The notes under the pieces: generated by a model
What the model was told of the DNA's origin: nothing
The model's input: the letters and a program-made list of their open reading frames with translations, nothing else
Database searches by the model: none
Part shown: piece by piece, positions 1 to 64,000 of the stretch
Position numbering within the stretch: position 1 is the stretch's first letter
Layout of the letters: each line of letters starts with the position of its first letter
Made by a program: the position numbers and the translations under genes
Source of the DNA: Thetidibacter halocola
Lineage (GTDB): Bacteria; Pseudomonadota; Alphaproteobacteria; Rhodobacterales; Rhodobacteraceae
Assembly: GCF_018224955.1 (NCBI RefSeq)
Contig: NZ_JAGTUU010000001.1
Location: 682,001 to 746,000 of the forward strand
Direction: 5' to 3'
DNA: 64,000 nucleotides

Positions 1-92
1 CCTATGTCGTGCTGGACCGCGGGCGCGTGGTCAAATCCGGCAAGGGCGCCGACATGGAACGCGACGGCGTCGCCGACCTTCTCACAGTCTGA
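1..92 (+). CDS. ABC transporter ATP-binding protein, C-terminal end only
   Basis: Only the last 29 codons are inside the window, ending at TGA 90-92. The peptide reads YVVLDRGRVVKSGKGADM and then a short acidic/hydrophobic tail. The 'LDRGRVVKSG' element is the strand after the H-loop that ends ATPases of the branched-chain amino acid/urea (LivF/UrtE) type. The next gene, 25 bp downstream on the same strand, is an acetamidase/formamidase, so an amide or urea uptake transporter is the likely role (inference from context). The Walker motifs lie outside the window. Confidence 0.7.
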   Translation, partial: YVVLDRGRVVKSGKGADMERDGVADLLTV

Positions 93-117
93 CAACCAAC
101 AAGAGCGAGGGTAAGAC

Positions 118-1068
118 ATGGCAAGTCATGAAATCGACTGGAGTCCCGAAAACGTCTTCTGGGGGTACTTCGACCCGGCGCGCAAGCCGGTCGCGCGCGT
201 CGCCTCGGGCGACGAGGTGATCCTGCACTGCCTGCCGGCCTGCGATCCGCCCGACCTGCCGCCCAAGGGCAAGGGCACCGTCCTGCCCGCGCACCTGGCC
301 GCGATGGAGGCGCACAAGGGTGACAAGGGCGCAGGCCCGCACATGGTCACGGGACCGGTCTATGTCGAGGGCGCGATGCCCGGCGACGTGCTGCAGGTCG
401 ACATCCTCGAGGCTGTGCCGGCGCAGGACTGGGGCTTTACCGCGATCATGCCGCTGCTGGGTGCGCTGCCGGACGAGTTCACCGACTACGAACGCCTGCA
501 CATCGCCATCGACAAGGACGCGGGCGTCTGCCGCCTGCCCTGGGGGCTGAACCTGCCGCTCGATCCATTCTTCGGCATCATGGCCGTCGCACCGCCCGCC
601 GAATGGGGCCGCATCGGCACGCCCGAGCCGCGCGCCATGGGCGGCAACATGGACAACAAGGAGCTCAAGTCGGGCACGACGCTGTATCTGCCGGTGTTCC
701 ACGAGGGCGCGCTTTTCAGCGCGGGTGACGGCCACGGGCGGCAGGGCGACGGCGAGGTCTGCATCGCGGCGGTGGAAACCGCGCTGACCGGCAAGTTCCG
801 CCTGACCGTGCGCAAGGACATGAGCCTCAAGACGCCCTTCGCCGAGAACGACGAATACCTGATCTCGATGGGCTTCGACGAGGACCTGGACGAAGCGATG
901 CGCAAGGCGACGCGCGACATGATCGACGCCGTGGCCCAGCGGTCGGGCCTGACCCGGAACCATGCCTACATGCTGCTGTCACTGGCTGGCGACCTGCGGA
1001 TCACGCAGGTGGTCGACGGCGAGAAAGGTGTGCACATGATGTTCCGCAAGGAATGGATAAAGCCCTGA
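118..1068 (+). CDS. Acetamidase/formamidase family protein
   Basis: A 316-residue FmdA/AmdA-family amidohydrolase, expected to hydrolyse formamide or acetamide to ammonia and the carboxylic acid in the cytoplasm. The family signature is visible along the whole length: the N-terminal WSPENVFWG segment, GPVYVEGAMPGDVL in the middle, PRAMGGNMDNKEL and the metal-site region FSAGDGHGRQGDGEV. The C-terminal AYMLLSLAGDLRITQVVDG segment is also typical. The ATG at 118 is preceded by a GAGGG-like ribosome site. It follows the ABC ATPase gene by 25 bp and is probably its operon partner, coupling amide uptake to nitrogen release. Length is normal for the short form of the family. Confidence 0.93.
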   Translation: MASHEIDWSPENVFWGYFDPARKPVARVASGDEVILHCLPACDPPDLPPKGKGTVLPAHLAAMEAHKGDKGAGPHMVTGPVYVEGAMPGDVLQVDILEAVPAQDWGFTAIMPLLGALPDEFTDYERLHIAIDKDAGVCRLPWGLNLPLDPFFGIMAVAPPAEWGRIGTPEPRAMGGNMDNKELKSGTTLYLPVFHEGALFSAGDGHGRQGDGEVCIAAVETALTGKFRLTVRKDMSLKTPFAENDEYLISMGFDEDLDEAMRKATRDMIDAVAQRSGLTRNHAYMLLSLAGDLRITQVVDGEKGVHMMFRKEWIKP

Positions 1069-1504
1069 CATTAATATTAAATAGCTGGGGCAATGTTGCC
1101 CCAGCTCGAGAAAGCATTCGAGGTTTGGCCAAGAGAATGGGCTGGCCACCGTCGTGAAATCGACAGCCGATACGCAACGGACGCCGTAGATATGATAAGG
1201 CAGGTGTCGCACTGCCTCGCCCTCATTCCCGGCGTGTTGACCATGACCCGCGCTGAGCAGGTCAATATCCTGGAACAGAACAGCGTGACCCGGCTGATGA
1301 GCCCGCGCACGGAGAGGAGGGTGCCATGGACAGCCCGCGCCCTGACCGATGCGTGGCCTCGGGTTCGAAACGAGATCGAACCGTATCTCTCGGAGGACTG
1401 AGGCGTCGCCTCTCGGGCGACCCTATGTTGGGATTGGCTGGTTGCGGCAGGGTCATGCAGGGCAGAGGCCACAACCCAGCGGCGGCTTGTGGGCCCACGC
1501 GCCT
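1069..1504. other. Gap with one doubtful open frame (1093-1401, +)
   Basis: No recognised gene. A 102-codon plus-strand frame at 1093-1401 has a charged C-terminal half (ending RVRNEIEPYLSED) that reads like protein, but its ATG lies inside the hairpin at 1083-1106 and has no ribosome site. It may be a remnant of a longer gene. I recognise no family, so I do not call it as a gene. Confidence 0.4.
1083..1106. terminator. Perfect 11-bp hairpin after the amidase gene
   Basis: AGCTGGGGCAA pairs exactly with TTGCCCCAGCT across a 2-nt gap, 14 bp after the amidase stop. No T-run follows on the plus strand. On the minus strand the hairpin is followed by an A/T-rich tract (1069-1082), so it could terminate leftward transcription better than rightward. 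Confidence 0.55.
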
Positions 1505-3058
1505 TTACCGCACCGTGGACCGGACGGCTGGGGAAGGATCGAGACCCTCTTGCGCCTCAAGAGTTGCCTTCGCGTGCCGGAGCGAAGACCGGGGATCGCC
1601 GGACGCATCGACAACCGCCCATGTCATTTCCCCTCGCTCGGCGGACAGTTGCTTTCTCAGAACGTCTACATCCGCGTCTGAGGCATCACCCTGCCTCGAA
1701 CGCAAGCGCGCCTCGAGAACGGGTTCAGGCGCTTCCAGCCAAAGGCCATGAAACGGCAGGTTCGCGCGGGTTGCCACCGCTTCAGCGGCGGCCCTCAGCT
1801 GTGGGTCCACGAAGGTGGCGTCAAGGACAACCGAATGCCCCGCGGCCAGCAGCGTCGCTGTGCGCGCGAACAGATCGTGGTAGACGGCTTCGCGGCGCTC
1901 CGCGGCATAGGCTTCCGGATCGAGCGTCGTCCCGGCCGGCAGGCCGGCTTTCCGTTCGAGGTCAGAGCTGAGCAGCGCCGCCCCGGGCAGGGCTCCAAGG
2001 CCTGGCGCCAGCGCGCGGGCCAGAACGCTTTTTCCGCTTCCCGAATACCCGCCCACGGCGATCAACCGCAGTTCCTCGGGCTGCAACGCAGCGCAGGCAA
2101 GCTCCATATAGGCTGCCACCTCAGCCGCGGATTGGCCCGGTTCTCCACGCGCCTGATCGGTCTGAAGCAGCACCATGGCACGGATCGCGGCCCGAACCGA
2201 CAAGAACAACGGCAGCGCCGCCATTCCGGCATCCTGACCGCCGCGTGCCGCGCGTAGCCAGGCGTCCAGCACCCGGCATCCCTGCCGGTGAAGACCGCGG
2301 TGACACAGGTCCATCACGAGAAAGGCGATGTCATAGAGCACGTCGCATGTTCCCAGCGTCTCGTCGAACTCCAGCGCGTCATAGAGCACAGGCCGCCCAT
2401 CGATGAGGACGAGGTTGCGCAGGTGGAGGTCCCCGTGGGCGCGGCGCACGTCGCCTTTCCTGCCGCGGCTGTCCAGAAGCGATCCGTTGGTGTCCAGACA
2501 AGCTGCCACCGCCCTTTCCCATTCCCCGACCCGGGCGGTCGCCGCAGCTCCGGGAAACTCGGCGAAAACGCGCCCCAGCTCCGCCAGGATATCCGCAATC
2601 AGTATGCGACCCGGACGCCGTTGCACGGGGGCCACGGCGTGATAGGCCGCAATCGCTTCGCCGACCGCGCTGGCTGTGTCATCGTCGAGCGCGCCGCGCT
2701 CAGTCACACGCACCAGTTCGTTTTCCGCCGGGAACCGCCACATCCTCAGGACCCAATCGACAACCTCTCCACCGCCGTCCAGGGCAAGCCCGGCCTCGGT
2801 CCGCGTCACCGGCAGCATGTCACGGTAGATCTCTGGCGCGACCGGTTGGTTCAGCTCCAGTTCGCGTGCGATAAGGCCCTTGCGAAGCGCGACAGTGCTC
2901 AGGTCCATGTAGTCGTATTTAACGGCGCGTTTCAGCTTCAGCGCGGTGTCGCCGCACAGGAACACATAAGCGCCATGGGTCTGGATGACCTCGACGGGAT
3001 CTTCGGCGGCGAAGGCATCGCCCGAGGACAGGAATCTGATCGTTTCCGCCTGGTCCAT
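1505..3058 (-). CDS. APH-like domain fused to a P-loop (AAA_33-type) kinase
   Basis: A 517-residue two-domain protein. Residues about 1-320 resemble the aminoglycoside-phosphotransferase/COG2187 fold, with the Brenner-type HGDLHLRN motif followed by YDALEFDE, which supplies the catalytic Asp/Asn and metal ligand. Residues about 330-500 are a nucleoside-kinase-like P-loop domain with Walker A GGYSGSGKS near residue 335 and VVLDATF as the Walker B region. Such fusions are common in Proteobacteria. The substrate is unknown, so no resistance role should be assumed. The ATG at 3058 follows a GGAGGC sequence. It is transcribed alone on the minus strand, with no co-directional neighbour on either side. 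Confidence 0.85.
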   Translation of the reverse strand: MDQAETIRFLSSGDAFAAEDPVEVIQTHGAYVFLCGDTALKLKRAVKYDYMDLSTVALRKGLIARELELNQPVAPEIYRDMLPVTRTEAGLALDGGGEVVDWVLRMWRFPAENELVRVTERGALDDDTASAVGEAIAAYHAVAPVQRRPGRILIADILAELGRVFAEFPGAAATARVGEWERAVAACLDTNGSLLDSRGRKGDVRRAHGDLHLRNLVLIDGRPVLYDALEFDETLGTCDVLYDIAFLVMDLCHRGLHRQGCRVLDAWLRAARGGQDAGMAALPLFLSVRAAIRAMVLLQTDQARGEPGQSAAEVAAYMELACAALQPEELRLIAVGGYSGSGKSVLARALAPGLGALPGAALLSSDLERKAGLPAGTTLDPEAYAAERREAVYHDLFARTATLLAAGHSVVLDATFVDPQLRAAAEAVATRANLPFHGLWLEAPEPVLEARLRSRQGDASDADVDVLRKQLSAERGEMTWAVVDASGDPRSSLRHAKATLEAQEGLDPSPAVRSTVR

Positions 3059-3472
3059 TCAAAGCCTCCATCGACAATCGCAGTATCGCCGTGGACATGC
3101 CCTCGCCGCATTGACACAGCGCAATGCTCCGCAGCGTTCAACATATGGTTGTGATAGTGATTGGGGTCATGTCTGCACGCGGTCAGCGTGCCGGTGCACC
3201 CGGAACAGGCGCTTGCGGCGGTGACCCATGACCAGAGCCTGAGTAACACAGTGAACAAGGACGTGACGCGAATGACATCGGCACCGAATGAGGCGCGACC
3301 TTGAGCATTGGCATTCCCGACCGCGCGCAGGTGGAGACCGTAAAGGCGAGATCCTGCATTCCGTCGAGAATGAATAAATCAAGCATAAATATCTGATTTC
3401 CAAAGTAAATCCGCATCGCACCTCGCTATAACTATGTCAGAGAAACATGCTGACTCAAAGAGGATCCCAGCC
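3059..3472. other. Intergenic region upstream of XRE and kinase genes
   Basis: A divergent intergenic region between the kinase gene (minus) and the XRE gene (plus). It is noticeably more A/T-rich at 3361-3433 than the surroundings. A TATAAC hexamer at 3427-3432 is a possible -10 box for the regulator, but I see no convincing -35. Short open frames on the minus strand here have arginine/cysteine-rich compositions and no ribosome site. Confidence 0.4.
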
Positions 3473-3892
3473 ATGCCCACCCCCAGAAACGTTCACAAGA
3501 ACCCCCACGCAAACACCCGGCTCGCCAAGTTCGTGGAGCATCGCATCCTCGGACCATCCGGCGTGAAGACGCAGAAGGAAATCGCGCGTGAAGCCGGATT
3601 CACAAACGCAAACGTTCTCAGCATGATCAAGTCCGGCGACACCAAACTTGCCATCGACCGCGTCCCGGCTCTCGCGAAGGCACTTGACTGCGATCCGAAG
3701 GTGCTGTGCCTCATGGCGCTCGAGCAGACCGGTCTTGAAACGACGCTGGCCGCCGTGAGAGAGATCTTCGGCACGATCGTGACCGCCAATGAAGTCGCCT
3801 GGATCGAGGAACTCCGCGACGCCAGCGACCATGCCGATCCCCGGCTCACGCAGCGCGCCCGTGCCGCGATCCGCGGGATTTTCGGCAAATGA
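3473..3892 (+). CDS. XRE-type helix-turn-helix transcriptional regulator
   Basis: A 139-residue protein whose N-terminal half is a lambda-repressor-like HTH: the pattern TQKEIAREAGFTNANVLSMIKSG is followed by 'AIDRVPALAKALDCDP', the usual fifth helix of the fold. The remaining ~70 residues are helical and unassigned. I chose the ATG at 3473 because AAAGAGGA sits 8 nt upstream. An in-frame ATG at 3434 would add 13 residues but overlaps the possible -10 box. The stop codon overlaps the start of the next small gene (ATGA), so the two are probably translationally coupled. The target is unknown. Confidence 0.85.
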   Translation: MPTPRNVHKNPHANTRLAKFVEHRILGPSGVKTQKEIAREAGFTNANVLSMIKSGDTKLAIDRVPALAKALDCDPKVLCLMALEQTGLETTLAAVREIFGTIVTANEVAWIEELRDASDHADPRLTQRARAAIRGIFGK

Positions 3893-4068
3893 GCCGCCGT
3901 GTTGTTGAGGGCTTCCACCTGCCTGACCGCTCGCCAGAACTGACCGAAGCTGAACTGACGTGGGTCGCCTATCTTCGCGACATCTATCCCGGGCCGCTAA
4001 AGCCACCCACGCTGCGTGCGATACAGGCGCTCAGGGAAGGTCTGGCGCCCCTTCGGCCCGAGACGTAG
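3889..4068 (+). CDS. Small conserved-looking partner of the XRE regulator (59 aa)
   Basis: This 59-residue frame begins at an ATG that overlaps the XRE stop by ATGA and ends at TAG 4066-4068. The protein starts MSRRVVEGFHLPDRSP and contains LTEAELTWVAYLRDIY and TLRAIQALREGL, two predicted amphipathic helices with sensible composition. Codon use matches real genes in the region. I recognise no family. The overlap and helical character suggest a partner or modulator of the XRE protein (inference). It could also be a short stand-alone regulator subunit. Confidence 0.6.
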   Translation: MSRRVVEGFHLPDRSPELTEAELTWVAYLRDIYPGPLKPPTLRAIQALREGLAPLRPET

Positions 4069-4445
4069 CGACCATTTGGGGACGCGCTACACGGCGCCTC
4101 TGCAGGGCGCTGGAAGGGCGTAATGCTATATGGTCAGGAGGGCGGGCGGCAGATTTGTCCCGGCAAGATGAACGAGGAGATTTTGATAAAAAAGAGCTGT
4201 TTCACCCTGAACCAGATCGTGGGCGTCGTGCGCGGCGCCGAGGCCGACAACTTCGATCACTCAAATGTGGTGCGTCCATCTTCCGCCGCTCTCCACGAAG
4301 CCCGTGATGCGGGGGCGGCGTCTTTGGTTGCAATCCGTGCTTTTTCCGTCGATCCAGCAATGTATTGCTGCTCTGCATACGGGGCATATCGTCGGTGGAA
4401 TTCGGGAAACCTTCGGCGTGAATGCCCCTCAGGGTTTGGGCGTGC
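4069..4445. other. Gap containing IS remnant
   Basis: Apart from the transposase-like fragment at 4168-4248 I see no gene, RNA or clear repeat. Long open frames running through here are out-of-frame extensions from the VWA-like gene on the other strand. Confidence 0.5.
4168..4248 (+). pseudogene. Remnant of an IS3-family orfA (transposase N-terminus)
   Basis: The frame beginning at ATG 4168 reads MNEEILIKKSCFTLNQIVGV followed by VRGAEAD. This resembles the opening of IS3-family OrfA proteins, where a 'KKSRFTE.QIV..L.EAE' pattern starts the helix-turn-helix. Similarity stops after about 25 residues and no downstream transposase sequence follows. The patch is also less GC-rich than its surroundings. 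It is a short fossil, and the call rests on one motif. Confidence 0.45.
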
Positions 4446-5678
4446 TCACGCCGCGCCTTCGTCGAGACGCAGCACACGCCCGAAGGGCGGCGACGGCGCC
4501 GCCCGCGGCACAGCCCAGAGCACGGGAAAGCGTGGCGCGGCGCCAGTCGGACCCTCGAGATCGGTCAGGATGACGGCGATCGATGGCGCGATCTGCCCGG
4601 CCCGTGCCAGAACCGGGCGGAAGTCCGTGCCGCCGCCGCGGCGCAGGGGCTGCCCTTCGATCTGTGCGCGCCAGGCGCCGGGCGTCAGGACCAGGTCGGC
4701 ATCAAGCTCGGTATCGAAGGTCAGAAGATGCGCCTCGGCCCCGCTGCGGGCCACGATCCCGCCGATCTCGGCGCCGAACAGCCGCAGCGTCGGCGTGTCG
4801 ATGGAGCTGGAGAGGTCGAGTGCGACGACGACGCTGGGGCGCGGGTTCAGAAGCCGGTGCTGCGGTGCAAAGACCGGAACCGGCCGGCCCGAGGCGCGGG
4901 CCTGGGCCTCCATCGCGACCCAGCGACCGGCGGGACGGTGCCAGACCGGCTGCGGCCGCGCGGTCACGGCGCGATCGACAAGGCCGCGCAACCGCCTTTC
5001 CCATGCAACCCGCGGCGGCGCCAGGTCGGCGAGCGGCACGCCGATGGCGCCGATCCCGATGCCGGCGCGGCGGCCAGCGTGCATCGCGCGCGACAGCCGG
5101 CCCTGCCAGTCGGCGGCATCGGCCGTGCCCGCGTCGTCCCGGGCGACCTGCCCGTCCTCGCCGGACAGGTCGGGTTGCCAGCCCCGTTCCGCGCCGTGCG
5201 CACACGCCGCGCGTGCCACGGTCTCATCGCCCGCGAGCCGCAGGTAAAGACGCTCGGCATCCCAGGCGGCAAGCGCCCCGGCCGGCGACTGTTGCGGCAG
5301 GCCCGCCGCGGCGACAAGGCCGGTGACGGTGACGGCCGGGCGTGGCAGGCCGTGCTCGGCCAGCAACAGCGTCTCGTTGATCAGCGCATCCGCCACCAGC
5401 CCGAACAGGCCGGCATCGAAGCCCGGCCCGAAGCGCAGCGCCATCGCCGCCTGCCGCGCCGGATGGCGCAGCGACACGTGCAGGACGTGGTGGCCGACGG
5501 TGCCGATCTGCTCGGCGAGCGTCAGGGAGTCGAACTCCGGGCCATAGAAGATACGCGTTCCGCGCGTCTCGGTCCGGTCTCCGTCGCGATGTGCGCACCA
5601 GAGTGCCAGCACCGACAGCGCCGGGTCGCGTTCCGCCAGGTGCGCCAGCGCGCGGGCGGCGCGCACCGAATGGCTCAC
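4446..5678 (-). CDS. DUF2201/VWA-like domain protein
   Basis: A 410-residue protein of the 'predicted metallopeptidase plus VWA-like' family (DUF2201_N then VWA_2-type). The N-terminal half holds the would-be HExxH segment, here HHVLH in VGHHVLHVSLRHP. The C-terminal half has the MIDAS-like start VVALDLSSSIDTP and the closing 'VILTDLEGPTG'. The GTG start at 5678 overlaps the TGA of the upstream ATPase gene (GTGA). MoxR ATPase plus VWA protein pairs usually act as chaperone-like remodelling or metal-insertion machines. The client is unknown here. Confidence 0.85.
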   Translation of the reverse strand: MSHSVRAARALAHLAERDPALSVLALWCAHRDGDRTETRGTRIFYGPEFDSLTLAEQIGTVGHHVLHVSLRHPARQAAMALRFGPGFDAGLFGLVADALINETLLLAEHGLPRPAVTVTGLVAAAGLPQQSPAGALAAWDAERLYLRLAGDETVARAACAHGAERGWQPDLSGEDGQVARDDAGTADAADWQGRLSRAMHAGRRAGIGIGAIGVPLADLAPPRVAWERRLRGLVDRAVTARPQPVWHRPAGRWVAMEAQARASGRPVPVFAPQHRLLNPRPSVVVALDLSSSIDTPTLRLFGAEIGGIVARSGAEAHLLTFDTELDADLVLTPGAWRAQIEGQPLRRGGGTDFRPVLARAGQIAPSIAVILTDLEGPTGAAPRFPVLWAVPRAAPSPPFGRVLRLDEGAA

Positions 5679-6772
5679 AGGCCCGCCTGCTGCCGCGCGG
5701 CGGCATAGGCGGCGTAAGCGTCGGACCCGGCAAAGGCATCCTCCCAACCCTGGTCCAGCGCGCGCGCGATCAGCGCCTCGAAGCCGAAGGCGGCCAGTTC
5801 CGACAGCGGCAGGCGCGAGAACCGGTCGCCGCCGAGATGGCGCATGTCCTCGAGGATCTCGATGCCGGCAGGCAGGGTGGCGCGGTCAACCGCCTGTGGC
5901 AGGGCGCAGGCCAGCGCGGTCAGGCCGTGCAGCGAGGCCGGATAGAGCGCCGTGCGCTGGCGGCGCGGGCAGGCCAGCATGTCGGCGATCTGCACCGAGG
6001 CGGCGACATCGTCAGCGACCAGCGCGAATTCCGCCGCCGCCGCCGCACCGACCGTCCCGGCGATCATGGCGTCACGGATCCGGCGCGCCGGCGCGGCCAC
6101 CATGATCTGCGAGACGCGCTCCCAGCTTCGCGGGGTGCAGGCCACCGTCTCGCCCCGGCGCAATGCCTCTTCAGTGGTCTCCAGCAGGTCGGGACGCGTG
6201 CGGATGAAGGCTGTGACCGCCGGGTGCAGGCCGCGCGGCAGCGCGAAGCCGCGCAGCCAGTCCTCGGCCTCCGCCGTCACCACCAGGTGGATCAGCCGGT
6301 CGGAAAGCGCCGTGCCCATCTCGTAGGCCAGCGCGCCGTCCTCGACCATGTTGCCCGCCGCGACCAGCAGAACGTCATCGGGCAGACGGTGGCCGCCGAC
6401 GCGGCGCTCTTGCAGCAGGCCGTAGACCACCGGCTGCAGTTGCGGCGCGGCGGCGGTCAGCTCGTCGAGGAACAGCACGGCGGGCCCGGTGTCAGGCAGG
6501 TCCTCGGGGCGATACCAGACTGTGCGCCGTGTCTCGTGGTCGTAATAAGGCAGGCCGCGCAGGTCCTGCGGCTCGATCGTGGTCAGCCGCAAGTCGAAAA
6601 GGAGCGCGCCGATTTCGGCGGCGAGGTCGGTGACGATTTGCGTCTTGCCGACGCCGGGGCGGCCATGCAGCATCCAGCTGGCCGTCAGCGCGCCCGCGGC
6701 CTGCGCCTGCCAGGCATGCCGCAGCACCTCCAGCGCGGCGCCGGCGGGCAGGTGTCGGGCATTCACGGTCAT
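5675..6772 (-). CDS. MoxR-like AAA+ ATPase
   Basis: A 365-residue AAA ATPase with Walker A GRPGVGKT near residue 38, Walker B AVLFLDEL, sensor-1 LLVAAGN and an arginine-rich C-terminal lid with a CTPRSWERVS segment. This is the arrangement of AAA_5/MoxR ATPases that partner VWA proteins. Start and stop overlap both neighbours (ATGA upstream, GTGA downstream), giving a tightly coupled three-gene operon with the membrane protein before it and the VWA-like protein after it. The likely function is ATP-driven remodelling of a complex that the VWA protein recognises. Confidence 0.9.
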   Translation of the reverse strand: MTVNARHLPAGAALEVLRHAWQAQAAGALTASWMLHGRPGVGKTQIVTDLAAEIGALLFDLRLTTIEPQDLRGLPYYDHETRRTVWYRPEDLPDTGPAVLFLDELTAAAPQLQPVVYGLLQERRVGGHRLPDDVLLVAAGNMVEDGALAYEMGTALSDRLIHLVVTAEAEDWLRGFALPRGLHPAVTAFIRTRPDLLETTEEALRRGETVACTPRSWERVSQIMVAAPARRIRDAMIAGTVGAAAAAEFALVADDVAASVQIADMLACPRRQRTALYPASLHGLTALACALPQAVDRATLPAGIEILEDMRHLGGDRFSRLPLSELAAFGFEALIARALDQGWEDAFAGSDAYAAYAAARQQAGL

Positions 6773-7461
6773 GCCGGTGCCTCCGCTTCGGCCCGCTTCT
6801 CCAACCTCGCGGCCAGCCGCTGGTGCGCCGAAACGCTGCGCGCCTCGACCGCGACCATGCGCAGGAAGGTGTCGGTGCGCAGGTTGGCGCGCTGCAGGTC
6901 GCGCTCGGTGAACCGGTCATCGAACAGCCGCGCCAGTTCGGCGCGGTCGCCCGCGTCCAGCCGCAAGACGCGCGCCGGTGCCTCGGCCTGCACCGAGACC
7001 AGGGTCAGCGGCGGCACCCGCGCCATTCCGGATTGCTCGATCACGAGGTGCAGTTCACCCTCGTCCAGGCCCTGCCGGGCGGCGATCCGCGACAGGCAGC
7101 GCCGAGCCCGCAGCCGCATCGTGTCGAGGATTCGGTCAGCCTCGTCCGACGACAGGAGACGCTCGCGCGCGCCCGGGGACAGGGCGAGCAGACGGACCTC
7201 GACGAGGGCGATCACGACAATCATCGCCAGCGGTGCCTGGGCGAGCGGAAACGCGAGCTCGGGCCAGACCAGCATCGCCCCGACGAACGGCAGCAGGACC
7301 GCGAGGTAGCGCAGCAGCTGGATCTCGAACACCAGCCGCAGCGAGACACGCCAATCGGCCTGCCGCGGCCAGGGCATGACCCGCCCGAGGAAACGCCGCG
7401 GAAGGCTGCGAACCTCGAGGATCGCCGGATTGCGCAGGGTGTCGTGTGTCAGGATCAGCAT
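6769..7461 (-). CDS. Membrane-anchored protein of the MoxR/VWA operon
   Basis: A 230-residue protein starting at ATG 7461 (MLILTHDTLRNP). Two hydrophobic segments lie at about residues 45-63 and 67-87 (LAVLLPFVGAMLVWPEL; PLAMIVVIALVEVRLLAL). The C-terminal two thirds are soluble and rich in charged residues, with a likely coiled-coil end (LAARLEKRAEAE). I do not recognise the family. Translational overlap (ATGA) with the ATPase gene suggests that it anchors the ATPase/VWA machinery to the cytoplasmic membrane (inference). A longer in-frame start exists upstream but adds only a low-complexity arginine-rich tail. Confidence 0.75.
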   Translation of the reverse strand: MLILTHDTLRNPAILEVRSLPRRFLGRVMPWPRQADWRVSLRLVFEIQLLRYLAVLLPFVGAMLVWPELAFPLAQAPLAMIVVIALVEVRLLALSPGARERLLSSDEADRILDTMRLRARRCLSRIAARQGLDEGELHLVIEQSGMARVPPLTLVSVQAEAPARVLRLDAGDRAELARLFDDRFTERDLQRANLRTDTFLRMVAVEARSVSAHQRLAARLEKRAEAEAPA

Positions 7462-7662
7462 GGCGTTGCAAAGGTATCGCGACCGGCCACCATGTCCATC
7501 GCCGGACTCGCGCCTCCTGTCTCTCCGATCGCGGCGCGCCCGGTGGCGCGGCCGAAAGTCCAGGCGGAGCAGCGGAGGCCGCTTAGCCGGCCACACCAAC
7601 CGTAGCTCTCTGACCCGTCACACTCCAAGACTGAAACCGGACCACTTGATTGGGGAAGGTCA

Positions 7663-8370
7663 CTACCCCACCCGGCTCCAGAATACCGACTTTCGCCCAT
7701 GCGCCCCGCGCAAACCCGCAATGAAGGCCTGATGGTCCGGATGCCCTGAATAGTCATCGATTGCCGCATCGGCCTGCGCGCAGGATGTCAGATGGCGCGA
7801 TGCGTGGCCGTAGCGCCCCGACCGAGCCTTTTCCAGCGCAAAGCGGATCATCGCCCGCCAGACCAGAACCGCAGCCAAGGGATGTTCCGGTGCGAGGATC
7901 TCGGCCGCCGGGGTCAGGACTTCATAGGTGTCCCCATCCAGATCCTCAGTGCGCGACAGAACCACCTTTGCCCCAAGCGCCGGATCAGGCCAGGACAGGC
8001 AGAACGCCAGCCCAGTGACGACGTCCGGGAAGGCCAGCACATGGGCCTGTGCCCTGAGCAGCGCCTCCTCGTCCTCGAAATCCGGCAGCCGTGCCAGGTA
8101 GCGCCGCAGGGTCGGGGCACAGAGCCGTCCTTCGAACCTGCTCCATTGGGCGGCGCGCAAGGCCTCTTCCTATCCCAGTGCCTCGAGGCAGTCGAAATGG
8201 ACCTCGTCAAGGTCGGGCATGTCAAACCAACGGTCCCTGACGTCCTGCCGCGCAAGGCAGTTCTGCACGATGCGTAGCGCGTCCTCGGGCCGTCCGGCCG
8301 CCAGCAGTCTCTGCTCAGCCTGCGGGGCGACCGAGTATGCAGCCATCCAGCGCCGCTGGGTCGCCCTAAA
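7663..8370 (-). pseudogene. DUF6880 family protein, truncated and interrupted by an amber codon
   Basis: The translated minus strand shows the C-terminal half of a DUF6880 protein: EQRLLAAGRPEDALRIV, a middle segment LRRYLARLPDFEDEEALL, then EVLTPAAEILAPEHPLAAVL and the family's closing HGRKSVFW. An in-frame TAG at 8170-8172 (coding sense) splits it after 'CLEALG', and reading resumes without a frameshift as EEALRAAQWSRF. The N-terminal part of the family is absent; an IS3-like remnant lies just upstream. It is most likely a dead gene. Restart at an internal Met (8160) cannot be excluded. Confidence 0.7.
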
Positions 8371-8421
8371 TGCCAAACCGGGTCCAATCCCGCTCATACA
8401 GATCGTCAGCCTGGCGGGACG

Positions 8422-8545
8422 GGTCTTTCGTCTCGCTGACCCCGGCCTTTCCGCAGATCTCTGCGACCCGCGCTTTGCTCACCCCGCTTCAGGACAAACG
8501 CCTTCCGCGATTCCGTGAACTTCGACGCCTTTCTTCGTTTCCGCT
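8422..8545 (-). pseudogene. Frameshifted IS3-family orfA remnant
   Basis: On the minus strand one frame reads ASKFTESRKAFVLKRGE and, after a shift of one base, the next reads ARVAEICGKAGVSET. Together they match the opening of IS3/IS407-type OrfA proteins (SKFTESQ.AFVLKQ.E...VAEICRKAGIS). The element is truncated on both sides and frameshifted. Its position directly upstream of the N-terminally truncated DUF6880 fragment suggests that an insertion destroyed that gene and then decayed. Confidence 0.7.
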
Positions 8546-8698
8546 CCTCTCCCAGCAAGGAAAACCCAGCGGAAAGCTCCAGCCTCAAACGATCCGGTTT
8601 TCAGAGCTTGAGCACATCAGCGATGGTCCTGAACCCGGGTCGCATCGCGTTCACACAAAGATTTCTCACGAGTCTTTCAGAATGCACTCTATGACAGG

Positions 8699-11600
8699 CT
8701 AGAATATCTGATCATCGCCCCATACCAAGTCTTGCAGGCAATCCAGTGCCTTGTCCGGCCCCGTTCCGATTATCCCCACATCACTGATCGTTCCGTCGAA
8801 CACGTCCCGGAACCCGGGCTGTCCGGTTGCACTGGCCCAGCCGTTGGCGCCGATCTGCAGGAACTCGCCATTGTCGGTCCAGTCGATGTCGAACGCCTCT
8901 TCGCCGACAAGGGCGCCGTTCAGCCACAACGCGACCCGGCCATCGCCGAAACTCGTCACCACGTCGTAGTCGGTGCCGGCCTGGATGCCCGCGACCTTGA
9001 AGACCGCCGAGGCCGCATCCTCCTGGAACCGCACGAACAGCGTGCCTTTCTGGATGTAGCTCGTGAAGTGACCGTCGTTGACCTCGAGCCCGTAGGCATC
9101 CTTCGACACAAGGCCCTGCCGCCCTGACACCGTGTCGGCGTTGAACGTGAACGCGATGGTCGCGGCCTCGACCCGCAACGCCTCGTCCGGCCCGAACTCC
9201 AGCACCGAGGCGCCCGACCCGTCGAACGTCATCGCGCCCGGGGCCGAGAACAGCAGCGGGCACGGCGGCGTGGTGCCGTCCTCGACCGTGATCGCCACCG
9301 AGGCCGTGTCCTCGCCGCCATTGCCGTCGCTGACGCGGTAGACAAAGCTGTCGCTCCCGAAGAAGCCGGCATTCGGCACGTAGCGGAAGGAGCCGTCCGG
9401 GTTCAGCGTCAGCGTCCCCGAGGTCGGCCCGCTTTCGAGCGCCGCGCTCAGCGTGTCGTCTTCGGCATCCGTGTCATTGGCCAGCACGCCGGCCGGGGAA
9501 ACCACCAGCGCGGTGTCGGCGGTCGTCGAATACGCATCGTCCGCCGCCATAGGCGCGTCGTTCACGGGATCGACCGTGATCGATGCGGTCGCGATATCGC
9601 TGCCGCCGAAAACGGTCGATACCTCGTATGCAAAGCTGTCCACGCCGAAGAAATCCGAATCCGGCGTGTAGGTGAAACTGCCGTCCGGATTGAGAACAAG
9701 CGTCCCGTTGGCGGCATCCGAAACCAGTGTCGCCCGCAACACGCCACCAAGGGGATCGGTGTCATTCGACAGGACGTTGCCGGCCAGGAGCATGTCTTCA
9801 TCCGTGGCGAAATCGTCGTCCATGCCAACGGGCACCGCCTGCGAGAGCAGATCGTCAGCATAACATCCCAACACCGCCACATCACTGATCGTTCCGTCGA
9901 ACACGTCCCGGAACCCGGGCTGTCCGGTTGCACTGGCCCAGCCGTTGGCGCCGATCTGCAGGAACTCGCCATTGTCGGTCCAGTCGATGTCGAACGCCTC
10001 TTCGCCGACAAGGGCGCCGTTCAGCCACAACGCGACCCGGCCATCGCCGAAACTCGTCACCACGTCGTAGTCGGTGCCGGCCTGGATGCCCGCGACCTTG
10101 AAGACCGCCGAGGCCGCATCCTCCTGGAACCGCACGAACAGCGTGCCTTTCTGGATGTAGCTCGTGAAGTGACCGTCGTTGACCTCGAGCCCGTAGGCAT
10201 CCTTCGACACAAGGCCCTGCCGCCCTGACACCGTGTCGGCGTTGAACGTGAACGCGATGGTCGCGGCCTCGACCCGCAACGCCTCGTCCGGCCCGAACTC
10301 CAGCACCGAGGCGCCCGACCCGTCGAACGTCATCGCGCCCGGGGCCGAGAACAGCAGCGGGCACGGCGGCGTGGTGCCGTCCTCGACCGTGATCGCCACC
10401 GAGGCCGTGTCCTCGCCGCCATTGCCGTCGCTGACGCGGTAGACAAAGCTGTCGCTCCCGAAGAAGCCGGCATTCGGCACGTAGCGGAAGGAGCCGTCCG
10501 GGTTCAGCGTCAGCGTCCCCGAGGTCGGCCCGCTTTCGAGCGCCGCGCTCAGCGTGTCGTCTTCGGCATCCGTGTCATTGGCCAGCACGCCGGCCGGGGA
10601 AACCACCAGCGCGGTGTCGGCGGTCGTCGAATACGCATCGTCCGCCGCCATAGGCGCGTCGTTCACGCCGGTCACCCGAACGGCAACCTCGGCGCTGCTG
10701 GTCAGCGCACCGTCGGAAACCGTGTAGCGGAAAACCTCGATGGCCGTCTCGCCGACGCCGAGATCGTCCAGCGCCCCCGCCGGATCGTATGTCACCGATC
10801 CATCGCCCCCCAAGCTCACCGTGCCCCGCAGGTCCAGCGCATCGATCGCGACAATGGACAGGCTGTCGCCGGTATCCGGATCGGTGTCGTTGGCCAGCAC
10901 GTCGGGCAGAACCACGGCCGCTTCTTCGGTCGTGGCAAAGCCCGTGGAGCCGGCCTGACCATCCGCGACGGCCACGGGGGCCTCGTTGTAAGGCGCGACG
11001 TCGAAAGGGACGGACACGTTTTCCAGTGCCAACCCGGCTTCGTCACGAACCGTGACAGAGAAGCTGTCCTGCCCTGTGAAGTCGACAGGCGTCCGGATTT
11101 CGACACGACCATCGCCAAGGAACAGCAGCGCCGCGCCCTGGACGGTTGTGGCCGGCACCTCGAACGTCAGTGGCCGTCCTTCGGGATCGCGCAGCACTTC
11201 GTTGAGATCGATGACCGCGACCCGGTCCTCGAGAAGCTGGAAGGGATCGCGGGCGATTGCCTCGGGCGCCTGGTTCTCGTCGTCGTCTAGGATCAGGACG
11301 GAGGCATCGCGCGTCGCAACCGTGTAGTCGCTGCTGTCCAGCAGCCGCAGGGCAAAGCCTTCGTCGATCTCTTCGGCCAGGTCGCCCGCGATTTCGACCG
11401 TCAGGACGAGACTGGATTGACCCGCGTCGAAGCGCGCGGTGCCGCCCGGCAGGCCGCCACCGACGAAATCGCCGCCCGTCACCGGCGCATGGAACGCGCT
11501 CGGCACGACGATCCAGGAGACGTCCAGCGCGCCGGTCAGGTCGCCCGTCCGGGTGAGCGTGAAGGATGCTGTCGCAGCGACGCCATCCATTTCGTCGACC

Positions 11601-14600
11601 GTTTCGGCATCGGCTGCGACCGAGACCGCCGGCAGCGCGGGCCGATCGTCGTCAAGGATCTTGACCGTGGCCCGCCGCGACAGCATCACGTGCGGTGTGG
11701 CGGCATCCACCGCGATCTCGACCGTCAGCGTCTCGTCCGTCTCGGCCTCGGCATCGCCGAGAACGGCAACCGAGACGGTCGCGCTTTCCTGCCAGGCCGC
11801 CAGCGTGACGGTCTCGGGCAGCGCGGTGCCGATTTCATCGTCCGACAGGCTCCCCGTGCGGGACAGGGCGACGACAAGCGCCTCGCTCAGGTCCCCCAGG
11901 CGGAAGATCCGGAACTCCGCAAGGCCCTCCTCGCCGGGTGCGCCTTCGCCCAGTTCCGGGACCGCGGTCGTGATGCCGACCGCAGGGCCGAGGGCGGGCG
12001 CGTTCTGCACCGTGATCTTGTCCGCGATCCGCACATCGGTGCCACGGGCCGACTCGATGAAGGCCGGGTTGCCGGTCAGCGCGAAATCGAGGATCGCGGC
12101 CTCGCGTCCGGCGCCGGCCGGGATGCCGGCAGCGTCGACCGCCGCCTCTGCCGCCGCGCGCAGGTCGGCCGGCAGATCGTCGATCGAGATGTTCCCGCGC
12201 GGGAAGCTGCGGTCGGTGAAATCCTCGGTGCCCAATCCCGGCGCGTAGTCGAAAAGGCTCGTCGCATCAGTCAGGCGCCATGCTTCGGCATAGATGCCGT
12301 AGAGCGTATCGAAATCCGGGCTGTCCGACAGAACCGTGCCGTCCGGCAGGGCCAGGTCGTTGCTGGCGTCGCCGTCGGCATTGCCGAGAAGACCGCGCAC
12401 CTCGCCCGGTGCGCGCGCCGGGTCGAGCAGCAGGCCGACATCAAGGAACCCGTCGCGGACGTCGACGAATATCCTTTCCTCGTTCGGCATGACGAACGTG
12501 TACCGGTCCCCGTCGAAAAGGACGCGGCCGGCACCGACTTCGATCATGCCGACATCCAGCGGCACATCGACCGCCACGCCATCAACCTTGAGAGGGGTGT
12601 CGGACAGCACGTCCAGCATGACCCGATGCCCGTCGATCTCGGTCGCGACAGCAGTGATGACCGAAAGCAGGTCGGAGCCGGGCTGCGGACTCATCCGGGC
12701 CTGCAACGTAAGGGGCGCGCCGGAGACGGCCTCGAGCATGGTGAACTCGCCCACCGCCATGAAGCTGTAGGACAGCCCGTCGGCGGTGGCCAGGTGCGGG
12801 TCGCCCCAGAACCTGAACAACCGGATGAATTCGACTTCGCTGCGCGTGAAGAGATCGTCGTCATTGACGATCATCGACGCCTCGTCGACCCGCAATTCGG
12901 CGGCACCCGTGATCGCGTTGGCGCTGTCGAGGCGCAGGTTCACGGTGCCGTTCACCTCGGGAATGCGATCGCCGCTCACCGGAACGCGGATGATCTTCTC
13001 GGTCTCGCCCGGCCGGAAGGTGATCGCGCCGAAGAGCAACGCATCGTCGGGAGCGGGCGCCGGCAGGACCGGGATCGAGAAATCCAACATCACAGGATCG
13101 AAGGTTCCGGGGGCCACGTCGAAGGTGACAGTGGATTCGAGGATCGGATCGAGTATCCCGTAAGGGCCGCCGATGAGCGATCCTTCGACAAGCGGCCCGA
13201 ACTCGCCGCTCAGTTTCGCACCTGTGAAGGTGTCCTTCAGTTCGAAAGCGGCCTGGAACAGCCTGCTTGTCACGTCGACAACCGGGACCAGCGACGTGAT
13301 CACCTTGATCGCCCCACCAAAGGCGAAGGATGCGGTGCCGAGAAGTTCCGACATGCCCACGGAAGTCGGGATCAGCGTGCTTTCATCGAAGCTGAGTTCG
13401 TTGTTGTTGATCGTGACCGTGGGAATGCCGGGCAGGAACACGAACTCCTGCTGAAGCATCAGGTCGAATGTCAGATCCGCGTCGAAGATCGCGTATTCGC
13501 CGGTCAACGCGAAATTGCCCAGCCTGATCGCGTTTTCGTCGTCCAGGTCGTTGCTCAGGAACCGCAGTCCCTGCAGGCCCGGGATCAGGCTGGCAAGGTT
13601 GAGAAGATCGGTATTGAACGAAAGCAGCGGATCCTGGACCGTCGCTTCGAGCACGGGTATCGAGGCTCCCGGCAACGCCACGCTGGTGGCCTTTGACCCT
13701 GTGGGCAACTTGGCCGAAAGCCCGAAGATCTCGAGCGGGTCCTCCACGTCGAAACCCAGGCCACGCGTGATCTCGAACAGGTCCACGCGGTCGATATCGG
13801 AAACGTCGACGGCCAGGTCGTCGATCCGGGCCAGTTCAGCCCCGAAGAAACCGGAGAGGACCACGTCCTTCGCGCCGAATTCGCCAACCCCAAAGGCAAG
13901 GTCGATATCGATCGAACCGTAGTTGAGGGATTCGGCGATCAGCTTCGGGGCAACCGCCTGCAGGCCGAAAGTCCCGACGCGGGCATCCTCGCCCGCCACG
14001 ACATAACCGGGCATGCGCAAGTCGGTGCGCACCGGGTAGCTCATCGACACGTCGCCCAGGGTCGGGCCATCGATTTCGACCTCGAGGGCGACATCGGGCC
14101 AGACGAGATCGTATTGCACCAGCCCGTCGCGGAACGCGCGCGTGTTCCCATCGAGCAGGTTGAAGCTGCCCAGCGGGATCGTCAGGTTCGGCAGGCTGCC
14201 GTCCAGCGCCGTCACCGCGACCTCGTCAAAGCGGAAGGTCGGCGTGACGGTCTGGAACACCGGAGAGCCGTCGCGCGGCAGGACGTCCTGGCGCGACAGG
14301 ATTTCGCCCGTCGACACCTCGCGCGCATCCTCTTCGATGCGGAAGCCGACGATCCTGTCGTTCCACGACCACCATCTGCCGAAAACGGTGATCTCTCTTT
14401 CCGTTATCCATTCGTCGACCAGCCGGGGCGGGCCGAGGGTCTCGGTCGCGGACCAGCCGACCGTGATGGTGTTGTCGGTCTCGCCAGCCCGGGTGACGAT
14501 GAACTCGGCATAGCTGACACCGCTGTTGCCTTCGTCCATCCGGTCGCGCGCGGCGCGGACGGACAGCACCGCCGGTTCGTCGTCATTCCTGATTTCGATC

Positions 14601-17600
14601 CGCGCGCCATCGCCGCTGACCTCGGCATCGATGCCGTCGGTGGTGCGGGCGCTCAGGATTTCCAGCGTCAGGCTTTCGTTCGCTTCGGGATCAAGGTCGC
14701 CGAACACGTCGACCGGGATCACCGCAGACGTATCGTCCGGCCCGAGTGTCAGGCTGCCCGCCACGTTGACCGGGGTCGCATCGCTGCTGTCGGCGGTGGT
14801 GGACGTGATCCGGTATTCGACCTCGACAGTCTGCCCCTCGCCGCGCGATCGATCGATGGTGAAACCCGTCCGCGTCGTTCCGGCATCCCCTTCGTCCAGT
14901 GTGGCTCCCTGGATGACCAGACGCGGGGGGAAATCATCCGTCTCGATCACGCCCAGCGCGGTTGCCGTGCCGATCACCACCTCGTTGCCGCTGTCGGACG
15001 TGGCAGACGAGATGGTCAATTGCAGCGTCTCGTCAGGTTCGATATCCAGATCGGCAAGGATGCCGACGGGGATTTCCGCCCGGGTCTGCCCGGGTTCAAA
15101 GCGCACGGTTCCGATCAGCGGGAAGGAGTCGGTGATATCCGCCGAATTGGCCGGGTTGCCGCCGGCGGGATCGATCCGCCATATCGCGTCCACACCGTCC
15201 TTGGTGCCGCCGCTGCGTTCGATGGCCATGACCAGAGTCCGCGTGCCGCTGTCGCCCTCTGTCACCCGCGCGCCACTTGCTGTCAGGACGGCCAGTTGAT
15301 CGTCGTTGAGGATCACCGCAGTCGCGCTGGAAGCTCCGAGCGATGTGTCCCCGCCGCTCGAGGCGGACGCTCCGGTGATGGCGAGAACCAGCGACTCGTC
15401 GGGTTCGAAAAGCAGGTCGGAGGCGATTGGCACCCGCACCTCGCGCGAGGTCTGCCCTTCGCCAAGAACGACACGGCCCGCCCCCAGAAGCCCGGGCAGG
15501 AGGTCGTCCGCATCGACCGGATTGGCGCCGGAGCCGCGGATTTCGTAGTCGACCGTCATGCTGCCCTGCGTGTCGCCCGTGCGCGACACGGAGAAAATGA
15601 CCTCGGCCCCATCGCCGGGATCGCCTTCGAGGAAGAACCCCGAGGTGGTGACGTTGACGGTTTGCGGTCCCGGTTCTCCACCACCGCCACCGCCCCCTCC
15701 ACCGCCGCCGCCAGTATCCACCGGCGGCAGGGACGGTACCGCGCGATCCAGCAGCGCGATGTCGATCACGCCATCCGCCGCGCCGTCGAGCAGATCGAGA
15801 ACCTGCGCGCGGCCGCCGAACACGATCTGGGTCTTGTCGCGTCCGTCGGCGAAAACGATGTCGGGACGCCCGTCGCCATTCAGGTCCTCGCCGCCGGCGA
15901 TGGAGCGCCCGGTGAAGAACGCATAATCCTGTTCCGCGAAGATGGTCAGCCCCTGTGCGGGCGTCAGCGCGCCGAGGTCCAGCGCAGCCGGCCAACCCTC
16001 GTCCTGCCCATAAAGGACCGTGATCCTGTCCCGGCTGGCCACAAGCAGGTCGTCCAGCCCGTCGTCATTGAAATCTCCCGCACCCGTGACCGACAGGCCA
16101 AGGCGGGCATCCGCGTTGCCGCCATACAGGACGAAGCCGTTGCTGCCATCCAGGGACGCCACATCGACCGGTCCGTTGGTGCCGCCGAACACCACCCCCA
16201 CCGCGCCTGCCGAGGCATCGCCATCGAGGTTCGCAGCGCTTGGGATACCGATCGCGATGTCGCCAAAACCGTCGCCGTTCACGTCTCCGATTCCAGAGAC
16301 TCCGTTGGGCAGGCTGGCAAACCCAGGGTATGTACTTGTGGAAACGGCCGAAATCTCGAAGCCCCGCGTGGGTGAGAGGTTCGACAGGTCCAGTCCGGCA
16401 AAGCCGGTCCTCGATCCGCCGTAGACGACATAAGCCAGCAGGTCGAAACGGCCCGGTTCGACCGACCGGACACCCGACAGCAGCAGGTCGTCGATGCCGT
16501 CACCATTGACATCCCCGGCAGACACCGCGCCGAGTCCGCTTGCGAATGCCCCCGAATGCAGAAGCTGGCTGGCCACGCCAGCACCCAGCACGAGTTCCGA
16601 ACCGCCGCCGGGGCGGCCCCACACCACGTGCGCCTCGGCGTTGGTTGTCCGGGTAGTCAGGGCATTGAAGAAACTCGAACTGGGTTCGACGGGTATCTCT
16701 TTCAGAACCAGCAGCAGGTCGTCGAACCCGTCTCCGTCGAGGTCTCCTGCGGCAGAAACGTCGGTTTCAAAGCCCTCGGTGAAACTGGTCGGAACCCCGG
16801 GCAGGATGGCCACGCCCCCGGCACCCGGCGCATCGAGGCCCGCCTGGGGCGTGAACCCGTCCGGACCTCCCAGCAGCACCCCGGCATAGCCATCACCGAC
16901 GGCGCCCCATTCGCGGCCAAAGAACTCCTCTTCGTCGAAGAACACCGAGTGGTCGCTGCCAAAGGCGATATCCGCGTGACCGTCGCCGTTGAAATCGCCG
17001 AGGCCTGCAATCGTCAGGCCGCGTCCACCATAGGGCAGATCGCCTGCGATCAGCGTTCCTGATCGTTGCAGGTCGGGCGCCAGTTCCCATTCCTGCTGTG
17101 CGGAACCGGGAACAAAGCTGACCGCGCCGACGACGTCATACACAAAACGATCGCTGGAACTGAGGTAAGAGCCCAAAACGAGATCGCCGATTCCGTCGCC
17201 ATCGACATCGCCCGCCAGCGCCACGTCGTGGTAAAAGGCCCAGTACGTATCCGAGTTCGTCAGGGTCGCGCTGGCGAACGCGCCTTTCACGCCCACCCTT
17301 GCCGTGCCCGTCGCTTCGAGACCCGTGGCATCCTGCACCGTGTAGGTGAAGGTATCGTCCGTGGCGAAACCCGCGCCGGGCGTATAGCGGACCTGGCCGT
17401 TCTCGATCACGACATCGCCTGCCGCCGCGCCGCCGACCCCGGTCAGGGTCAGGGCGTCGCCCTCGGGGTCTGTGTCATTGGCCAGAACGTCGATGAGGAC
17501 CGATCCGGTCGCCGCCACGGTCGCATAGTCGTCGGTAGGCTCAGGCGCGTCGTCCGTGCCCTCGGCCGTATAGGTGACCGTGGCGATTGCGGTCTCGATC

Positions 17601-19423
17601 CCGTCCGTGACGGTGTAATCGACCGTGTCGGTCAGGGTTTCGCCGGCGCGCAACGCGCCGATGGCCGCCTTGCCTGCTTCGGTTGTCTCGGCCCGAATGC
17701 CCCCGGACGCTCCGCTGCCGTCGCGCGTCACGGTAATGAAGCCGTTGGTGCTTGGGCCAAAACCGGTCACCGCGAGGTGCGCGGCAAAGGGCGATCCCGC
17801 ATCGTTGATCGTGATCGACCATCCCGCCGCATAGGACCCGTTCAGCCCCAGCGACAACGCATCGTCGCCAGGCGACAGGAAACTGCGCGGCAGGCTGGCC
17901 AGCGTGTCTGCGATCTCGATCCGGCCGTCGGTACCAAGCGACAGGCGATCCATCTCGAAGAAACGCCGGAACCCGCCCTCTATGCCATAGCCGCCATCCG
18001 TCGTGCCGATGAACAGGTCGTCGATCCCGTCGCCGTCGAAATCCCCAAGAGATTCAACCGCAAGGCCGACACGATCCCCTGTTTCGCCCACGAAGCGCAC
18101 CGCTTCGAAGAACGTGGGCAAGGCGGTCAGACTGCCCGAGCGCACGCCGTCCCGGTCGCCATAGATGACATAGACCTCGCCCGCCGATGTGCTGCTTGTT
18201 CCCGGAAGGCCGATGGCGAAATCGTCGTAGCCGTCCCCGGTGACGTCGCCGAGCGCCGCAATGGACAGCGGATCGCCGGGCGCGACATCGAGGCCGGTCA
18301 GGCGCGCGCCCTGCGAGGGTTGCAGGTTCGCCAGATCGATGGCTGGGAACGGGCCGCCAAAGCGCGGAGCATAGAGGACGTAGATCTCGGCCAGACCGCC
18401 GTTGAGCGGGTCGATGGCTGCAATGGCCACATCCTCGGCACCGTCGCCGTTCACGTCGCCGATGGCCTCCATCTCGAAGCCAAGTTGCGCCCCGCTGATC
18501 GGCCCCGCGATGGTGACAAGGCTGGCAAGATTGACCTGGCTGAGCGTCAGGGTCTGGTCGCCATCGTCCGGGTCGAAGTCGAACAACTCGGCCGTGTCGA
18601 CGATATGCACCGCCCCGGCCCCGCTGCGGCCCAGCGCGTCGGCGTCCGGCGCCGCAATGACCAGATACCCAGTGTCGCCATAGAACCCGCCGTCGATGGG
18701 ATCCAGCAGGGCGACCCGCGTGCCAAAGCCGTCGCCCAAGTCATCGGACTCGATGGTCAGATCGCCGAAGGCTTCATTCGGCAGTCCCAGCGCATAGGAA
18801 CTGAAAACCACCTCGACCGATCCAGTGCCGAGTTCATCTGGCCGTCCGAGCGCGATGAAGTCCCGGCCAAAATAGGTCTGCTGGTTCACGTCGGCATCGA
18901 CGACACCAACACCCAGCGTCTTGCCGGCACTTTCGTATTCCGGCGGAAGGGAAATGCCGTCCCGATAGGTCTCTTCCGACCCGAAGATCACATAGGCCGG
19001 TCGACCGTCTGCCGTCACCGTGCCGGAATAGGGATCATAGCCGTAATAACCGCCGTAATACCCGTAATAGCCACCATAAGGCCCATTGCCACCGGCATCA
19101 TATCCGGCGCGCCCCAGCAAGACGACATCGTCAAATCCGTCGCCATTAAGATCGCCCGCGAGGAGAACTGCCGATGTTCCGGGATTGGTGTTCGCGAACT
19201 GCGCGATGATGCGATCGTCATAGTAGGGGTTTCCCCCACCAAAGGTCAGATCGCCCTGTGCAAGTCGCGATCCATCCAGCAGATAGGCGCGACCGTATGG
19301 TTCAGCAGAGCCATAGTCTCTTTCGACCTGTAGCGCATAATCGTCGAACCCATCGCCATTGATGTCCCCGACCGATGTCAGACGCGTTGCGCCGCCAGCG
19401 GAATCGCTTACCCGAAAACCCAT
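8699..19423 (-). CDS. Giant FG-GAP / Calx-beta / VWD / LamG-like extracellular protein (3574 aa)
   Basis: Approximate domain order is as follows. Residues 1-500: FG-GAP repeats (D.NGDGFDD pattern, an integrin-like propeller). 520-700: VCBS/cadherin-like. 715-1225: a second FG-GAP propeller. 1238-1249: a 12-glycine linker. 1260-1640: Calx-beta repeats, the last apparently split by an insert at about 1660-2130. 2205-2330: a VWD domain (FWGDPHLATADGLSY ... GLLGNADGD). 2480-2770: further Calx-beta. Then cadherin/tandem-95 repeats (NDAP...VLANDTD) and two identical blocks, each with a LamG-like lectin module. Neither a Sec signal nor RTX nonapeptides are visible. It is expected to be a Ca-dependent surface adhesin or matrix protein, with export route unproven. 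GGGA precedes ATG 19423. Confidence 0.9.
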   Translation of the reverse strand: MGFRVSDSAGGATRLTSVGDINGDGFDDYALQVERDYGSAEPYGRAYLLDGSRLAQGDLTFGGGNPYYDDRIIAQFANTNPGTSAVLLAGDLNGDGFDDVVLLGRAGYDAGGNGPYGGYYGYYGGYYGYDPYSGTVTADGRPAYVIFGSEETYRDGISLPPEYESAGKTLGVGVVDADVNQQTYFGRDFIALGRPDELGTGSVEVVFSSYALGLPNEAFGDLTIESDDLGDGFGTRVALLDPIDGGFYGDTGYLVIAAPDADALGRSGAGAVHIVDTAELFDFDPDDGDQTLTLSQVNLASLVTIAGPISGAQLGFEMEAIGDVNGDGAEDVAIAAIDPLNGGLAEIYVLYAPRFGGPFPAIDLANLQPSQGARLTGLDVAPGDPLSIAALGDVTGDGYDDFAIGLPGTSSTSAGEVYVIYGDRDGVRSGSLTALPTFFEAVRFVGETGDRVGLAVESLGDFDGDGIDDLFIGTTDGGYGIEGGFRRFFEMDRLSLGTDGRIEIADTLASLPRSFLSPGDDALSLGLNGSYAAGWSITINDAGSPFAAHLAVTGFGPSTNGFITVTRDGSGASGGIRAETTEAGKAAIGALRAGETLTDTVDYTVTDGIETAIATVTYTAEGTDDAPEPTDDYATVAATGSVLIDVLANDTDPEGDALTLTGVGGAAAGDVVIENGQVRYTPGAGFATDDTFTYTVQDATGLEATGTARVGVKGAFASATLTNSDTYWAFYHDVALAGDVDGDGIGDLVLGSYLSSSDRFVYDVVGAVSFVPGSAQQEWELAPDLQRSGTLIAGDLPYGGRGLTIAGLGDFNGDGHADIAFGSDHSVFFDEEEFFGREWGAVGDGYAGVLLGGPDGFTPQAGLDAPGAGGVAILPGVPTSFTEGFETDVSAAGDLDGDGFDDLLLVLKEIPVEPSSSFFNALTTRTTNAEAHVVWGRPGGGSELVLGAGVASQLLHSGAFASGLGAVSAGDVNGDGIDDLLLSGVRSVEPGRFDLLAYVVYGGSRTGFAGLDLSNLSPTRGFEISAVSTSTYPGFASLPNGVSGIGDVNGDGFGDIAIGIPSAANLDGDASAGAVGVVFGGTNGPVDVASLDGSNGFVLYGGNADARLGLSVTGAGDFNDDGLDDLLVASRDRITVLYGQDEGWPAALDLGALTPAQGLTIFAEQDYAFFTGRSIAGGEDLNGDGRPDIVFADGRDKTQIVFGGRAQVLDLLDGAADGVIDIALLDRAVPSLPPVDTGGGGGGGGGGGGEPGPQTVNVTTSGFFLEGDPGDGAEVIFSVSRTGDTQGSMTVDYEIRGSGANPVDADDLLPGLLGAGRVVLGEGQTSREVRVPIASDLLFEPDESLVLAITGASASSGGDTSLGASSATAVILNDDQLAVLTASGARVTEGDSGTRTLVMAIERSGGTKDGVDAIWRIDPAGGNPANSADITDSFPLIGTVRFEPGQTRAEIPVGILADLDIEPDETLQLTISSATSDSGNEVVIGTATALGVIETDDFPPRLVIQGATLDEGDAGTTRTGFTIDRSRGEGQTVEVEYRITSTTADSSDATPVNVAGSLTLGPDDTSAVIPVDVFGDLDPEANESLTLEILSARTTDGIDAEVSGDGARIEIRNDDEPAVLSVRAARDRMDEGNSGVSYAEFIVTRAGETDNTITVGWSATETLGPPRLVDEWITEREITVFGRWWSWNDRIVGFRIEEDAREVSTGEILSRQDVLPRDGSPVFQTVTPTFRFDEVAVTALDGSLPNLTIPLGSFNLLDGNTRAFRDGLVQYDLVWPDVALEVEIDGPTLGDVSMSYPVRTDLRMPGYVVAGEDARVGTFGLQAVAPKLIAESLNYGSIDIDLAFGVGEFGAKDVVLSGFFGAELARIDDLAVDVSDIDRVDLFEITRGLGFDVEDPLEIFGLSAKLPTGSKATSVALPGASIPVLEATVQDPLLSFNTDLLNLASLIPGLQGLRFLSNDLDDENAIRLGNFALTGEYAIFDADLTFDLMLQQEFVFLPGIPTVTINNNELSFDESTLIPTSVGMSELLGTASFAFGGAIKVITSLVPVVDVTSRLFQAAFELKDTFTGAKLSGEFGPLVEGSLIGGPYGILDPILESTVTFDVAPGTFDPVMLDFSIPVLPAPAPDDALLFGAITFRPGETEKIIRVPVSGDRIPEVNGTVNLRLDSANAITGAAELRVDEASMIVNDDDLFTRSEVEFIRLFRFWGDPHLATADGLSYSFMAVGEFTMLEAVSGAPLTLQARMSPQPGSDLLSVITAVATEIDGHRVMLDVLSDTPLKVDGVAVDVPLDVGMIEVGAGRVLFDGDRYTFVMPNEERIFVDVRDGFLDVGLLLDPARAPGEVRGLLGNADGDASNDLALPDGTVLSDSPDFDTLYGIYAEAWRLTDATSLFDYAPGLGTEDFTDRSFPRGNISIDDLPADLRAAAEAAVDAAGIPAGAGREAAILDFALTGNPAFIESARGTDVRIADKITVQNAPALGPAVGITTAVPELGEGAPGEEGLAEFRIFRLGDLSEALVVALSRTGSLSDDEIGTALPETVTLAAWQESATVSVAVLGDAEAETDETLTVEIAVDAATPHVMLSRRATVKILDDDRPALPAVSVAADAETVDEMDGVAATASFTLTRTGDLTGALDVSWIVVPSAFHAPVTGGDFVGGGLPGGTARFDAGQSSLVLTVEIAGDLAEEIDEGFALRLLDSSDYTVATRDASVLILDDDENQAPEAIARDPFQLLEDRVAVIDLNEVLRDPEGRPLTFEVPATTVQGAALLFLGDGRVEIRTPVDFTGQDSFSVTVRDEAGLALENVSVPFDVAPYNEAPVAVADGQAGSTGFATTEEAAVVLPDVLANDTDPDTGDSLSIVAIDALDLRGTVSLGGDGSVTYDPAGALDDLGVGETAIEVFRYTVSDGALTSSAEVAVRVTGVNDAPMAADDAYSTTADTALVVSPAGVLANDTDAEDDTLSAALESGPTSGTLTLNPDGSFRYVPNAGFFGSDSFVYRVSDGNGGEDTASVAITVEDGTTPPCPLLFSAPGAMTFDGSGASVLEFGPDEALRVEAATIAFTFNADTVSGRQGLVSKDAYGLEVNDGHFTSYIQKGTLFVRFQEDAASAVFKVAGIQAGTDYDVVTSFGDGRVALWLNGALVGEEAFDIDWTDNGEFLQIGANGWASATGQPGFRDVFDGTISDVAVLGCYADDLLSQAVPVGMDDDFATDEDMLLAGNVLSNDTDPLGGVLRATLVSDAANGTLVLNPDGSFTYTPDSDFFGVDSFAYEVSTVFGGSDIATASITVDPVNDAPMAADDAYSTTADTALVVSPAGVLANDTDAEDDTLSAALESGPTSGTLTLNPDGSFRYVPNAGFFGSDSFVYRVSDGNGGEDTASVAITVEDGTTPPCPLLFSAPGAMTFDGSGASVLEFGPDEALRVEAATIAFTFNADTVSGRQGLVSKDAYGLEVNDGHFTSYIQKGTLFVRFQEDAASAVFKVAGIQAGTDYDVVTSFGDGRVALWLNGALVGEEAFDIDWTDNGEFLQIGANGWASATGQPGFRDVFDGTISDVGIIGTGPDKALDCLQDLVWGDDQIF
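8776..9566 (-). repeat. Direct repeat copy B in the giant gene (about 790 bp)
   Basis: The last ~790 bp of coding sequence before the unique C-terminus match the copy at 9877-10667 with no difference that I could see. Each copy encodes one cadherin-like repeat (starting NDAPMAADDAYSTTADTAL) plus one LamG-like module (ending GFRDVFDGTISDV). Confidence 0.9.
9877..10667 (-). repeat. Direct repeat copy A in the giant gene (about 790 bp)
   Basis: This is the partner of the copy at 8776-9566, offset by 1101 bp (367 codons), so the duplication preserves frame. Between the copies is a unique segment coding for another tandem-95-type repeat (NVLSNDTDPLGG). Confidence 0.9.
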
Positions 19424-19555
19424 ATCAACCGTCCCTGAACACGCATTCCGAAAATGAATTTTTCGTCAGTGTCCGCGATGATGGCGATTCGGTAAATAGT
19501 TAATGATCCGTCATTCACCGCGATGCGGGCTGGCAGTGAGTGGCCGCCCTGCCCT

Positions 19556-20629
19556 CTATCGCTTCTGTGCCAGCGGACCTGGCCGGATCTGAAAGCGGAT
19601 CTCCGGTGTCGCGAAGCCCAGCAGCTTCGGTCGGCGCACACGCGGGATGATCGCGACATCGTAGAGTTCGCGCACGACACCCTCGATGACAAGAGAATGG
19701 GCAATTTCGCCGGAATGCAGGTCAACGACTGCGATCATGCATTGCGGCTCCTGGCCGGTCCGCCCAAGGCGGTCCTCCAAGGCCAAGCCTTCAAAGGCAG
19801 CCTGACGGCGCGGACGCGAAACCCCGATGATGGCATGCGTCCCGGTCAGCGCTATCCCCCGCGCGAAACCGGGCAGAAAGCAGATCGGTTCGAACCTGCC
19901 AGTCGCAAGGTCCATTCGGCCAAATTCCCCGCTGCCCGATTGCAGTACGTAAAGTGTGCCATCGTGCCAACGCGGCGAATGCGGCATGCTCAGCCCCGAA
20001 CCGACGATGGCACCGCTGTCTACGTCGATGACGATACCCCCGTCGCGTCGGTGGTCCCTCCAGGCGCCGGCCGTATTGCCGGCCGCGACACAGGTGACGA
20101 AACCCGGCTTGCCCCCACGCATCGCAAGCCCGTTCAGGTGGCACCTGTCCTCCGGAACGATCCGGTCGATGAACGGCGGATGCCAGAGGGGTTGGAAAGA
20201 CGCGTTGCGGGCGAGAGTCGCAAGGCAATTGAAGCGGGTCGCAACGAACAAGGGATCCGGGTCTGAAACGCGCGGGCAGATATCATGCACGTCGATCTCG
20301 CCGGTCGTGTGGCCGACGAGAGGGACAAAGACCGCGTCAAACCCGTCCTCTGTCTGTCCCTGGTCTCCGAGCAGGTCCTGAAAGCGCCACAACTGAAAAA
20401 GTGTGGAAACCCAAAGGCCCGTCTGGCCGTTCGAGTTTTCCACGGCCAACCCCATGCATTTCGGAAACGATCGCTCGAAGACCGAAAGATCTTCGGTATC
20501 CGGATTGATCCCGACGGTGAACAACTTTCCCACCTGATAGGTTGTAAAGGCAATCGAACCGTTCTCGGCGTGCAGCCAGTCCCTGAAGCCGTTGGAAGGT
20601 GTTATTGAGAATGGAGGGAACTCATCCAT
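19556..20629 (-). CDS. TIGR03032 family protein
   Basis: A 357-residue protein matching the TIGR03032 (DUF4915) pattern from end to end: WLHAENGSIAFTTYQVGKLF, VFERSFPKCMGLA, HTTGEIDVHDI, ATRFNCLATL, EDRCHLNGLAMR, GLSMPHSPRWH and the closing IEGVVRELYDV. The predicted fold is a beta-propeller. Its biochemical role is not established. I chose ATG 20629 (MDEFPPFS) because family similarity begins there; an in-frame TTG at 20821 would add 64 residues without family character. It lies between two exoprotein genes on the same strand, which hints at a role with surface or secreted proteins. Confidence 0.85.
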   Translation of the reverse strand: MDEFPPFSITPSNGFRDWLHAENGSIAFTTYQVGKLFTVGINPDTEDLSVFERSFPKCMGLAVENSNGQTGLWVSTLFQLWRFQDLLGDQGQTEDGFDAVFVPLVGHTTGEIDVHDICPRVSDPDPLFVATRFNCLATLARNASFQPLWHPPFIDRIVPEDRCHLNGLAMRGGKPGFVTCVAAGNTAGAWRDHRRDGGIVIDVDSGAIVGSGLSMPHSPRWHDGTLYVLQSGSGEFGRMDLATGRFEPICFLPGFARGIALTGTHAIIGVSRPRRQAAFEGLALEDRLGRTGQEPQCMIAVVDLHSGEIAHSLVIEGVVRELYDVAIIPRVRRPKLLGFATPEIRFQIRPGPLAQKR

Positions 20630-20963
20630 TTCGGGAGCCTTTGTCAAAACGCGCTCAGAGCCCCAAAAGAGCAGTGAACTTTCCTGCCATGTAAACCCTT
20701 TCAGGTCCTTTGGATGCAGTTTTGACCAGCCATGCCGAGTTGGATACCGTGTCTCGAGCTTTGCAGACCCGACGTGGGCTTGCCCGGTTCTGGTGGCGAG
20801 GACCAATTGACGAACCAGCAATTCTCCATTGCCCAGACCCCGGTATCCGTCCGGTAGGTGCTGACGTCAGACACCTGTGGCAGCACTTCGAACGGACTTG
20901 GTGTTTTCCGGAAGACGGCATGTGCCGCCCGCACGATCCATGGTCGCGGCGGGCGGCACCGTT
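20630..20963. other. Gap between TIGR03032 and RTX genes
   Basis: It holds the hairpin at 20922-20959 and otherwise mixed-composition sequence, with A/T-richer stretches at 20640-20720 that may carry the promoter of the TIGR03032 gene. No gene is recognised. Confidence 0.4.
20922..20959 (-). terminator. Hairpin downstream of the 519-aa RTX gene
   Basis: A perfect 11-bp inverted repeat (GTGCCGCCCGC / GCGGGCGGCAC) with a 16-nt loop starts 4 bp after the RTX stop codon. No long T-run follows, so termination strength is uncertain. Confidence 0.5.
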
Positions 20964-22523
20964 TCAAAGGATGTCCAGGTAGACACCTGCACGATCGGCG
21001 ATATCGATGCTAAGCACATCTTCAAGCATCAAGTCGCCCGTGGCGCCATGAAAGGTCAGATCGCCGACATACATCCACGCCTGTCCATTGAAGACCAGTT
21101 GCTGGTTCTCGACTGTCCAGTTGTCGTCCTGCCCCGTGATGAAGCCATCTCCGTTGGTGTCGAGGTCCGAGATCGCGTCGATGTCCGCGCCGTTTTCGCC
21201 GCGGGCGTTGCGGAACCGAAGGATGTCTTCGCCGGCCGTGAAATCGGTGATTGTGGTCACGTCGCCCACGGCATTGCGCAGCTGCGCCGCGTCGAACTCG
21301 AACGTGTCGGCATCCGCGCCGCCGGTCAGCGTGTTGTCTCCTGCCCCGCCGCGCAGCGTGTCCTCGCCATTGCCGCCGACCAGCACGTCGTCACCGTCGT
21401 CGCCATAGGCATAGTCGTCGCCGTCGTTGCCATAGAGGCTGTCGTCGCCGTCGTTGCCATGAAGGTCATCGTCACCGTCGCCGCCATAGAGCCGGTCGTC
21501 GCCGCTGTAGCCGCGAAGCCAGTCGTTGCCGTCGCCGCCCCAGATGCTGTTCGCCCCAGCCGTGCCGAAGACCTGATCGCGCCCACCGGACCCGACGTAG
21601 TTCTCGATGCTGACCAGCGTCTCGCTGCCGCCGACATCCAGGTTGGTCGCAAAGCCGTTCTCGAGGTTCACGTTCCACCTCTGGTCGCTGTAGGAGTAGT
21701 CGACAGTGTCGTTGCCGTTGCCCCCGTTCAGCATCCCGTCGGCTCCGAGACCACCAGAAAGCCAGTCGTCGCCGTTGCCGCCCCACAGGTAGTCGGTGCC
21801 GCCTTCGCCGAACATCCGGTCGTTGCCGTCACCGCCGAACAGGTTGTCGTTGCCGCTGCCACCCAGCAGGCGATCGTGGCCCGCCCCGCCGTTGAGGACG
21901 TCGTTGCCGGCGTTGCCATACATCCAGTCGTTGCCGTCCTGTCCATAGAGCCAGTCGCTGCCGCCGTCGCCGCGCAGGTAATCGTCGCCATCGCCGCCCT
22001 CCAGCCGGTCGCGGCCGCGCCCGCCATACAGACGGTCCTGACCGTCGCCGCCGACAAGCGTGTCCTGGCCGCGGCGGCCATGCATCGTGTCGTCACCGTC
22101 GCCACCTTCCAGCCTGTTGGCAAAGTTGGTGCCCGCGATCCTGTCGTCACCGCGCGAGCCGATGGCGCTTTCAAAGCTGACCAACGTCTCGGTGCCCGGC
22201 GCCGTCAAATTCTCGGCGGTGCCGGACCGCAGGTCGATCCGGAATGCGTTCGTGGTGTAGCTGTAGTCGATCGTGTCGTGATCGGCCCCGCCGTTCAGCA
22301 CGTCGTCCTGGTCGAAGCCGCCCCGGATCGTGTCATTGCCCGACCCGCCGTAGATCGAGTCGATGCCGTAGCCGCCGTCGATGAAGTCGTCGCCCGATCC
22401 GCCAAAGATCAGGTCATTGCCCGACCAACCATAGATGGTGTCGTTCCCGGCCTGTCCAAAGATCAGGTTCTCGCCGGTGATGTCGTTGAGGAAGTCGTTC
22501 CACGCTGTGCCAACAAGTGCCAT
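20964..22523 (-). CDS. RTX calcium-binding protein (519 aa)
   Basis: A small exoprotein built almost entirely of RTX nonapeptides (GGxGxDxUx), e.g. GGDGDDYLRGDGGSDWLYG, in two large blocks (residues about 15-90 and 125-270, resuming 315-400). Each is followed by a beta-rich DYSY...NLENG.A.N segment typical of RTX spacers. Near residue 455 there is an EF-hand-like loop (DTNGDGFITGQDD). RTX proteins fold on binding Ca2+ outside the cell and leave through type I secretion. No enzymatic domain is visible, so it may be structural or an S-layer/matrix component. A TAGGAG ribosome site lies 7 nt before ATG 22523. The gene is divergent from the TolB/TPR regulator gene. Confidence 0.9.
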   Translation of the reverse strand: MALVGTAWNDFLNDITGENLIFGQAGNDTIYGWSGNDLIFGGSGDDFIDGGYGIDSIYGGSGNDTIRGGFDQDDVLNGGADHDTIDYSYTTNAFRIDLRSGTAENLTAPGTETLVSFESAIGSRGDDRIAGTNFANRLEGGDGDDTMHGRRGQDTLVGGDGQDRLYGGRGRDRLEGGDGDDYLRGDGGSDWLYGQDGNDWMYGNAGNDVLNGGAGHDRLLGGSGNDNLFGGDGNDRMFGEGGTDYLWGGNGDDWLSGGLGADGMLNGGNGNDTVDYSYSDQRWNVNLENGFATNLDVGGSETLVSIENYVGSGGRDQVFGTAGANSIWGGDGNDWLRGYSGDDRLYGGDGDDDLHGNDGDDSLYGNDGDDYAYGDDGDDVLVGGNGEDTLRGGAGDNTLTGGADADTFEFDAAQLRNAVGDVTTITDFTAGEDILRFRNARGENGADIDAISDLDTNGDGFITGQDDNWTVENQQLVFNGQAWMYVGDLTFHGATGDLMLEDVLSIDIADRAGVYLDIL

Positions 22524-22844
22524 CGTTCTTCTCCTAAGGAATTTGTTCGAATGCGTCTTTCCGACGTCCGAATACCGGACGACACAGAAAGGCTAACCGG
22601 TCCGCCGTCATCCGGGCGTAAGGTCGGGGTCAGGCAGCCGTCAGGCTCGGCATCAAAATGCGTCAGACAGGCGTGATTTCGCCGGAATACCGCCAGGCAC
22701 CGGCGGCAGGGTGGCCGCGCGGGAAACAACCTTGCCAAGTGAGCGGGCCTCACGCACACTCACCTTTAAGCTGTATCGCCACTTGCTCCCACGATTGCGG
22801 GGCGCATTCCGTGTTTCTTCCATTGGTTCGAAAGTTCTTTCGCC
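22524..22844. other. Divergent regulatory region between RTX gene and regulator operon
   Basis: This 321-bp region must carry promoters for both directions. Visible elements are a short inverted repeat CGTCCG/CGGACG (about 22568-22584) near the RTX side and a palindrome CGAAAG-TT-CTTTCG (22829-22842) right before the regulator start. I could not identify convincing -35/-10 pairs. Confidence 0.5.
22829..22842. promoter_or_regulatory. Palindrome covering the ribosome-site position of the regulator gene
   Basis: CGAAAG-TT-CTTTCG is a perfect 6+6 inverted repeat ending 2 nt before ATG 22845. It could be an operator half-site pair or an RNA hairpin that hides the start. There is no Shine-Dalgarno sequence here otherwise. 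Confidence 0.45.
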
Positions 22845-24485
22845 ATGGCCGATCTGCAAGAGTCCACGCTGGTGCTCCGAATGTTCGGGACGATGTCCGC
22901 CGGTCTCGGCGACGGGCGCGCCCTGCGCCTGCCGGGCTCGCGGCAGCTTGCACTGATCGCTCTGGTGGCGACGGGGCCGGACATGCGGCGCAGCCGGATG
23001 TGGCTGATCGACAAGCTCTGGTCCTCCAGCGACGCCAGCCGCGGCCGCGCGAGCCTGCGGCAGTTGCTGCACGACATGCGGCAGCGGCTGGGGCCCCTCT
23101 TCGACGAGGTGTTCGACGTGACCGCCGACAGCGTTGCGCTGCGGCCGGCGCGCGTGGTGCTGGAGGGCTCGCCTGAGGACGGCGAGTTTCTCGAGGGCCT
23201 CGACCTGCCGCAGGAAGGATTCGAGGACTGGTTGCGGGACCAGCGGCTTGGCGACCCTGTGCGGATCAGGACCGCGCCCGCGTCCATATCCTACCTGCCC
23301 CGCATCGCCGTCCTGCCCTTTGCCGAGATCGGCGACGCGCAGGCGGCGGGGATCGGCGATTGCCTCGCGCACGAGATCACCTCGGTCTTTGCCCGCTCGC
23401 GGCTGGCCGACGCGATCTCGCATTTCTCGGCGCGCGCCATCGGTGTCGCAGCCCGCAGCCCCGGCCAGGTCGCCGAGCAGCTGCGCCCGGATTACCTGTT
23501 GCAGGGTTTCTGCCGCGTCTCGGACGGGCGCATCACCCTCGACGCATCTCTGCTGGACGTCGCCAGCGACACGGTGATCCTGTCCGACAGGCACCAGTTC
23601 GACCTGCGCGCCTTTCTGGCAGGGGACGATCCGGCGACCGCGACGCTGGCGGGGCAGGTGCTGCGGCTGGTCATGTCGCGCTCGATCGCCATGACGGCGC
23701 ATCGCCCTGTGTCCGAACTGGCCGCGCATGAACTGATGATGTCCGGCGTCGGCCTGATGCACGCCTTCGAGCAGCGCCATTTCGATCGCGCCCGCGCGCA
23801 GTTGCTGACGGTGATCGAACGGTGCTCCAGCCATTCCGAGCCGCAGGCATGGTTGGCCCAGTGGCACCTGCTGCGGATCTTCCAGAAATGGTCCGACGAC
23901 GTGTCGGCCGACCACGCGGCGGCCCGCGACACCATCGCGGCGGCGCTGGATCGCAACCCCAGCTGCCCGCTGGCGCTGGCCATCGACGCCAACATCCTGA
24001 CCGTGCTCGACCGTGACTTCGACCTGGCCGAAAAGCGCTTTGCCGCCGCGCAGGCGATCAATCCCTCCAGCGCAATGATCAGCTACCTCGCTTCGGTGCT
24101 GGCGACCTTTCGCGGCGACGGCGCGCGGGCGGTCGAACTGGCCGACCGCGGATATGCCCTGTCACCCCGCGACCCCCGCGAGCCTTTCTTTCAGACCCTG
24201 AGTGCGGGAAGCTACGTGGCGGGCGGTCGCTACGACCGCGCCGTTGAGATGGCCGAGGCCTCGATCCGCCACAACCCGAACCACCTGTCAGCCCATCGCT
24301 GCCGGGTGATCGGCCTGCAACTGGCCGGGCGCGGGAACGAGGCCCGCGTCGCCGCGAAAGAGCTGATGCGGCTCGATCCCGACATGTGCGTCTCTGGCTA
24401 TTTGCGCCAGCATCCAGCGGGCCATACCGAAGCCGGTCGCCTGTGGGCCGACGCGCTGGCCGAAGCGGGTGTGCCCGCGGCCTGA
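22845..24485 (+). CDS. Transcriptional regulator with winged-helix, TolB-like and TPR regions
   Basis: A 546-residue protein. Residues about 8-130 resemble the winged-helix/BTAD region of SARP-type activators (LRMFGTMSAGLGDGRAL, then LIDKLWSSSDASRGRASLRQ). Residues about 145-290 resemble the TolB-like/FlgO-type domain that follows HTHs in CadC- and adenylate-cyclase-like regulators (IAVLPFAEIGDAQAAGIGD). From about 300 to 530 come TPR-like helical pairs. No transmembrane helix is seen, so it is probably cytoplasmic. It is the first gene of a run with the LQS-repeat PAP2 protein (33 bp downstream) and the S8 protease, and is divergent from an RTX gene; it probably controls one or both. The start is uncertain: no Shine-Dalgarno precedes ATG 22845. 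Confidence 0.8.
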   Translation: MADLQESTLVLRMFGTMSAGLGDGRALRLPGSRQLALIALVATGPDMRRSRMWLIDKLWSSSDASRGRASLRQLLHDMRQRLGPLFDEVFDVTADSVALRPARVVLEGSPEDGEFLEGLDLPQEGFEDWLRDQRLGDPVRIRTAPASISYLPRIAVLPFAEIGDAQAAGIGDCLAHEITSVFARSRLADAISHFSARAIGVAARSPGQVAEQLRPDYLLQGFCRVSDGRITLDASLLDVASDTVILSDRHQFDLRAFLAGDDPATATLAGQVLRLVMSRSIAMTAHRPVSELAAHELMMSGVGLMHAFEQRHFDRARAQLLTVIERCSSHSEPQAWLAQWHLLRIFQKWSDDVSADHAAARDTIAAALDRNPSCPLALAIDANILTVLDRDFDLAEKRFAAAQAINPSSAMISYLASVLATFRGDGARAVELADRGYALSPRDPREPFFQTLSAGSYVAGGRYDRAVEMAEASIRHNPNHLSAHRCRVIGLQLAGRGNEARVAAKELMRLDPDMCVSGYLRQHPAGHTEAGRLWADALAEAGVPAA

Positions 24486-24518
24486 CCGAACCAACCCGAA
24501 CCGAACCGGAGAAAGACG

Positions 24519-25628
24519 ATGCCTTTCCTGCAAAGCCTTCAATCGCTCCAGTCGCTTCAATCCCTGCAGTCGCTTCAGTCGTTGCAATCCCTGCAAAGCC
24601 TTGGCGGCAGCTCTGTCAGCGGCAGTGCGTCCGGGTATCTGACAGCGCGCGACGGGATCTCGAGCCTGTGGCCCGAGGACGCACAGGTGCCCGCGCAACG
24701 CGAATTCAACGACCCGGGCAATCTGCGTGCGTGGTCCGCCTCCTCGGTTCGGGCCGTGCTCTCGGGGGAGGTCACGTCACGCCTGGCATTCGGTGCCGTC
24801 GAGGGAGAGCGCACCGTCCTCGTCCACCTCTTGCGCGCCGAAGGCACGGATACCGAAACCCCGACGCTCGGCGTGGACGTGCTTGCACGACTGACCGCCC
24901 CGGCCCCCGAGGATTTCCTGGCACAAGCGCGACTCGTCTACGACTATGCCGAATTGAGGCCGGACCGGATGGTCGAGATCCTCGACCAGACCGTCGGGAT
25001 GCTTGGCTACTTCGCGCGCCTCTTGCCGTTGGATCCCGCCCGGATGCCCCAATGCCTGCACATCCTGACACTGGCCCAGGATTGTGCTGCCCACGTCGCG
25101 CAGCACTGCAAGCACGTGCTGGCCTGCCGCCGACCGGACGCGGTCTCGGCCTCGATCCAGCCGATGATCGACACGCCGGGACACAGCACCCTGCCCAGCG
25201 GCCACGCGACCGAGGCCTTTGCCATCGCCGCGACGCTGGATCACCTCGTTCCGGTCGAGGCCCGCGCCGCCGACCTGCAGGGTCAGCTGATGGCAATGGC
25301 TGCGAGGATCGCCGTGAACCGCACGGTGGCAGGGCTGCACTTCCCCGCCGACAGCTTTGCCGGGGCCATTCTGGGATTTGCGGTGGCCGACGTGATCGCC
25401 GCGCGCGCGGGGCAACTGGATCGCGCACAGGCCGTGCAGTTTTCCGGAAAAGGCATGGGTCCCGAGGATTTCTTCACCGCGCGTGTCTGGCAAGACGGCA
25501 CACGGCACAGCTTTTCGACTCCGGATGGGATCGGCATCACCGAATTCGAGCAGGCCGGGCCGACCACCGACGTCTCGACGATCCTGGACAGGGTCTGGCA
25601 AGAAGCCCGCGCCGAATGGAGCCTTTGA
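24519..25628 (+). CDS. PAP2/vanadium-haloperoxidase superfamily protein with N-terminal Leu-Gln-Ser repeats
   Basis: A 369-residue protein. Residues 4-27 are eight exact LQS tripeptides. The C-terminal half carries the three PAP2 signatures: K198-x6-R205-P206 (KHVLACRRP), P226-S-G-H229, and R268-x5-H274-x3-D278. These are the phosphate/vanadate-binding and catalytic residues of acid phosphatases and vanadium haloperoxidases. There are no obvious membrane spans, so it looks like the soluble haloperoxidase-like branch rather than a lipid phosphatase. No classical signal peptide is seen. A GGAG site precedes ATG 24519. The stop is 1 bp from the protease start. Substrate, halide versus phosphate activity and the role of the repeat are unknown. 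Confidence 0.82.
   Translation: MPFLQSLQSLQSLQSLQSLQSLQSLQSLGGSSVSGSASGYLTARDGISSLWPEDAQVPAQREFNDPGNLRAWSASSVRAVLSGEVTSRLAFGAVEGERTVLVHLLRAEGTDTETPTLGVDVLARLTAPAPEDFLAQARLVYDYAELRPDRMVEILDQTVGMLGYFARLLPLDPARMPQCLHILTLAQDCAAHVAQHCKHVLACRRPDAVSASIQPMIDTPGHSTLPSGHATEAFAIAATLDHLVPVEARAADLQGQLMAMAARIAVNRTVAGLHFPADSFAGAILGFAVADVIAARAGQLDRAQAVQFSGKGMGPEDFFTARVWQDGTRHSFSTPDGIGITEFEQAGPTTDVSTILDRVWQEARAEWSL
24528..24599 (+). repeat. Eight 9-bp units coding (Leu-Gln-Ser)8
   Basis: The amino-acid repeat is exact, but the DNA is not: Leu uses CTG, CTT, CTC and TTG; Gln CAA and CAG; Ser AGC, TCG and TCC. Synonymous divergence with perfect peptide conservation argues for selection on the peptide rather than a recent microsatellite expansion. 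Confidence 0.95.
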
Positions 25629-25629
25629 A

Positions 25630-27621
25630 ATGGGCTATTCCCTTGTTCCGGAGCCTGCCGAAGAAGCACCCCATCCCAGGTTAGAGCCGGTCAGCGCATG
25701 GCTGTTTCGTGGACGCTCTCGATTTCTCAAGGCCGCCGGGTTGCAGCAAGCCGAGACCGCGCTTTTCACCATGCCGGTCGATGCACGTGGCTTCGATCCG
25801 TCGATCGGGGGCATGTGGCGAAACTACGCGCTGATGGACCTGCCTCTCGAGGAGAAGGCGCACTACTTCGCGGCGGAACCGCTGGAGGACAACCTGCAGC
25901 TGCTGGCCAGCGACATCCCGGCTCCGCGGGTCTACGTGCTGCCTCTGCCGCGCGACAGCATCAATCCCGATCACACCGGACTGGAACGGCCGGATATCGG
26001 GGCGCCGCTCACGGGCCGCGAGGCGCTTCCGGACACTCCGCCGAAAGCGATCATCGGGATCATCGATCACGGCATCAACATCTTTCACCGGCGCTTTCGA
26101 ACCGGCCGGTTCGGCAGCCGCATCGCCTCGGCCTGGATGCAGAGCGCGCCACGCGAAGGCGACCGCCTGCCGTTCGGCCACGAATGGCTTCGGCGTGATA
26201 TCGTTGCCGCGCAGGAGGCTCACGGCGACGACGAGGACGCGCTGCTTCGACTGATCAGCCGGGGCGCTGCTGGCATGGACCGCAGCCTTGAACACCGCGT
26301 CAGCCACGGAACCCACATTCTGGATCTTGCCGCCGGGATGGCACCGGACGACCCGCGCGGCGATGCATATCCCATCATCGCCGTGACATTGCCGCCGTCC
26401 GTCACGCGTGAGACGAGCGGTTCGATGCTGGCCCTGCCTTTTGTCCTGGGACTGGAATACATCCTCGATCGCGCCCGACGCTACATGACTGAAATGGCAG
26501 ATCCGGCACCGGTCTTCGTGAATGTCAGCTTCGGCTTGTCGGGCGGCCCGCGTCGCGGCTTGCACCGTTTGGAACAGTCCATTCACCGCATCGCCGAACG
26601 CCATGTTTCGGAACTGGCAAAGAGCCACTCGAATGGCGGACCACCCCCGCGCATTCTCGTGGCTGCGGGCAACCGCAACCGGGCCCGCGGCCATTCTCAG
26701 GCTGCGCCGGAAACCGCGCAGATGGCGGTTGTCTGGCACCTTCCACCCGCGGACCGCACATCGAATTTCCTCGAATGCCGGATCGAGACAAGGGCAAACC
26801 GGCCGCCGAGTGCGATCACCGTGCGGCTGAAACCGCCGGATCGCGATCAGGAATTGGTGCGCCGGATGGAGCGGAGCGGCGGCACCGGTTGGAGTGAGGC
26901 CAGCCTGATCACTCGCAAGGGTGCCGCGATCGGGCGCGTCTCGATACAGGATGAGGGCGGGCAACCGACAATCGTGACGGTGGCCCTCGGACCGACCGAT
27001 CCCGGCCCCGGTTCGGAGGCTGCGGCCTTGCCGGGCGACTGGCGGATCGGCGTCGAGGTTCATGGCGCCCGGGTTCTGAGGATCGATACATGGATCCTCA
27101 GAGACGATGTGCCGCCCGGATTCCGAGACAACGGACGTCAAAGCACGTTGGTGGATCAGGCCTACAGGGACCGCGACGATCGAGGGTTCCCGTTGGATGA
27201 CGATCCTGAGCAGCCCTTCAGTCAGATTCGCCGGACGGGCACGCTGAACGCGCTGGCGACGGGTGCTCTGCCCCAGGCACCGGCAACCATGCAGATCCTG
27301 GAGACTGTCGGCGCCTATCGCGGTCGGGACCCGGGGGCGATCCTGCCCAGCGGATACTCGGCTACGCCCGATTTTCTTCAGGCCGAACGCATTGACAGCA
27401 GCGCGCAGGCCGATCGCTCGGCGGTCCTGCCCGGAATCCGGGCGGCAGGCTCCCGTTCGGCGACGACCGCAGTCCTTGACGGGACAAGTGTATCCACCCC
27501 TCAAGTCCTGAGACAGCGCGCCCTCGGAGAGGGAGAATGGCTGCGCAACATGATCGATGCCGGAAACCATCGGTTGGGTGCAGCGATCCTTTCGCCCCGC
27601 CAGGAACGTGGCCGCCGGTAA
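25630..27621 (+). CDS. S8 (subtilisin-like) serine protease, 663 aa
   Basis: The catalytic residues are all visible: Asp146 in IIGIIDHGINIF, His226 in SHGTHILDLAAG, the oxyanion Asn348 in ILVAAGNRN, and Ser620 in DGTSVSTPQV. The gap of ~270 residues between Asn348 and Ser620 is long for the family and must hold an inserted domain, partly beta-rich (about residues 375-480). No signal peptide or propeptide is evident at the N-terminus MGYSLVPEPAEE, which suggests a cytosolic or unconventionally exported enzyme. ATG 25630 begins right after the PAP2 gene stop (1-bp gap), so the two are almost certainly co-translated. The client protein is unknown; the neighbouring PAP2 protein or RTX giants are candidates. 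Confidence 0.88.
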   Translation: MGYSLVPEPAEEAPHPRLEPVSAWLFRGRSRFLKAAGLQQAETALFTMPVDARGFDPSIGGMWRNYALMDLPLEEKAHYFAAEPLEDNLQLLASDIPAPRVYVLPLPRDSINPDHTGLERPDIGAPLTGREALPDTPPKAIIGIIDHGINIFHRRFRTGRFGSRIASAWMQSAPREGDRLPFGHEWLRRDIVAAQEAHGDDEDALLRLISRGAAGMDRSLEHRVSHGTHILDLAAGMAPDDPRGDAYPIIAVTLPPSVTRETSGSMLALPFVLGLEYILDRARRYMTEMADPAPVFVNVSFGLSGGPRRGLHRLEQSIHRIAERHVSELAKSHSNGGPPPRILVAAGNRNRARGHSQAAPETAQMAVVWHLPPADRTSNFLECRIETRANRPPSAITVRLKPPDRDQELVRRMERSGGTGWSEASLITRKGAAIGRVSIQDEGGQPTIVTVALGPTDPGPGSEAAALPGDWRIGVEVHGARVLRIDTWILRDDVPPGFRDNGRQSTLVDQAYRDRDDRGFPLDDDPEQPFSQIRRTGTLNALATGALPQAPATMQILETVGAYRGRDPGAILPSGYSATPDFLQAERIDSSAQADRSAVLPGIRAAGSRSATTAVLDGTSVSTPQVLRQRALGEGEWLRNMIDAGNHRLGAAILSPRQERGRR

Positions 27622-28278
27622 GGTGGCACGTCCGTCGTAGAAATCGCCGAACTCCACCTCGACCATGCATCTCGGCGGCCATCCGGGATTGCACAGCTTG
27701 CGTCAGTGGGATCGTTCCAACTCCTCGGATACTGGCGCACTGGGCTCCGGGCGTCGCTTTGACCGCTTTGGCGACTCCGTTATCCGCTGCCTTGCCGGAC
27801 TGCGAGAGCTCTGGCGTGACCTGGTTGGCACAGGCTCGGCGGTCTGGGTCGCAGGAGACGAATGCGATGCGTTGTCGATGCGGATCGGCTTCGGGCATGC
27901 ATGACAGTGAATGATCCGCGTCTCGCCTGAGCGCTTCTTTCGTCAAAGGGACGAAACGGCGCTTCTTACGATCTTCGCTCCGAGCAAGCCTGAACTTCGG
28001 CATATAAACATATGACAATCATATACAAAGAGAATAGATGGCCACTCTCGCAGCCCCATCTGGCCTGCGGATTTCCTTTTTCCGACAGACGACAAACCCT
28101 GCCACAGAGCGGGTCATTCTGCCCGGACTGCTGCGGCGAAGGTCCGAAATACCCGGCTTGACGCGAAAAAACTGCGGCGGATACCCTTTCCCAGCGCCAA
28201 GCATAAGACGAACGCCGGCCCGCGCAGCCGGTCGGGAAAAAAGTCTTTCATCGGTCAAGCACCGCAAGGAATTTCGAC
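27622..28278. other. Gap of 657 bp before the RTX giant
   Basis: No gene is recognised. A 79-codon plus-strand frame (27665-27904, MHLGGHPGLHSLRQ...) and a longer minus-strand frame overlapping the protease gene both lack family similarity and ribosome sites. The first could be a decayed gene: its segment LAGLRELWRDLVGTGSAVWV looks protein-like. An A/T-rich tract at 27998-28038 is the best candidate promoter region for the downstream RTX gene. Confidence 0.4.
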
Positions 28279-31200
28279 ATGATCACGCAATCCCAGCTGT
28301 TGTCGCTGGCCGACGGAATTGACCAGTCGCTGAACACCACGCAGGGCCGCATCGCGGCCGAGGTCCTGGCCGAGAGTTTCCCGCTGATCGCCGATGGCAT
28401 GGCGGATGCCGCGCAGGCCGGCGAACAGGCGCTGGAGGCGACGCGCCGCCTGGCCGAGGCGCTGCATGACGCGCTCACGCTGCTCGCCGCTGCCACCAGC
28501 CAGACCGAACAGGCGGTCGAGATCCAGTTGAACACGGCACTGGCCAATGCCGGGTTCCAGGGCACGGCGCTGTCGGTCACGGTGGTGGGCGACGAGGTGC
28601 GCATCAGCCTCGCGACCGACGCCTTCGGCAGCTATGTCCAGGACCTCGCCCCCGACCTTGGCCTCGGCCAGTTCGGCCTGGCGGGCGGCGGCACCGGGAC
28701 GCTGGAGACCGTGTTCGGCTTCGACATGGATTTCGCCACCGATTCCTCGGGCTTCTTCATCGACACTTCGGCGGCGGCGGAGATCACAATCGACCTGGCC
28801 CTGTCGGACACGCTGTTCGACCAGGTGCTGAACATCAACGGGCAGGATTTCGTCTCGGCCGATGCGGGAACGACCTTTGTCGGCAGCATCGCCATCGACA
28901 TCCAGGCGGCCGCGAACCGGCTGGGCACCGCGCAGGTGGCCAGCGCCACGATGGACGCGACCCTGACCGGCAGCGCGGGCGTTCAGGTGGGCCTGACCGC
29001 CGCCGACCAGGGCGCCATGAGTCTGCCCATCGGCGCGACCCTGTCGGTGGACTGGGATTTCGACGCCGCCGAGATCGACCCGTTCGATACCAACGCTGGC
29101 TTCGGCGACCGGCCCGACGTGCGCTTCGACACCGTCACCATCGGCCTTGGCGATTTCATGGAAGATTTCGTCGCCCCGCTGATCGAGCGCATCGACCAGC
29201 TGCTGGAACCGATCCGCCCGATCCTGACCGTGCTCACGACCTCGATCAAGGTGCTGGAGGATTTCCCCGGCCTCGGCAGCCTGTTCGATGTCACCAATGA
29301 CGGCAAGGTCAACCTGCTCGACATTCTCAAGGTGCTGTTCCCGTCGACGAACTTCACCGCCGTGAACGCCATCGTCGACCTGGCCGAGCAGGTCGTGTCC
29401 TGGGCGGATTTCCTGGCCTCGACCGGCTTTGCCGATGGCGAACTGATCCTCGGCGACATCGACCTTGGCAATATCGACATCCGCCTGCCCAGCTTCGACC
29501 TCGACTCTGTCTCGGGGCAGCTGGCGGGGATCGCCGACAACCTTCAGGACGTGCTCGACACGCTGTCCGGCGCGGGCTGGGACACCGCGGATGGCGGCAG
29601 CGGCGATACCGGCCTCGATATCCTGCAATCCATCGTCGACAACGACATCTTCGACCTGCCGGTGCTGGACGATCCGACGCAATGGATCAACCTGATCGTC
29701 GGCAGGCCTGCCGACCTGATCTATATCGACCTGCCGGAACTGGTTCTTGGCGACCGCAGCGATCCCATCGAAATCCTCTCCCTGCCGATCATCCCGCTGG
29801 TCTTTCTCAAGGTGACGGCCGCGGTCGAGGCGGTCATCAACTTCGACTTCGGCTTTGACACGCGCGGCTTGCTGGACCCGGCGCGCCCGGCCATCGACGG
29901 CTTCTACATCGTCGATCTGCCCGACGAGTCCGAGATCACGCTCTATTCCTCGATCGGGCTGGGCGTATCGCTGGACCTTCTGCTGGCCGAGGCCTATGGC
30001 GGCGGCGACATCGCGGGCGAGATCGAGCTGGACCTGAACTCGGGCAGTACCGAAGGCAAGCTCTACTACGACGAATTCATCGCGGCGGTGAATTCCAACC
30101 CCTTCGCGATCTTCGACGCCTCGGGCTCGATCACTGCGGGGTTCACCGCCTATGTCGACACGCTGTTCGGCGAGATCTGGCGCTGGGAAAGCCCGCGCAT
30201 CACGCTGGGCGGCTTCGGCTTCGACGAGACGGGGACGGCCGTGGTCGGCACTGTCTCGGGCGGGACGCTGACACTCTTTACCGGTGGACGGGCGGATCAG
30301 CGCACGAACGGCGCGCTGATCGGCGACGTGGCCGAGATCATCACCATCGCGCCCAAGGTGACCGGCGGGATCGCGGTGACGGTCCTTGGCATGTCGCAGG
30401 AATTCACCGGCGTCACCGACATCACCGGCAACGGCCAGACCGGCGACGACCAGCTTGTCGTCGACCCGACGCTGGTCATCCCGGTCAACTTCTGGGGCGG
30501 CGAAGGCAATGACGGCCTGTCGGGCGGCGCGGGCGACGACACGTTCTTCGGCGGCTTGGGCGACGACGCGCTGATCGGCAATGATGGCGACGATTCCCTG
30601 ACCGGCGCCCTGGGCGACGATTATCTCGAGGGCGGCGCCGGGGCCGACACGATCAACGGCGGCGAAGGCAACGACTGGGTCAGCTATCGCACCAGCGACG
30701 CGGCCGTGGATATCGACCTGTCCGCAGCCACCCAGTCGGGCGGCGATGCGCAGGGCGACGAGCTGTTTGCCATCGAGAATATCGACGGCAGCGAGCACGG
30801 AGACAGCATCGTGGGCTCGCAGGGCGCCGGCAGCTTCTTTGGCCGGGGCGGCGACGACCTGATGACCGGCGGCACCCACGTGCAATACCTGTTCGGCAAT
30901 GATGGCGACGACACGATGGAGGCCTCGGTCGCGGGCAGCGTTCTGGCAGGCGGCGAAGGCGACGACCTCTACATCGTGCGCGCTGCAGGGATGCTGGTGG
31001 GCGAGAATTTCCTGTCCGAGATCGCCGCAGGATCAGACAGCGGCCATGACAGCGTCGAGGCCTATGTCAGCATCGACCTGCGCGGCACCGACGAGCACAT
31101 CGAGGACATCCAGCTTTTCGGGTCGGCCCTGACCGCCCATGCCAACGGCCTGGACAACCTGATCGAGGGCAACAGCCGCGACAACGGTCTTTACGGCTAT

Positions 31201-34200
31201 GGCGGCGACGACACGATCCGCGGCTATGCCGGCAAGGACACGCTGTATGGCCATGACGGCAACGACCTGCTGGCGGGCGGCGACGGCGATGACGAGTTGC
31301 GCGGCGGTTCCGGCGACGACATCCTCAACGGCCTCGATGGCGAGGACAATCTCTTCGGTGACGACGGCGACGACACGGTCACGGGCGGCTTCGGCTTTGA
31401 CACGCTGCGCGGCGGCGCGGGGGCCGACGAGCTGCTGGGCGGGTTCGACGCGGATTTCTACATCGTCGACAGCGACGACACGGTCTACGAGATCAACGGC
31501 GGCGGCATCGATTTCGTCTGGGCGGACGAGGATCACGCCCTCTTGGCTGGGCAGGAAATCGAGGTCCTGTCGGCCTATTCCTGGGAGGGGATCCTTGCCG
31601 CGATCACCGCGACGCTGATCAACGACACCCGCACGGGATACGAGGGACTGGCCCAGTTGATCGGCGTGAACGGTATCCTCGGCGCCACGCCGACCGTGGC
31701 GCTGACCGGTAACGAACGCGCGCAGCTGATCATCGGCGAGACCGGCGACAGCGACATCGTCGCCTTCCGCAACGTGCTGGAGGGGATGGATGGCGCCGAC
31801 ACGATCCTGGGCGACGACCGGGACGACGTGGCGCAATACCTGGCCTCGGACGCCGCGGTGCAGATCGACCTGTCGCAAGAGATCCAGTCCGGCGGCCATG
31901 CCGAGGGCGATCGGCTGATCCGCATCCACAACATCATCGGCTCGGCCCATGACGACACCATCCTGGGCGAGGATGCCGCCGCCTCGGGCGGCGCGATCCC
32001 GGCCGCCGACAACCTCTTCGAGGGGCGTGGCGGCAACGACCTGCTCGAGGGGCTCGACGGGTTCGACACGCTGCTGGGCGGCTGGGGGGCCGACACGCTC
32101 AAGGGCGGCAACGAAGACGACGACCTGCAGGGCGAAGGCGGCGCCGACAGCCTCGAGGGCGGCAACGGCAACGACACGCTGGACGGCGGCGCGGGTATCG
32201 ACGTGCTGGATGGCGGGGCCGGAGACGACCTCTATTACGTGACGCTGCTGGACGACATCTTCGATTCCTCGGGCGACGACACGGCCATCGCAACCACCGA
32301 CTACACGCTGAACGCGGGGGCCGAGGTCGAGCGGCTGGAGGCCTCGACCGACACCGACGACGACCTGATCCTTTTCGGCAACACCTTTGCCCAATGGATC
32401 GCGGGCAATGCGGGCGACAATTTCCTGCATGGCGGCGCCGGGGCCGACACGATCCAGGGCCGCGCGGGGCAGGACACGGCGGGCTACACCCTGTCGCTGG
32501 CCCCGGTCGATGTCGACCTGAACCGTGCGGTGCAATCGGGCGGCCACGCCGAGGGCGACGAACTGATCGGGATCGAGAACCTCTCGGGCTCGGGTTTCGG
32601 CGACGTGCTGGTGGGCCTGACCACGGTGCGCGGCGACGGGCTGGAGGACAACCGCCACGCGGGCCTGGCGGGCGACGACTGGATCGAGGACACGATCGGC
32701 ACCAACACGCTCGAGGGCGGGTTCGGCGACGACACGCTGGTGGGCAGCGGCACCGAGGCGCTGGTGGCGGGCGCAGGCAGCCTGCTGCTGGGCGGCGCGG
32801 GCAACGACAGTCTCGATGCCGGGGTCTCGACCAACACGGGCGGCGACACGCTGGCGGGCGGCATGGGCGACGACATCTACCGCGTGACCTCGGCGGGCGA
32901 CGTGGTGGACGAGAACTGGGCCGGCGACATCGCCGAGGGTGCCGATGGCGGGCACGACACGCTCATCAGCGACGTGACCGTCTGGAACATGGAGACCCCC
33001 GGCCAGGCCAGCATCGAGGATGCCGAGCTGGGCCTGGGCCGCGACCTTCTGGCCAACGCGCTGGACAACCACGTCACCGGCAACGACCTCGACAACGATC
33101 TGACCGGGCGCGAGGGCAACGACACGCTGCTCGGCCGGCTGGGCAACGACACGCTGCGCGGCGGCCTGGGCGACGACAACCTGAATGGCGGCGCGGGCGA
33201 CGACCAGATGATCGGCTGGGCGGGCGACGACCTCTATATCGTCGACTCGGCGGGCGACGTGGTGATGGAGGCGGCGGGCAACGGCACCGACACGGTGCGC
33301 TCCAGCGTCGATCACACCCTGGCCGACGAGGTCGAGGTGCTGGTCCTCACCGGGACCGACGACATCGATGGCACCGGCAACGCGCTGGACAACCGGCTGG
33401 AGGGCAACACGGGCGCCAACCTCCTGAGCGGCGGCGAAGGCAACGACACGCTCAACGGTGGCGCAGGGGTCGACACGCTGCGCGGCGGGTTGGGCGACGA
33501 CGTCTTTGCCCCCGAGGGGCTGGACGAGATCGACAGCATCACCGGCGGCGACGGCATCGACCTGCTGGACATGACGCTGCACACGGGCGGCGCGCTGACC
33601 GCCGACCTCGCGGCAGAGACCTATACCGTCGGCGGCCCCGGCGGGGTGCAGACCATCCGCAGCGTCGAGAACATCATCGCCACCGGCGAGGGCGACGCGG
33701 TGACCGGAAACGAGGCCGCCAACCGCTTCGAGGGGCGCGCGGGCGCCGACACGATGGCGGGTGGCGCGGGCGACGACTGGCTCGACGGAGAGGCGGGGAC
33801 GGATTCGCTCGATGGCGGTGACGGCAATGACACCATTCTTGGCGGCAATGGCCACGACACGCTGTTCGGCCGGGCGGGCGACGACTCGCTGCTGGGCGGC
33901 GGCGGCCGCGACGAGATCCGTGCCGGCGACGGGTTCGACAGCCTCTATGGCGAGGACGGCGACGACTGGCTGATCGGCGGCAACGACGCCGACTTCGCCG
34001 AGGGCGGCACGGGCGACGACACGCTCAGCGGGAATGACGGCAACGACAATCTGATCGGCGGCGAGGGCAACGACCTGTTCTACGGCGGCAGCGGCAACGA
34101 CACCCTGACCGGCGAGGCCGGAGACGACACCGCCTATGGCGGCGGCGGGCGCGACCGGCTGACCGGCCTCGACGGCAATGACACTCTGTTCGGCGGCAAC

Positions 34201-34752
34201 GGCCAGGATTCGCTGTATGGCGGCGCGGGCACCGACAATCTGGTTGGCGGCGGCGGACAGGACCTGATTTTTGGCGGCGACGAGGACGACACGCTCTTGG
34301 GACAGGCCGGGCGCGACACACTGTTCGGTGGCGCGGGCGACGACCTGCTGTCCGGCGGGACCGAGGCCGACAGTCTGACGGGCGGCGACGGCGACGACAG
34401 CCTGCATGGCGGCACCGGGCCGGACGTGCTGACCGGCGGCATGGGGGCGGATGTCTTCGTCTTCAGCACGGTGGCCGACAGCCCGCCGACGCAGGCCGAC
34501 CGGATCACCGATTTCGAGACCGGGATCGACCGGATCGACCTGGCCGCGATCGACGCCGATATTGCTACAGGCACTGACGACTCCTTTGCTTTCATCGGCA
34601 CCGGCGCCTTCACTGCCGCGGGGCAGCTGCGCTTTGGTACCAACGGCACGGACGGGCTGTTGCAGGGCGACGTTGACGGCGACGGGAACGCCGACCTGTC
34701 CATCCTGCTCGAAGGCGTGACGGCACTGACCCCCGGCGATGTAATCCTTTGA
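28279..34752 (+). CDS. Giant RTX exoprotein (2157 aa)
   Basis: Residues about 1-740 form an unassigned, beta-rich N-terminal region containing a dockerin/EF-hand-like loop (DVTNDGKVNLLDIL, about residue 337). From about 745 to 2050 there are repeated clusters of RTX nonapeptides (GGxGxDxL), separated by spacers with the recurrent D.SAAVQIDLS/IQSGGHAEGD..I.IENI pattern. The C-terminus (ADRITDFETGIDRIDL ... DGNADLSILLEGV) is the classic serralysin-like C-terminal module that precedes a type I secretion signal. It is therefore predicted to be exported by an ABC/MFP/OMP transporter and to fold on Ca2+. No catalytic motif was seen. AAGGAA precedes ATG 28279. No secretion genes adjoin it. Confidence 0.92.
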   Translation: MITQSQLLSLADGIDQSLNTTQGRIAAEVLAESFPLIADGMADAAQAGEQALEATRRLAEALHDALTLLAAATSQTEQAVEIQLNTALANAGFQGTALSVTVVGDEVRISLATDAFGSYVQDLAPDLGLGQFGLAGGGTGTLETVFGFDMDFATDSSGFFIDTSAAAEITIDLALSDTLFDQVLNINGQDFVSADAGTTFVGSIAIDIQAAANRLGTAQVASATMDATLTGSAGVQVGLTAADQGAMSLPIGATLSVDWDFDAAEIDPFDTNAGFGDRPDVRFDTVTIGLGDFMEDFVAPLIERIDQLLEPIRPILTVLTTSIKVLEDFPGLGSLFDVTNDGKVNLLDILKVLFPSTNFTAVNAIVDLAEQVVSWADFLASTGFADGELILGDIDLGNIDIRLPSFDLDSVSGQLAGIADNLQDVLDTLSGAGWDTADGGSGDTGLDILQSIVDNDIFDLPVLDDPTQWINLIVGRPADLIYIDLPELVLGDRSDPIEILSLPIIPLVFLKVTAAVEAVINFDFGFDTRGLLDPARPAIDGFYIVDLPDESEITLYSSIGLGVSLDLLLAEAYGGGDIAGEIELDLNSGSTEGKLYYDEFIAAVNSNPFAIFDASGSITAGFTAYVDTLFGEIWRWESPRITLGGFGFDETGTAVVGTVSGGTLTLFTGGRADQRTNGALIGDVAEIITIAPKVTGGIAVTVLGMSQEFTGVTDITGNGQTGDDQLVVDPTLVIPVNFWGGEGNDGLSGGAGDDTFFGGLGDDALIGNDGDDSLTGALGDDYLEGGAGADTINGGEGNDWVSYRTSDAAVDIDLSAATQSGGDAQGDELFAIENIDGSEHGDSIVGSQGAGSFFGRGGDDLMTGGTHVQYLFGNDGDDTMEASVAGSVLAGGEGDDLYIVRAAGMLVGENFLSEIAAGSDSGHDSVEAYVSIDLRGTDEHIEDIQLFGSALTAHANGLDNLIEGNSRDNGLYGYGGDDTIRGYAGKDTLYGHDGNDLLAGGDGDDELRGGSGDDILNGLDGEDNLFGDDGDDTVTGGFGFDTLRGGAGADELLGGFDADFYIVDSDDTVYEINGGGIDFVWADEDHALLAGQEIEVLSAYSWEGILAAITATLINDTRTGYEGLAQLIGVNGILGATPTVALTGNERAQLIIGETGDSDIVAFRNVLEGMDGADTILGDDRDDVAQYLASDAAVQIDLSQEIQSGGHAEGDRLIRIHNIIGSAHDDTILGEDAAASGGAIPAADNLFEGRGGNDLLEGLDGFDTLLGGWGADTLKGGNEDDDLQGEGGADSLEGGNGNDTLDGGAGIDVLDGGAGDDLYYVTLLDDIFDSSGDDTAIATTDYTLNAGAEVERLEASTDTDDDLILFGNTFAQWIAGNAGDNFLHGGAGADTIQGRAGQDTAGYTLSLAPVDVDLNRAVQSGGHAEGDELIGIENLSGSGFGDVLVGLTTVRGDGLEDNRHAGLAGDDWIEDTIGTNTLEGGFGDDTLVGSGTEALVAGAGSLLLGGAGNDSLDAGVSTNTGGDTLAGGMGDDIYRVTSAGDVVDENWAGDIAEGADGGHDTLISDVTVWNMETPGQASIEDAELGLGRDLLANALDNHVTGNDLDNDLTGREGNDTLLGRLGNDTLRGGLGDDNLNGGAGDDQMIGWAGDDLYIVDSAGDVVMEAAGNGTDTVRSSVDHTLADEVEVLVLTGTDDIDGTGNALDNRLEGNTGANLLSGGEGNDTLNGGAGVDTLRGGLGDDVFAPEGLDEIDSITGGDGIDLLDMTLHTGGALTADLAAETYTVGGPGGVQTIRSVENIIATGEGDAVTGNEAANRFEGRAGADTMAGGAGDDWLDGEAGTDSLDGGDGNDTILGGNGHDTLFGRAGDDSLLGGGGRDEIRAGDGFDSLYGEDGDDWLIGGNDADFAEGGTGDDTLSGNDGNDNLIGGEGNDLFYGGSGNDTLTGEAGDDTAYGGGGRDRLTGLDGNDTLFGGNGQDSLYGGAGTDNLVGGGGQDLIFGGDEDDTLLGQAGRDTLFGGAGDDLLSGGTEADSLTGGDGDDSLHGGTGPDVLTGGMGADVFVFSTVADSPPTQADRITDFETGIDRIDLAAIDADIATGTDDSFAFIGTGAFTAAGQLRFGTNGTDGLLQGDVDGDGNADLSILLEGVTALTPGDVIL

Positions 34753-34756
34753 GGCA

Positions 34757-34789
34757 GCCGGGCACCTTGCCAAGCGCCCCCTGCCCGGC
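34757..34789 (+). terminator. Possible terminator after the RTX giant
   Basis: GCCGGGCA at 34757-34764 pairs exactly with TGCCCGGC at 34782-34789 across a 17-nt loop, 4 bp after the stop. No T-run follows. The next gene starts 34 bp further on. Confidence 0.35.
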
Positions 34790-34822
34790 CTATGCCCGCG
34801 CCATCCCGACCGGAGCCGCGTC

Positions 34823-36058
34823 TTGCCCCTGTATCGCCTGCTCGTCAGCCTCTTCGCCCTTGTCGTGGCGGTGGGCGCCCTGCGCAAGGGCGGCTGGCCG
34901 ATGCTGAGCGCGCGACTGGGCCTGATCGCCCCGGAGAAAGACGCCCCGCATGTCTGGTGGCATGGCGCGTCGAACGGGGAATTGTCCTCGGCCCGCCCTG
35001 TCCTGACCCGGATCGTGCAGCAAAGGCCCGATCTGCATGTCCTGGTGACCTGCAATTCCGACACCGGGCAGGCGCTTGTCACCGGCTGGGGCCTGCCCCG
35101 CGTCACCGCCCTGCCCGCCCCGGTCGACCTGTCCCGGGTCACGGCACGGGTTCTGCGGCGCTGGCGGGTGGTGGCGCATGTCGCTCTGGAATCCGAGATC
35201 TGGCCGCATCGGTTCCTGCAATGTCGCGGCCCGGTGATCCTGCTGGGTGCGCGGATGCGGCCCGGCACCGCACGGGTCTGGCGGACTCTGCCTCGCCTGG
35301 CCCGCCGTGTCCTGTCATGCTGCACGCTGGTCTCGGCGCAGGACGCCGCCAGCCTCGACCGGTTGCGCGCCCTGGGCCTGCCCGAGAATGCCATCGGCCC
35401 GCTGACCGACCTAAAGGCACTGTATGATCCCGCCGCGGCGCCCATGCCGGATGCTGCGTTACAGGCGGCCTTGCCGCGCGCGCAGACCTGGCTCGCGGCC
35501 TCGACCCACGAGGGCGAGGAGGAAACCGTGCTGGAGGCCCACCGCCTCGCCCGCGCGGAACAATCCGACCTGCGCCTGATCCTGGCCCCGCGTCATGCCG
35601 CGCGCGGCGACGCGGTCGAGGCAATGGTGCGGGGCGCAGGGCTGGGCGTCGCCCGCCGCAGCCGGGGCGAGGCGCCGGGGGCCGCAGCGGTCTACCTGGC
35701 TGACACGATGGGCGAGATGGCGCTGTGGTATCGGCTGGCCGGACGGGTCTTCATCGGCGGCACGCTGACCGACCGGGGCGGTCACACGCCCTACGAACCT
35801 GCGGCCTTCGGCAGCGCGCTGATCCACGGGCCGGACGTGGCGAATTTCGCCGACCCCTTCGCCCGGCTCGACGCCGCCGATGCGGCACTCCGCGTGACGG
35901 ATGCGGCCGAACTGGCCGAGGCGCTGGCACGCCTTGCACAGCCGGAGTCGCAGGCACAGGCCGGCGCCCGTGCGGCCGAGGCGCTGCGCACCGGGACGGA
36001 TGTCGAAACGCTATGCAACCTCGTGCTGGAAACGCTGCCGGCGTTCAGGGAAACTTGA
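34823..36058 (+). CDS. waaA: 3-deoxy-D-manno-octulosonic acid (Kdo) transferase family, GT30
   Basis: A 411-residue lipid A Kdo transferase-like enzyme. It would transfer Kdo from CMP-Kdo to the lipid A precursor at the inner membrane's cytoplasmic face. Seen: an N-terminal hydrophobic anchor (LLVSLFALVVAVGAL), the GT30 motifs WWHGASNGELSSARP and ALESEIWPHRF, LAASTHEGEEE between the lobes, and GGTLTDRGGHTPYEPAAFG near residue 320. The middle Glu of the usual 'ETELWP' is kept as ESEIWP. The start is a TTG at 34823, because the N-terminal anchor begins there and no in-frame ATG precedes it. Some Rhodobacterales carry more than one GT30 gene, so this could be the second copy. Confidence 0.88.
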   Translation: MPLYRLLVSLFALVVAVGALRKGGWPMLSARLGLIAPEKDAPHVWWHGASNGELSSARPVLTRIVQQRPDLHVLVTCNSDTGQALVTGWGLPRVTALPAPVDLSRVTARVLRRWRVVAHVALESEIWPHRFLQCRGPVILLGARMRPGTARVWRTLPRLARRVLSCCTLVSAQDAASLDRLRALGLPENAIGPLTDLKALYDPAAAPMPDAALQAALPRAQTWLAASTHEGEEETVLEAHRLARAEQSDLRLILAPRHAARGDAVEAMVRGAGLGVARRSRGEAPGAAAVYLADTMGEMALWYRLAGRVFIGGTLTDRGGHTPYEPAAFGSALIHGPDVANFADPFARLDAADAALRVTDAAELAEALARLAQPESQAQAGARAAEALRTGTDVETLCNLVLETLPAFRET

Positions 36059-36109
36059 ACCCTGCCGTGGCATGGTTATGTTCCATGCAACACAATGCGG
36101 GCAGCAGGG

Positions 36110-36535
36110 ATGATCCGATACAACCTCAAATGCGCCGAGGGCCACGGCTTCGATAGCTGGTTCCAGTCGGCTGGTGCCTTCGACAGCCTCAAGGCGTCGG
36201 GTCACCTGGCCTGCGCGGTCTGCGGCACATCCCAGGTCGAAAAGGCGTTGATGGCGCCCCGCGTCGCCGCCTCCGAGACGGCCGAACCCGAACGCCCCCT
36301 GTCGCAGCCCGCAAGCCCCGCGGAGCAGGCGCTGGCCCGATTGCGCGCCCATGTCGAGGCCAACAGCGACTATGTGGGCCGCGATTTCGTGCGCGAGGCG
36401 CGCGCGATGCACCTTGGCGAGACACCCGAACGCCCGATCTGGGGTGAGGCCCGCGGCGACGAGGCCGCCGCCCTGGCAGACGAGGGCATTCCCATAGCCC
36501 CCCTGCCCTTCACACCCAGCCGCAAGAGCAACTGA
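36110..36535 (+). CDS. DUF1178 family protein
   Basis: A 141-residue protein. It starts MIRYNLKCAEGHGFDSWF and has the family's two cysteine-containing turns (KCAEGH and CAVCGTS), suggesting a small zinc-ribbon head. A poorly ordered middle and the C-terminal helical part (NSDYVGRDFVREARAMHLGE) follow. ATG 36110 is preferred over an in-frame ATG at 36095 because the family begins with MIRY. Function unknown. It lies 51 bp after the Kdo transferase and on the same strand. Confidence 0.88.
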   Translation: MIRYNLKCAEGHGFDSWFQSAGAFDSLKASGHLACAVCGTSQVEKALMAPRVAASETAEPERPLSQPASPAEQALARLRAHVEANSDYVGRDFVREARAMHLGETPERPIWGEARGDEAAALADEGIPIAPLPFTPSRKSN

Positions 36536-36600
36536 CCCCGCCTCTGGACGCCGCGCGCCCCGGCGCTACGGTAGCGACGAGCAGAGCAAGGGGACAGGAC

Positions 36601-37239
36601 ATGACCATTCTCATCACCGGTGCGAACCGGGGTATCGGTGCGGCGCTGGCCGCGGAACTGGCCGGACAGGGCCACAACGTGATCGGCACGGCGCGCAGCG
36701 GTGACTGGCCGCTCGAGGTCACAGACCCCGCCTCGCACGCGGCGCTGGCACAGCGGCTGGCAGGCAAGCCCGTCGAGGTTCTGGTCTGCAACGCCGGCGT
36801 CTATGCCGACAAGGGACAGAGCCTCGAGACCGGCTATCCAGCGCAGATGTGGGCCGACACCTTTGCCGTGAACGTGACCGGCGTCTTCCTGGCGGTGCAG
36901 GCGCTGCTGCCCAACCTGCGCGCGGCCAGGCGCCCGCGCATCGCGATCATCTCCAGCCAGATGGCTTCGGACACCAAGGCGCCGGGCGGGTCCTATATCT
37001 ACCGCGCGTCCAAGGCCGCCGCGCTGAACCTGGGCCGCAACCTCGCCGCCGACCTCAAGCCACAGGGCATCGCCGTAGGCATCTACCACCCCGGCTGGGT
37101 GCGCACCGACATGGGCGGGTCTTCGGCGGATATCGGCACCAACGAGGCGGCCAAGGGCCTGGCGCAGCGGCTCGACGACCTGTCGCTGGCAATAACCGGA
37201 TGTTTCCAGACCTGGGACGGGCGCGACCATCCCTATTGA
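36601..37239 (+). CDS. Short-chain dehydrogenase/reductase (SDR)
   Basis: A 212-residue classical SDR. Visible: the cofactor glycine motif TGANRGIG at residues 6-13, NAG (the NNAG position) near residue 64, the active-site Ser in ISSQMAS and the Tyr-x3-Lys pair in YIYRASKAA, with PGWVRTDMGG after it. It is short for the family but complete. Cofactor preference and substrate cannot be read from the sequence. GGGGACAGG precedes ATG 36601. It lies between DUF1178 and lysC on the same strand. Confidence 0.9.
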   Translation: MTILITGANRGIGAALAAELAGQGHNVIGTARSGDWPLEVTDPASHAALAQRLAGKPVEVLVCNAGVYADKGQSLETGYPAQMWADTFAVNVTGVFLAVQALLPNLRAARRPRIAIISSQMASDTKAPGGSYIYRASKAAALNLGRNLAADLKPQGIAVGIYHPGWVRTDMGGSSADIGTNEAAKGLAQRLDDLSLAITGCFQTWDGRDHPY

Positions 37240-37362
37240 GGCGCCGCGCGCGCACGCCCATTGAGGCGCCAAGGGCGCAGGCCCGGCCTGCGCCAACACG
37301 CCGCCCTTGCCCTTTTCCCCGACCCCGCGTAAGCCACGCGCGATCTGACCCGGGGAAATGTC

Positions 37363-38601
37363 ATGCCCGTTCTCGTGATGAAATTCGGCGGAACCTCCGT
37401 CGCAACGCCTGACCGCATCCGCCGCGCCGCCAAGCGCGTCGGCGTCGAGGTGGCCAAAGGCTATGACGTCATCGTCATCGTCAGCGCCATGGCCGGCGAG
37501 ACCAACAAGCTGGTCGGCTATGTCGACGAGATCTCTCCGCTTTTCGACGCGCGCGAATACGACGCCGTGGTGAGCTCGGGCGAGAACGTGACCGCCGGCC
37601 TGATGGCACTGACGCTGCAGGAAATGGACGTGCCCGCGCGCAGCTGGCAGGGCTGGCAAGTGCCGGTGCAGACCACCGACGCCCATGCCAATGCCCGGAT
37701 CGAAGCCATCCCCAGCGACAACATCAGCCGCAAGTTCGCCGAAGGCATGAAAGTGGCCGTGGTCGCCGGGTTCCAGGGCATCAGCCCCGAGGGCCGCATC
37801 ACGACTCTGGGCCGCGGCGGCTCGGACACCACCGCCGTCGCCTTTGCCGCCGCCTTCGACGCGGAACGCTGCGACATCTATACCGACGTGGACGGCGTCT
37901 ACACGACCGACCCGCGGATTTGCGAAAAGGCCCGCAAGCTGGATCGCATCGCCTTCGAGGAGATGCTGGAACTGGCCTCGCTGGGCGCCAAGGTGCTTCA
38001 GACACGCTCGGTCGAACTGGCGATGCGCTACAAGGTCAAGCTGCGGGTGCTGAGCAGCTTCGAGGAAATGGACGACGCGGCCGGGACGCTGGTCTGCGAC
38101 GAGGAGGACATCATGGAAAACAAGGTCGTGGCCGGTGTGGCCTATTCCCGCGACGAGGCCAAGATGACGCTGGTCTCGGTCGCGGACCGTCCCGGCATCG
38201 CCGCCGCGATCTTCGGCCCGCTGGCCGAAGCGGGCGTGAACGTGGACATGATCGTACAGAACATCGCCGAAGAGGGCCGCACGGACATGACCTTCTCCTG
38301 CCCGACCAATCAGGTGGCGCGGGCCGAGAAGGCGATGAACGACGCCAAGGCATCGGGCGCGATCAACTTCAACGAACTGGTCGCCGATACCGGGGTGGCC
38401 AAGGTCTCGGTCGTCGGCATCGGCATGCGCAGCCATGCGGGCGTCGCCGCCAAGATGTTCAAGGTGCTGGCCGGCGAAGGCATCAACATCAAGGTCATCA
38501 CCACATCCGAGATCAAGATCTCGGTCCTGATCGACCGGAAGTACATGGAACTGGCGGTGCAGGCGCTGCACGACGCGTTCGAACTGGAAAAGGCTGGCTG
38601 A
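37363..38601 (+). CDS. lysC: Aspartate kinase
   Basis: A 412-residue enzyme making 4-phospho-L-aspartate, the first step toward lysine, threonine, methionine and diaminopimelate. The kinase core starts MPVLVMKFGGTSV with the catalytic KFGGTS. Downstream are SSGENVTAG and GRGGSDTTAVAFAA. The C-terminal ~150 residues form two ACT domains (VSVADRPGIAAAIFGPLAEAG and VSVVGIGMRSHAGVAAKMF) for feedback control by amino acids. A GGGG-rich site precedes ATG 37363. It is followed by a clear terminator. Confidence 0.96.
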   Translation: MPVLVMKFGGTSVATPDRIRRAAKRVGVEVAKGYDVIVIVSAMAGETNKLVGYVDEISPLFDAREYDAVVSSGENVTAGLMALTLQEMDVPARSWQGWQVPVQTTDAHANARIEAIPSDNISRKFAEGMKVAVVAGFQGISPEGRITTLGRGGSDTTAVAFAAAFDAERCDIYTDVDGVYTTDPRICEKARKLDRIAFEEMLELASLGAKVLQTRSVELAMRYKVKLRVLSSFEEMDDAAGTLVCDEEDIMENKVVAGVAYSRDEAKMTLVSVADRPGIAAAIFGPLAEAGVNVDMIVQNIAEEGRTDMTFSCPTNQVARAEKAMNDAKASGAINFNELVADTGVAKVSVVGIGMRSHAGVAAKMFKVLAGEGINIKVITTSEIKISVLIDRKYMELAVQALHDAFELEKAG

Positions 38602-38627
38602 TCAGGGCCTTCCGGAGCACAGTTGCG

Positions 38628-38656
38628 GCACGGCTCGAGCAAGCCGTGCCTGTTTT
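38628..38656 (+). terminator. Rho-independent terminator after lysC
   Basis: GCACGGCT (38628-38635) pairs exactly with AGCCGTGC (38642-38649) across a 6-nt loop and is followed by CTGTTTT. It lies 27 bp after the lysC stop. Confidence 0.8.
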
Positions 38657-38767
38657 CTGCCTGCGATGCAGGCTAGAGCAGGAAGGTGGCACAGGCGCTG
38701 CGCGCTTGCCCTTCCCCTGCGCCACCGATCTCGCCTATAGGTGGCACTGGGAGATCGAGAGGGCGAA

Positions 38768-41008
38768 ATGCCGAACGGACTGGAATCGGAAAGCCGCAAG
38801 CTGCTTGGCCGGTTGCGCGACACGATGGCCGAAGAGGCCGCGGGTCAGGCGCGACTGGACAAGATCACCCATCTCACTGCCGACTCGATGGGCAGCGAGG
38901 TCTGCTCGATCTACCTGTTCCGCGACGAGAACACGCTGGAACTCTGCGCCACGCAGGGTCTCAAGCCCGAATCCGTGCACGAGACGCGGATGAAACTGGG
39001 CGAGGGCCTGGTGGGCCGTGTCGCCCGCACCGGGCAACTCATCAACACCGCAGACGCGCCATCGGAACGCGGGTTCCGCTACATGCCCGAGACCGGCGAG
39101 GAAATCTATTCCAGCTTCCTCGGCGTGCCGATCCAGCGGCTGGGCGAAAAGCTGGGCGTGCTGGTCGTGCAGTCCAAGGAGGCGCGGCGCTTTACCGACG
39201 ACGAGATCTATGCGCTCGAGGTCGTGGCGATGGTGCTGGCCGAGATGACGGAACTTGGCGCCTTCGTCGGCGAGGGCGCGGCGCTGAAGGCGCGCCACAC
39301 CCGCCCCGTCATGCTGCGCGGCACCACCGGGCAGGAAGGCGCCGCCATGGGCCATGTCTGGCTGCACGAACCGCGCGTCGTGGTGACGAAACTGGTGGCC
39401 GACGATCCCGAAAGCGAAAGCCGGCGGCTGCGCGACGCGGTGGACAAGCTGCGCATCAGCGTCGACGAGATCCTGGCCGGCGCGGGCGAGGACGGCGAAC
39501 AGGTGCAGGTGCTCGAAGCCTACCGGATGTTCGCCAATTCCAAGGGCTGGCTGCGCCGCATGGAAGAGGACATCGCCCGCGGTCTATCGGCCGAAGCGGC
39601 CGTGGAAAAGGAACAATCCACTGCCCGCGCGCGGATGGAACAGGTCACCGACGCCTACCTGCGCGAGCGGCTGCACGATCTCGACGACCTCAGCAACAGG
39701 CTGCTGCGCATCCTGACCGGACAGGGCAAGGAGACCGGCAGCGAGATGCCGGAAAACCCGATCCTGATCGCGCGCAACATCGGGCCGGGCGAATTGCTGG
39801 AATACGGCCGCAACCTGCGCGGGATCGTGCTGGAAGAGGGCTCGGTCGGCAGTCACGCGGCGATTGTCGCCCGCGCGCTGGCGATCCCGCTGGTGGTCCA
39901 TGCGGAACGCATTATCAACGAGGCGCTGAACGGCGACCGGATCATGATCGACGGCGATCAGGGCATCGTGCACCTGCGTCCCGACGAAAGCGTCGCCTCG
40001 GCCTTTCGCGACAAGCTGGCGATGCAGGCGCAGGCGCTGGAACGCTATGTCTCGATTCGCGACGTGCCCTGCGTGTCGGCCTGCGGCCAGCGGGTCGAGT
40101 TGTTCATGAACGCGGGCCTGATGGCCGACCTGCCTTCGCTGGCCAGTTCCGGCGCCGAGGGCGTGGGCCTGTTCCGCACCGAGTTGCAGTTCCTTGTCCG
40201 CAACAAGATGCCGACCCGCACCGAGCTGGCCGCGCTCTATGCGCGGGTGCTGGACGCGGCGCAGGGCCGGCGCGTGGTGTTCCGCACGCTCGACATCGGG
40301 TCGGACAAGGTTCTGCCCTATATGAAACCGCAGGACGAGCCCAACCCGGCGCTGGGCTGGCGGGCGATCCGCGTGGGCCTCGACAAGCCCGGCGTGATGC
40401 GGATGCAGTTGCAGGCGCTGCTGCGCGCCGCCAAGGGCCGGCCTCTGTCGCTGATGTTTCCCTTCGTTGCGCAGTGTGACGAGTTCACCCGCGCCAAGGC
40501 TGAGATCGACAAGGCGCTGGCGCGCGAGCGCAAGCTGGGCCATGTCCTGCCAGAGCGGCTGGAAGTCGGAGCGATGCTGGAAACCCCCAGCCTCGCCTAC
40601 GCCTCGAAACGCTTTTTCGACGAGGTGCAGTTCCTGTCGGTGGGCGGCAACGACCTGAAACAGTTCTTCTTTGCCGCCGACCGCGAAAACGAGCTGGTGC
40701 GTCGCCGCTACGACACGCTGAATGTCAGCTTCCTGACCTTCCTGGAAAACATCGTCGACCGCTGCGAGGCCTCGGGCACGCAGCTGAGTTTCTGCGGCGA
40801 GGACGCGGGCCGGCCGATCGAGGCGGTCTGCCTTGCCGCCATCGGGTTCCGCGCCCTGTCGATGCGCCCCGCCTCTGTCGGGCCGGTCAAGTCGCTGATC
40901 CTGCGCACCGATCTGCGCGCCTTGCGAAAGGTCATCCACGCGGTCCGCGACGCCGGTGAGCAGAGCGTCCGCCAGGCGGTGATGGAGCACCTGCGCGGCG
41001 CCGACTGA
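38768..41008 (+). CDS. ptsP: Phosphoenolpyruvate-protein phosphotransferase, GAF-containing (EI-Ntr)
   Basis: A 746-residue nitrogen-PTS enzyme I. An N-terminal GAF domain (about residues 25-165) precedes the EI module: the phosphohistidine H363 in VGSHAAIVARALAIP, then the PEP-binding C-terminal barrel with GVGLFRTELQF, DIGSDKVLPY and the DLKQFFFAADREN segment. It autophosphorylates on PEP and passes phosphate to NPr, linking carbon/nitrogen state to regulation. I used ATG 38768 (MPNGLESES) with GAGAG upstream; an in-frame GTG 27 bp earlier is less likely. It lies directly after lysC, as in other alphaproteobacteria. Confidence 0.95.
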   Translation: MPNGLESESRKLLGRLRDTMAEEAAGQARLDKITHLTADSMGSEVCSIYLFRDENTLELCATQGLKPESVHETRMKLGEGLVGRVARTGQLINTADAPSERGFRYMPETGEEIYSSFLGVPIQRLGEKLGVLVVQSKEARRFTDDEIYALEVVAMVLAEMTELGAFVGEGAALKARHTRPVMLRGTTGQEGAAMGHVWLHEPRVVVTKLVADDPESESRRLRDAVDKLRISVDEILAGAGEDGEQVQVLEAYRMFANSKGWLRRMEEDIARGLSAEAAVEKEQSTARARMEQVTDAYLRERLHDLDDLSNRLLRILTGQGKETGSEMPENPILIARNIGPGELLEYGRNLRGIVLEEGSVGSHAAIVARALAIPLVVHAERIINEALNGDRIMIDGDQGIVHLRPDESVASAFRDKLAMQAQALERYVSIRDVPCVSACGQRVELFMNAGLMADLPSLASSGAEGVGLFRTELQFLVRNKMPTRTELAALYARVLDAAQGRRVVFRTLDIGSDKVLPYMKPQDEPNPALGWRAIRVGLDKPGVMRMQLQALLRAAKGRPLSLMFPFVAQCDEFTRAKAEIDKALARERKLGHVLPERLEVGAMLETPSLAYASKRFFDEVQFLSVGGNDLKQFFFAADRENELVRRRYDTLNVSFLTFLENIVDRCEASGTQLSFCGEDAGRPIEAVCLAAIGFRALSMRPASVGPVKSLILRTDLRALRKVIHAVRDAGEQSVRQAVMEHLRGAD

Positions 41009-41147
41009 CAGGTGCGAAGGAAACGCCCGGCAGCGGCGTTCTGCCGGCCACCGGGCGCAAGTCTGCTCAGTTTTCTGGACCGCGATCCTTTTGAACCGCG
41101 GCACCACACGCGCCTTTGACACGCAGGCGGGCCCTGTCTGATCCGGC

Positions 41148-41184
41148 GGGCGGGGGCGCTCGCGTTTTGCGCGCGTCCCCGCCC
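41148..41184. terminator. Strong hairpin in the convergent ptsP/EcsC gap
   Basis: GGGCGGGGGCGC and GCGTCCCCGCCC form a 12-bp stem with one G-T wobble around a 13-nt loop. No T-run follows. It lies between convergent genes and may serve both. A weaker hairpin (CCGGCAG/CTGCCGG) lies at about 41022-41042. Confidence 0.4.
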
Positions 41185-41281
41185 TGTCAGTTCTTGAGAT
41201 ACGGGCCTTTGCGGCGGGTCGTTTCGGACTCCGCACGACTCGTTGATACAGGCTTAAGGTTAATCGCAGGTTAAACGCGGA

Positions 41282-42052
41282 TCACGAGGCATCCGACAGC
41301 GGCAGGGTTTCCGCACGGCGGCGCAGCTGCTGCCCCAGTTCGTCGAAGGGCAGGCCGCTTTCCTCGGACAGGCGGCGCAGGCCGAACACGACCCCCGCCA
41401 TGTCGCGGTAATACCCGGCATAACTGGCGTTGACCGCCGCCCCCGTGGCGGCGCCCAAGACCGGCACGGCGCGGGTGGCCAGGCTGCGCCCGATCAGCGC
41501 CGCCACGCGCGGCGCCACCATGCCGATGCCGGCGCGCACGCTGGCCCCGGTCAGCGTCAGACGCGTGGCGAGAAAGCCCAGGTCGGCCCCGTCGCGCCCG
41601 GCTACCGGCCCCTCTGCGGCAAAGGCCAGCAGGCAGTCGCGCCGTGTCTGCATCTCGTCCGGGTCATAGCCATGCGCCCGCGCCTGCCCCTGCACCACGC
41701 GCGCCATCAGCGTCACGGTGACCGGCAATTCCACCAGCGCCGAGGGCAGTCCGCCAAGGCCGCCCAGCGCCCCTGCCGCCGCCAGCGAGGCGGTATCGGC
41801 CCAAGGGTGACGCGACAGAATACCCTGGCTGGCCGAAGCCGCGTCCATCGCGCGTTCCAGCGCCTTCGCGGTCAGGCGTTCCAACTGTTCTTGTGTGCCC
41901 TGCGGCAGGCGGGAAATGGCGCGCTCGGTCGGTCTGTTGATCAGGCCGATCACCTTCAACCCGGCATTCCCGGCCCCGCTCAGTCGTCGCGCCAGCGCTT
42001 CCAGCGCGGCGTCCAACTCGGCCCCGTCGGTGCAGATCACGGCATCGGCCAT
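41282..42052 (-). CDS. EcsC family protein
   Basis: A 256-residue EcsC-domain protein. Characteristic segments are AAAGALGGLGGLPSALVELPVT followed by LMARVVQGQARAHGYDPDE, then RAVPVLGAATGAAVNASYAG. Glycine/alanine-rich helices alternate, compatible with membrane association but not with long classical spans. The family is named after a Bacillus protein of unclear biochemical function. The N-terminus at ATG 42052 is complete. It is a single gene, convergent with ptsP. Confidence 0.88.
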   Translation of the reverse strand: MADAVICTDGAELDAALEALARRLSGAGNAGLKVIGLINRPTERAISRLPQGTQEQLERLTAKALERAMDAASASQGILSRHPWADTASLAAAGALGGLGGLPSALVELPVTVTLMARVVQGQARAHGYDPDEMQTRRDCLLAFAAEGPVAGRDGADLGFLATRLTLTGASVRAGIGMVAPRVAALIGRSLATRAVPVLGAATGAAVNASYAGYYRDMAGVVFGLRRLSEESGLPFDELGQQLRRRAETLPLSDAS

Positions 42053-42107
42053 CGGTGCGCCCCTTCCATCCCTTGCCGGACAAAGGTGGGACTGCCGGGC
42101 GCCGCGA

Positions 42108-42644
42108 TCAAGCCTCTTGTTGCCAGGAGGTGACTTCTCCGGTCACGCCGTCCCAGGCGCCGGGTCGCAGTGCGAAGCCCAGCACGCGGTCCGGGTTGGT
42201 CGGCGGCGGCATCACCACCCCGTCCAGGCGTTCGAACCCGAACCGCGCGTAATAGGGCGCATCGCCCACCAGCAGCACGCGGTCCTCGCCCAGTTCCTCG
42301 GCCCGCGCCAGCGTATCCCGGATCAGCGCCGCGCCCAGCCCCTCGCCCTGCGCCGTCGGGTGCACCGCGACCGGCCCCAGCAGCAGCGCCCGCGCGCCGC
42401 CTACTCGCACCGGCCAATACCGGATCGCGCCGCCGATCATCCCCTGCGGATCACGCGCCACCCGGCACAGCGCCGCCACCGGCGCCACGCCCTCGCGAAG
42501 CCGGTAGGAGGACAGCAGTGTCCGCCCCGGCGCAAAGCAGGTGTCGTAAAGCGCCTCGACCTCCCACCAGTCGTCGGGCCGTTCGTCCGATAGCGTAAAC
42601 AGCGCGCAACCCCCCGTGCATTCCGGCGCGATGCCGCCTATCAC
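42108..42644 (-). CDS. GNAT family N-acetyltransferase
   Basis: A ~178-residue GNAT enzyme. The acetyl-CoA loop is VHPTAQGEGLGAALIRDTL (QGxGxG/A), preceded by LLLGPVAV and followed by DRVLLVGDAPYYARFGFERL. The N-terminal helix reads WWEVEALYDTCFAPGR. The start is uncertain: GTG 42644 gives the full domain, but only 36 bp then separates it from the oppositely oriented flavin reductase start. A downstream CTG near 42604 is possible. Substrate not inferable. Confidence 0.85.
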   Translation of the reverse strand: MIGGIAPECTGGCALFTLSDERPDDWWEVEALYDTCFAPGRTLLSSYRLREGVAPVAALCRVARDPQGMIGGAIRYWPVRVGGARALLLGPVAVHPTAQGEGLGAALIRDTLARAEELGEDRVLLVGDAPYYARFGFERLDGVVMPPPTNPDRVLGFALRPGAWDGVTGEVTSWQQEA

Positions 42645-42680
42645 GGGGGCGACAGACGCGCAAACAGCAAGGAGACGGGC

Positions 42681-43286
42681 ATGTTCTACCGCCCCGAAGA
42701 CGGCCACGGCCTGCCGCACAACCCGTTCAACGCCATCGTCACGCCCCGGCCCATCGGCTGGATCAGCACGCGCGGCGCGGACGGCCACGACAACCTCGCG
42801 CCGTATTCGTTCTTCAACGCTGTCGCCTACGTGCCGCCGCAGGTCATGTTCGCCTCGACCGGCGCCAAGCCCGACCGCAGCGGCACCAAGGACAGCGTCG
42901 AGCAGATCCGCGAGACCGGCGTGTTCTGCGTCAACGTGGTGGAATACGCGATGAAGGACGCGATGAACCAGACCTCGGGCGCGTGGGAGCGCGACATCGA
43001 CGAATTCGCCCTCGCCGGCATCGACAAGGCCGAGTGCGAGACCATCCCCTGCGCCCGCGTGGCCAACGCCCCCGCCAGCCTCGAATGCAAGCTGACGCAG
43101 ATCGTTCAGTTGCCCGGTGCCGCCAATTTCGTCGTCTTCGGCGAGGTCACAGGCGTGCACATGCGCGACGATTGCCTGAAGGACGGCACGTTCGACGTGC
43201 TCAGCTTCAGCCCGCTCGCGCGCATGGGCTACAAGGATTACACCGTGGTGCGCGACAAGTTCGCACTCGCCCGCCCCGGCGAGTGA
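42681..43286 (+). CDS. Flavin reductase-like FMN-binding protein
   Basis: A 201-residue protein of the DIM6/NTAB flavin-reductase-like family. The signatures NPFNAIVTPRPIGWIST, NLAPYSFFNAVAYVPP and FCVNVVEYAMKDAMN make up the FMN-binding split barrel. These proteins reduce flavin or bind FMN, sometimes as part of oxygenases. A GGAG site precedes ATG 42681. No partner oxygenase is adjacent, so the specific reaction is unknown. Confidence 0.9.
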   Translation: MFYRPEDGHGLPHNPFNAIVTPRPIGWISTRGADGHDNLAPYSFFNAVAYVPPQVMFASTGAKPDRSGTKDSVEQIRETGVFCVNVVEYAMKDAMNQTSGAWERDIDEFALAGIDKAECETIPCARVANAPASLECKLTQIVQLPGAANFVVFGEVTGVHMRDDCLKDGTFDVLSFSPLARMGYKDYTVVRDKFALARPGE

Positions 43287-43406
43287 CACTCCCGCAGGGT
43301 GGTCCTGGCGGCGCCGCCCTGCTAAACTACTCGAACGTCGATGGAGAGCGAGATGAACCAGCCCCTTTGAACCCGTGACCTGAAACCCGGATTCCCAGGA
43401 GGCCCC

Positions 43407-44057
43407 ATGCCCTTCTCCCTGCCCGACGCCACGCGCGTCCACCCCATCACCCTGCCGGATGGCACTGCCCACCAGGGCACCGTCCACCTCTCCGCCGTGA
43501 TCCGCCATCCGCGCATAGAGGTGGGCGAATTCACCTATGCCAGCGATTTCGATCCGCCGCCGCCCGACGGCTGGGCGGCACGCCTTGCGCCCTACCTGTT
43601 CGACTTCTCGCGGGAAAGACTGACCCTCGGCCGCTTTTGTCAGGTCGCCCACGGCGTGCGCTTCATCACCGCGTCGGCCAATCACGACACGCGCGGCATC
43701 AGCACCTACCCCTTCGCCGTCCTCGACCCCGAGACCATGGCAAGCTACCAGCCCGACAGGCGCGACACCGTGATCGGCCATGACGTCTGGCTGGGACATG
43801 GCGCGCAAGTCATGCCTGGCGCGCGCATCGGCAACGGCGTGATCGTCGGCGCGGGCGCCGTCGTGCGCGGCACGATCCCGGATTATGCCGTCGTCGCGGG
43901 CAACCCGTCGCAGCGGATACGGATGCGCTTCACCCCCGACGAGATCGACATGCTGAACGCTCTCGCCTGGTGGCACTGGCCGCCCGAGTCCATCGCCCGC
44001 GCCCGCTCTGCCCTCGAACAGGGCGACATCGCGGCGCTCAAAGGTCTCGCGCCGTGA
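43407..44057 (+). CDS. Hexapeptide-repeat (CatB-like) acetyltransferase
   Basis: A 216-residue left-handed beta-helix acyltransferase of the XAT/CatB type. The hexapeptide repeats are visible in IGHDVWLGHGAQVMPGARIGNG (split here) and VIVGAGAVVRG, with the catalytic His in ASANHDTRG and the C-terminal WWHWP...I motif at the end. Such enzymes acetylate small hydroxyl acceptors. The acceptor is unknown; relatives include chloramphenicol and streptogramin acetyltransferases, but resistance cannot be assumed from sequence. AGGAGG lies 6 nt before ATG 43407. Confidence 0.9.
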   Translation: MPFSLPDATRVHPITLPDGTAHQGTVHLSAVIRHPRIEVGEFTYASDFDPPPPDGWAARLAPYLFDFSRERLTLGRFCQVAHGVRFITASANHDTRGISTYPFAVLDPETMASYQPDRRDTVIGHDVWLGHGAQVMPGARIGNGVIVGAGAVVRGTIPDYAVVAGNPSQRIRMRFTPDEIDMLNALAWWHWPPESIARARSALEQGDIAALKGLAP

Positions 44058-44192
44058 TCTTCGCCGGTTTTCAAACACCGCGGGGAGCGTGAGGGGGTCG
44101 CCAAGTCGCGCCATCGGTCCGAGCGACGATGGCGACGCCGCTCACCGGCCAAGCCGCAGGCGAGGCCCTAGGCCACAGGCGCAGCCGGCGGC

Positions 44193-44221
44193 CGAAAAAT
44201 CCTGAGCGCGGCGCAGCCGCG
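44193..44221 (-). terminator. Rho-independent terminator after the SulP gene
   Basis: GCGCGGC-GCA-GCCGCGC (44205-44221) forms a 7-bp stem. In minus-strand sense it is followed by TCAGGATTTTTCGG, a five-T run. It lies 27 bp beyond the SulP stop. Confidence 0.6.
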
Positions 44222-44248
44222 CCCCGCCGGATCAGGCTCTGAACAGGC

Positions 44249-45877
<1,629 letters not shown>

Positions 45878-46060
45878 GTCGGGTCCTTCTTGATCTGACG
45901 GGATCGGCCGCGTCCGGCAGCAGCCCACGCGACGATCCGAAGGCCGCCGGGGCGGCCGTTTGGCGCGCTTATGGCAAAGATCGGCGACGGATGCACGGAT
46001 TTCCTCGGCACACGCCTGCGCGACTCATGGTAGGATGGCGCATCATTCACGGGAACGATC

Positions 46061-47026
46061 ATGCCCCGCATCCATTTCGAACCGGGAATCCAGCCTGCCG
46101 TTTCCGTGATACCGGTCTATTTTCAGAGGCTTCTGGACCGCGCCACGCTGGAAGGCGCCAGCGGCCCGCCGGACACCTGGCGGTTCAGCGATGGGGCACT
46201 CGATTATCACGTGCGGATCGAGACCCTGATCACAGAGGAGGTCGGCGGCCGCACGGTGATCGCCGGCGGCACGATCACCGCCCTGCGCGCCAACATCGTC
46301 GTGCCGGATTACGACGTGACGATCAGCGACCTGTCGCTGGACGTGGCAGAACTGCGCGCCGCGCAGGCGACCGACACGGCCACCCCCTCGGGCGCCGTGA
46401 TCCGCCTGCTGCTGGAGCAGGACTGGACCTGGATCGACAATTACTCCTCGACCACGCTGGACGGCACCAGCACCGAGCCGGCCAGCGGCCAGCGCATCGC
46501 GCTGTTGGGCCATGACCGGGTGTTCCTGCGCGAGGGCAACGACCGCTTCTGGCTGGCCACGGGCGACGATTTCGCCGCCGGTCAGCGCGGCGACGATTCG
46601 CTGGCCGGCGAGGAGGGTGCCGATACGCTGTTCGGCAATCGCGGCCGCGACACGCTCGAGGGCGGCGCGGGCGACGACCGGCTGTTCGGCGGCAGGGCCG
46701 CCGACAGTTTGGTGGGCGGCACGGGCAACGACCTGCTGCTGGGGGGCGGCGGGGCCGACTGGCTGGAGGGCGGCGCGGGCGATGACACGCTGCGCGGCGG
46801 GGCGGACGCGGACGATTTCGTGTTCCGCGCGGTCGGGTCCGACGGCGATGCCGACGTGATCCGCGATTTCCTGCCCGGCACCGACCGGCTGCACCTTTTC
46901 GGCACCGCGGGCGCCAGCCTTAAGGCGCAGGGGGCCGATACGCTGGTGACCTGGGAAGGCGGGACAATCCTGCTGGAAGGGGTTGCGGACGCGCTGCTGG
47001 GCCGGGATATCCTGATCCTCGCCTGA
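46061..47026 (+). CDS. Small RTX calcium-binding protein (321 aa)
   Basis: The N-terminal ~170 residues (MPRIHFEPGIQPAVS...) are beta-rich and unassigned. Residues about 180-265 are seven to eight RTX nonapeptides (GNRGRDTLEGGAGDDRLFGG pattern), followed by DADDFVFRAVGSDGDADVI and the C-terminal hydrophobic-acidic LLEGVADALLGRDILIL tail, which resembles a type I secretion signal. No enzyme motif. It is the third RTX protein in the window and again has no secretion apparatus next to it. It is convergent with kynU. Confidence 0.9.
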   Translation: MPRIHFEPGIQPAVSVIPVYFQRLLDRATLEGASGPPDTWRFSDGALDYHVRIETLITEEVGGRTVIAGGTITALRANIVVPDYDVTISDLSLDVAELRAAQATDTATPSGAVIRLLLEQDWTWIDNYSSTTLDGTSTEPASGQRIALLGHDRVFLREGNDRFWLATGDDFAAGQRGDDSLAGEEGADTLFGNRGRDTLEGGAGDDRLFGGRAADSLVGGTGNDLLLGGGGADWLEGGAGDDTLRGGADADDFVFRAVGSDGDADVIRDFLPGTDRLHLFGTAGASLKAQGADTLVTWEGGTILLEGVADALLGRDILILA

Positions 47027-47071
47027 CCGCCGCAGCCGATGCACAGGGCACGGTTTCAAGCCGCCAGGCGC

Positions 47072-48259
47072 TCAGGTCACGCGGGCGCGCGCGTGGTAGT
47101 CCGGCGCATCCCACAGCCGGTCGCGCATCACCGCCTCAAGCACATCGACCGCCGCGCGCACGTCGCCCTCGTCGATATAGAGCGGCGTGAAGCCGAAGCG
47201 CATGATGTCGGGTGCGCGGAAATCGCCGATGACCCCTCGCGCGATCAGCGCCTGCATCGCGGCGTATCCGTGCTCGAAGGCGAAACTGACCTGGCTGCCG
47301 CGCTGGCCTACGTCACGCGGCGAGGCCAGCCGCAGGCCGGGGCAGCGCGCCTCGACCTGCGTGATGAACAGCTCGCACAGCGCGACCGAGGCGGCGCGGA
47401 CATCGGCCATCTCGACCCCGTCCCAGACCGACAGCGCCGCGTCCAGCGCGGCGATCTGCAACACAGGCGGTGTGCCGACGCGCATCCGCTCGATCCCCGG
47501 ACCGGGGCGATAGCCGGGCTCGAAGGCAAAGGGCGCGTCATGGCCCAGCCAGCCGGACAGCGCCGGCTGCACGCTCTCGGCAATGTCGGGCCGGACGTGG
47601 ATGAAGGCCGGTGCGCCCGGCCCGCCGTTCAGGTACTTGTAGGTGCAGCCCACCGCGAATTCCGCGCCCGACCCGGCGATATCCACCGGCACCGCGCCGG
47701 CGCTGTGCGCGAGGTCCCAGATCATCAAGGCGCCCGCGGCATGGGCTCTTGCGGTGATCGCATTCATCTCGTGCATCCTGCCGGTGCGGTAATCGACATG
47801 GGTCAGCATGACGACCGCCACGTTGTCGTCGATGGCCCCGGCCACGGCCTCGGGCGCGACGACACGCAATTCGTGCCCCTGGCCCAGCTGCGCGATCAGA
47901 CCCTGCGCCATGTAAAGGTCGGACGGGAAATTGCCGCTGTCCGACAGGATCACGCGGCGATCCGGGCGCATCTGCACCGCCGCCGAGAGCGCCTGGTAGA
48001 CCTTGACCGACAACGTGTCGCCCAGCACGACCGATCCAGCCGGGCAGCCGATCAGCCGCGCGATGCGGTCGGCCACGGTGACAGGCTGCGCCATCCAGCC
48101 GTCCACGTTCCAGCCCCGGATCAGGTGCTGACCCCATTCCTGCGCCGTCACCTTCGCAATGCGTTCAGGCACCGCCCTTGGTAGCGGCCCCAGCGAATTG
48201 CCGTCGAGATAGATCACGCCGTCGGGCAGGTCGAAAAGGTGTTTTCTCGGCAGGTTCAC
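47072..48259 (-). CDS. kynU: Kynureninase
   Basis: A 395-residue PLP enzyme cleaving kynurenine to anthranilate and alanine. The N-terminus has IYLDGNSLGPLPRAV. The schiff-base lysine is K208 in TYKYLNGGPGAP. Around it are DLAHSAGAVPVD (PLP pyridine-nitrogen Asp) and GWLGHDAPFAFEPGY. The C-terminal RFGFTPLYIDEGDV is typical. Its start overlaps the kynA stop (ATGA), so tryptophan catabolism genes kynA-kynU form one operon. Confidence 0.95.
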   Translation of the reverse strand: MNLPRKHLFDLPDGVIYLDGNSLGPLPRAVPERIAKVTAQEWGQHLIRGWNVDGWMAQPVTVADRIARLIGCPAGSVVLGDTLSVKVYQALSAAVQMRPDRRVILSDSGNFPSDLYMAQGLIAQLGQGHELRVVAPEAVAGAIDDNVAVVMLTHVDYRTGRMHEMNAITARAHAAGALMIWDLAHSAGAVPVDIAGSGAEFAVGCTYKYLNGGPGAPAFIHVRPDIAESVQPALSGWLGHDAPFAFEPGYRPGPGIERMRVGTPPVLQIAALDAALSVWDGVEMADVRAASVALCELFITQVEARCPGLRLASPRDVGQRGSQVSFAFEHGYAAMQALIARGVIGDFRAPDIMRFGFTPLYIDEGDVRAAVDVLEAVMRDRLWDAPDYHARARVT

Positions 48260-49089
48260 AACTGTCCCCTCACGTCCCAGAGTTCCGGAAAGAGCCGCAC
48301 CTCGAGCAGGCGGCGCAGGTAGGTCACGCCCGAGGTGCCGCCGGTGCCGCGCTTGAAGCCGATCACGCGCTCGACCGTGGTGACATGGTTGAAGCGCCAG
48401 CGGCGGAAGTAATCCTCGAGATCGACCAGCTTTTCCGCCAGCTCATACAGCGGCCAATGCGCCTGCGGGTCACGATAGACCGTCTCCCACGCGTCGGTCA
48501 CGGCCGGTTGTGGCGCGTACGGCCGGTCACCGGGCATGTCGGCCAGCCCAAGGTCGCGGCCAAGCCCCTGTTCCAGCGCGCGCAGCGCCACGTGGTAGAG
48601 CGAGGGCCGCACCAGTTCGTCGGTCAGCCGCGCGTGCAGGTCCGGGCGATGCTCGAACACCCGCATCATCGCCGAGTTGCGGTTGCCGAGGGTGAATTCG
48701 ATCAGCCGGTATTGATGCGACTGGAAGCCCGAGGACTGCCCCAACGCGGCACGGAAGGCTGTGTAGTCACTGGGCGTCATGGTGCGCAACACGTCCCAGG
48801 CGCCGTTCAGCTGCTCGAAGTTCCGGGCGACGCGGGCCAGCATCTTGAAGGCGGGCGGGAAGAGGCCGTGATGCAGCGCCTCGCGTGCGGCGTGCAATTC
48901 GTGCAGCGCCAGCCGCATCCAGAGCTCGGATGTCTGGTGCTGGACGATGAACAGCAGCTCGTCATGCGCCTGCGACAGCGGCTGTTGCGCAGACAGGATC
49001 GCGTCGAGCGACAGGTAGTCGCCATAGCTCATGGCATCGGCGAAGGCGGTCTTCGCGCCGTCCTGGGCGGGATCGTATGCGTCACTCAT
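48256..49089 (-). CDS. kynA: Tryptophan 2,3-dioxygenase
   Basis: A 277-residue heme enzyme opening the indole ring of tryptophan to N-formylkynurenine. Signatures are YGDYLSLDAILSAQQP, ELLFIVQHQTSELWMRL, SSGFQSHQYRLIEF and the C-terminal WRFNHVTTVERVIGFKRGTGG with the proximal His. ATG 49089 (MSDAYDPAQDG) is used; an in-frame start 45 bp upstream is unneeded. Kynurenine formamidase, the intervening step, is not in the window. It overlaps kynU by ATGA. Confidence 0.95.
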   Translation of the reverse strand: MSDAYDPAQDGAKTAFADAMSYGDYLSLDAILSAQQPLSQAHDELLFIVQHQTSELWMRLALHELHAAREALHHGLFPPAFKMLARVARNFEQLNGAWDVLRTMTPSDYTAFRAALGQSSGFQSHQYRLIEFTLGNRNSAMMRVFEHRPDLHARLTDELVRPSLYHVALRALEQGLGRDLGLADMPGDRPYAPQPAVTDAWETVYRDPQAHWPLYELAEKLVDLEDYFRRWRFNHVTTVERVIGFKRGTGGTSGVTYLRRLLEVRLFPELWDVRGQL

Positions 49090-49175
49090 GGCGGCTGGAT
49101 AATCGACGCGCCGGGCGGGCACCAGAGGCTGCATGCGCGGTCAGGGTTCGCCGCGGCTGGCGCCGCGCCGACCCG

Positions 49176-49194
49176 CCGGGGGCTCTGCCCCCGG
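49176..49194. terminator. GC-rich hairpin repeat between ccmB and kynA
   Basis: CCGGGGGC-TCT-GCCCCCGG is a perfect 8-bp stem followed by GGACCCCCGGAG. A variant of the same sequence sits at 52130-52147. It follows ccmB on the minus strand. I know near-identical intergenic hairpins from Rhodobacterales genomes, so it is probably a dispersed terminator-like repeat. Confidence 0.55.
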
Positions 49195-49241
49195 ACCCCC
49201 GGAGTTTAAGGGCAAGATGAAGCCGGGGGACGGTTGGCCCT

Positions 49242-49898
49242 TCAGCGCAGGTTGATGCGCAGGACGGCGGCGCTGGCGAAGGGCAGCAGTGCCAGCGCGC
49301 CGAAGCTGATCCCTGCGAGCATCAGCAGCGGGGTTTCCACCGCCAGCCCCTCGGCCCCGCGGCGGGCGACCTCGGCGCCGAAGATGAGCGTCGGCACGTA
49401 GAGCGGCAGGACGAGCAGTGACAGCAGCAGGCCGCCGCGTTTCAGACCCACGGTCAGCGCGGCGCCGAAAGTGCCGATCACCGACAGCGCGGGCGTGCCC
49501 AGCGCCAGGCTGACCAGCACCCAGAGATAGCCGCCCGCGGGCAGGTTCAGCAGCACGCCCAGCGCAGGCGCGGCCAGCACCAGCGGCAGACCTGTGGTGA
49601 TCCAGTGGGCCAGCGCCTTGATCGTGACGATCCCCTCCATCGGCAGGGGTGCGGTGGCCAGCAGGTCGAGGCTGCCATCCTCCCAGTCGAGGGCAAAGAT
49701 GCGGTCGAGCGACAGCAGGCAGGCGAGCAGCGCGCCGATCCAGAGCACACCGGGCGCGATCCTTCCCAGCAGGGCGGTTTCCGGGCCGACGCCGAAGGGC
49801 ACCAGGACGACCACGATCAGGAAGAAGGCGAGGCCAAGGCCAAAACCCCCGCCCGCCCGCACCGCAAGCCGCAGGTCGCGCAGCAGCAGCGCGATCAC
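49242..49898 (-). CDS. ccmB: Heme exporter CcmB
   Basis: A 218-residue integral membrane subunit of the heme ABC exporter used for c-type cytochrome maturation. It has about six hydrophobic segments and the family segments [33 protein letters not shown] and [14 protein letters not shown]. It overlaps ccmA by ATGA, so the two are co-translated. The usual downstream ccmC, ccmD and ccmG are missing: after ccmB come the hairpin and, on the same strand, kynA. They must lie elsewhere if heme handling is complete. Confidence 0.93.
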
Positions 49899-50509
49899 AG
49901 GAAGGCCTCGTCATGTGCGGCGACGCGAGGGGTCGCGCGGAAAGGCGTGACGTCGAGCGCGTCGGCTTCGGCCAGGCCCAAGTCGATATGCGTCGCCATC
50001 AGCGCCGATCCGCCCTGTGCCAGGTGGCGGCGCACCGCTTCGGCGAAGAGCGCGACGGAGGCCACGTCGAGCGAGACCGTCGGTTCGTCCAGAACCCAGA
50101 CCGGCCGCCCGGTGACCATGAGCCGGGCAAGGCCCAGCCGGCGTTTCTGCCCGGCCGAAAGCGTGCCGGCGGGCCGATCCTCGAGCCCGCGCAGGTCGAA
50201 GGCGTCGAGCGCGGCCTCGACCCCGTCATGGGCAAAGACACGGGCCCAGAAGGTCAGGTTCTCGCGCACCGTGAGTTGCGTCTTGAGCCCGTCCGCGTGG
50301 GCGGCGTAGGCGATGCGATCTCCGGCGCCTTCGATGCGGCCCTCGAGCGGTGGCTGCAGCCCGGCCACGGTGCGCAGGAGCGTGGTCTTGCCCGACCCGT
50401 TCGGGCCGCGCAGAACCAGCGCACGGCCGGGCGACAGGGTGAAATCCACCCCGTCAAGCACCGGCACGCCGCCGCGCGCCACCATCAGATCGGACACTTG
50501 CAAATCCAT
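49895..50509 (-). CDS. ccmA: Heme ABC exporter ATP-binding protein CcmA
   Basis: A 204-residue ABC ATPase, short as CcmA normally is. Visible: Walker [10 protein letters not shown], signature [14 protein letters not shown], Walker B VWVLDEP and switch His in [13 protein letters not shown]. It powers release of CcmE-bound heme with CcmB and CcmC. ATG 50509 (MDLQVSDL) is chosen; upstream in-frame sequence is not homologous. Its 5' end faces der with about 100 bp between. Confidence 0.93.
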
Positions 50510-50613
50510 GGCCGCAGGATTAGCGCGGCCTGCTGCGGGACGAAACCCGCAAACGGGCTTTCGGCGGCGCGGCAAATGCGCTATGCGCCGCGCTTGATCT
50601 TGTGGAGCGTTCG

Positions 50614-52095
50614 ATGTCCTTCTCTCTCGCCATCGTCGGCCGGCCCAACGTGGGCAAGTCGACCCTGTTCAACCGTCTCGTGGGGCGCCGCCTGGCGCTG
50701 GTCGACGACCAGCCGGGCGTGACGCGCGACCTGCGCGAGGGCGAGGCGCGGCTGGGCGACATCCGCTTTACCGTGATCGACACGGCAGGACTGGAGAACG
50801 AGACCGACGACTCGCTGCCTGCGCGGATGCGGCGGCTGACCGAGCGCGCGGTGGACATGGCCGATATCTGCCTGTTCCTCGTGGATGCACGCACCGGCCT
50901 GCTGCCCGACGACCGGGTCTTTGCCGAGATCCTTCGCAAGCGGGCCAAGCACGTCATCCTCGCCGCAAACAAGGCTGAGGGCAACGCGGCGGACGCGGGC
51001 GTGCTGGAGGCCTACGAGCTGGGCCTTGGCGAGCCGATCCGGCTGTCGGCCGAGCATGGCGAGGGCATGAACGAGCTGTATTCGGTCCTGCTGCCGCTGT
51101 CGGACGAATACGAAGAGCGCGCCGCCGAGGAGGCGCCCGCCGTCGAGGTCTCGCTGACCGAGGAAGAGGCCGAGGCGGGCGAGACGCAGGTGCCGGTGCC
51201 GACCCGGGAAAAGCCCTTGCAGATCGCCGTGGTGGGCCGGCCCAACGCGGGCAAGTCGACGCTGATCAACGCGCTTCTGGGCGAGGAGCGGCTGCTGACC
51301 GGGCCCGAGGCGGGGATCACACGCGACGCGATCTCGGTCACGATGGACTGGGGCGGCGTGCCGGTGCGGGTGTTCGACACGGCGGGTATGCGCAAGCGTG
51401 CCAAGGTGCAGGAAAAGCTGGAAAAGCTGTCTGTCTCGGACGGCATCCGCGCGGTCAAGTTCGCCGAGGTGGTGGTCGTTCTGCTCGACGCGGCCATCCC
51501 CTTCGAGACGCAGGACCTGAAGATCGCCGACCTCGCCGAACGCGAGGGGCGCGCGGTGGTCGTGGCCGTGAACAAGTGGGACATCGAGGACCAGAAGCAG
51601 GAAAAGCTGCGCTGGCTGCGCGAGCAGTTCGAGCACGTCCTGCCGCAACTGCGGGGAGCGCCACTGGTCACGGTCTCGGCGCGGACCGGGCGCGGGCTGG
51701 ACAAGTTGCAGGAGGCAGTGCTCCAGGCCCACGCGGTCTGGAACCGCCGGGTGCCGACCGCCCAGTTGAACCGCTGGCTGAGCCAGATGGTGGCGCATCA
51801 CCCGCCGCCGGCGCCGCAGGGCAAGCGGATCAAGCTGCGCTACATGACGCAGGCCAAGACGCGGCCGCCGGGTTTCGTGGTGATGTGCAGCCATCCCGAC
51901 AAGCTGCCGGAAAGCTATTCGCGCTACCTGGTGAACGGTCTGCGCGAGGCATTCGACATGCCCGGCACCCCGATCCGGCTGCACATGCGTGGCCAGAGCG
52001 ACCGCAACCCCTTCAAGGGGCGTCGCCAGAAGAACGCGGGCGCGCTGAAGAAGCACCTCGGGAGCCTTCAGGGCAAGAAGGGCGGCGAGCGCTGA
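50614..52095 (+). CDS. der: Ribosome biogenesis GTPase Der (EngA)
   Basis: A 493-residue tandem GTPase acting in 50S ribosome assembly. The first G domain has [13 protein letters not shown] and an NKAE in place of the usual NKxD, a variant that I believe is shared by relatives. The second has [21 protein letters not shown] and NKWD. A basic KH-like C-terminal domain ([19 protein letters not shown]) follows. ATG 50614 gives the canonical [12 protein letters not shown] start. In many proteobacteria der follows bamB directly; here bamB is 10 kb away on the other strand. Confidence 0.96.
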
Positions 52096-52129
52096 TCCAT
52101 CGGAGGCCCTGGCGGGCCACATCCCCCCG

Positions 52130-52177
52130 CCGGGGGCTGGCCCCCGGACCCCCCTTGGGGAGGGCGCTGCCCTCCCC
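52130..52177. terminator. Tandem hairpins between convergent der and membrane gene
   Basis: CCGGGGGC-TG-GCCCCCGG at 52130-52147 is followed by GGGGAGGGC-GCT-GCCCTCCCC at 52157-52177. The first hairpin matches the repeat at 49176-49194. Convergent placement suggests a bidirectional terminator. Confidence 0.6.
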
Positions 52178-52214
52178 CACCCGCGCGCGGGACAGTTCGG
52201 GCGAGAAGAAACGC

Positions 52215-52916
52215 CTACTCGGTATCGGTGCCGCGCAGGCCGAGAATGGCAATGATGCCGATCAGGGCAAGGCCGGAGACGGCGGCATTGAAGGGCTGTG
52301 AATTGGCCACGATGACCGCCACCAGCGCCCAGATCACGGTGATGCCGTATTCCGGTGCGCGGTGCAGGAAATACTGCGATGCCAGCGCGATTGTCAGGGC
52401 GATGGCCAGCGCGACCAGCGCAGCGGGCGTATCCGGCAGCCAGCCATATCCCGCCAGCATCAGCCCCAGCGCCACGCAGGACGCGGCGGTGAGCCAGCCG
52501 GCATAGATCGCCACGGGCGTCTGTTGCAGCCAGCGGTCGGTGTCACCCACCCGAAACAGCGCCAGCAGCGCGGTGGCGAGCATGACCCAGATCATCACCG
52601 TGGCCGCCAGCGGCGAGACCCGGGCGACCGGCAGCCAGAAAGCACCGATGGCGAGCGAGGCGAAGAGTGGCGGACGCATCGGCGCCCAGTCGGGATCGCT
52701 CAGTCGCCGTGCCGCGCCGAAGCCCGCGCCGACCAGCAGCCAGGCATAGATCAGCCCCCAGATGGCGAAGGCGTAGCCGGCGGGCTGCACAGCCGGGCTT
52801 TGCTGCGGCACCGGGAACTGGCCGGCCTCGAACCCGTCGAAGCCGGGCACCAGCACCGGCGAGGCGGCAAAGGCGATCGCCGCCAGCAGGACGAGGATGG
52901 CCCAGGCGCGCGTCAT
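52215..52916 (-). CDS. TspO/MBR-like tryptophan-rich membrane protein
   Basis: A 233-residue hydrophobic protein with about seven transmembrane helices beginning at residue 3. [21 protein letters not shown] resembles the second helix region of tryptophan-rich sensory/TspO-related proteins. Otherwise the family is divergent, and I would not assign ligand binding. Its start overlaps serS by ATGA, indicating co-translation. Function unknown. Confidence 0.75.
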
Positions 52917-54205
52917 GCCAGCGTGCCATCCGCCAGCAGCCGCGTCTTACTGCCGAGCCAGGGGTGCAGCGCCTGCGGCAGGTCGACCGAGCCGTCCGCC
53001 TGCTGGCCGTTCTCCAGCACCGCGATCAAGCAGCGCCCCACGGCGAGGCCCGAGCCGTTCAGAGTGTGGACGAACTCCGGCTTGCCGCCGCCTGCGGGCC
53101 TGAAGCGCGCGTTCATGCGCCGCGCCTGGAAATCACCGCAGACCGAGACCGAGCTGATCTCGCGATAGGTGTCCTGGCCCGGCAGCCAGACCTCGATGTC
53201 ATGCGTCTTGATCGCGCCGAAACCGATATCGCCGGAACACAGGACCACCGTGCGATAGGGCAGGCCCAGCTTTTCAAGGATCGCCTCGGCGCAGCGGGTC
53301 ATGCGCTCGTGTTCTTCCATCGAGCGGTCGGGATGCGTGACCGAGACCATCTCGACCTTCTCGAACTGGTGCTGGCGCAGCATGCCGGCGGTGTCCTTGC
53401 CGGCCGAGCCGGCTTCGGACCGGAAACACTGTGTGTGGGCCACGTAACGGCGGGGCAGATAGTCCTCGTCGACCGTCAGCCCGTTGACGATATTGGTCAG
53501 CGTCACCTCAGCGGTGGGCACCAGCCACCAGCCGTTCGTGGTCTGGTAGCTGTCCTCACCGAACTTGGGCAGTTGCCCGGTGCCCAGCATCATGTCCTCG
53601 CGCACCAGAACGGGTGTCCAGGTCTCGGCCAGGCCGTGATCGGTGATGTGCGTATCCAGCATGAACTGCGCCAGCGCGCGGTGGAGGCGGGCGATGCCCG
53701 AGGACAGCACGACAAAGCGCGACCCCGACAGTTTCGCCGCCGTCTCGAAATCCATGCCGGGCTTCACGCCGTCAATCTCGAAATGCTCCTTCGGCTGGAA
53801 ATCGAAGCCGCGGGGCGTGCCCCAGCGGCGGATTTCCACGTTGTCGGTTTCATCCGCCCCGTTCGGCACGTCACCGTGCAGCAGGTTGGGCAGGGTCATC
53901 AGGATTCCAGCCAGCTGCGCGTCGAGATCCTTGGCGCGGGCCTGCATCTCGGCGACCTCGGCCTTCTTCTCGGCCACAAGGGCGCGCAGGCGCTCGAACT
54001 CGGTCTCGTCACCGCTGGCCTTGGCCTTTCCGACCTCTTTCGACGCCTTGTTCTGCTCGGCCTGGGCGGTCTCGGCAGCGTGGATGGCGGCGCGGCGCTG
54101 TTCGTCGAGCGACAGGATGGACGACGACACCGGGTCGGCCCCGCGCCGGGCGAGGTTCGCGTCGAAGGCGGCCGGGTTTTCGCGGATGGCGCGGATGTCG
54201 TGCAT
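52913..54205 (-). CDS. serS: Serine-tRNA ligase
   Basis: A 430-residue class II synthetase. The N-terminal coiled-coil arm ([21 protein letters not shown] and the long charged helices to ~110) contacts tRNA-Ser. The catalytic core shows [13 protein letters not shown], the motif 2 region [12 protein letters not shown] with [11 protein letters not shown], and a motif 3 Arg in the C-terminal [20 protein letters not shown] 54205 begins the canonical MHDIR. Full-length and intact. Confidence 0.97.
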
Positions 54206-54276
54206 CTTGCTCTCCTGAAGGCATGCGAGTCGGGGGCGTTATGCCCCAACTTGCCGGGCGAGTGTAGTGCCGGCGG

Positions 54277-54912
54277 TCAGCGGCTTTGCGCGATGGCCCG
54301 ACGCAGCCAGCTGTCCACCGGCACGGCCAGCCCGGCGCCGGGAAGACGCCCCACCACGACCGCGACGACGCGCTGCGCATCGCCCTCGCCATAGACGACG
54401 GGCCCGCCGGAAAGCCCCTGTTCGACCGCGCAGGCGACGCGCAGAAGCGGGCCCAGGCTGTTGCCCACGCAGCCGGTATCGACCGACAACCGGTGCGAGC
54501 GTGACCCGCGATAGCCCATGATGGTGAACGGGCCCTGAGGGGCGGCACTGCCAATGGGCAGGCCCGGCACGTCCAGCGACTCCTGCAGGACGATCAGCGC
54601 CATGTCATGGGCGATGTCCAGCCGTCCCTGCGCGAAGGCCAGCGGATGCACCTCGACCGAGGCCGCCCGCGCGGCGCCCGCGTGTCCCTCGCCATTCCAG
54701 CCGGCGACAAAGACCATGTCCTTGATCGGATGGGCGTAGCCATCCTCGGCATTGGCGACGCAATGGGCGGCGGTCAGCACGAGGTCGGGCCGGATCAACG
54801 TGCCCGAACACATCGACCGGGAGTGATACCCCCCGAGATTGACCCGCCCCACGGCGTCTTGTGCGAAGGCGGGCAGGCAGGTGAGCAGGATCAGGGCAAG
54901 GGCAAGGCGCAT
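54277..54912 (-). CDS. Secreted trypsin-like serine protease (S1 family)
   Basis: A 211-residue S1 protease with a Sec signal peptide (MRLALALILLTCLPAFA, cleavage after Ala17). The triad is His50 in LTAAHC, Asp103 in HDMALI and Ser168 in GLSGGPV. Two Cys pairs (C35/C51 and C148/C161) are consistent with disulfides. It lies in the periplasm or outside and is single-domain, with no PDZ. ATG 54912 is chosen because it starts the signal peptide. Natural substrate unknown. Confidence 0.88.
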   Translation of the reverse strand: MRLALALILLTCLPAFAQDAVGRVNLGGYHSRSMCSGTLIRPDLVLTAAHCVANAEDGYAHPIKDMVFVAGWNGEGHAGAARAASVEVHPLAFAQGRLDIAHDMALIVLQESLDVPGLPIGSAAPQGPFTIMGYRGSRSHRLSVDTGCVGNSLGPLLRVACAVEQGLSGGPVVYGEGDAQRVVAVVVGRLPGAGLAVPVDSWLRRAIAQSR

Positions 54913-54980
54913 GGGCTTGGTCCGGATAGCGGTTCGCTTTCGAAGGTAGGTCCGCGTGGCGGCACCGTCCATGCGCGGGA

Positions 54981-56357
54981 TCACTCGGGAGTGCCGGGGT
55001 CGAAACCGATGGCGCGCTGCCAGGCGCGCCAGCCGGTTTCAAATCCTAGGTCGCCCAAAGGACTATCAAACCAATGTTGAGGACGCTCTGCTTTCAGCGT
55101 CGATGGTTGAGCATCAGAAAAAATCTCTGACCATTTTTCTTCAGCTATTGGGAAATTTCCGAGCACGTGCTGAAACGCTGATCCTTGCAGTGAAGCAAAG
55201 GCGAAATTTTCGCCGCGAAGACTGACTTTGACAAAGTATGATCCATCGAAATTTGTGAATATGCAGCCCGCCCCATCGAGGTAAACACGCGTAAATCTAG
55301 AACTCCGAAAATCAGCCTTGGCGAGATTGGCGCCCTTGAAACTCGAACTATTGATTCTCGCTCCCTGCATTTTCGCGCCAACAAAAGAAGCACCATCAAA
55401 GTTAGCACGCCGAATAAAAATACTCTCAAAGTGAGCCCCGGAAAATTTGGCACCCTGACATGACGCACCGCTAAGCTTTGTTTGCGAAGGAAAAACAAGA
55501 TCGGCTAGGTCGAAACCTTGAAGATTGCAATTCCGCAGGTCGATGGTCAGGTCGCCGTCCAACACGCCATCCACGGCGGACAGTCGTCCAAGCACCTGCA
55601 CCGCATTTTCCATGTCCGAGCGCACCGGCGACAGGCCGCTCACCCAGGCCTTGATCTTTCCAGTGTCATCGGTCTGCGGGGCGGCTTTCGCAGGAAACTC
55701 CCGGCTCAACTCGCGGACATAGACGCTCAGCAGGCGCGACACGCGCCCGGCCTCAGAGGGTTGTTCCTGCACCAGCCCATGCAGCCGGTCGATCGCCGCG
55801 TTGCGGCGGGTAACGTCATCCTCCCACTCGTCTACAAGCCGTCCGTCCGCGTAGCGCCGCGTGACCCGGCGCTGCGCATGGAGGTCCCGCGCCGCCTCGG
55901 CGATCTTGTCGTTGAAAAGCGAGTCGCGCGCCGTCTCGGTCGCCTCGCGGGTCAGGCGCAGGTTATTCAGCGTGATGGGCAGTGCCACCACCGCACCCAG
56001 CACCGTGGTCAGCGCCACCATCTGCGCCAGCAGGAAGCGGAAGTTCCACGTCGCCTCGCCCCGCGTCTCCGCCCCCGGCACCGGCACCGGATGGAGAAGC
56101 ACGTCGAGGACCAGCGCGAACAGCCCGACCGACAGGACACCGGCCAGACCGGCCCACAACGCGGCGGCAAACCAGAACAGCGCGGGCGGCAGGCCCGCCA
56201 GGCCGATGCGGCGTTGCAGCGCGCCCGCCCCCGCCTCCGACGATGACCCCACCGACCAGAGCAACAGCAGCACCAGTGCAGCCGCCAGCGCGAGGCCGGC
56301 AAGCCCCGCAACGTCCCGGGAGATCTCAAGTGTCAACGGCAGAACGGTCTGATCCAT
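54981..56357 (-). CDS. Membrane protein with C-terminal pentapeptide repeats
   Basis: A 458-residue protein. The N-terminal ~140 residues carry three hydrophobic segments (VAGLAGLALAAALVLLLLWSV; LFWFAAALWAGLAGVL; VALTTVLGAVVALPITL), followed by a charged helical domain to ~260. The C-terminal half is A(D/N)LxX pentapeptide repeats (FDLADL, GAKFSGAHFESIFIRRANF, GANLAKADF). ATG 56357 follows GAGG. The pentapeptide region is strikingly A/T-richer than the rest of the gene. Cytoplasmic quadrilateral helix predicted. Function unknown; some relatives are defence or signalling proteins, not assumed here. Confidence 0.85.
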   Translation of the reverse strand: MDQTVLPLTLEISRDVAGLAGLALAAALVLLLLWSVGSSSEAGAGALQRRIGLAGLPPALFWFAAALWAGLAGVLSVGLFALVLDVLLHPVPVPGAETRGEATWNFRFLLAQMVALTTVLGAVVALPITLNNLRLTREATETARDSLFNDKIAEAARDLHAQRRVTRRYADGRLVDEWEDDVTRRNAAIDRLHGLVQEQPSEAGRVSRLLSVYVRELSREFPAKAAPQTDDTGKIKAWVSGLSPVRSDMENAVQVLGRLSAVDGVLDGDLTIDLRNCNLQGFDLADLVFPSQTKLSGASCQGAKFSGAHFESIFIRRANFDGASFVGAKMQGARINSSSFKGANLAKADFRSSRFTRVYLDGAGCIFTNFDGSYFVKVSLRGENFAFASLQGSAFQHVLGNFPIAEEKWSEIFSDAQPSTLKAERPQHWFDSPLGDLGFETGWRAWQRAIGFDPGTPE

Positions 56358-56569
56358 ACCCGGCCTCACTCTTTACCTCGGCGCAGCCTATGCGTGCGCC
56401 GCGCACCCGTCTAGCCGGAGCGGCGCCCACGGCACGGGCATCAGACCGCCCGGGTCGCCCGAAACCCGCCCGCTTCACCTTGCATCCGCCCTGCCCCGCG
56501 CATAGGTTCCGCGCAATTCGCGGGCGGGGTAGAGCCGCCTCGCAGCCATTCTGACAAGGAGCGCCCCGC

Positions 56570-56857
56570 ATGGAAGGCAACGCCATCGCACAGTTCGTCC
56601 CGCTGATCCTGATCTTCGCGATCATGTATTTCCTGCTGATCCGTCCGCAGCAGAAGAAGATGAAGGAACACCAGAAGATGGTCGAGGGGCTGCGCCGGGG
56701 AGACCAAGTCGTGACCCAGGGCGGGCTGATCGGCAAGGTCTCGAAGGTCAAGGAAGGCAACGAGATCGAGGTCGAACTGTCCGAGAACGTCCGGGTTCGC
56801 GTGGTCAAGTCCACCATCGCGCAGGTCCTGTCCAAGACCGAACCCGCCGAAGGCTGA
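56570..56857 (+). CDS. yajC: Preprotein translocase accessory subunit YajC
   Basis: A 95-residue single-span membrane protein. The N-terminal helix FVPLILIFAIMYFLLIRPQQKK is diagnostic, and the C-terminal 50 residues form the soluble charged part (GDQVVTQGGLIGKV). It associates with SecD-SecF. AAGGAG lies 8-9 nt upstream of ATG 56570. It heads the secD-secF run. Confidence 0.95.
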   Translation: MEGNAIAQFVPLILIFAIMYFLLIRPQQKKMKEHQKMVEGLRRGDQVVTQGGLIGKVSKVKEGNEIEVELSENVRVRVVKSTIAQVLSKTEPAEG

Positions 56858-56863
56858 TCCGAC

Positions 56864-58525
56864 ATGCTCCAGATCGATCCGTGGAAGCGCGTCGGCATCT
56901 GGCTCACCCTCGCGGTGGGCGTTGCGCTGGCGATGCCGAACCTGTTCTACAGCCGCGTCGAGCAGCACAATGATGCGGCAGCCGCGATCGAGATGGGGCT
57001 CGACACCGCCGAGAACCGCGAGGCGGTCGGTGCCTGGCCGTCCTTCCTGCCCTCGGGGCTGGTGAATCTTGGCCTCGACCTGCGCGGCGGGGCTCACCTG
57101 CTGGCCGAAGTGCAGGTGCAGGAGGTCTACGAGGCGCGGATCGAGGCGCTGTGGCCGGACGTGCGCGACGTGCTGCGGGCCGAGCGCGCCGCGGTGGGCA
57201 CCATCCGCCTGCAACCGTCCGACACCGGCGAATTGCGCGTGCGCATCTCGGAACAGGCGGGCATGCCGCAGGCGCTGGAGGCCGTGCGCCGCCTGGCGAC
57301 GCCGGTCGTGTCGCTGACCGGGGCCGGCTCTACCGATCTGGACATCAGCGCCGACGGGTCCGACATCGTCGTGACCCTGTCCGAGGCCGAACGCCAGGCC
57401 ACCGACGAACGCACGATGCAGCAGTCGCTGGAGATCATCCGCCGCCGCATCGACGAGGTCGGCACCCGCGAACCGACGATCCAGCGCCAGGGCGCCGACC
57501 GCATCCTGATCCAGGTGCCGGGCGTCGGCAGCGCGCAGGAACTCAAGGACATCATCGGCACCACCGCGCAGCTGACCTTTCAGCCGGTGGTCGGTCGCAC
57601 CACAAATGCGGGCGACGTGCCCGGCGTCGGCAACGAGTTGCTGCCCTCGCTGGACGAGGAAGGCGCGTTCTACATTCTCGAGACCGCCGCCGTCGTCACA
57701 GGCGAGGAGCTGGTCGACGCGCAGCCCTCCTTTGACCAGAACGGGCGGCCGGCGGTCAACTTCCGCTTCAACCCGGCGGGCGCGCGCAAGTTCGGCGACT
57801 ACACGGCGGCCAATATCGGCAACCCCTTCGCCATCGTGCTCGACAACGAGGTGATCTCTGCCCCCGTGATCCAGAGCCACATCCCCGGCGGATCGGGCAT
57901 CATCACCGGCAACTTCACCGTCGAGGAATCGACGCAACTCGCCGTCCTGCTGCGCGCCGGCGCCCTGCCCGCGGGCATGGAGTTCCTCGAGGAACGCACC
58001 ATCGGCCCGGAACTGGGCCAGGACAGCATCGATGCCGGCAAGATCGCAACCACTGTCGCCTTCACCGCCGTGCTGCTGTTCATGGGCGCCGCCTATGGCC
58101 TGTTCGGGCTCTTCGCCAACATCGCGCTGATCCTGAACATCGCGCTGCTGTTCGGTGCGCTGAGCCTGATCGGCGCCACGCTGACATTGCCCGGTATCGC
58201 CGGGATCGTGCTGACCGTCGGCATGGCGGTGGACGCCAACGTGCTGATCTTCGAGCGTATCCGCGAGGAACTGAAAACCGCGCGCGGCCCGGCCCGTGCC
58301 ATCGAACTTGGCTATGAAAAGGCGCTTTCGGCCATCATCGACGCCAACATCACCACCTTCATCACGGCGGTGATCCTGTACGTCATGGGATCGGGTCCGG
58401 TGCGCGGCTTCGCGATCACTCTGGGCCTTGGGATCATGACATCCGTCTTCACGGCGATCTTCGTCACGCGGCTGCTGATCGTAATCTGGTTCGAACGCCG
58501 CCGCCCCAAGACTCTGGAGGTCTGA
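56864..58525 (+). CDS. secD: Protein translocase subunit SecD
   Basis: A 553-residue RND-type subunit that uses the proton motive force to pull preproteins through SecYEG. N-terminal TM1 is followed by the large periplasmic P1 with GLDLRGGAHLLAEV. GTREPTIQRQGADRILIQVPG belongs to P1 as well. The C-terminal five helices contain VDANVLIFERIREEL, the conserved proton-path segment. Start is ATG 56864, 6 bp after yajC. Only one base separates it from secF. Confidence 0.96.
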   Translation: MLQIDPWKRVGIWLTLAVGVALAMPNLFYSRVEQHNDAAAAIEMGLDTAENREAVGAWPSFLPSGLVNLGLDLRGGAHLLAEVQVQEVYEARIEALWPDVRDVLRAERAAVGTIRLQPSDTGELRVRISEQAGMPQALEAVRRLATPVVSLTGAGSTDLDISADGSDIVVTLSEAERQATDERTMQQSLEIIRRRIDEVGTREPTIQRQGADRILIQVPGVGSAQELKDIIGTTAQLTFQPVVGRTTNAGDVPGVGNELLPSLDEEGAFYILETAAVVTGEELVDAQPSFDQNGRPAVNFRFNPAGARKFGDYTAANIGNPFAIVLDNEVISAPVIQSHIPGGSGIITGNFTVEESTQLAVLLRAGALPAGMEFLEERTIGPELGQDSIDAGKIATTVAFTAVLLFMGAAYGLFGLFANIALILNIALLFGALSLIGATLTLPGIAGIVLTVGMAVDANVLIFERIREELKTARGPARAIELGYEKALSAIIDANITTFITAVILYVMGSGPVRGFAITLGLGIMTSVFTAIFVTRLLIVIWFERRRPKTLEV

Positions 58526-58526
58526 G

Positions 58527-59495
58527 ATGCGCCTGAAGCTGGTCAAGGACGACACGAATTTCGACTTCTTCTCGCGCCCGACCCTGTGGCTGGGCATCTC
58601 GGTCTTCCTGATGGTGCTCGCCTTCGGATCGTTCATGGTCCGCGGGCTGAACTACGGCATCGACTTCCAGGGCGGCACGACCATCCGCACCGAAAGCGCG
58701 CAACCCGTCGACGTCGGCGCCTACCGCGCCGCGCTGGGCGCGCTGGATCTGGGCGACGTTGTGATCTCCGAGGTCTTCGACCCGAACTTCGGCCCCGATC
58801 AGAACGTCGCCATGGTCCGCATTCAGGCCCAGGAAGGGCAGGAGGCCGTCTCGGGCGAGGTCATAACCCAAGCCGAGGCCGCGCTGGTGGCGATCGTGCC
58901 CGACATCAAGTTCGTCTCGGTCGAGTCGGTTGGTCCCAAAGTGTCCGGAGAGCTGATCTGGACCGCCGCCATCGCCGTGTCGCTGGCGATCTTCGCGGTC
59001 CTTGTCTACATCTGGCTGCGCTTCGAATGGCAATTCGCGGCGGGCGCGGTGCTGGCGCTGGTGCATGACGTCATCCTGACCATCGGCATCTTTTCCGAGT
59101 TCGGAATCCGCTTCGACCTGTCGATCATCGCGGCGCTGCTGACCATCGTCGGCTACTCGCTGAACGACACGGTAGTGATCTTCGACCGGGTGCGCGAGAA
59201 CCTGATCAAGTACAAGTCGCGCGACCTGAAGGAGGTGCTGAACCTCTCGATCAACGAGACGCTCAGCCGGACCTTCATGACCTCGGGCACGACGCTGCTG
59301 GCGCTGATTGCGCTGCTTGTTCTGGGCGGCGACGTGATCCGCGGCTTCGTCTTCGCCATGACCTGGGGCATCATCGTCGGCACCTATTCGTCGGTCTTCG
59401 TCGCCTCGGCCTTCCTGCTGTGGCTGGGCGTCAAGCGCGACTGGACCAAGCCCACCGACACCACCGGGAACCAGTTCGGCGACGTGGATGCCTGA
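58527..59495 (+). CDS. secF: Protein translocase subunit SecF
   Basis: A 322-residue partner of SecD. It begins MRLKLVKDDTNFDFFSRP, then has NYGIDFQGGTTIRTES in the periplasmic loop and SLNDTVVIFDRVRENL in the transmembrane core. ATG 58527 comes 1 bp after the secD stop. The 3' end overlaps the TSUP gene by 8 bp, so all are probably one transcript. Confidence 0.96.
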   Translation: MRLKLVKDDTNFDFFSRPTLWLGISVFLMVLAFGSFMVRGLNYGIDFQGGTTIRTESAQPVDVGAYRAALGALDLGDVVISEVFDPNFGPDQNVAMVRIQAQEGQEAVSGEVITQAEAALVAIVPDIKFVSVESVGPKVSGELIWTAAIAVSLAIFAVLVYIWLRFEWQFAAGAVLALVHDVILTIGIFSEFGIRFDLSIIAALLTIVGYSLNDTVVIFDRVRENLIKYKSRDLKEVLNLSINETLSRTFMTSGTTLLALIALLVLGGDVIRGFVFAMTWGIIVGTYSSVFVASAFLLWLGVKRDWTKPTDTTGNQFGDVDA

Positions 59496-60240
59496 CGCGC
59501 TGGCCCAGGCGTTCTCGACGCCCGGGCTGGCATGGGTCGCGCTGGCCGCCCTCGTCGCGGGAACGGTGCGCGGCTTCGCGGGCTTCGGCACGGCGATGGT
59601 CTTCCTGCCCGTCGCGGGACAGGTCCTCAGCCCGCTGGCCGCGCTTGTAGCGCTGGTCGTGATGGACGCGGCGGGCCCCGTGCCCAACCTGCCGCGGGCC
59701 TGGCGCGACGGCCAGCCCGCCGACATCGCCCGGCTGATGCTGGGGATGACGCTGGCCCTGCCCTTCGGCCTGATGCTTCTGGCGCTGCTGGACCCGACGC
59801 AATTCCGCATCATCGTCTCGGTCATCGCACTGACGCTGGTGACTTGCCTGGTGCTCGGGCTGCGCTACCGCGGGCGGCTGCGCCCGCCCATGGTCTACGG
59901 GATCGGCGGCGTTTCGGGCATCCTCGGCGGCGTGGCGGGCATCCCCGGCCCGCCGGTCATCCTGTTCTACATGGCCAGCCCCTTGCCCGCCGCCGCGATC
60001 CGCGCCAACACGATGATGTTCCTGTTCCTGTTCGACCTGGTCTTCCTGTCCATGCTGGGAGTGCGTGGCAGCCTGAACCTTGACATGGTGCTGCTTGGCG
60101 TCACCCTGATGGCGCCGGTGGTGCTGGGCAACGTGGTCGGTGCGGCGATCTTCCGCCCCGAGCGCGAGCGCGCCTACCGCATCGCAGCCTATGTCATCAT
60201 CACGGCCTCGGCCCTGTCGGGCCTGCCGTTCTGGCACTGA
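59488..60240 (+). CDS. TSUP (TauE/SafE) family permease
   Basis: A 250-residue membrane protein with seven to eight hydrophobic segments. The family segments are VRGFAGFGTAMVFLPVAGQVL and GIGGVSGILGGVAGIPGPPVILF. The family exports or imports sulfonates, sulfite and related anions; the specific substrate is unknown. ATG 59488 overlaps the end of secF by 8 bp. It is not part of the usual sec operon that I recall from relatives, so it may be a local addition. Confidence 0.9.
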   Translation: MPDALAQAFSTPGLAWVALAALVAGTVRGFAGFGTAMVFLPVAGQVLSPLAALVALVVMDAAGPVPNLPRAWRDGQPADIARLMLGMTLALPFGLMLLALLDPTQFRIIVSVIALTLVTCLVLGLRYRGRLRPPMVYGIGGVSGILGGVAGIPGPPVILFYMASPLPAAAIRANTMMFLFLFDLVFLSMLGVRGSLNLDMVLLGVTLMAPVVLGNVVGAAIFRPERERAYRIAAYVIITASALSGLPFWH

Positions 60241-60270
60241 ACACTGCCACCTGGAGAAGGGAGCCCACCC

Positions 60271-60624
60271 ATGCGCATCAACGAGATCCAGTTCACCGAC
60301 GCCATGCCCGTCGACGGCTATGGCCCCGGCTTCTTCCGCGTCGCGGGCGCTGTGCATGAGGGCCCGATGCTGATGGCAGGCGGCACGCCCCGGCCCTGGG
60401 GCGGCCTGCCGGATGAGCCGGCCTTGCTGGAGCTTGCTGGCACTGTCGATGTGCTCTTCGTCGGCATGGGGGCCGAGATCGCCCACCTTCCCGCTGCGCT
60501 GCGCGCCCGGCTTGAGGCCGCGGGTCTTGGCGTCGAGGTGATGAACTCCCCCGCCGCCTGCCGCACCTACAATGTCCTGCTCAGCGAAGGCCGCCGCGTC
60601 GCGATCGCGGCCCTCCCGGTCTGA
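60271..60624 (+). CDS. Mth938-like domain protein
   Basis: A 117-residue protein with the Mth938 (DUF498) domain. Segments are GFFRVAGAVHEGPMLM, LFVGMGAEIAHLP and the closing MNSPAACRTYNVLLSEGRRVAIAALPV. Small, soluble, function unsettled; the eukaryotic homologue NDUFAF3 assists complex I assembly. GGAGAAGG precedes ATG 60271. It normally follows secF in alphaproteobacteria; here the TSUP gene separates them. Confidence 0.9.
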   Translation: MRINEIQFTDAMPVDGYGPGFFRVAGAVHEGPMLMAGGTPRPWGGLPDEPALLELAGTVDVLFVGMGAEIAHLPAALRARLEAAGLGVEVMNSPAACRTYNVLLSEGRRVAIAALPV

Positions 60625-60709
60625 CGACGCGCACCGCCTGCCGCTTCATCTTGCCCGATAGGCTCAGGGCGCGTCGCGCAGCGGGCGACGAGGGCAAAGC
60701 CCCCATCCC

Positions 60710-62044
60710 TCAGCGGAAGGCGTGGAGCACGCCCTTGGTCGACACGACATAGAGCACGCCGCCGGCCACCACCGGCCGGGTCGTCGCGCCGCCGGGCACC
60801 GCGACCTCGGCCGTGAGGCTGCCATCCTCGGGCGAGAAGAAGCGCAGCGCGCCATCTGAACTGGCAACCACCAGCCGTCCGCCCGCCAGGACCGGGCCCA
60901 TGTTGGCATAGGCCTCGTCACGCCGCCGGTTCGGGTTGCGGCTGGGCAGGTAGCCGGGCAGGTCCACTGCCCAGATCCGTTCACCACTGTCGGCGTCCAG
61001 CCGCACCAGCTGGTTGAGGTCAGAGACAAAGAAGACGGATCCGCCCACCGGCCAGATCGGACCCAGCGCACCGTCGCGCGCGGTCCAGATCCGCTCGCCG
61101 TCAAAGACCGACAGGGCGGCCACCCGGCCCGAATGTGTGCCGACATAGACCCGGTCTCCATCGATCAGCGGATCGCCGGTGATGTCGTTGATATTCGCCC
61201 GGGCCGACCCGTTGCGGCGGCCCAGCAGGTCGGCGTTCCACAGCCGCAGCCCACCCTCTCGGAAGGCCGCCTGCACGCTGCCCGAGCCATAGGCAAAGAT
61301 CACCGCCTTGTCGCCCACCGCCGGCGCAGGGGCACCCGCGACATTGGACACGTCCTCGACGCCGTCCACCTGCCAGCGCACCCGCCCGTCCTCGGCCTCG
61401 ACCGCCCAGCCGCTGCGATCCCCGCCGGTGACATAGACCACGCCGTTCGCCACGCTGGGGGCGCCGGTCGCGGTAGCGGAAAGACGCTGCGTCCAGAGCT
61501 CGGCCCCGTTCGAGACGTCGAGTGCCGTCAGCGTGCCAAAGCCCGACGCGACGAACACCCGCCCGCCCGCAACCGCAAAGCCGCCACCCTGTGCCTGCTC
61601 CGACCCCTCGCGCAGCGGCGTCAGGTCGTGGGACCACAACGGCGCGCCGCCGGTCGAGGTGGCACGCACCACGTTGGCGCTGTCCATGGTAAAGATGCGC
61701 CCGTCGGCGACCACCGGATCGGCGTTCAGTCGCTGGCGACGCGTGTCGCCCGCCCCGATCGATACCGACCAGGCCGGCTGCGGTGCCGGGGACAGGCGGG
61801 CATGGGTCACGCGGGCAAAGGGCGAGACAGGGCTTTGCGCCCAGTCGGCATTGGCGCTTTGCGCGGGCAACGCGATGCCCCGCGCCGCGTTCGACACCGT
61901 GACGTCATCCGCCGAGGCCCGGGTCTGAAGCACCTCGCGGATGCCCAGCCGTTCGCCCGGCAGGATGGCCTCGCGCTCGGTGCAGCCTGCGACCAGCACC
62001 GCCAATGCCACGATTCCCAGACCGGTTGCCCTGCTGCCTGCCAT
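60710..62044 (-). CDS. bamB: PQQ-like beta-propeller lipoprotein, BamB-like
   Basis: A 444-residue lipoprotein. The signal peptide ends in the lipobox LVAGC (Cys21). The mature protein has repeated PQQ/WD-like blades (e.g. NADPVVADGRIFTMDSANVV and GVVYVTGGDRSGWAVEAEDG). It fits the BamB subunit of the outer-membrane beta-barrel assembly complex. ATG 62044 is the signal-peptide start. It is 26 bp downstream of the yfgM-like gene, the usual YfgM-BamB pair, but der is not next. Confidence 0.9.
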   Translation of the reverse strand: MAGSRATGLGIVALAVLVAGCTEREAILPGERLGIREVLQTRASADDVTVSNAARGIALPAQSANADWAQSPVSPFARVTHARLSPAPQPAWSVSIGAGDTRRQRLNADPVVADGRIFTMDSANVVRATSTGGAPLWSHDLTPLREGSEQAQGGGFAVAGGRVFVASGFGTLTALDVSNGAELWTQRLSATATGAPSVANGVVYVTGGDRSGWAVEAEDGRVRWQVDGVEDVSNVAGAPAPAVGDKAVIFAYGSGSVQAAFREGGLRLWNADLLGRRNGSARANINDITGDPLIDGDRVYVGTHSGRVAALSVFDGERIWTARDGALGPIWPVGGSVFFVSDLNQLVRLDADSGERIWAVDLPGYLPSRNPNRRRDEAYANMGPVLAGGRLVVASSDGALRFFSPEDGSLTAEVAVPGGATTRPVVAGGVLYVVSTKGVLHAFR

Positions 62045-62070
62045 ATCTGCCCCTTCCCGTTCCGGTGCGA

Positions 62071-62727
62071 TCAGCCTTCGTCCAGCGTTCCGCCCAAGGC
62101 CACAATCACCTGTTGCGCGCGACGGCGCAAGCCCGTCGTCGCCGCCGAATCCGCCGCGATGGCGCGCAGCCGCTCGGTCGCGGCGGCGGTATCGCCGGCC
62201 TCGATGTCGAGCAGCGCAAGCTGTTCCTGCGCCAGCAGGTTCAGCGGTTCACCGGGCACGGCCAGCGCCTCGAACCCGGCACGGCGCGCGGTGGCGTCCA
62301 TCCCGGAATCGGCACGCGCCAGCGCCTTGAACTGGGCGATCTGGCGATAGATCGCCGGCACCTCGGTGTTGCCGGACACAGCGCCCAGCCGCTCGGCCGC
62401 CGCAGCGCCTTCGCCCGCGCTGCCCTGTTCCGAGGCGATCAGCAGGTTGAGGATCGCCTCACCCTCGGGCCCCGGCGCCGCGACGGCGCCCAGCGCCGCG
62501 ATACGCGCCTGCGGCTCGGCCTCGTCCAGCGCCCTCATGATCGCGTCACCAAAGGCCTGCGCCCGCGACTCGGCCTGTGCCCGGCTGTATTCCCGCCACG
62601 CGGTGCCGCCGACGATCAGCACCACCAGCAGGATGCCGATCCAGCCATAGCGCCGCATCAGCCCGAAAAGGCGGTCGCGGCGGACCTCTTCGGTCACCTC
62701 GTCGATGAAACTGTCGGTATTGCTCAC
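62071..62727 (-). CDS. YfgM-like tetratricopeptide membrane protein
   Basis: A 218-residue single-pass membrane protein. The N-terminus SNTDSFIDEVTEEVRRDRLF is cytoplasmic, followed by the helix WIGILLVVLIVGGTAW and a helical TPR-like periplasmic domain. It resembles YfgM, which links Sec-exported proteins to periplasmic chaperones. The start is GTG 62727, with GGGAGG about 8 nt upstream. It precedes bamB by 26 bp. Confidence 0.85.
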   Translation of the reverse strand: MSNTDSFIDEVTEEVRRDRLFGLMRRYGWIGILLVVLIVGGTAWREYSRAQAESRAQAFGDAIMRALDEAEPQARIAALGAVAAPGPEGEAILNLLIASEQGSAGEGAAAAERLGAVSGNTEVPAIYRQIAQFKALARADSGMDATARRAGFEALAVPGEPLNLLAQEQLALLDIEAGDTAAATERLRAIAADSAATTGLRRRAQQVIVALGGTLDEG

Positions 62728-62896
62728 CCGTGCCTCCCGTTCGGGGTCGCCCCCCGTCTTGCGGCCTCTCTTAACGCGCCCCCGCGGCGCTGCCAAGGCG
62801 CGACCGACCCGCACCAGCGCCCCTCCGCCGCCCGAAATGACGCCAAAATGCCCCGCAGAGGCCACACCGCGCGCGAAAATCGACGGGAAACGCAAC

Positions 62897-62912
62897 TGAA
62901 CCGCGCGGTTCA
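62897..62912. promoter_or_regulatory. Operator palindrome 1
   Basis: TGAACCGCGCGGTTCA is a perfect 16-bp palindrome lying just upstream of the -35 box. It shares the core TGAACCG-nn-CGGTTCA with operator 2. Confidence 0.75.
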
Positions 62913-62914
62913 TC

Positions 62915-62943
62915 TTGAAGGCCCCGGGGGCGCGCCCTAAACT
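62915..62943 (+). promoter_or_regulatory. Promoter of the RND adaptor gene
   Basis: TTGAAG (62915-62920) and TAAACT (62938-62943) are separated by exactly 17 bp. The two palindromes bracket it, the second overlapping the -10 end and the expected +1. Confidence 0.65.
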
Positions 62944-62959
62944 GAACCGCACGGTTCAG
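62942..62959. promoter_or_regulatory. Operator palindrome 2
   Basis: CTGAACCGCACGGTTCAG is an 18-bp near-perfect palindrome; only the central two bases are asymmetric. It covers the -10/+1 zone, 46 bp centre-to-centre from operator 1. The shape suits a TetR-family repressor. Confidence 0.75.
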
Positions 62960-63062
62960 CCTGGGCCGCGGCGAGACATCATGCCCCGTTTCCCCGCCGG
63001 GCGGACCCGTACAGACAAAACGCGCCGCGCGGCGGCGGAAAGACGAGACGGTAAAAAAGCGC

Positions 63063-64000
63063 ATGCGACTGTTCCCCATCCTGACGGCCATCATCGTTGC
63101 CGGCCTGCTTTACGCCCTGGTGATGCAGCGCGACGCCCTTCTGGAGTTCGCCCGTGGCGGCGCCCCCGTCGCGTCCGAGGCCACCCCGGCCGCGGCGCCG
63201 GCCGAAACCGCCGATGCCACGCCCGAGACCGAGACTGACGGCCTGCCCGAGGGCACCGTTCGCGTGATGGCCACGCGCTCGGTCGCGCAGGAAGTCGGCA
63301 GCGCGGTGGTCCTGCGCGGCGAGACCGAGGCGCTGCGCGAGGTCGAGGTGCGGGCCGAGACCAGCGGCAAGATCGTCTCCGAACCGCTGCGCCGGGGCGT
63401 CCTGGTCGAAGCCGGGCAATTGCTGTGCGAGATCGATCCAGGCACCCGCGCCGTGTCCTTGCAGGAGGCGCAGGCGCGCCTGGCCGAGGCGCGCGCCCGC
63501 GTGCCCGAGGCCGCCGCCCGCCTGCTCGAGGCCGAGGCCGCCGTGCCCGCCGCGCAGGCGCGCATCGCCGAGGCCGAGGCAGCCATACCCGCCGCCCAGG
63601 CGGGCCTTTTGGAGGCGCGCGCGCGCATCCCTGCGGCACAGGCCGCGCTGGGCCAGGCCGAGGCCGGCGTGCCGGAGGCCGAGGCCCGCCTCAGCGAGGC
63701 GCGCTCGCGCGTCAGGGAGGCCGAGATCAACCTGACCGCCGCCAGCGAACTGGCCCGCGACGGGTTCGCGGCGCAAACCCGGCTTGCCGGGGCCGAGGCC
63801 GGATACGAGTCGGCCAAGGCGCAGGTGCAGACCGCGCTTTCGGGCGTCAAGGGCGCCGAGGCCGATGTCGAGCAGGCCAAGAGCACCGTCGAGGGCGCCC
63901 GTGCCGCGCTGGAATCGGCGCTGAGCCAGATCGAGGGCGTCAAGGCCGCGGCGATCTCGGCGAAATCCGCCTACGAGGGCGCGCTGGCTGGCGTCGAATC
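63063..64000 (+). CDS. RND efflux periplasmic adaptor (HlyD/AcrA family), truncated by window end
   Basis: The first 312 codons are present. A signal-anchor (LTAIIVAGLLYALVM) is followed by a low-complexity Ala/Glu/Thr linker. Then comes the barrel/lipoyl start VVLRGETEALREVEVRAETSG, with GVLVEAGQLLCEIDPG near residue 115, and a long Ala/Glu-rich alpha-hairpin. Within the hairpin a 14-residue unit beginning V/I-P repeats exactly at residues 147, 161, 175, 189 and 203. The adaptor links an inner-membrane pump to an outer-membrane channel. The operators upstream suggest TetR-type induction. The pump gene should lie just outside the window. ATG 63063. Confidence 0.85.
   Translation, partial: MRLFPILTAIIVAGLLYALVMQRDALLEFARGGAPVASEATPAAAPAETADATPETETDGLPEGTVRVMATRSVAQEVGSAVVLRGETEALREVEVRAETSGKIVSEPLRRGVLVEAGQLLCEIDPGTRAVSLQEAQARLAEARARVPEAAARLLEAEAAVPAAQARIAEAEAAIPAAQAGLLEARARIPAAQAALGQAEAGVPEAEARLSEARSRVREAEINLTAASELARDGFAAQTRLAGAEAGYESAKAQVQTALSGVKGAEADVEQAKSTVEGARAALESALSQIEGVKAAAISAKSAYEGALAGVE
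63501..63710 (+). repeat. 42-bp (14-codon) tandem repeat in the adaptor hairpin
   Basis: Five units begin with V-P or I-P at codon positions 63501, 63543, 63585, 63627 and 63669, an exact 42-bp period. A sixth, degenerate unit starts at 63711 (V-R). Each unit is two heptads. Confidence 0.9.

Follow-up and report, generated by a model that had tools for sequence, protein, structure and literature searches.

The perfect tandem peptide repeat located at the N-terminus of a PAP2 protein in the window (the whole 64,000-nucleotide stretch of DNA analyzed here) is part of a conserved three-gene module, in which the arrayed protein is accompanied by a TPR regulator and a protease lacking a visible signal peptide. 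Within this module, the arrays are perfectly repeated and held by purifying selection at the peptide level, neighboring units avoid sharing codons, the array unit is hypervariable between lineages, and the enzyme active sites are conserved. Our preferred, yet tentative, explanation is that the array constitutes a multi-copy cognate peptide, which the protease would cleave and the TPR regulator would sense, in a manner resembling RRNPPA systems or yeast alpha-factor, with the module being related to neither. No description of the module was found in the literature, PADLOC, or NCBIfam. None of its three proteins matches a PADLOC defence model, and public annotation is generic (winged helix-turn-helix or cyclase domain protein, phosphatase PAP2 family protein, and S8 family serine peptidase).

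Table 1. Coordinates of the module genes, the array, and other repeat-rich genes of the window
Feature	Positions	Strand	Description
Repeat-rich ORF, 3574 aa	8699-19423	-	By eye, stretches resembling FG-GAP and cadherin; apparently large and extracellular
RTX calcium-binding nonapeptide repeat protein	20964-22523	-	Flanks the module
Regulator, 546 aa	22845-24485	+	Winged helix at the N-terminus, TolB/FlgO-like domain in the middle, TPR superhelix (about 260-546) at the C-terminus
Arrayed PAP2 protein, 369 aa	24519-25628	+	Disordered array plus folded class A acid phosphatase-like domain
(Leu-Gln-Ser)8-Leu array	24528-24602	+	PAP2 residues 4-28, with scrambled synonymous codons
Subtilase (S8), about 663 aa from Met at 25630	25630-27621	+	Without visible signal peptide
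RTX calcium-binding nonapeptide repeat protein	28279-34752	+	Flanks the module

A constant module with interchangeable parts

Homologs were drawn from same-family relatives, 80 public-genome loci, and a set of 397 additional genomes of the family, 102 of which contained a match. In an all-against-all comparison of the ORFs of 81 loci, the PAP2 gene was present in all 81, the regulator was located directly upstream in 79, and the S8 gene was located directly downstream in 79. No further constant neighbor was found in these 81 loci, the next families being far rarer. RTX-type neighbors such as those of the window (Table 1) are present in just 9 of the 81. Loci lacking the first regulator subfamily encode a SARP-like second subfamily (43/44), mostly on the opposite strand, and subfamilies with other gene orders retain all three genes. 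The first-pass annotation had linked the array to the adjoining subtilase, and a protease gene is indeed found beside nearly every copy, with protease recognition itself surviving solely as one of the rival explanations considered below. Its account of the array was sound, but incomplete with regard to the module, as it did not mention the upstream TPR regulator, a partner as constant as the protease.

The regulator winged helix gives ToxR-like matches, while in many relatives the N-terminus is a class III nucleotide cyclase instead. A Crp/Fnr gene lies beside cyclase-type modules in L199 and L230 (Roseibium aggregatum plasmid), suggesting a cyclic-nucleotide output for such regulators. The protease of the window carries the catalytic Asp, His, and Ser of subtilases; it has no Pfam match itself, but its distant relatives match Pfam S8. 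Among the relatives, the catalytic D and H and the oxyanion N are present in 143 of 143 proteins and the catalytic S in 137, the other six being gapped at this position. Distant members have a divergent S8 as their protease or, in L198 (1211-2164) and L203 (4692-5708), a papain-type C1 enzyme. L198 and L203 also have an unusual NGG[I/M] tetrapeptide array in common. The exchangeability of both the output domain and the protease family suggests that what the module requires is sensing and proteolysis.

The arrayed PAP2 protein

The PAP2 ORF starts at an ATG (24519) with GGAGA upstream and opens ATG-CCT-TTC (Met-Pro-Phe), followed by eight LQS units (24528-24599) and an extra Leu (24600-24602). 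Its C-terminal domain is phosphatase-like, judging from both its sequence and its predicted structure. The Pfam PAP2 family (PF01569) matches residues about 190-293 (E=1.4e-12), the catalytic motifs K-x6-RP, PSGH, and R-x5-H-x3-D are all present, and an AlphaFold2 model built on a 36-sequence alignment is confident (pLDDT 89.6), with the acid phosphatase 7f17 as its top Foldseek match (E=6.5e-6). Pfam, conserved columns, and Foldseek all place the fold and motifs within the class A acid phosphatase superfamily; acid phosphatases outrank haloperoxidases in Foldseek, with the active site being common to phosphatases and vanadium haloperoxidases. In this model, the array is disordered (pLDDT <50). 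No signal peptide is visible on the arrayed protein. Compared with class A bacterial acid phosphatases and the PAP2 superfamily, it exhibits the same C-terminal fold and catalytic motifs, but an N-terminal array replaces the signal peptide and the module context differs.

Selection keeps the peptide repeat and avoids the DNA repeat

The eight LQS units read, in order, CTGCAAAGC CTTCAATCG CTCCAGTCG CTTCAATCC CTGCAGTCG CTTCAGTCG TTGCAATCC CTGCAAAGC. The first and last of these 9-bp units are identical, leaving seven distinct ones among the eight, and serine is encoded by AGC in two units and by TCN in six, confirming the first-pass description of an exact (LQS)8 N-terminus with scrambled synonymous codons. 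Between neighboring units, 17 of 22 codons are unlike, compared to 12.5 expected from codon usage. A chance origin of the array is rejected, as the perfect repeat spans 24 residues.

Where a codon deviates from the majority codon in a set of 136 non-redundant arrays, the change is synonymous in 1843 cases and non-synonymous in 43, and the selection at the peptide level that had been claimed from the window is strong. This synonymous excess and the codon scrambling also bear out the earlier claim that the LQS array is no young slippage product. Adjacent units exhibit 2407 codon differences versus 2116.5 in column shuffles (sd 23.3, z=12.5), with 117 arrays above expectation and 18 below, and a control using the same amino acid three residues apart elsewhere in the operon reveals no effect (ratio 0.98 vs 1.19). 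Neighboring units share fewer codons than chance would yield, and DNA repetition is therefore avoided while peptide repetition is kept. Units two or three positions apart resemble each other slightly more than expected (lag 2, z=-4.9; lag 3, z=-3.8), and lag 4 is neutral. Duplication of 18-bp blocks was rejected as a source of artefact, since the excess persists in 57 arrays without lag-2 likeness (z=5.8). The dissimilarity of the DNA copies should slow the loss or gain of copies. Synonymous codon choice is known to avoid unstable DNA repeats, with selection for stability having been described for mononucleotide runs (PMC1378130). Synonymous codons avoid DNA repeats in both cases, but in the module this concerns 9-bp units within perfect peptide repeats rather than mononucleotide runs.

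A few young arrays that are DNA-identical or nearly so can be found in Burkholderiales (YSGG in L065, SGI in L074, and SGGY in L093), which indicates that arrays are born by local duplication. A genome-wide mutational habit was rejected: in a scan covering the neighboring DNA of the loci, the only other array of at least five units resides on a second PAP2 protein (L097), and a check of the window's own genome for LQS found no second LQS array. L097 and L157 represent a single Rhodobacteraceae MAG, in one locus of which a stretch of about 6 kb holds both a PAP2 gene with (SAY)10 and one with the dipeptide array (GS)20. One genome also has a second arrayed PAP2 gene of a different unit, (NHQ)6, at G000:C17:413908-414957 (L019, L112).

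Array units differ between lineages and are replaced as a whole

Nearly all homologs begin with a short tandem peptide repeat a few residues from a Met, even relatives matched at E about 1e-31. On about 160 PAP2 proteins from well over a hundred bacteria, distant members included, there are 101 distinct units with periods of 2-6 residues, mostly 3. Arrays were called automatically in 145 of 150 proteins (123 with a period of 3; medians of 9 copies and 28 residues), and among the exceptions inspected, L068 is truncated at a contig edge, whereas L060 and L061 have imperfect repeats. Homologs devoid of the repeat, which would have refuted the function proposed in the first-pass annotation, were not seen, with the one clear exception of L178, which has no recognizable array.

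The tripeptide units include LQS (Sedimentitalea, Tateyamaria, and the window only), QAT, GGV, GGI, GGA, TGW, TAM, VSG, NGD, GAY, SAY, NSF, GHE, GKE, GTQ, AGR, RAQ, MGH, NAK, SSD, LEG, ENW, and DAR, in addition to which there are tetrapeptides (LGGG, MSSG, SAGV, and NGGM), dipeptides (GS, GQ, and SR), and one pentapeptide. Cys occurs in none of the 101 units and Pro in one. Their chemistry is diverse, with a net charge of -1 to +1 per unit and a mean hydropathy of -3.4 to +2.1, and several clades keep a chemical class of unit (aromatic-ended, amide/acid-ended, or aliphatic). Conservation of LQS itself across homologs was not borne out, given that only Sedimentitalea and Tateyamaria share it. 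As LQS is confined to close relatives and the other homologs use other units, the suggestion of a fixed targeting tag is dropped.

The same unit is found in all pairs exceeding 95% enzyme-domain identity and in 45% of the pairs at 85-95%, and the unit may change in every copy with the enzyme domain still 85-94% identical. Examples of whole-array replacement include SGV/TGL at 89% enzyme identity, SAGV/SGGY at 94%, and the Microvirga loci L038 and L056, whose GGV and GGI arrays are equal in length and unlike in every unit, while their enzyme domains are 91% identical. No strain-level unit polymorphism was found among 11 Phaeobacter plasmids, in which the unit is always NSF and copy number alone varies (5-7). 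The Phaeobacter inhibens M647 plasmid (L227) retains an intact array, but its annotation splits the regulator into two ORFs and lists no full-length S8 gene.

The array unit covaries with the TPR domain in R->P->S operons

In close pairs whose units are radically unlike, strong divergence is seen in the TPR part at the C-terminus of the regulator, but not in its N-terminus or in S8. For example, the Polaromonas loci L049 and L053 (units AGY and LTG) exhibit 91% identity in the regulator N-terminus and 93% in S8, but only 60% in the TPR. Among 112 triads, the partial correlation between TPR identity and unit similarity, conditioned on PAP2, S8, and regulator N-terminus identity, increases with relatedness (0.19, 0.32, 0.56, and 0.70), with the taxon permutation used in these tests ignoring phylogeny. 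When 51 windows over the three proteins were compared, TPR windows ranked top in R->P->S operons, i.e., those encoding the regulator, the arrayed PAP2, and S8 in that order. The 31 loci with a divergent arrangement yield a weak signal for the TPR (r 0 to 0.22, P 0.07-0.5); there, the windows that covary best with the unit are those of S8.

It is also evident that, in R->P->S operons, the array adjoins the 3' end of the regulator, where synonymous identity falls too, so allele exchange and linkage could produce the covariation. The TPR was rejected as the unique determinant of the unit: TPR-based nearest neighbors do not outperform those based on the regulator N-terminus or the PAP2 domain in predicting the unit, and a first independent-pair test, which scored GAY and YGGQGA as radical changes, did not reach significance (P=0.27). 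Due to these linkage caveats and failed tests, we refer to the block as hypervariable and infer, rather than assert, recognition by the TPR.

Discussion

The constancy of the module, its interchangeable parts, the selection acting upon the array, whole-array replacement, and the covariation within R->P->S operons all lend support to the multi-copy peptide explanation. The adjacent cytosolic protease would cut the array into short identical peptides, which the concave TPR surface of the co-encoded regulator would read, either free or still tethered. Reading would then switch the output domain, a DNA-binding winged helix here and a nucleotide cyclase in many relatives. Each lineage would have its own peptide word, with the copies presumably kept identical because only the matching word is read. 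We infer cleavage, TPR binding, and signaling from the patterns described above. The multi-copy peptide explanation covers most of the facts, but accounts for neither the enzyme domain nor the lack of export; no export signal is visible, which counts against it. The unit length of 2-6 residues combined with very diverse chemistry is also unfavorable to it, as is the presence of the same unit throughout 11 Phaeobacter plasmids, where no strain-level pherotypes were seen.

Several other explanations deserve consideration. Firstly, the array might be only a cleavage or docking sequence for a protease that activates or degrades PAP2, its repetition supplying many cut sites, while the regulator merely controls expression. 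This is unlikely. The protease is a near-constant partner with an intact catalytic site, an S1 pocket would call for the clade-wise chemical class of the units, and S8 windows come first in the divergent subset, but one site would be enough, which leaves the perfect identity of 5-20 copies over; furthermore, the TPR protein is an equally constant partner and the AGY and LTG units of L049 and L053 differ at 93% S8 identity. Secondly, it is rather improbable that an uncleaved array acts as a tethered ligand docking PAP2 on the regulator TPR groove (anti-activation or recruitment), with the protease breaking the link. Such a ligand would require neither export nor free short peptides, TPR folds bind linear tails, and the covariation evidence applies as it does for a multi-copy peptide, but so does the linkage caveat. 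No more probable is a role as a polyvalent tail of low complexity, serving assembly, phase separation, or spacing of the enzyme through homotypic contacts between identical units. The array is disordered in the model, many units are Gly/Ala/Ser-rich and some contain aromatics, and homogeneous units would permit register-free pairing. However, the chemistry is not conserved (GGI, SSD, GKE, DAR, LQS, and GS), like-charged arrays such as SSD would repel, and the protease and TPR partners are not accounted for. Lastly, a functionless slippage product that happens to follow the start codon, for which one could cite the young arrays of L065, L074, and L093 and the 5-7 copies among Phaeobacter strains, is highly implausible and already contradicted by the codon statistics (synonymous to non-synonymous 43:1, adjacent codons differing beyond chance) and by the distribution of arrays, which recur in nearly all relatives and otherwise appear in the neighboring DNA solely on a second PAP2 protein.

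RRNPPA proteins (Rap, Rgg, NprR, PlcR, PrgX, and AimR) are cytosolic TPR sensors encoded beside short lineage-specific peptide genes, and the TPR superhelices of known families bind short peptides (PMC9765709). Like these, the module regulator combines a C-terminal TPR superhelix with a variable N-terminal output domain, but it is without the RRNPPA HTH/three-helix bundle, having instead a winged helix or class III cyclase together with a TolB/FlgO-like domain. There is also no small secreted and re-imported propeptide; the repeat forms the N-terminal end of an enzyme-like protein of 369 aa, on which the peptide is repeated many times without a secretion signal and with a co-encoded protease. 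Unlike RRNPPA, the module is found in Alphaproteobacteria and Burkholderiales. Peptide binding in the TPR groove, as in RRNPPA, is putative, with covariation as its evidence and linkage as a confounder. The yeast alpha-factor precursor MFalpha1 carries identical tandem copies, the number of which differs between isolates (PMC5850478). As in multi-copy pheromone precursors, the copies within the arrays are identical, under purifying selection, and lineage-specific, but MFalpha1 is a secreted eukaryotic precursor, whereas the arrays consist of spacer-less units of 2-6 residues fused to a folded enzyme. In staphylococcal agr and Bacillus comQXP, the sensor part of the receptor and the peptide form a hypervariable block between conserved flanks. 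The module has a similar block, but here linkage is not separated from function, and there is neither a histidine kinase nor a cyclic or prenylated peptide.

We found no known protein family into which these approximately 100 perfect words, all occupying one position in orthologous enzymes, would fit. Possibly, they reflect a widespread proteobacterial system of signaling or self-recognition, in which a repeated word, encoded by codon-scrambled DNA and subject to whole-array replacement, would be cut by a cytosolic protease and read by a TPR sensor. If the TPR reads these words, the module would represent a new class of peptide signaling in Gram-negative bacteria, with natural ligand-receptor pairs ready at hand. 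Even if it does not, the arrays offer a natural example, unusual in its clarity, of selection favoring repetition in the peptide and opposing it in the DNA.

Follow-up and report, generated by a model that had tools for sequence, protein, structure and literature searches.

The window analysed here, the whole stretch of 64,000 nucleotides from Thetidibacter halocola, ends within the gene of an RND periplasmic adaptor. The first arm of the helical hairpin of this protein carries a regular series of prolines, positioned as follows.

63063-64000, plus strand: RND periplasmic adaptor gene, N-terminal 312 codons (TIGR01730 profile, open reading frame, fold of the model of orthologue L162)
63450-63761, plus strand: hairpin arm 1, residues 130-233 (104 in all), comprising seven double heptads plus six further residues (placed by sequence anchors; helix 125-228 in the L162 model)
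63504-63506, plus strand: rung proline 1, residue 148, V-P-E; the slot, at a distance of 18 residues from the arm start, is kept in short orthologues
63546-63548, plus strand: rung proline 2, residue 162, V-P-A
63588-63590, plus strand: rung proline 3, residue 176, I-P-A
63630-63632, plus strand: rung proline 4, residue 190, I-P-A
63672-63674, plus strand: rung proline 5, the last, residue 204, V-P-E
63750-63782, plus strand: conserved hairpin tip, L-A-R-D-G-F-A-A-Q-T-R, with L four residues ahead of the tip glycine
63762-64000, plus strand: hairpin arm 2, first part, proline-free; the full arm has 112 residues (arm 1 plus 8) and ends beyond the window

The adaptor reading frame, which starts at 63063, overruns the window end; in the same genome the full protein has 532 residues (locus L004, positions 264-1862), and the gene of an RND permease of 1245 residues (PF00873 match) lies directly 3' of it with a 4-base overlap. 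The window adaptor scored 157.6 bits with TIGR01730 (RND periplasmic adaptor), above the cut-off of 94.9, and remained far under the cut-offs of TIGR00998 (EmrA/EmrK; 60.3 bits, cut-off 390.8) and TIGR01843 (type I secretion HlyD; 38.5 bits, cut-off 208.65). The solved structure closest in sequence is the RND membrane fusion protein PDB 6vej (E 3.2e-21), which we take to belong to the TriABC pump; its best-scoring match covers residues 328-520, C-terminal to the hairpin, and the hairpin repeats are outside this comparison. An AlphaFold model was obtained for orthologue L162 (528 aa, mean pLDDT 89, pTM 0.50), which has the arm length of the window gene. The model predicts an N-terminal anchor, a lipoyl domain split around a helical hairpin, and a beta-barrel. 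Compared with the PDB by Foldseek, it matched AcrA best (E 4.0e-27) and MexA as well (entries 9a2v, 6iok and 2f1m). The window adaptor resembles AcrA/MexA-type adaptors in TIGR01730 membership, domain order, best fold matches and pairing with an RND permease gene.

Two minus-strand frames (60710-62044 and 62071-62952) diverge from the adaptor gene; judged by eye, they presumably encode a BamB-like beta-propeller lipoprotein and a membrane-anchored repeat protein, respectively, and the frames at 56864-59495 are presumably SecD/SecF-like. Upstream of the adaptor gene, two 16-base palindromes TGAACC-N4-GGTTCA (62897-62912 and 62943-62958, 46 bases apart) form a putative operator-like element; a loosened form of this pattern occurs ahead of the adaptor gene in 17 of 121 loci.

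Each of the five prolines in the window is preceded by V or I, and they follow one another at exact steps of 14 residues (42 bases). Five prolines can be distributed over a 104-residue arm in 91,962,520 ways, of which only 48 show such steps, and Tandem Repeats Finder reported a 42-base period at L004:669-808, that is window 63468-63607. A preliminary description had placed a proline in every unit of a 14-residue repeat at 63501-63752. The exact repeat was confirmed, and the prolines were found in five of the six units: at residue 218, the proline slot of the next unit, there is an arginine (V-R-E).

Orthologues were collected in two sets. In the family search, 128 of 198 genomes had a match at E 1e-30 or better, own genome counted, and loci were taken from 120 of the 127 other matching genomes (G147, G113, G195, G105, G192, G141 and G087 were left out). 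The adaptor frame was present in all 121 loci, own included, and a permease lay on the same strand in 118 of them, the remaining three being without a permease match. The second set, which overlaps the first, consists of the best 80 of 586 named loci from genome contigs. The hairpin was delimited by a conserved cysteine-GTR anchor and an APF motif, with the conserved tip glycine dividing arm 1 from arm 2; the tip pattern accepted only G or N as the tip residue, with a preference for L or I at position -4. Both sets were pooled and identical proteins dropped, which gave 177 distinct script-measured adaptors. One locus (L056) is cut by a contig end, lacks the C-terminal part and was left unmeasured. 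Proteins with mismatched arms would not have escaped the searches, which draw on the N- and C-terminal domains as well. In one locus (L082, G009:C3:658700-665530) the adaptor frame stops at 319 residues with an unrelated tail, possibly through a frameshift or an assembly error; both arms could nevertheless be measured, at 55 and 63 residues. In the wider class, 59 of 240 genomes had a match at E 1e-40, and most frames listed had 363-464 residues; outside the family the six longest listed had 506-591 residues (G266, G253, G278, G252, G315 and G355).

Arm 2 exceeded arm 1 by exactly 8 residues in all 177 distinct adaptors. Counted by set, the rule held in 115 of 115 script-measured family loci and in five more under a looser tip pattern (120 of 121 loci), and in 78 of 78 script-measured loci of the second set, the remaining two (L195 and L229) fitting by hand. 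Arm 1 spanned 27 to 286 residues and always left a remainder of 6 when divided by 7, so that the arms differ by whole heptads. The lengths observed were 27 (8 proteins), 34, 41, 48 (68 proteins), 55 (34 proteins), 62, 69, 90, 97, 104, 118, 132, 146, 160, 174, 202, 216, 230 and 286 residues (3 proteins). The hairpins of relatives thus range from about one quarter to nearly three times the length of that of the window gene, the longest arms (286 + 294 residues) being found in Antarctobacter heliothermus DSM 11445 (L195), among others. Among arms of at least 90 residues, 34 of 35 fell on a stricter series, 6 modulo 14. The preliminary description had envisaged a ruler-like variation in length produced by changes of 42-bp units, to be sought in the unit number of orthologues; the unit number does vary, and it does so in step in both arms, which goes beyond what had been proposed. 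The one long arm off the series (L204, from the Rhodobacterales MAG DOLJORAL78_64_13) belongs to a hairpin of 97 + 105 residues and contains a single arm-1 proline.

Prolines were almost confined to the first arm: 502 in 12,871 residues of arm 1 versus 1 in 14,287 residues of arm 2 (177 adaptors). The 14-residue period recurs in relatives: among the long-arm orthologues (35 distinct), a single phase modulo 14 accounts for 294 of 298 arm-1 prolines, and proline occupies 294 of the 309 in-phase slots between first and last rung. The exact count of one proline per added rung held in 24 of 34 long arms. Orthologues lacking the period, which had been named as evidence against the idea, do exist, as 142 of the 177 arms are shorter than 90 residues and too short to display it; yet the proline slot itself is kept, with a proline 18 residues into the arm in 69 of 69 sampled 48-residue arms (51 + 18, duplicates not removed). 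In our own heptad assignment, the arm-1 unit reads A-E-A-R-L-A-E-A-x-A-R-V-P-(A/E/T), with L and V at a, A at d and proline at b; arm 2 has V, I or L at a and A at d, and its S, G, N and Q occupy mostly outer positions.

The hairpin tip is the other conserved element. L at -4 and G at the tip were found in 177 of 177 distinct adaptors, partly by construction of the measuring pattern, and position +3 is S in 151 and A in 24 (S or A in 175 of 177), the window adaptor having A. The docking motif at adaptor tips is R-x3-L-x6-S; the position of its R is A in 166 of the 177 distinct adaptors. According to the title of one report, a TolC-binding motif is shared among adaptors (PMC3391258).

Two kinds of correspondence between the arms were observed. 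First, when e positions of arm 1 were paired with e' positions of arm 2 at a distance equal to the arm-1 distance plus 5, facing charges were opposite in 255 cases and like in 25 (32 long proteins). Shuffling units within proteins gave means of 189 opposite and 100 like, and none of 500 shuffles was as good; the helices of the L162 model, with ends at 228 and 234, are consistent with the offset of 5. Second, covariation links the residue following the proline to two positions of arm 2 at about its height, to an extent that none of 1000 shuffles reached (near-identical proteins were dropped in the wider covariation scan). Of 157 pairs (24 proteins), 39 were A-G, 38 were E-N and 34 were T-S. Because the covarying sites are outer heptad positions, the pairs are read as contacts between neighbouring hairpins. 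Covariation of this kind could also come from blocks amplified together, with no contact involved. In three genomes of one genus (G152, G439 and G440), a lone P-A rung within a P-T block faces Q, and the neighbouring rungs face G; this arrangement favours contact over co-amplification.

We consider it probable that the hairpin of this RND adaptor is built and resized in arm-matched double heptads of 14 residues, with a proline usual in arm 1. A rung would consist of one arm-1 double heptad, usually with a proline at position b, paired with the proline-free double heptad that lies level with it in arm 2, and in the long-arm lineages length would alter by whole rungs. If so, two distant 42-base changes in one gene must both be kept. 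This reading builds on the observed matching of arms, the quantisation in heptads and double heptads, the phase of the prolines, the e-e' charge complementarity and the purifying selection in both arms (see below). By analogy with known adaptors, selection for in-register pairing, together with packing of six hairpins in a tube, may purge unmatched forms, and neighbouring hairpins would meet on the proline face. Against it stand the protein whose arms are off the 14-residue series, the long arms in which the proline count is not exact, and the lack of a significant excess of same-height insertions in the two arms (see below).

The prolines might instead act by negative design: in a repetitive helix of Ala, Glu and Arg they would block pairing of arm 1 with arm 1, or pairing one heptad out of register. 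Such a role would account for the restriction of proline to one arm and for a period in long arms of 14 rather than 7 residues. The e-e' charge pattern, however, already favours the correct register, and we regard this role as rather unlikely.

The preliminary description had also suggested that the hairpin may be kinked at set intervals, and prolines acting as kinks or hinges would bend it every 20 Å. All in-phase prolines do lie on one face. However, the confident L162 model predicts a single helix from 125 to 228 that runs unbroken through prolines 144, 158, 172, 186 and 200, with pLDDT 92-97 in this block. The model of the 286-residue arm (L195, 905 aa) was weak (mean pLDDT 77, pTM 0.35, with a low-confidence fold-back) and was set aside as evidence on shape; it has five helix breaks in arm 1, each 1-3 residues ahead of a proline, and 13 of its 18 prolines are without a break. 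Regular kinks are thus disfavoured by the better model and keep only a small share of probability, owing to the breaks in the weaker one. In a hairpin of paired rungs, prolines within a continuous helix may tune its curvature rather than break it. Exchangeable apolipoproteins, with 22-residue amphipathic lipid-binding helical repeats, offer a parallel by description only, as their regular prolines let a long helix curve; they differ from the rungs in being lipid-binding 22-mers and not a coiled-coil hairpin.

In EmrA, a helix of 84 residues spans 127 Å (PMC4158417, in the portion available). At the corresponding value of about 1.5 Å per residue, arm 1 would measure about 40 to 430 Å across the family, and about 155 Å for 104 residues. 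Hairpin length could be matched, species by species, to periplasm width, with the hairpin acting as a rigid strut that runs radially from pump to TolC. This idea has some basis in known adaptors, which bridge the pump and the outer-membrane channel, and in EmrA, whose long hairpin has been explained by the absence of the membrane-proximal domain (PMC4158417 and PMC13328181, available portions). Neither the permease nor the other envelope proteins compared scaled visibly with the arms. Permeases had 1253 +/- 31 aa with long arms (17 proteins) versus 1248 +/- 38 with short ones (93), among 110 complete permeases; their rank correlation with arm length was positive but weak (rho 0.26, p 0.006, without correction for relatedness). 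This falls well short of scaling, and co-lengthening was discarded, but the correlation softens the evidence against the strut. Type I HlyD and TolC showed no visible change in size between long- and short-arm hosts in tables of 38 genomes read by eye. HlyD was above its cut-off in 36 of these genomes and TolC in 35; one genome (G136) was without HlyD at E 1e-40, and one host of 286-residue arms (G020) gave no TolC match at E 1e-20. TolA gave no match above the cut-off in the 38 genomes and is weak evidence here. Moreover, 430 Å (286 residues) far exceeds the spans of 170-225 Å quoted for modelled pumps in the portions of the literature available. Because HlyD, TolC and the permease do not visibly scale, a rigid strut fitted to the periplasm is unlikely for the long forms. 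The ruler across the envelope was rejected as a candidate, we give it very little credence, and periplasm width is probably not what hairpin length measures.

Length has changed often in this family. A quick tree was built from the N- and C-terminal domains of 151 proteins, with 67 of its 148 inner branches drawn open; it requires 64 changes of arm length and 11 switches between long and short forms. Five genomes of one genus have 14, 13, 11, 8 and 8 rungs, with arms matched in all, and in a second genus there are 16 rungs in G126 and 13 in G199. Units with the closest DNA similarity tend to occupy comparable heights in the two arms (within-protein r 0.37, the best of 1000 shuffles giving 0.24; the rows for L195 are approximate). 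Judged by eye, sister species made a convincing case for new rungs entering the two arms at one height, but unit-level alignment left this unproven: in 99 pairs differing by one rung the excess was not significant (p 0.27), nor was it in the 29 closer (p 0.09) or the 12 closest pairs (p 0.90). Within genera, one of seven pairs was clearly non-random (G126-G199, p 0.004), the other six giving p 0.06 to 0.88. Over six species pairs, of which one approaches silent-site saturation, both arms had dN/dS values of 0.02-0.10, and the C-terminal domain had 0.03-0.10; purifying selection acts on both arms.

Frequent change of this kind is what would be expected if the extra length of the tube were irrelevant to the pump, slippage resizing the repeats and selection acting only against unmatched arms. 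Such neutral drift under a pairing constraint shares the paired rungs with the reading that we favour but assigns no function to length. It agrees with the 64 changes on the tree and the range of 8 to 14 rungs in one genus, with the lack of a matching change in permease, TolC and type I HlyD, and with the homogenisation of repeats in places. On the other hand, long arms are as conserved as the C-terminal domain, and arms of 48 or 55 residues make up 102 of the 177 distinct adaptors, so that length is not free in most lineages. We hold drift to be the less likely account, although a serious one.

The long forms could constitute a conduit of tunable length, a tube of up to about 430 Å that extends beyond what the pump and TolC need. 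One-face prolines would give it constant curvature; e-e' charges within the hairpin and post-proline A/E/T against G/N/S between hairpins would fix the register; and length would evolve freely in 14-residue rungs with assembly remaining exact. We offer this proposal as speculative and think it improbable in its full form.

Compared with characterized systems, the present adaptors differ in scale and in their prolines. The hairpins of AcrA and MexA measure 58 Å and 47 Å, respectively (PMC4158417, available portion), as against a window arm 1 of 104 residues and arms of up to 286 residues in relatives; a regular proline restricted to arm 1 is a trait of this family, unlike AcrA and MexA. EmrA, an adaptor of MFS pumps, is similar in having a long antiparallel two-stranded hairpin of 127 Å with 11 heptads per helix, a length that Hinchliffe et al. 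(2014; PMC4158417) termed exceptionally long in the portion available. It serves another class of pump, and its heptads are interrupted by insertions of 4 and 3 residues, of which there are none in the 177 adaptors studied here. Gain and loss of heptads in both helices of adaptor coiled coils was described by Symmons et al. (2015; PMC4446572, available portion); the present case differs in that a single orthologous gene is followed over a tenfold range, that its long forms carry a proline unit of 14 residues and that the code between the arms has been measured. The exchange of helical domains in the available portion of Xiao et al. (2010; PMC2850547) is of a different kind. The accessible portions of a 2026 adaptor review (PMC13328181) and of a 2021 review (PMC8277102) contained no passage on proline in hairpins, and a search of titles and abstracts, with few subscription journals, returned no paper on proline-rung adaptors or on such an extreme range of length. 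Heptad-wise change in hairpin length is therefore known already, and the proline rung and the extreme range, not found in the literature searched, are apparently new.

In conclusion, these adaptors provide a natural series of one protein, beside the same permease, in which the length of the hairpin was changed often and the arms are matched in all those measured. The series makes it testable how two distant repeats in one gene keep step, and how tightly the length of an efflux adaptor is tied to the envelope that it spans. The rungs also form a natural set of parts from which antiparallel coiled coils of a desired length might be assembled, and they show where a proline is tolerated.
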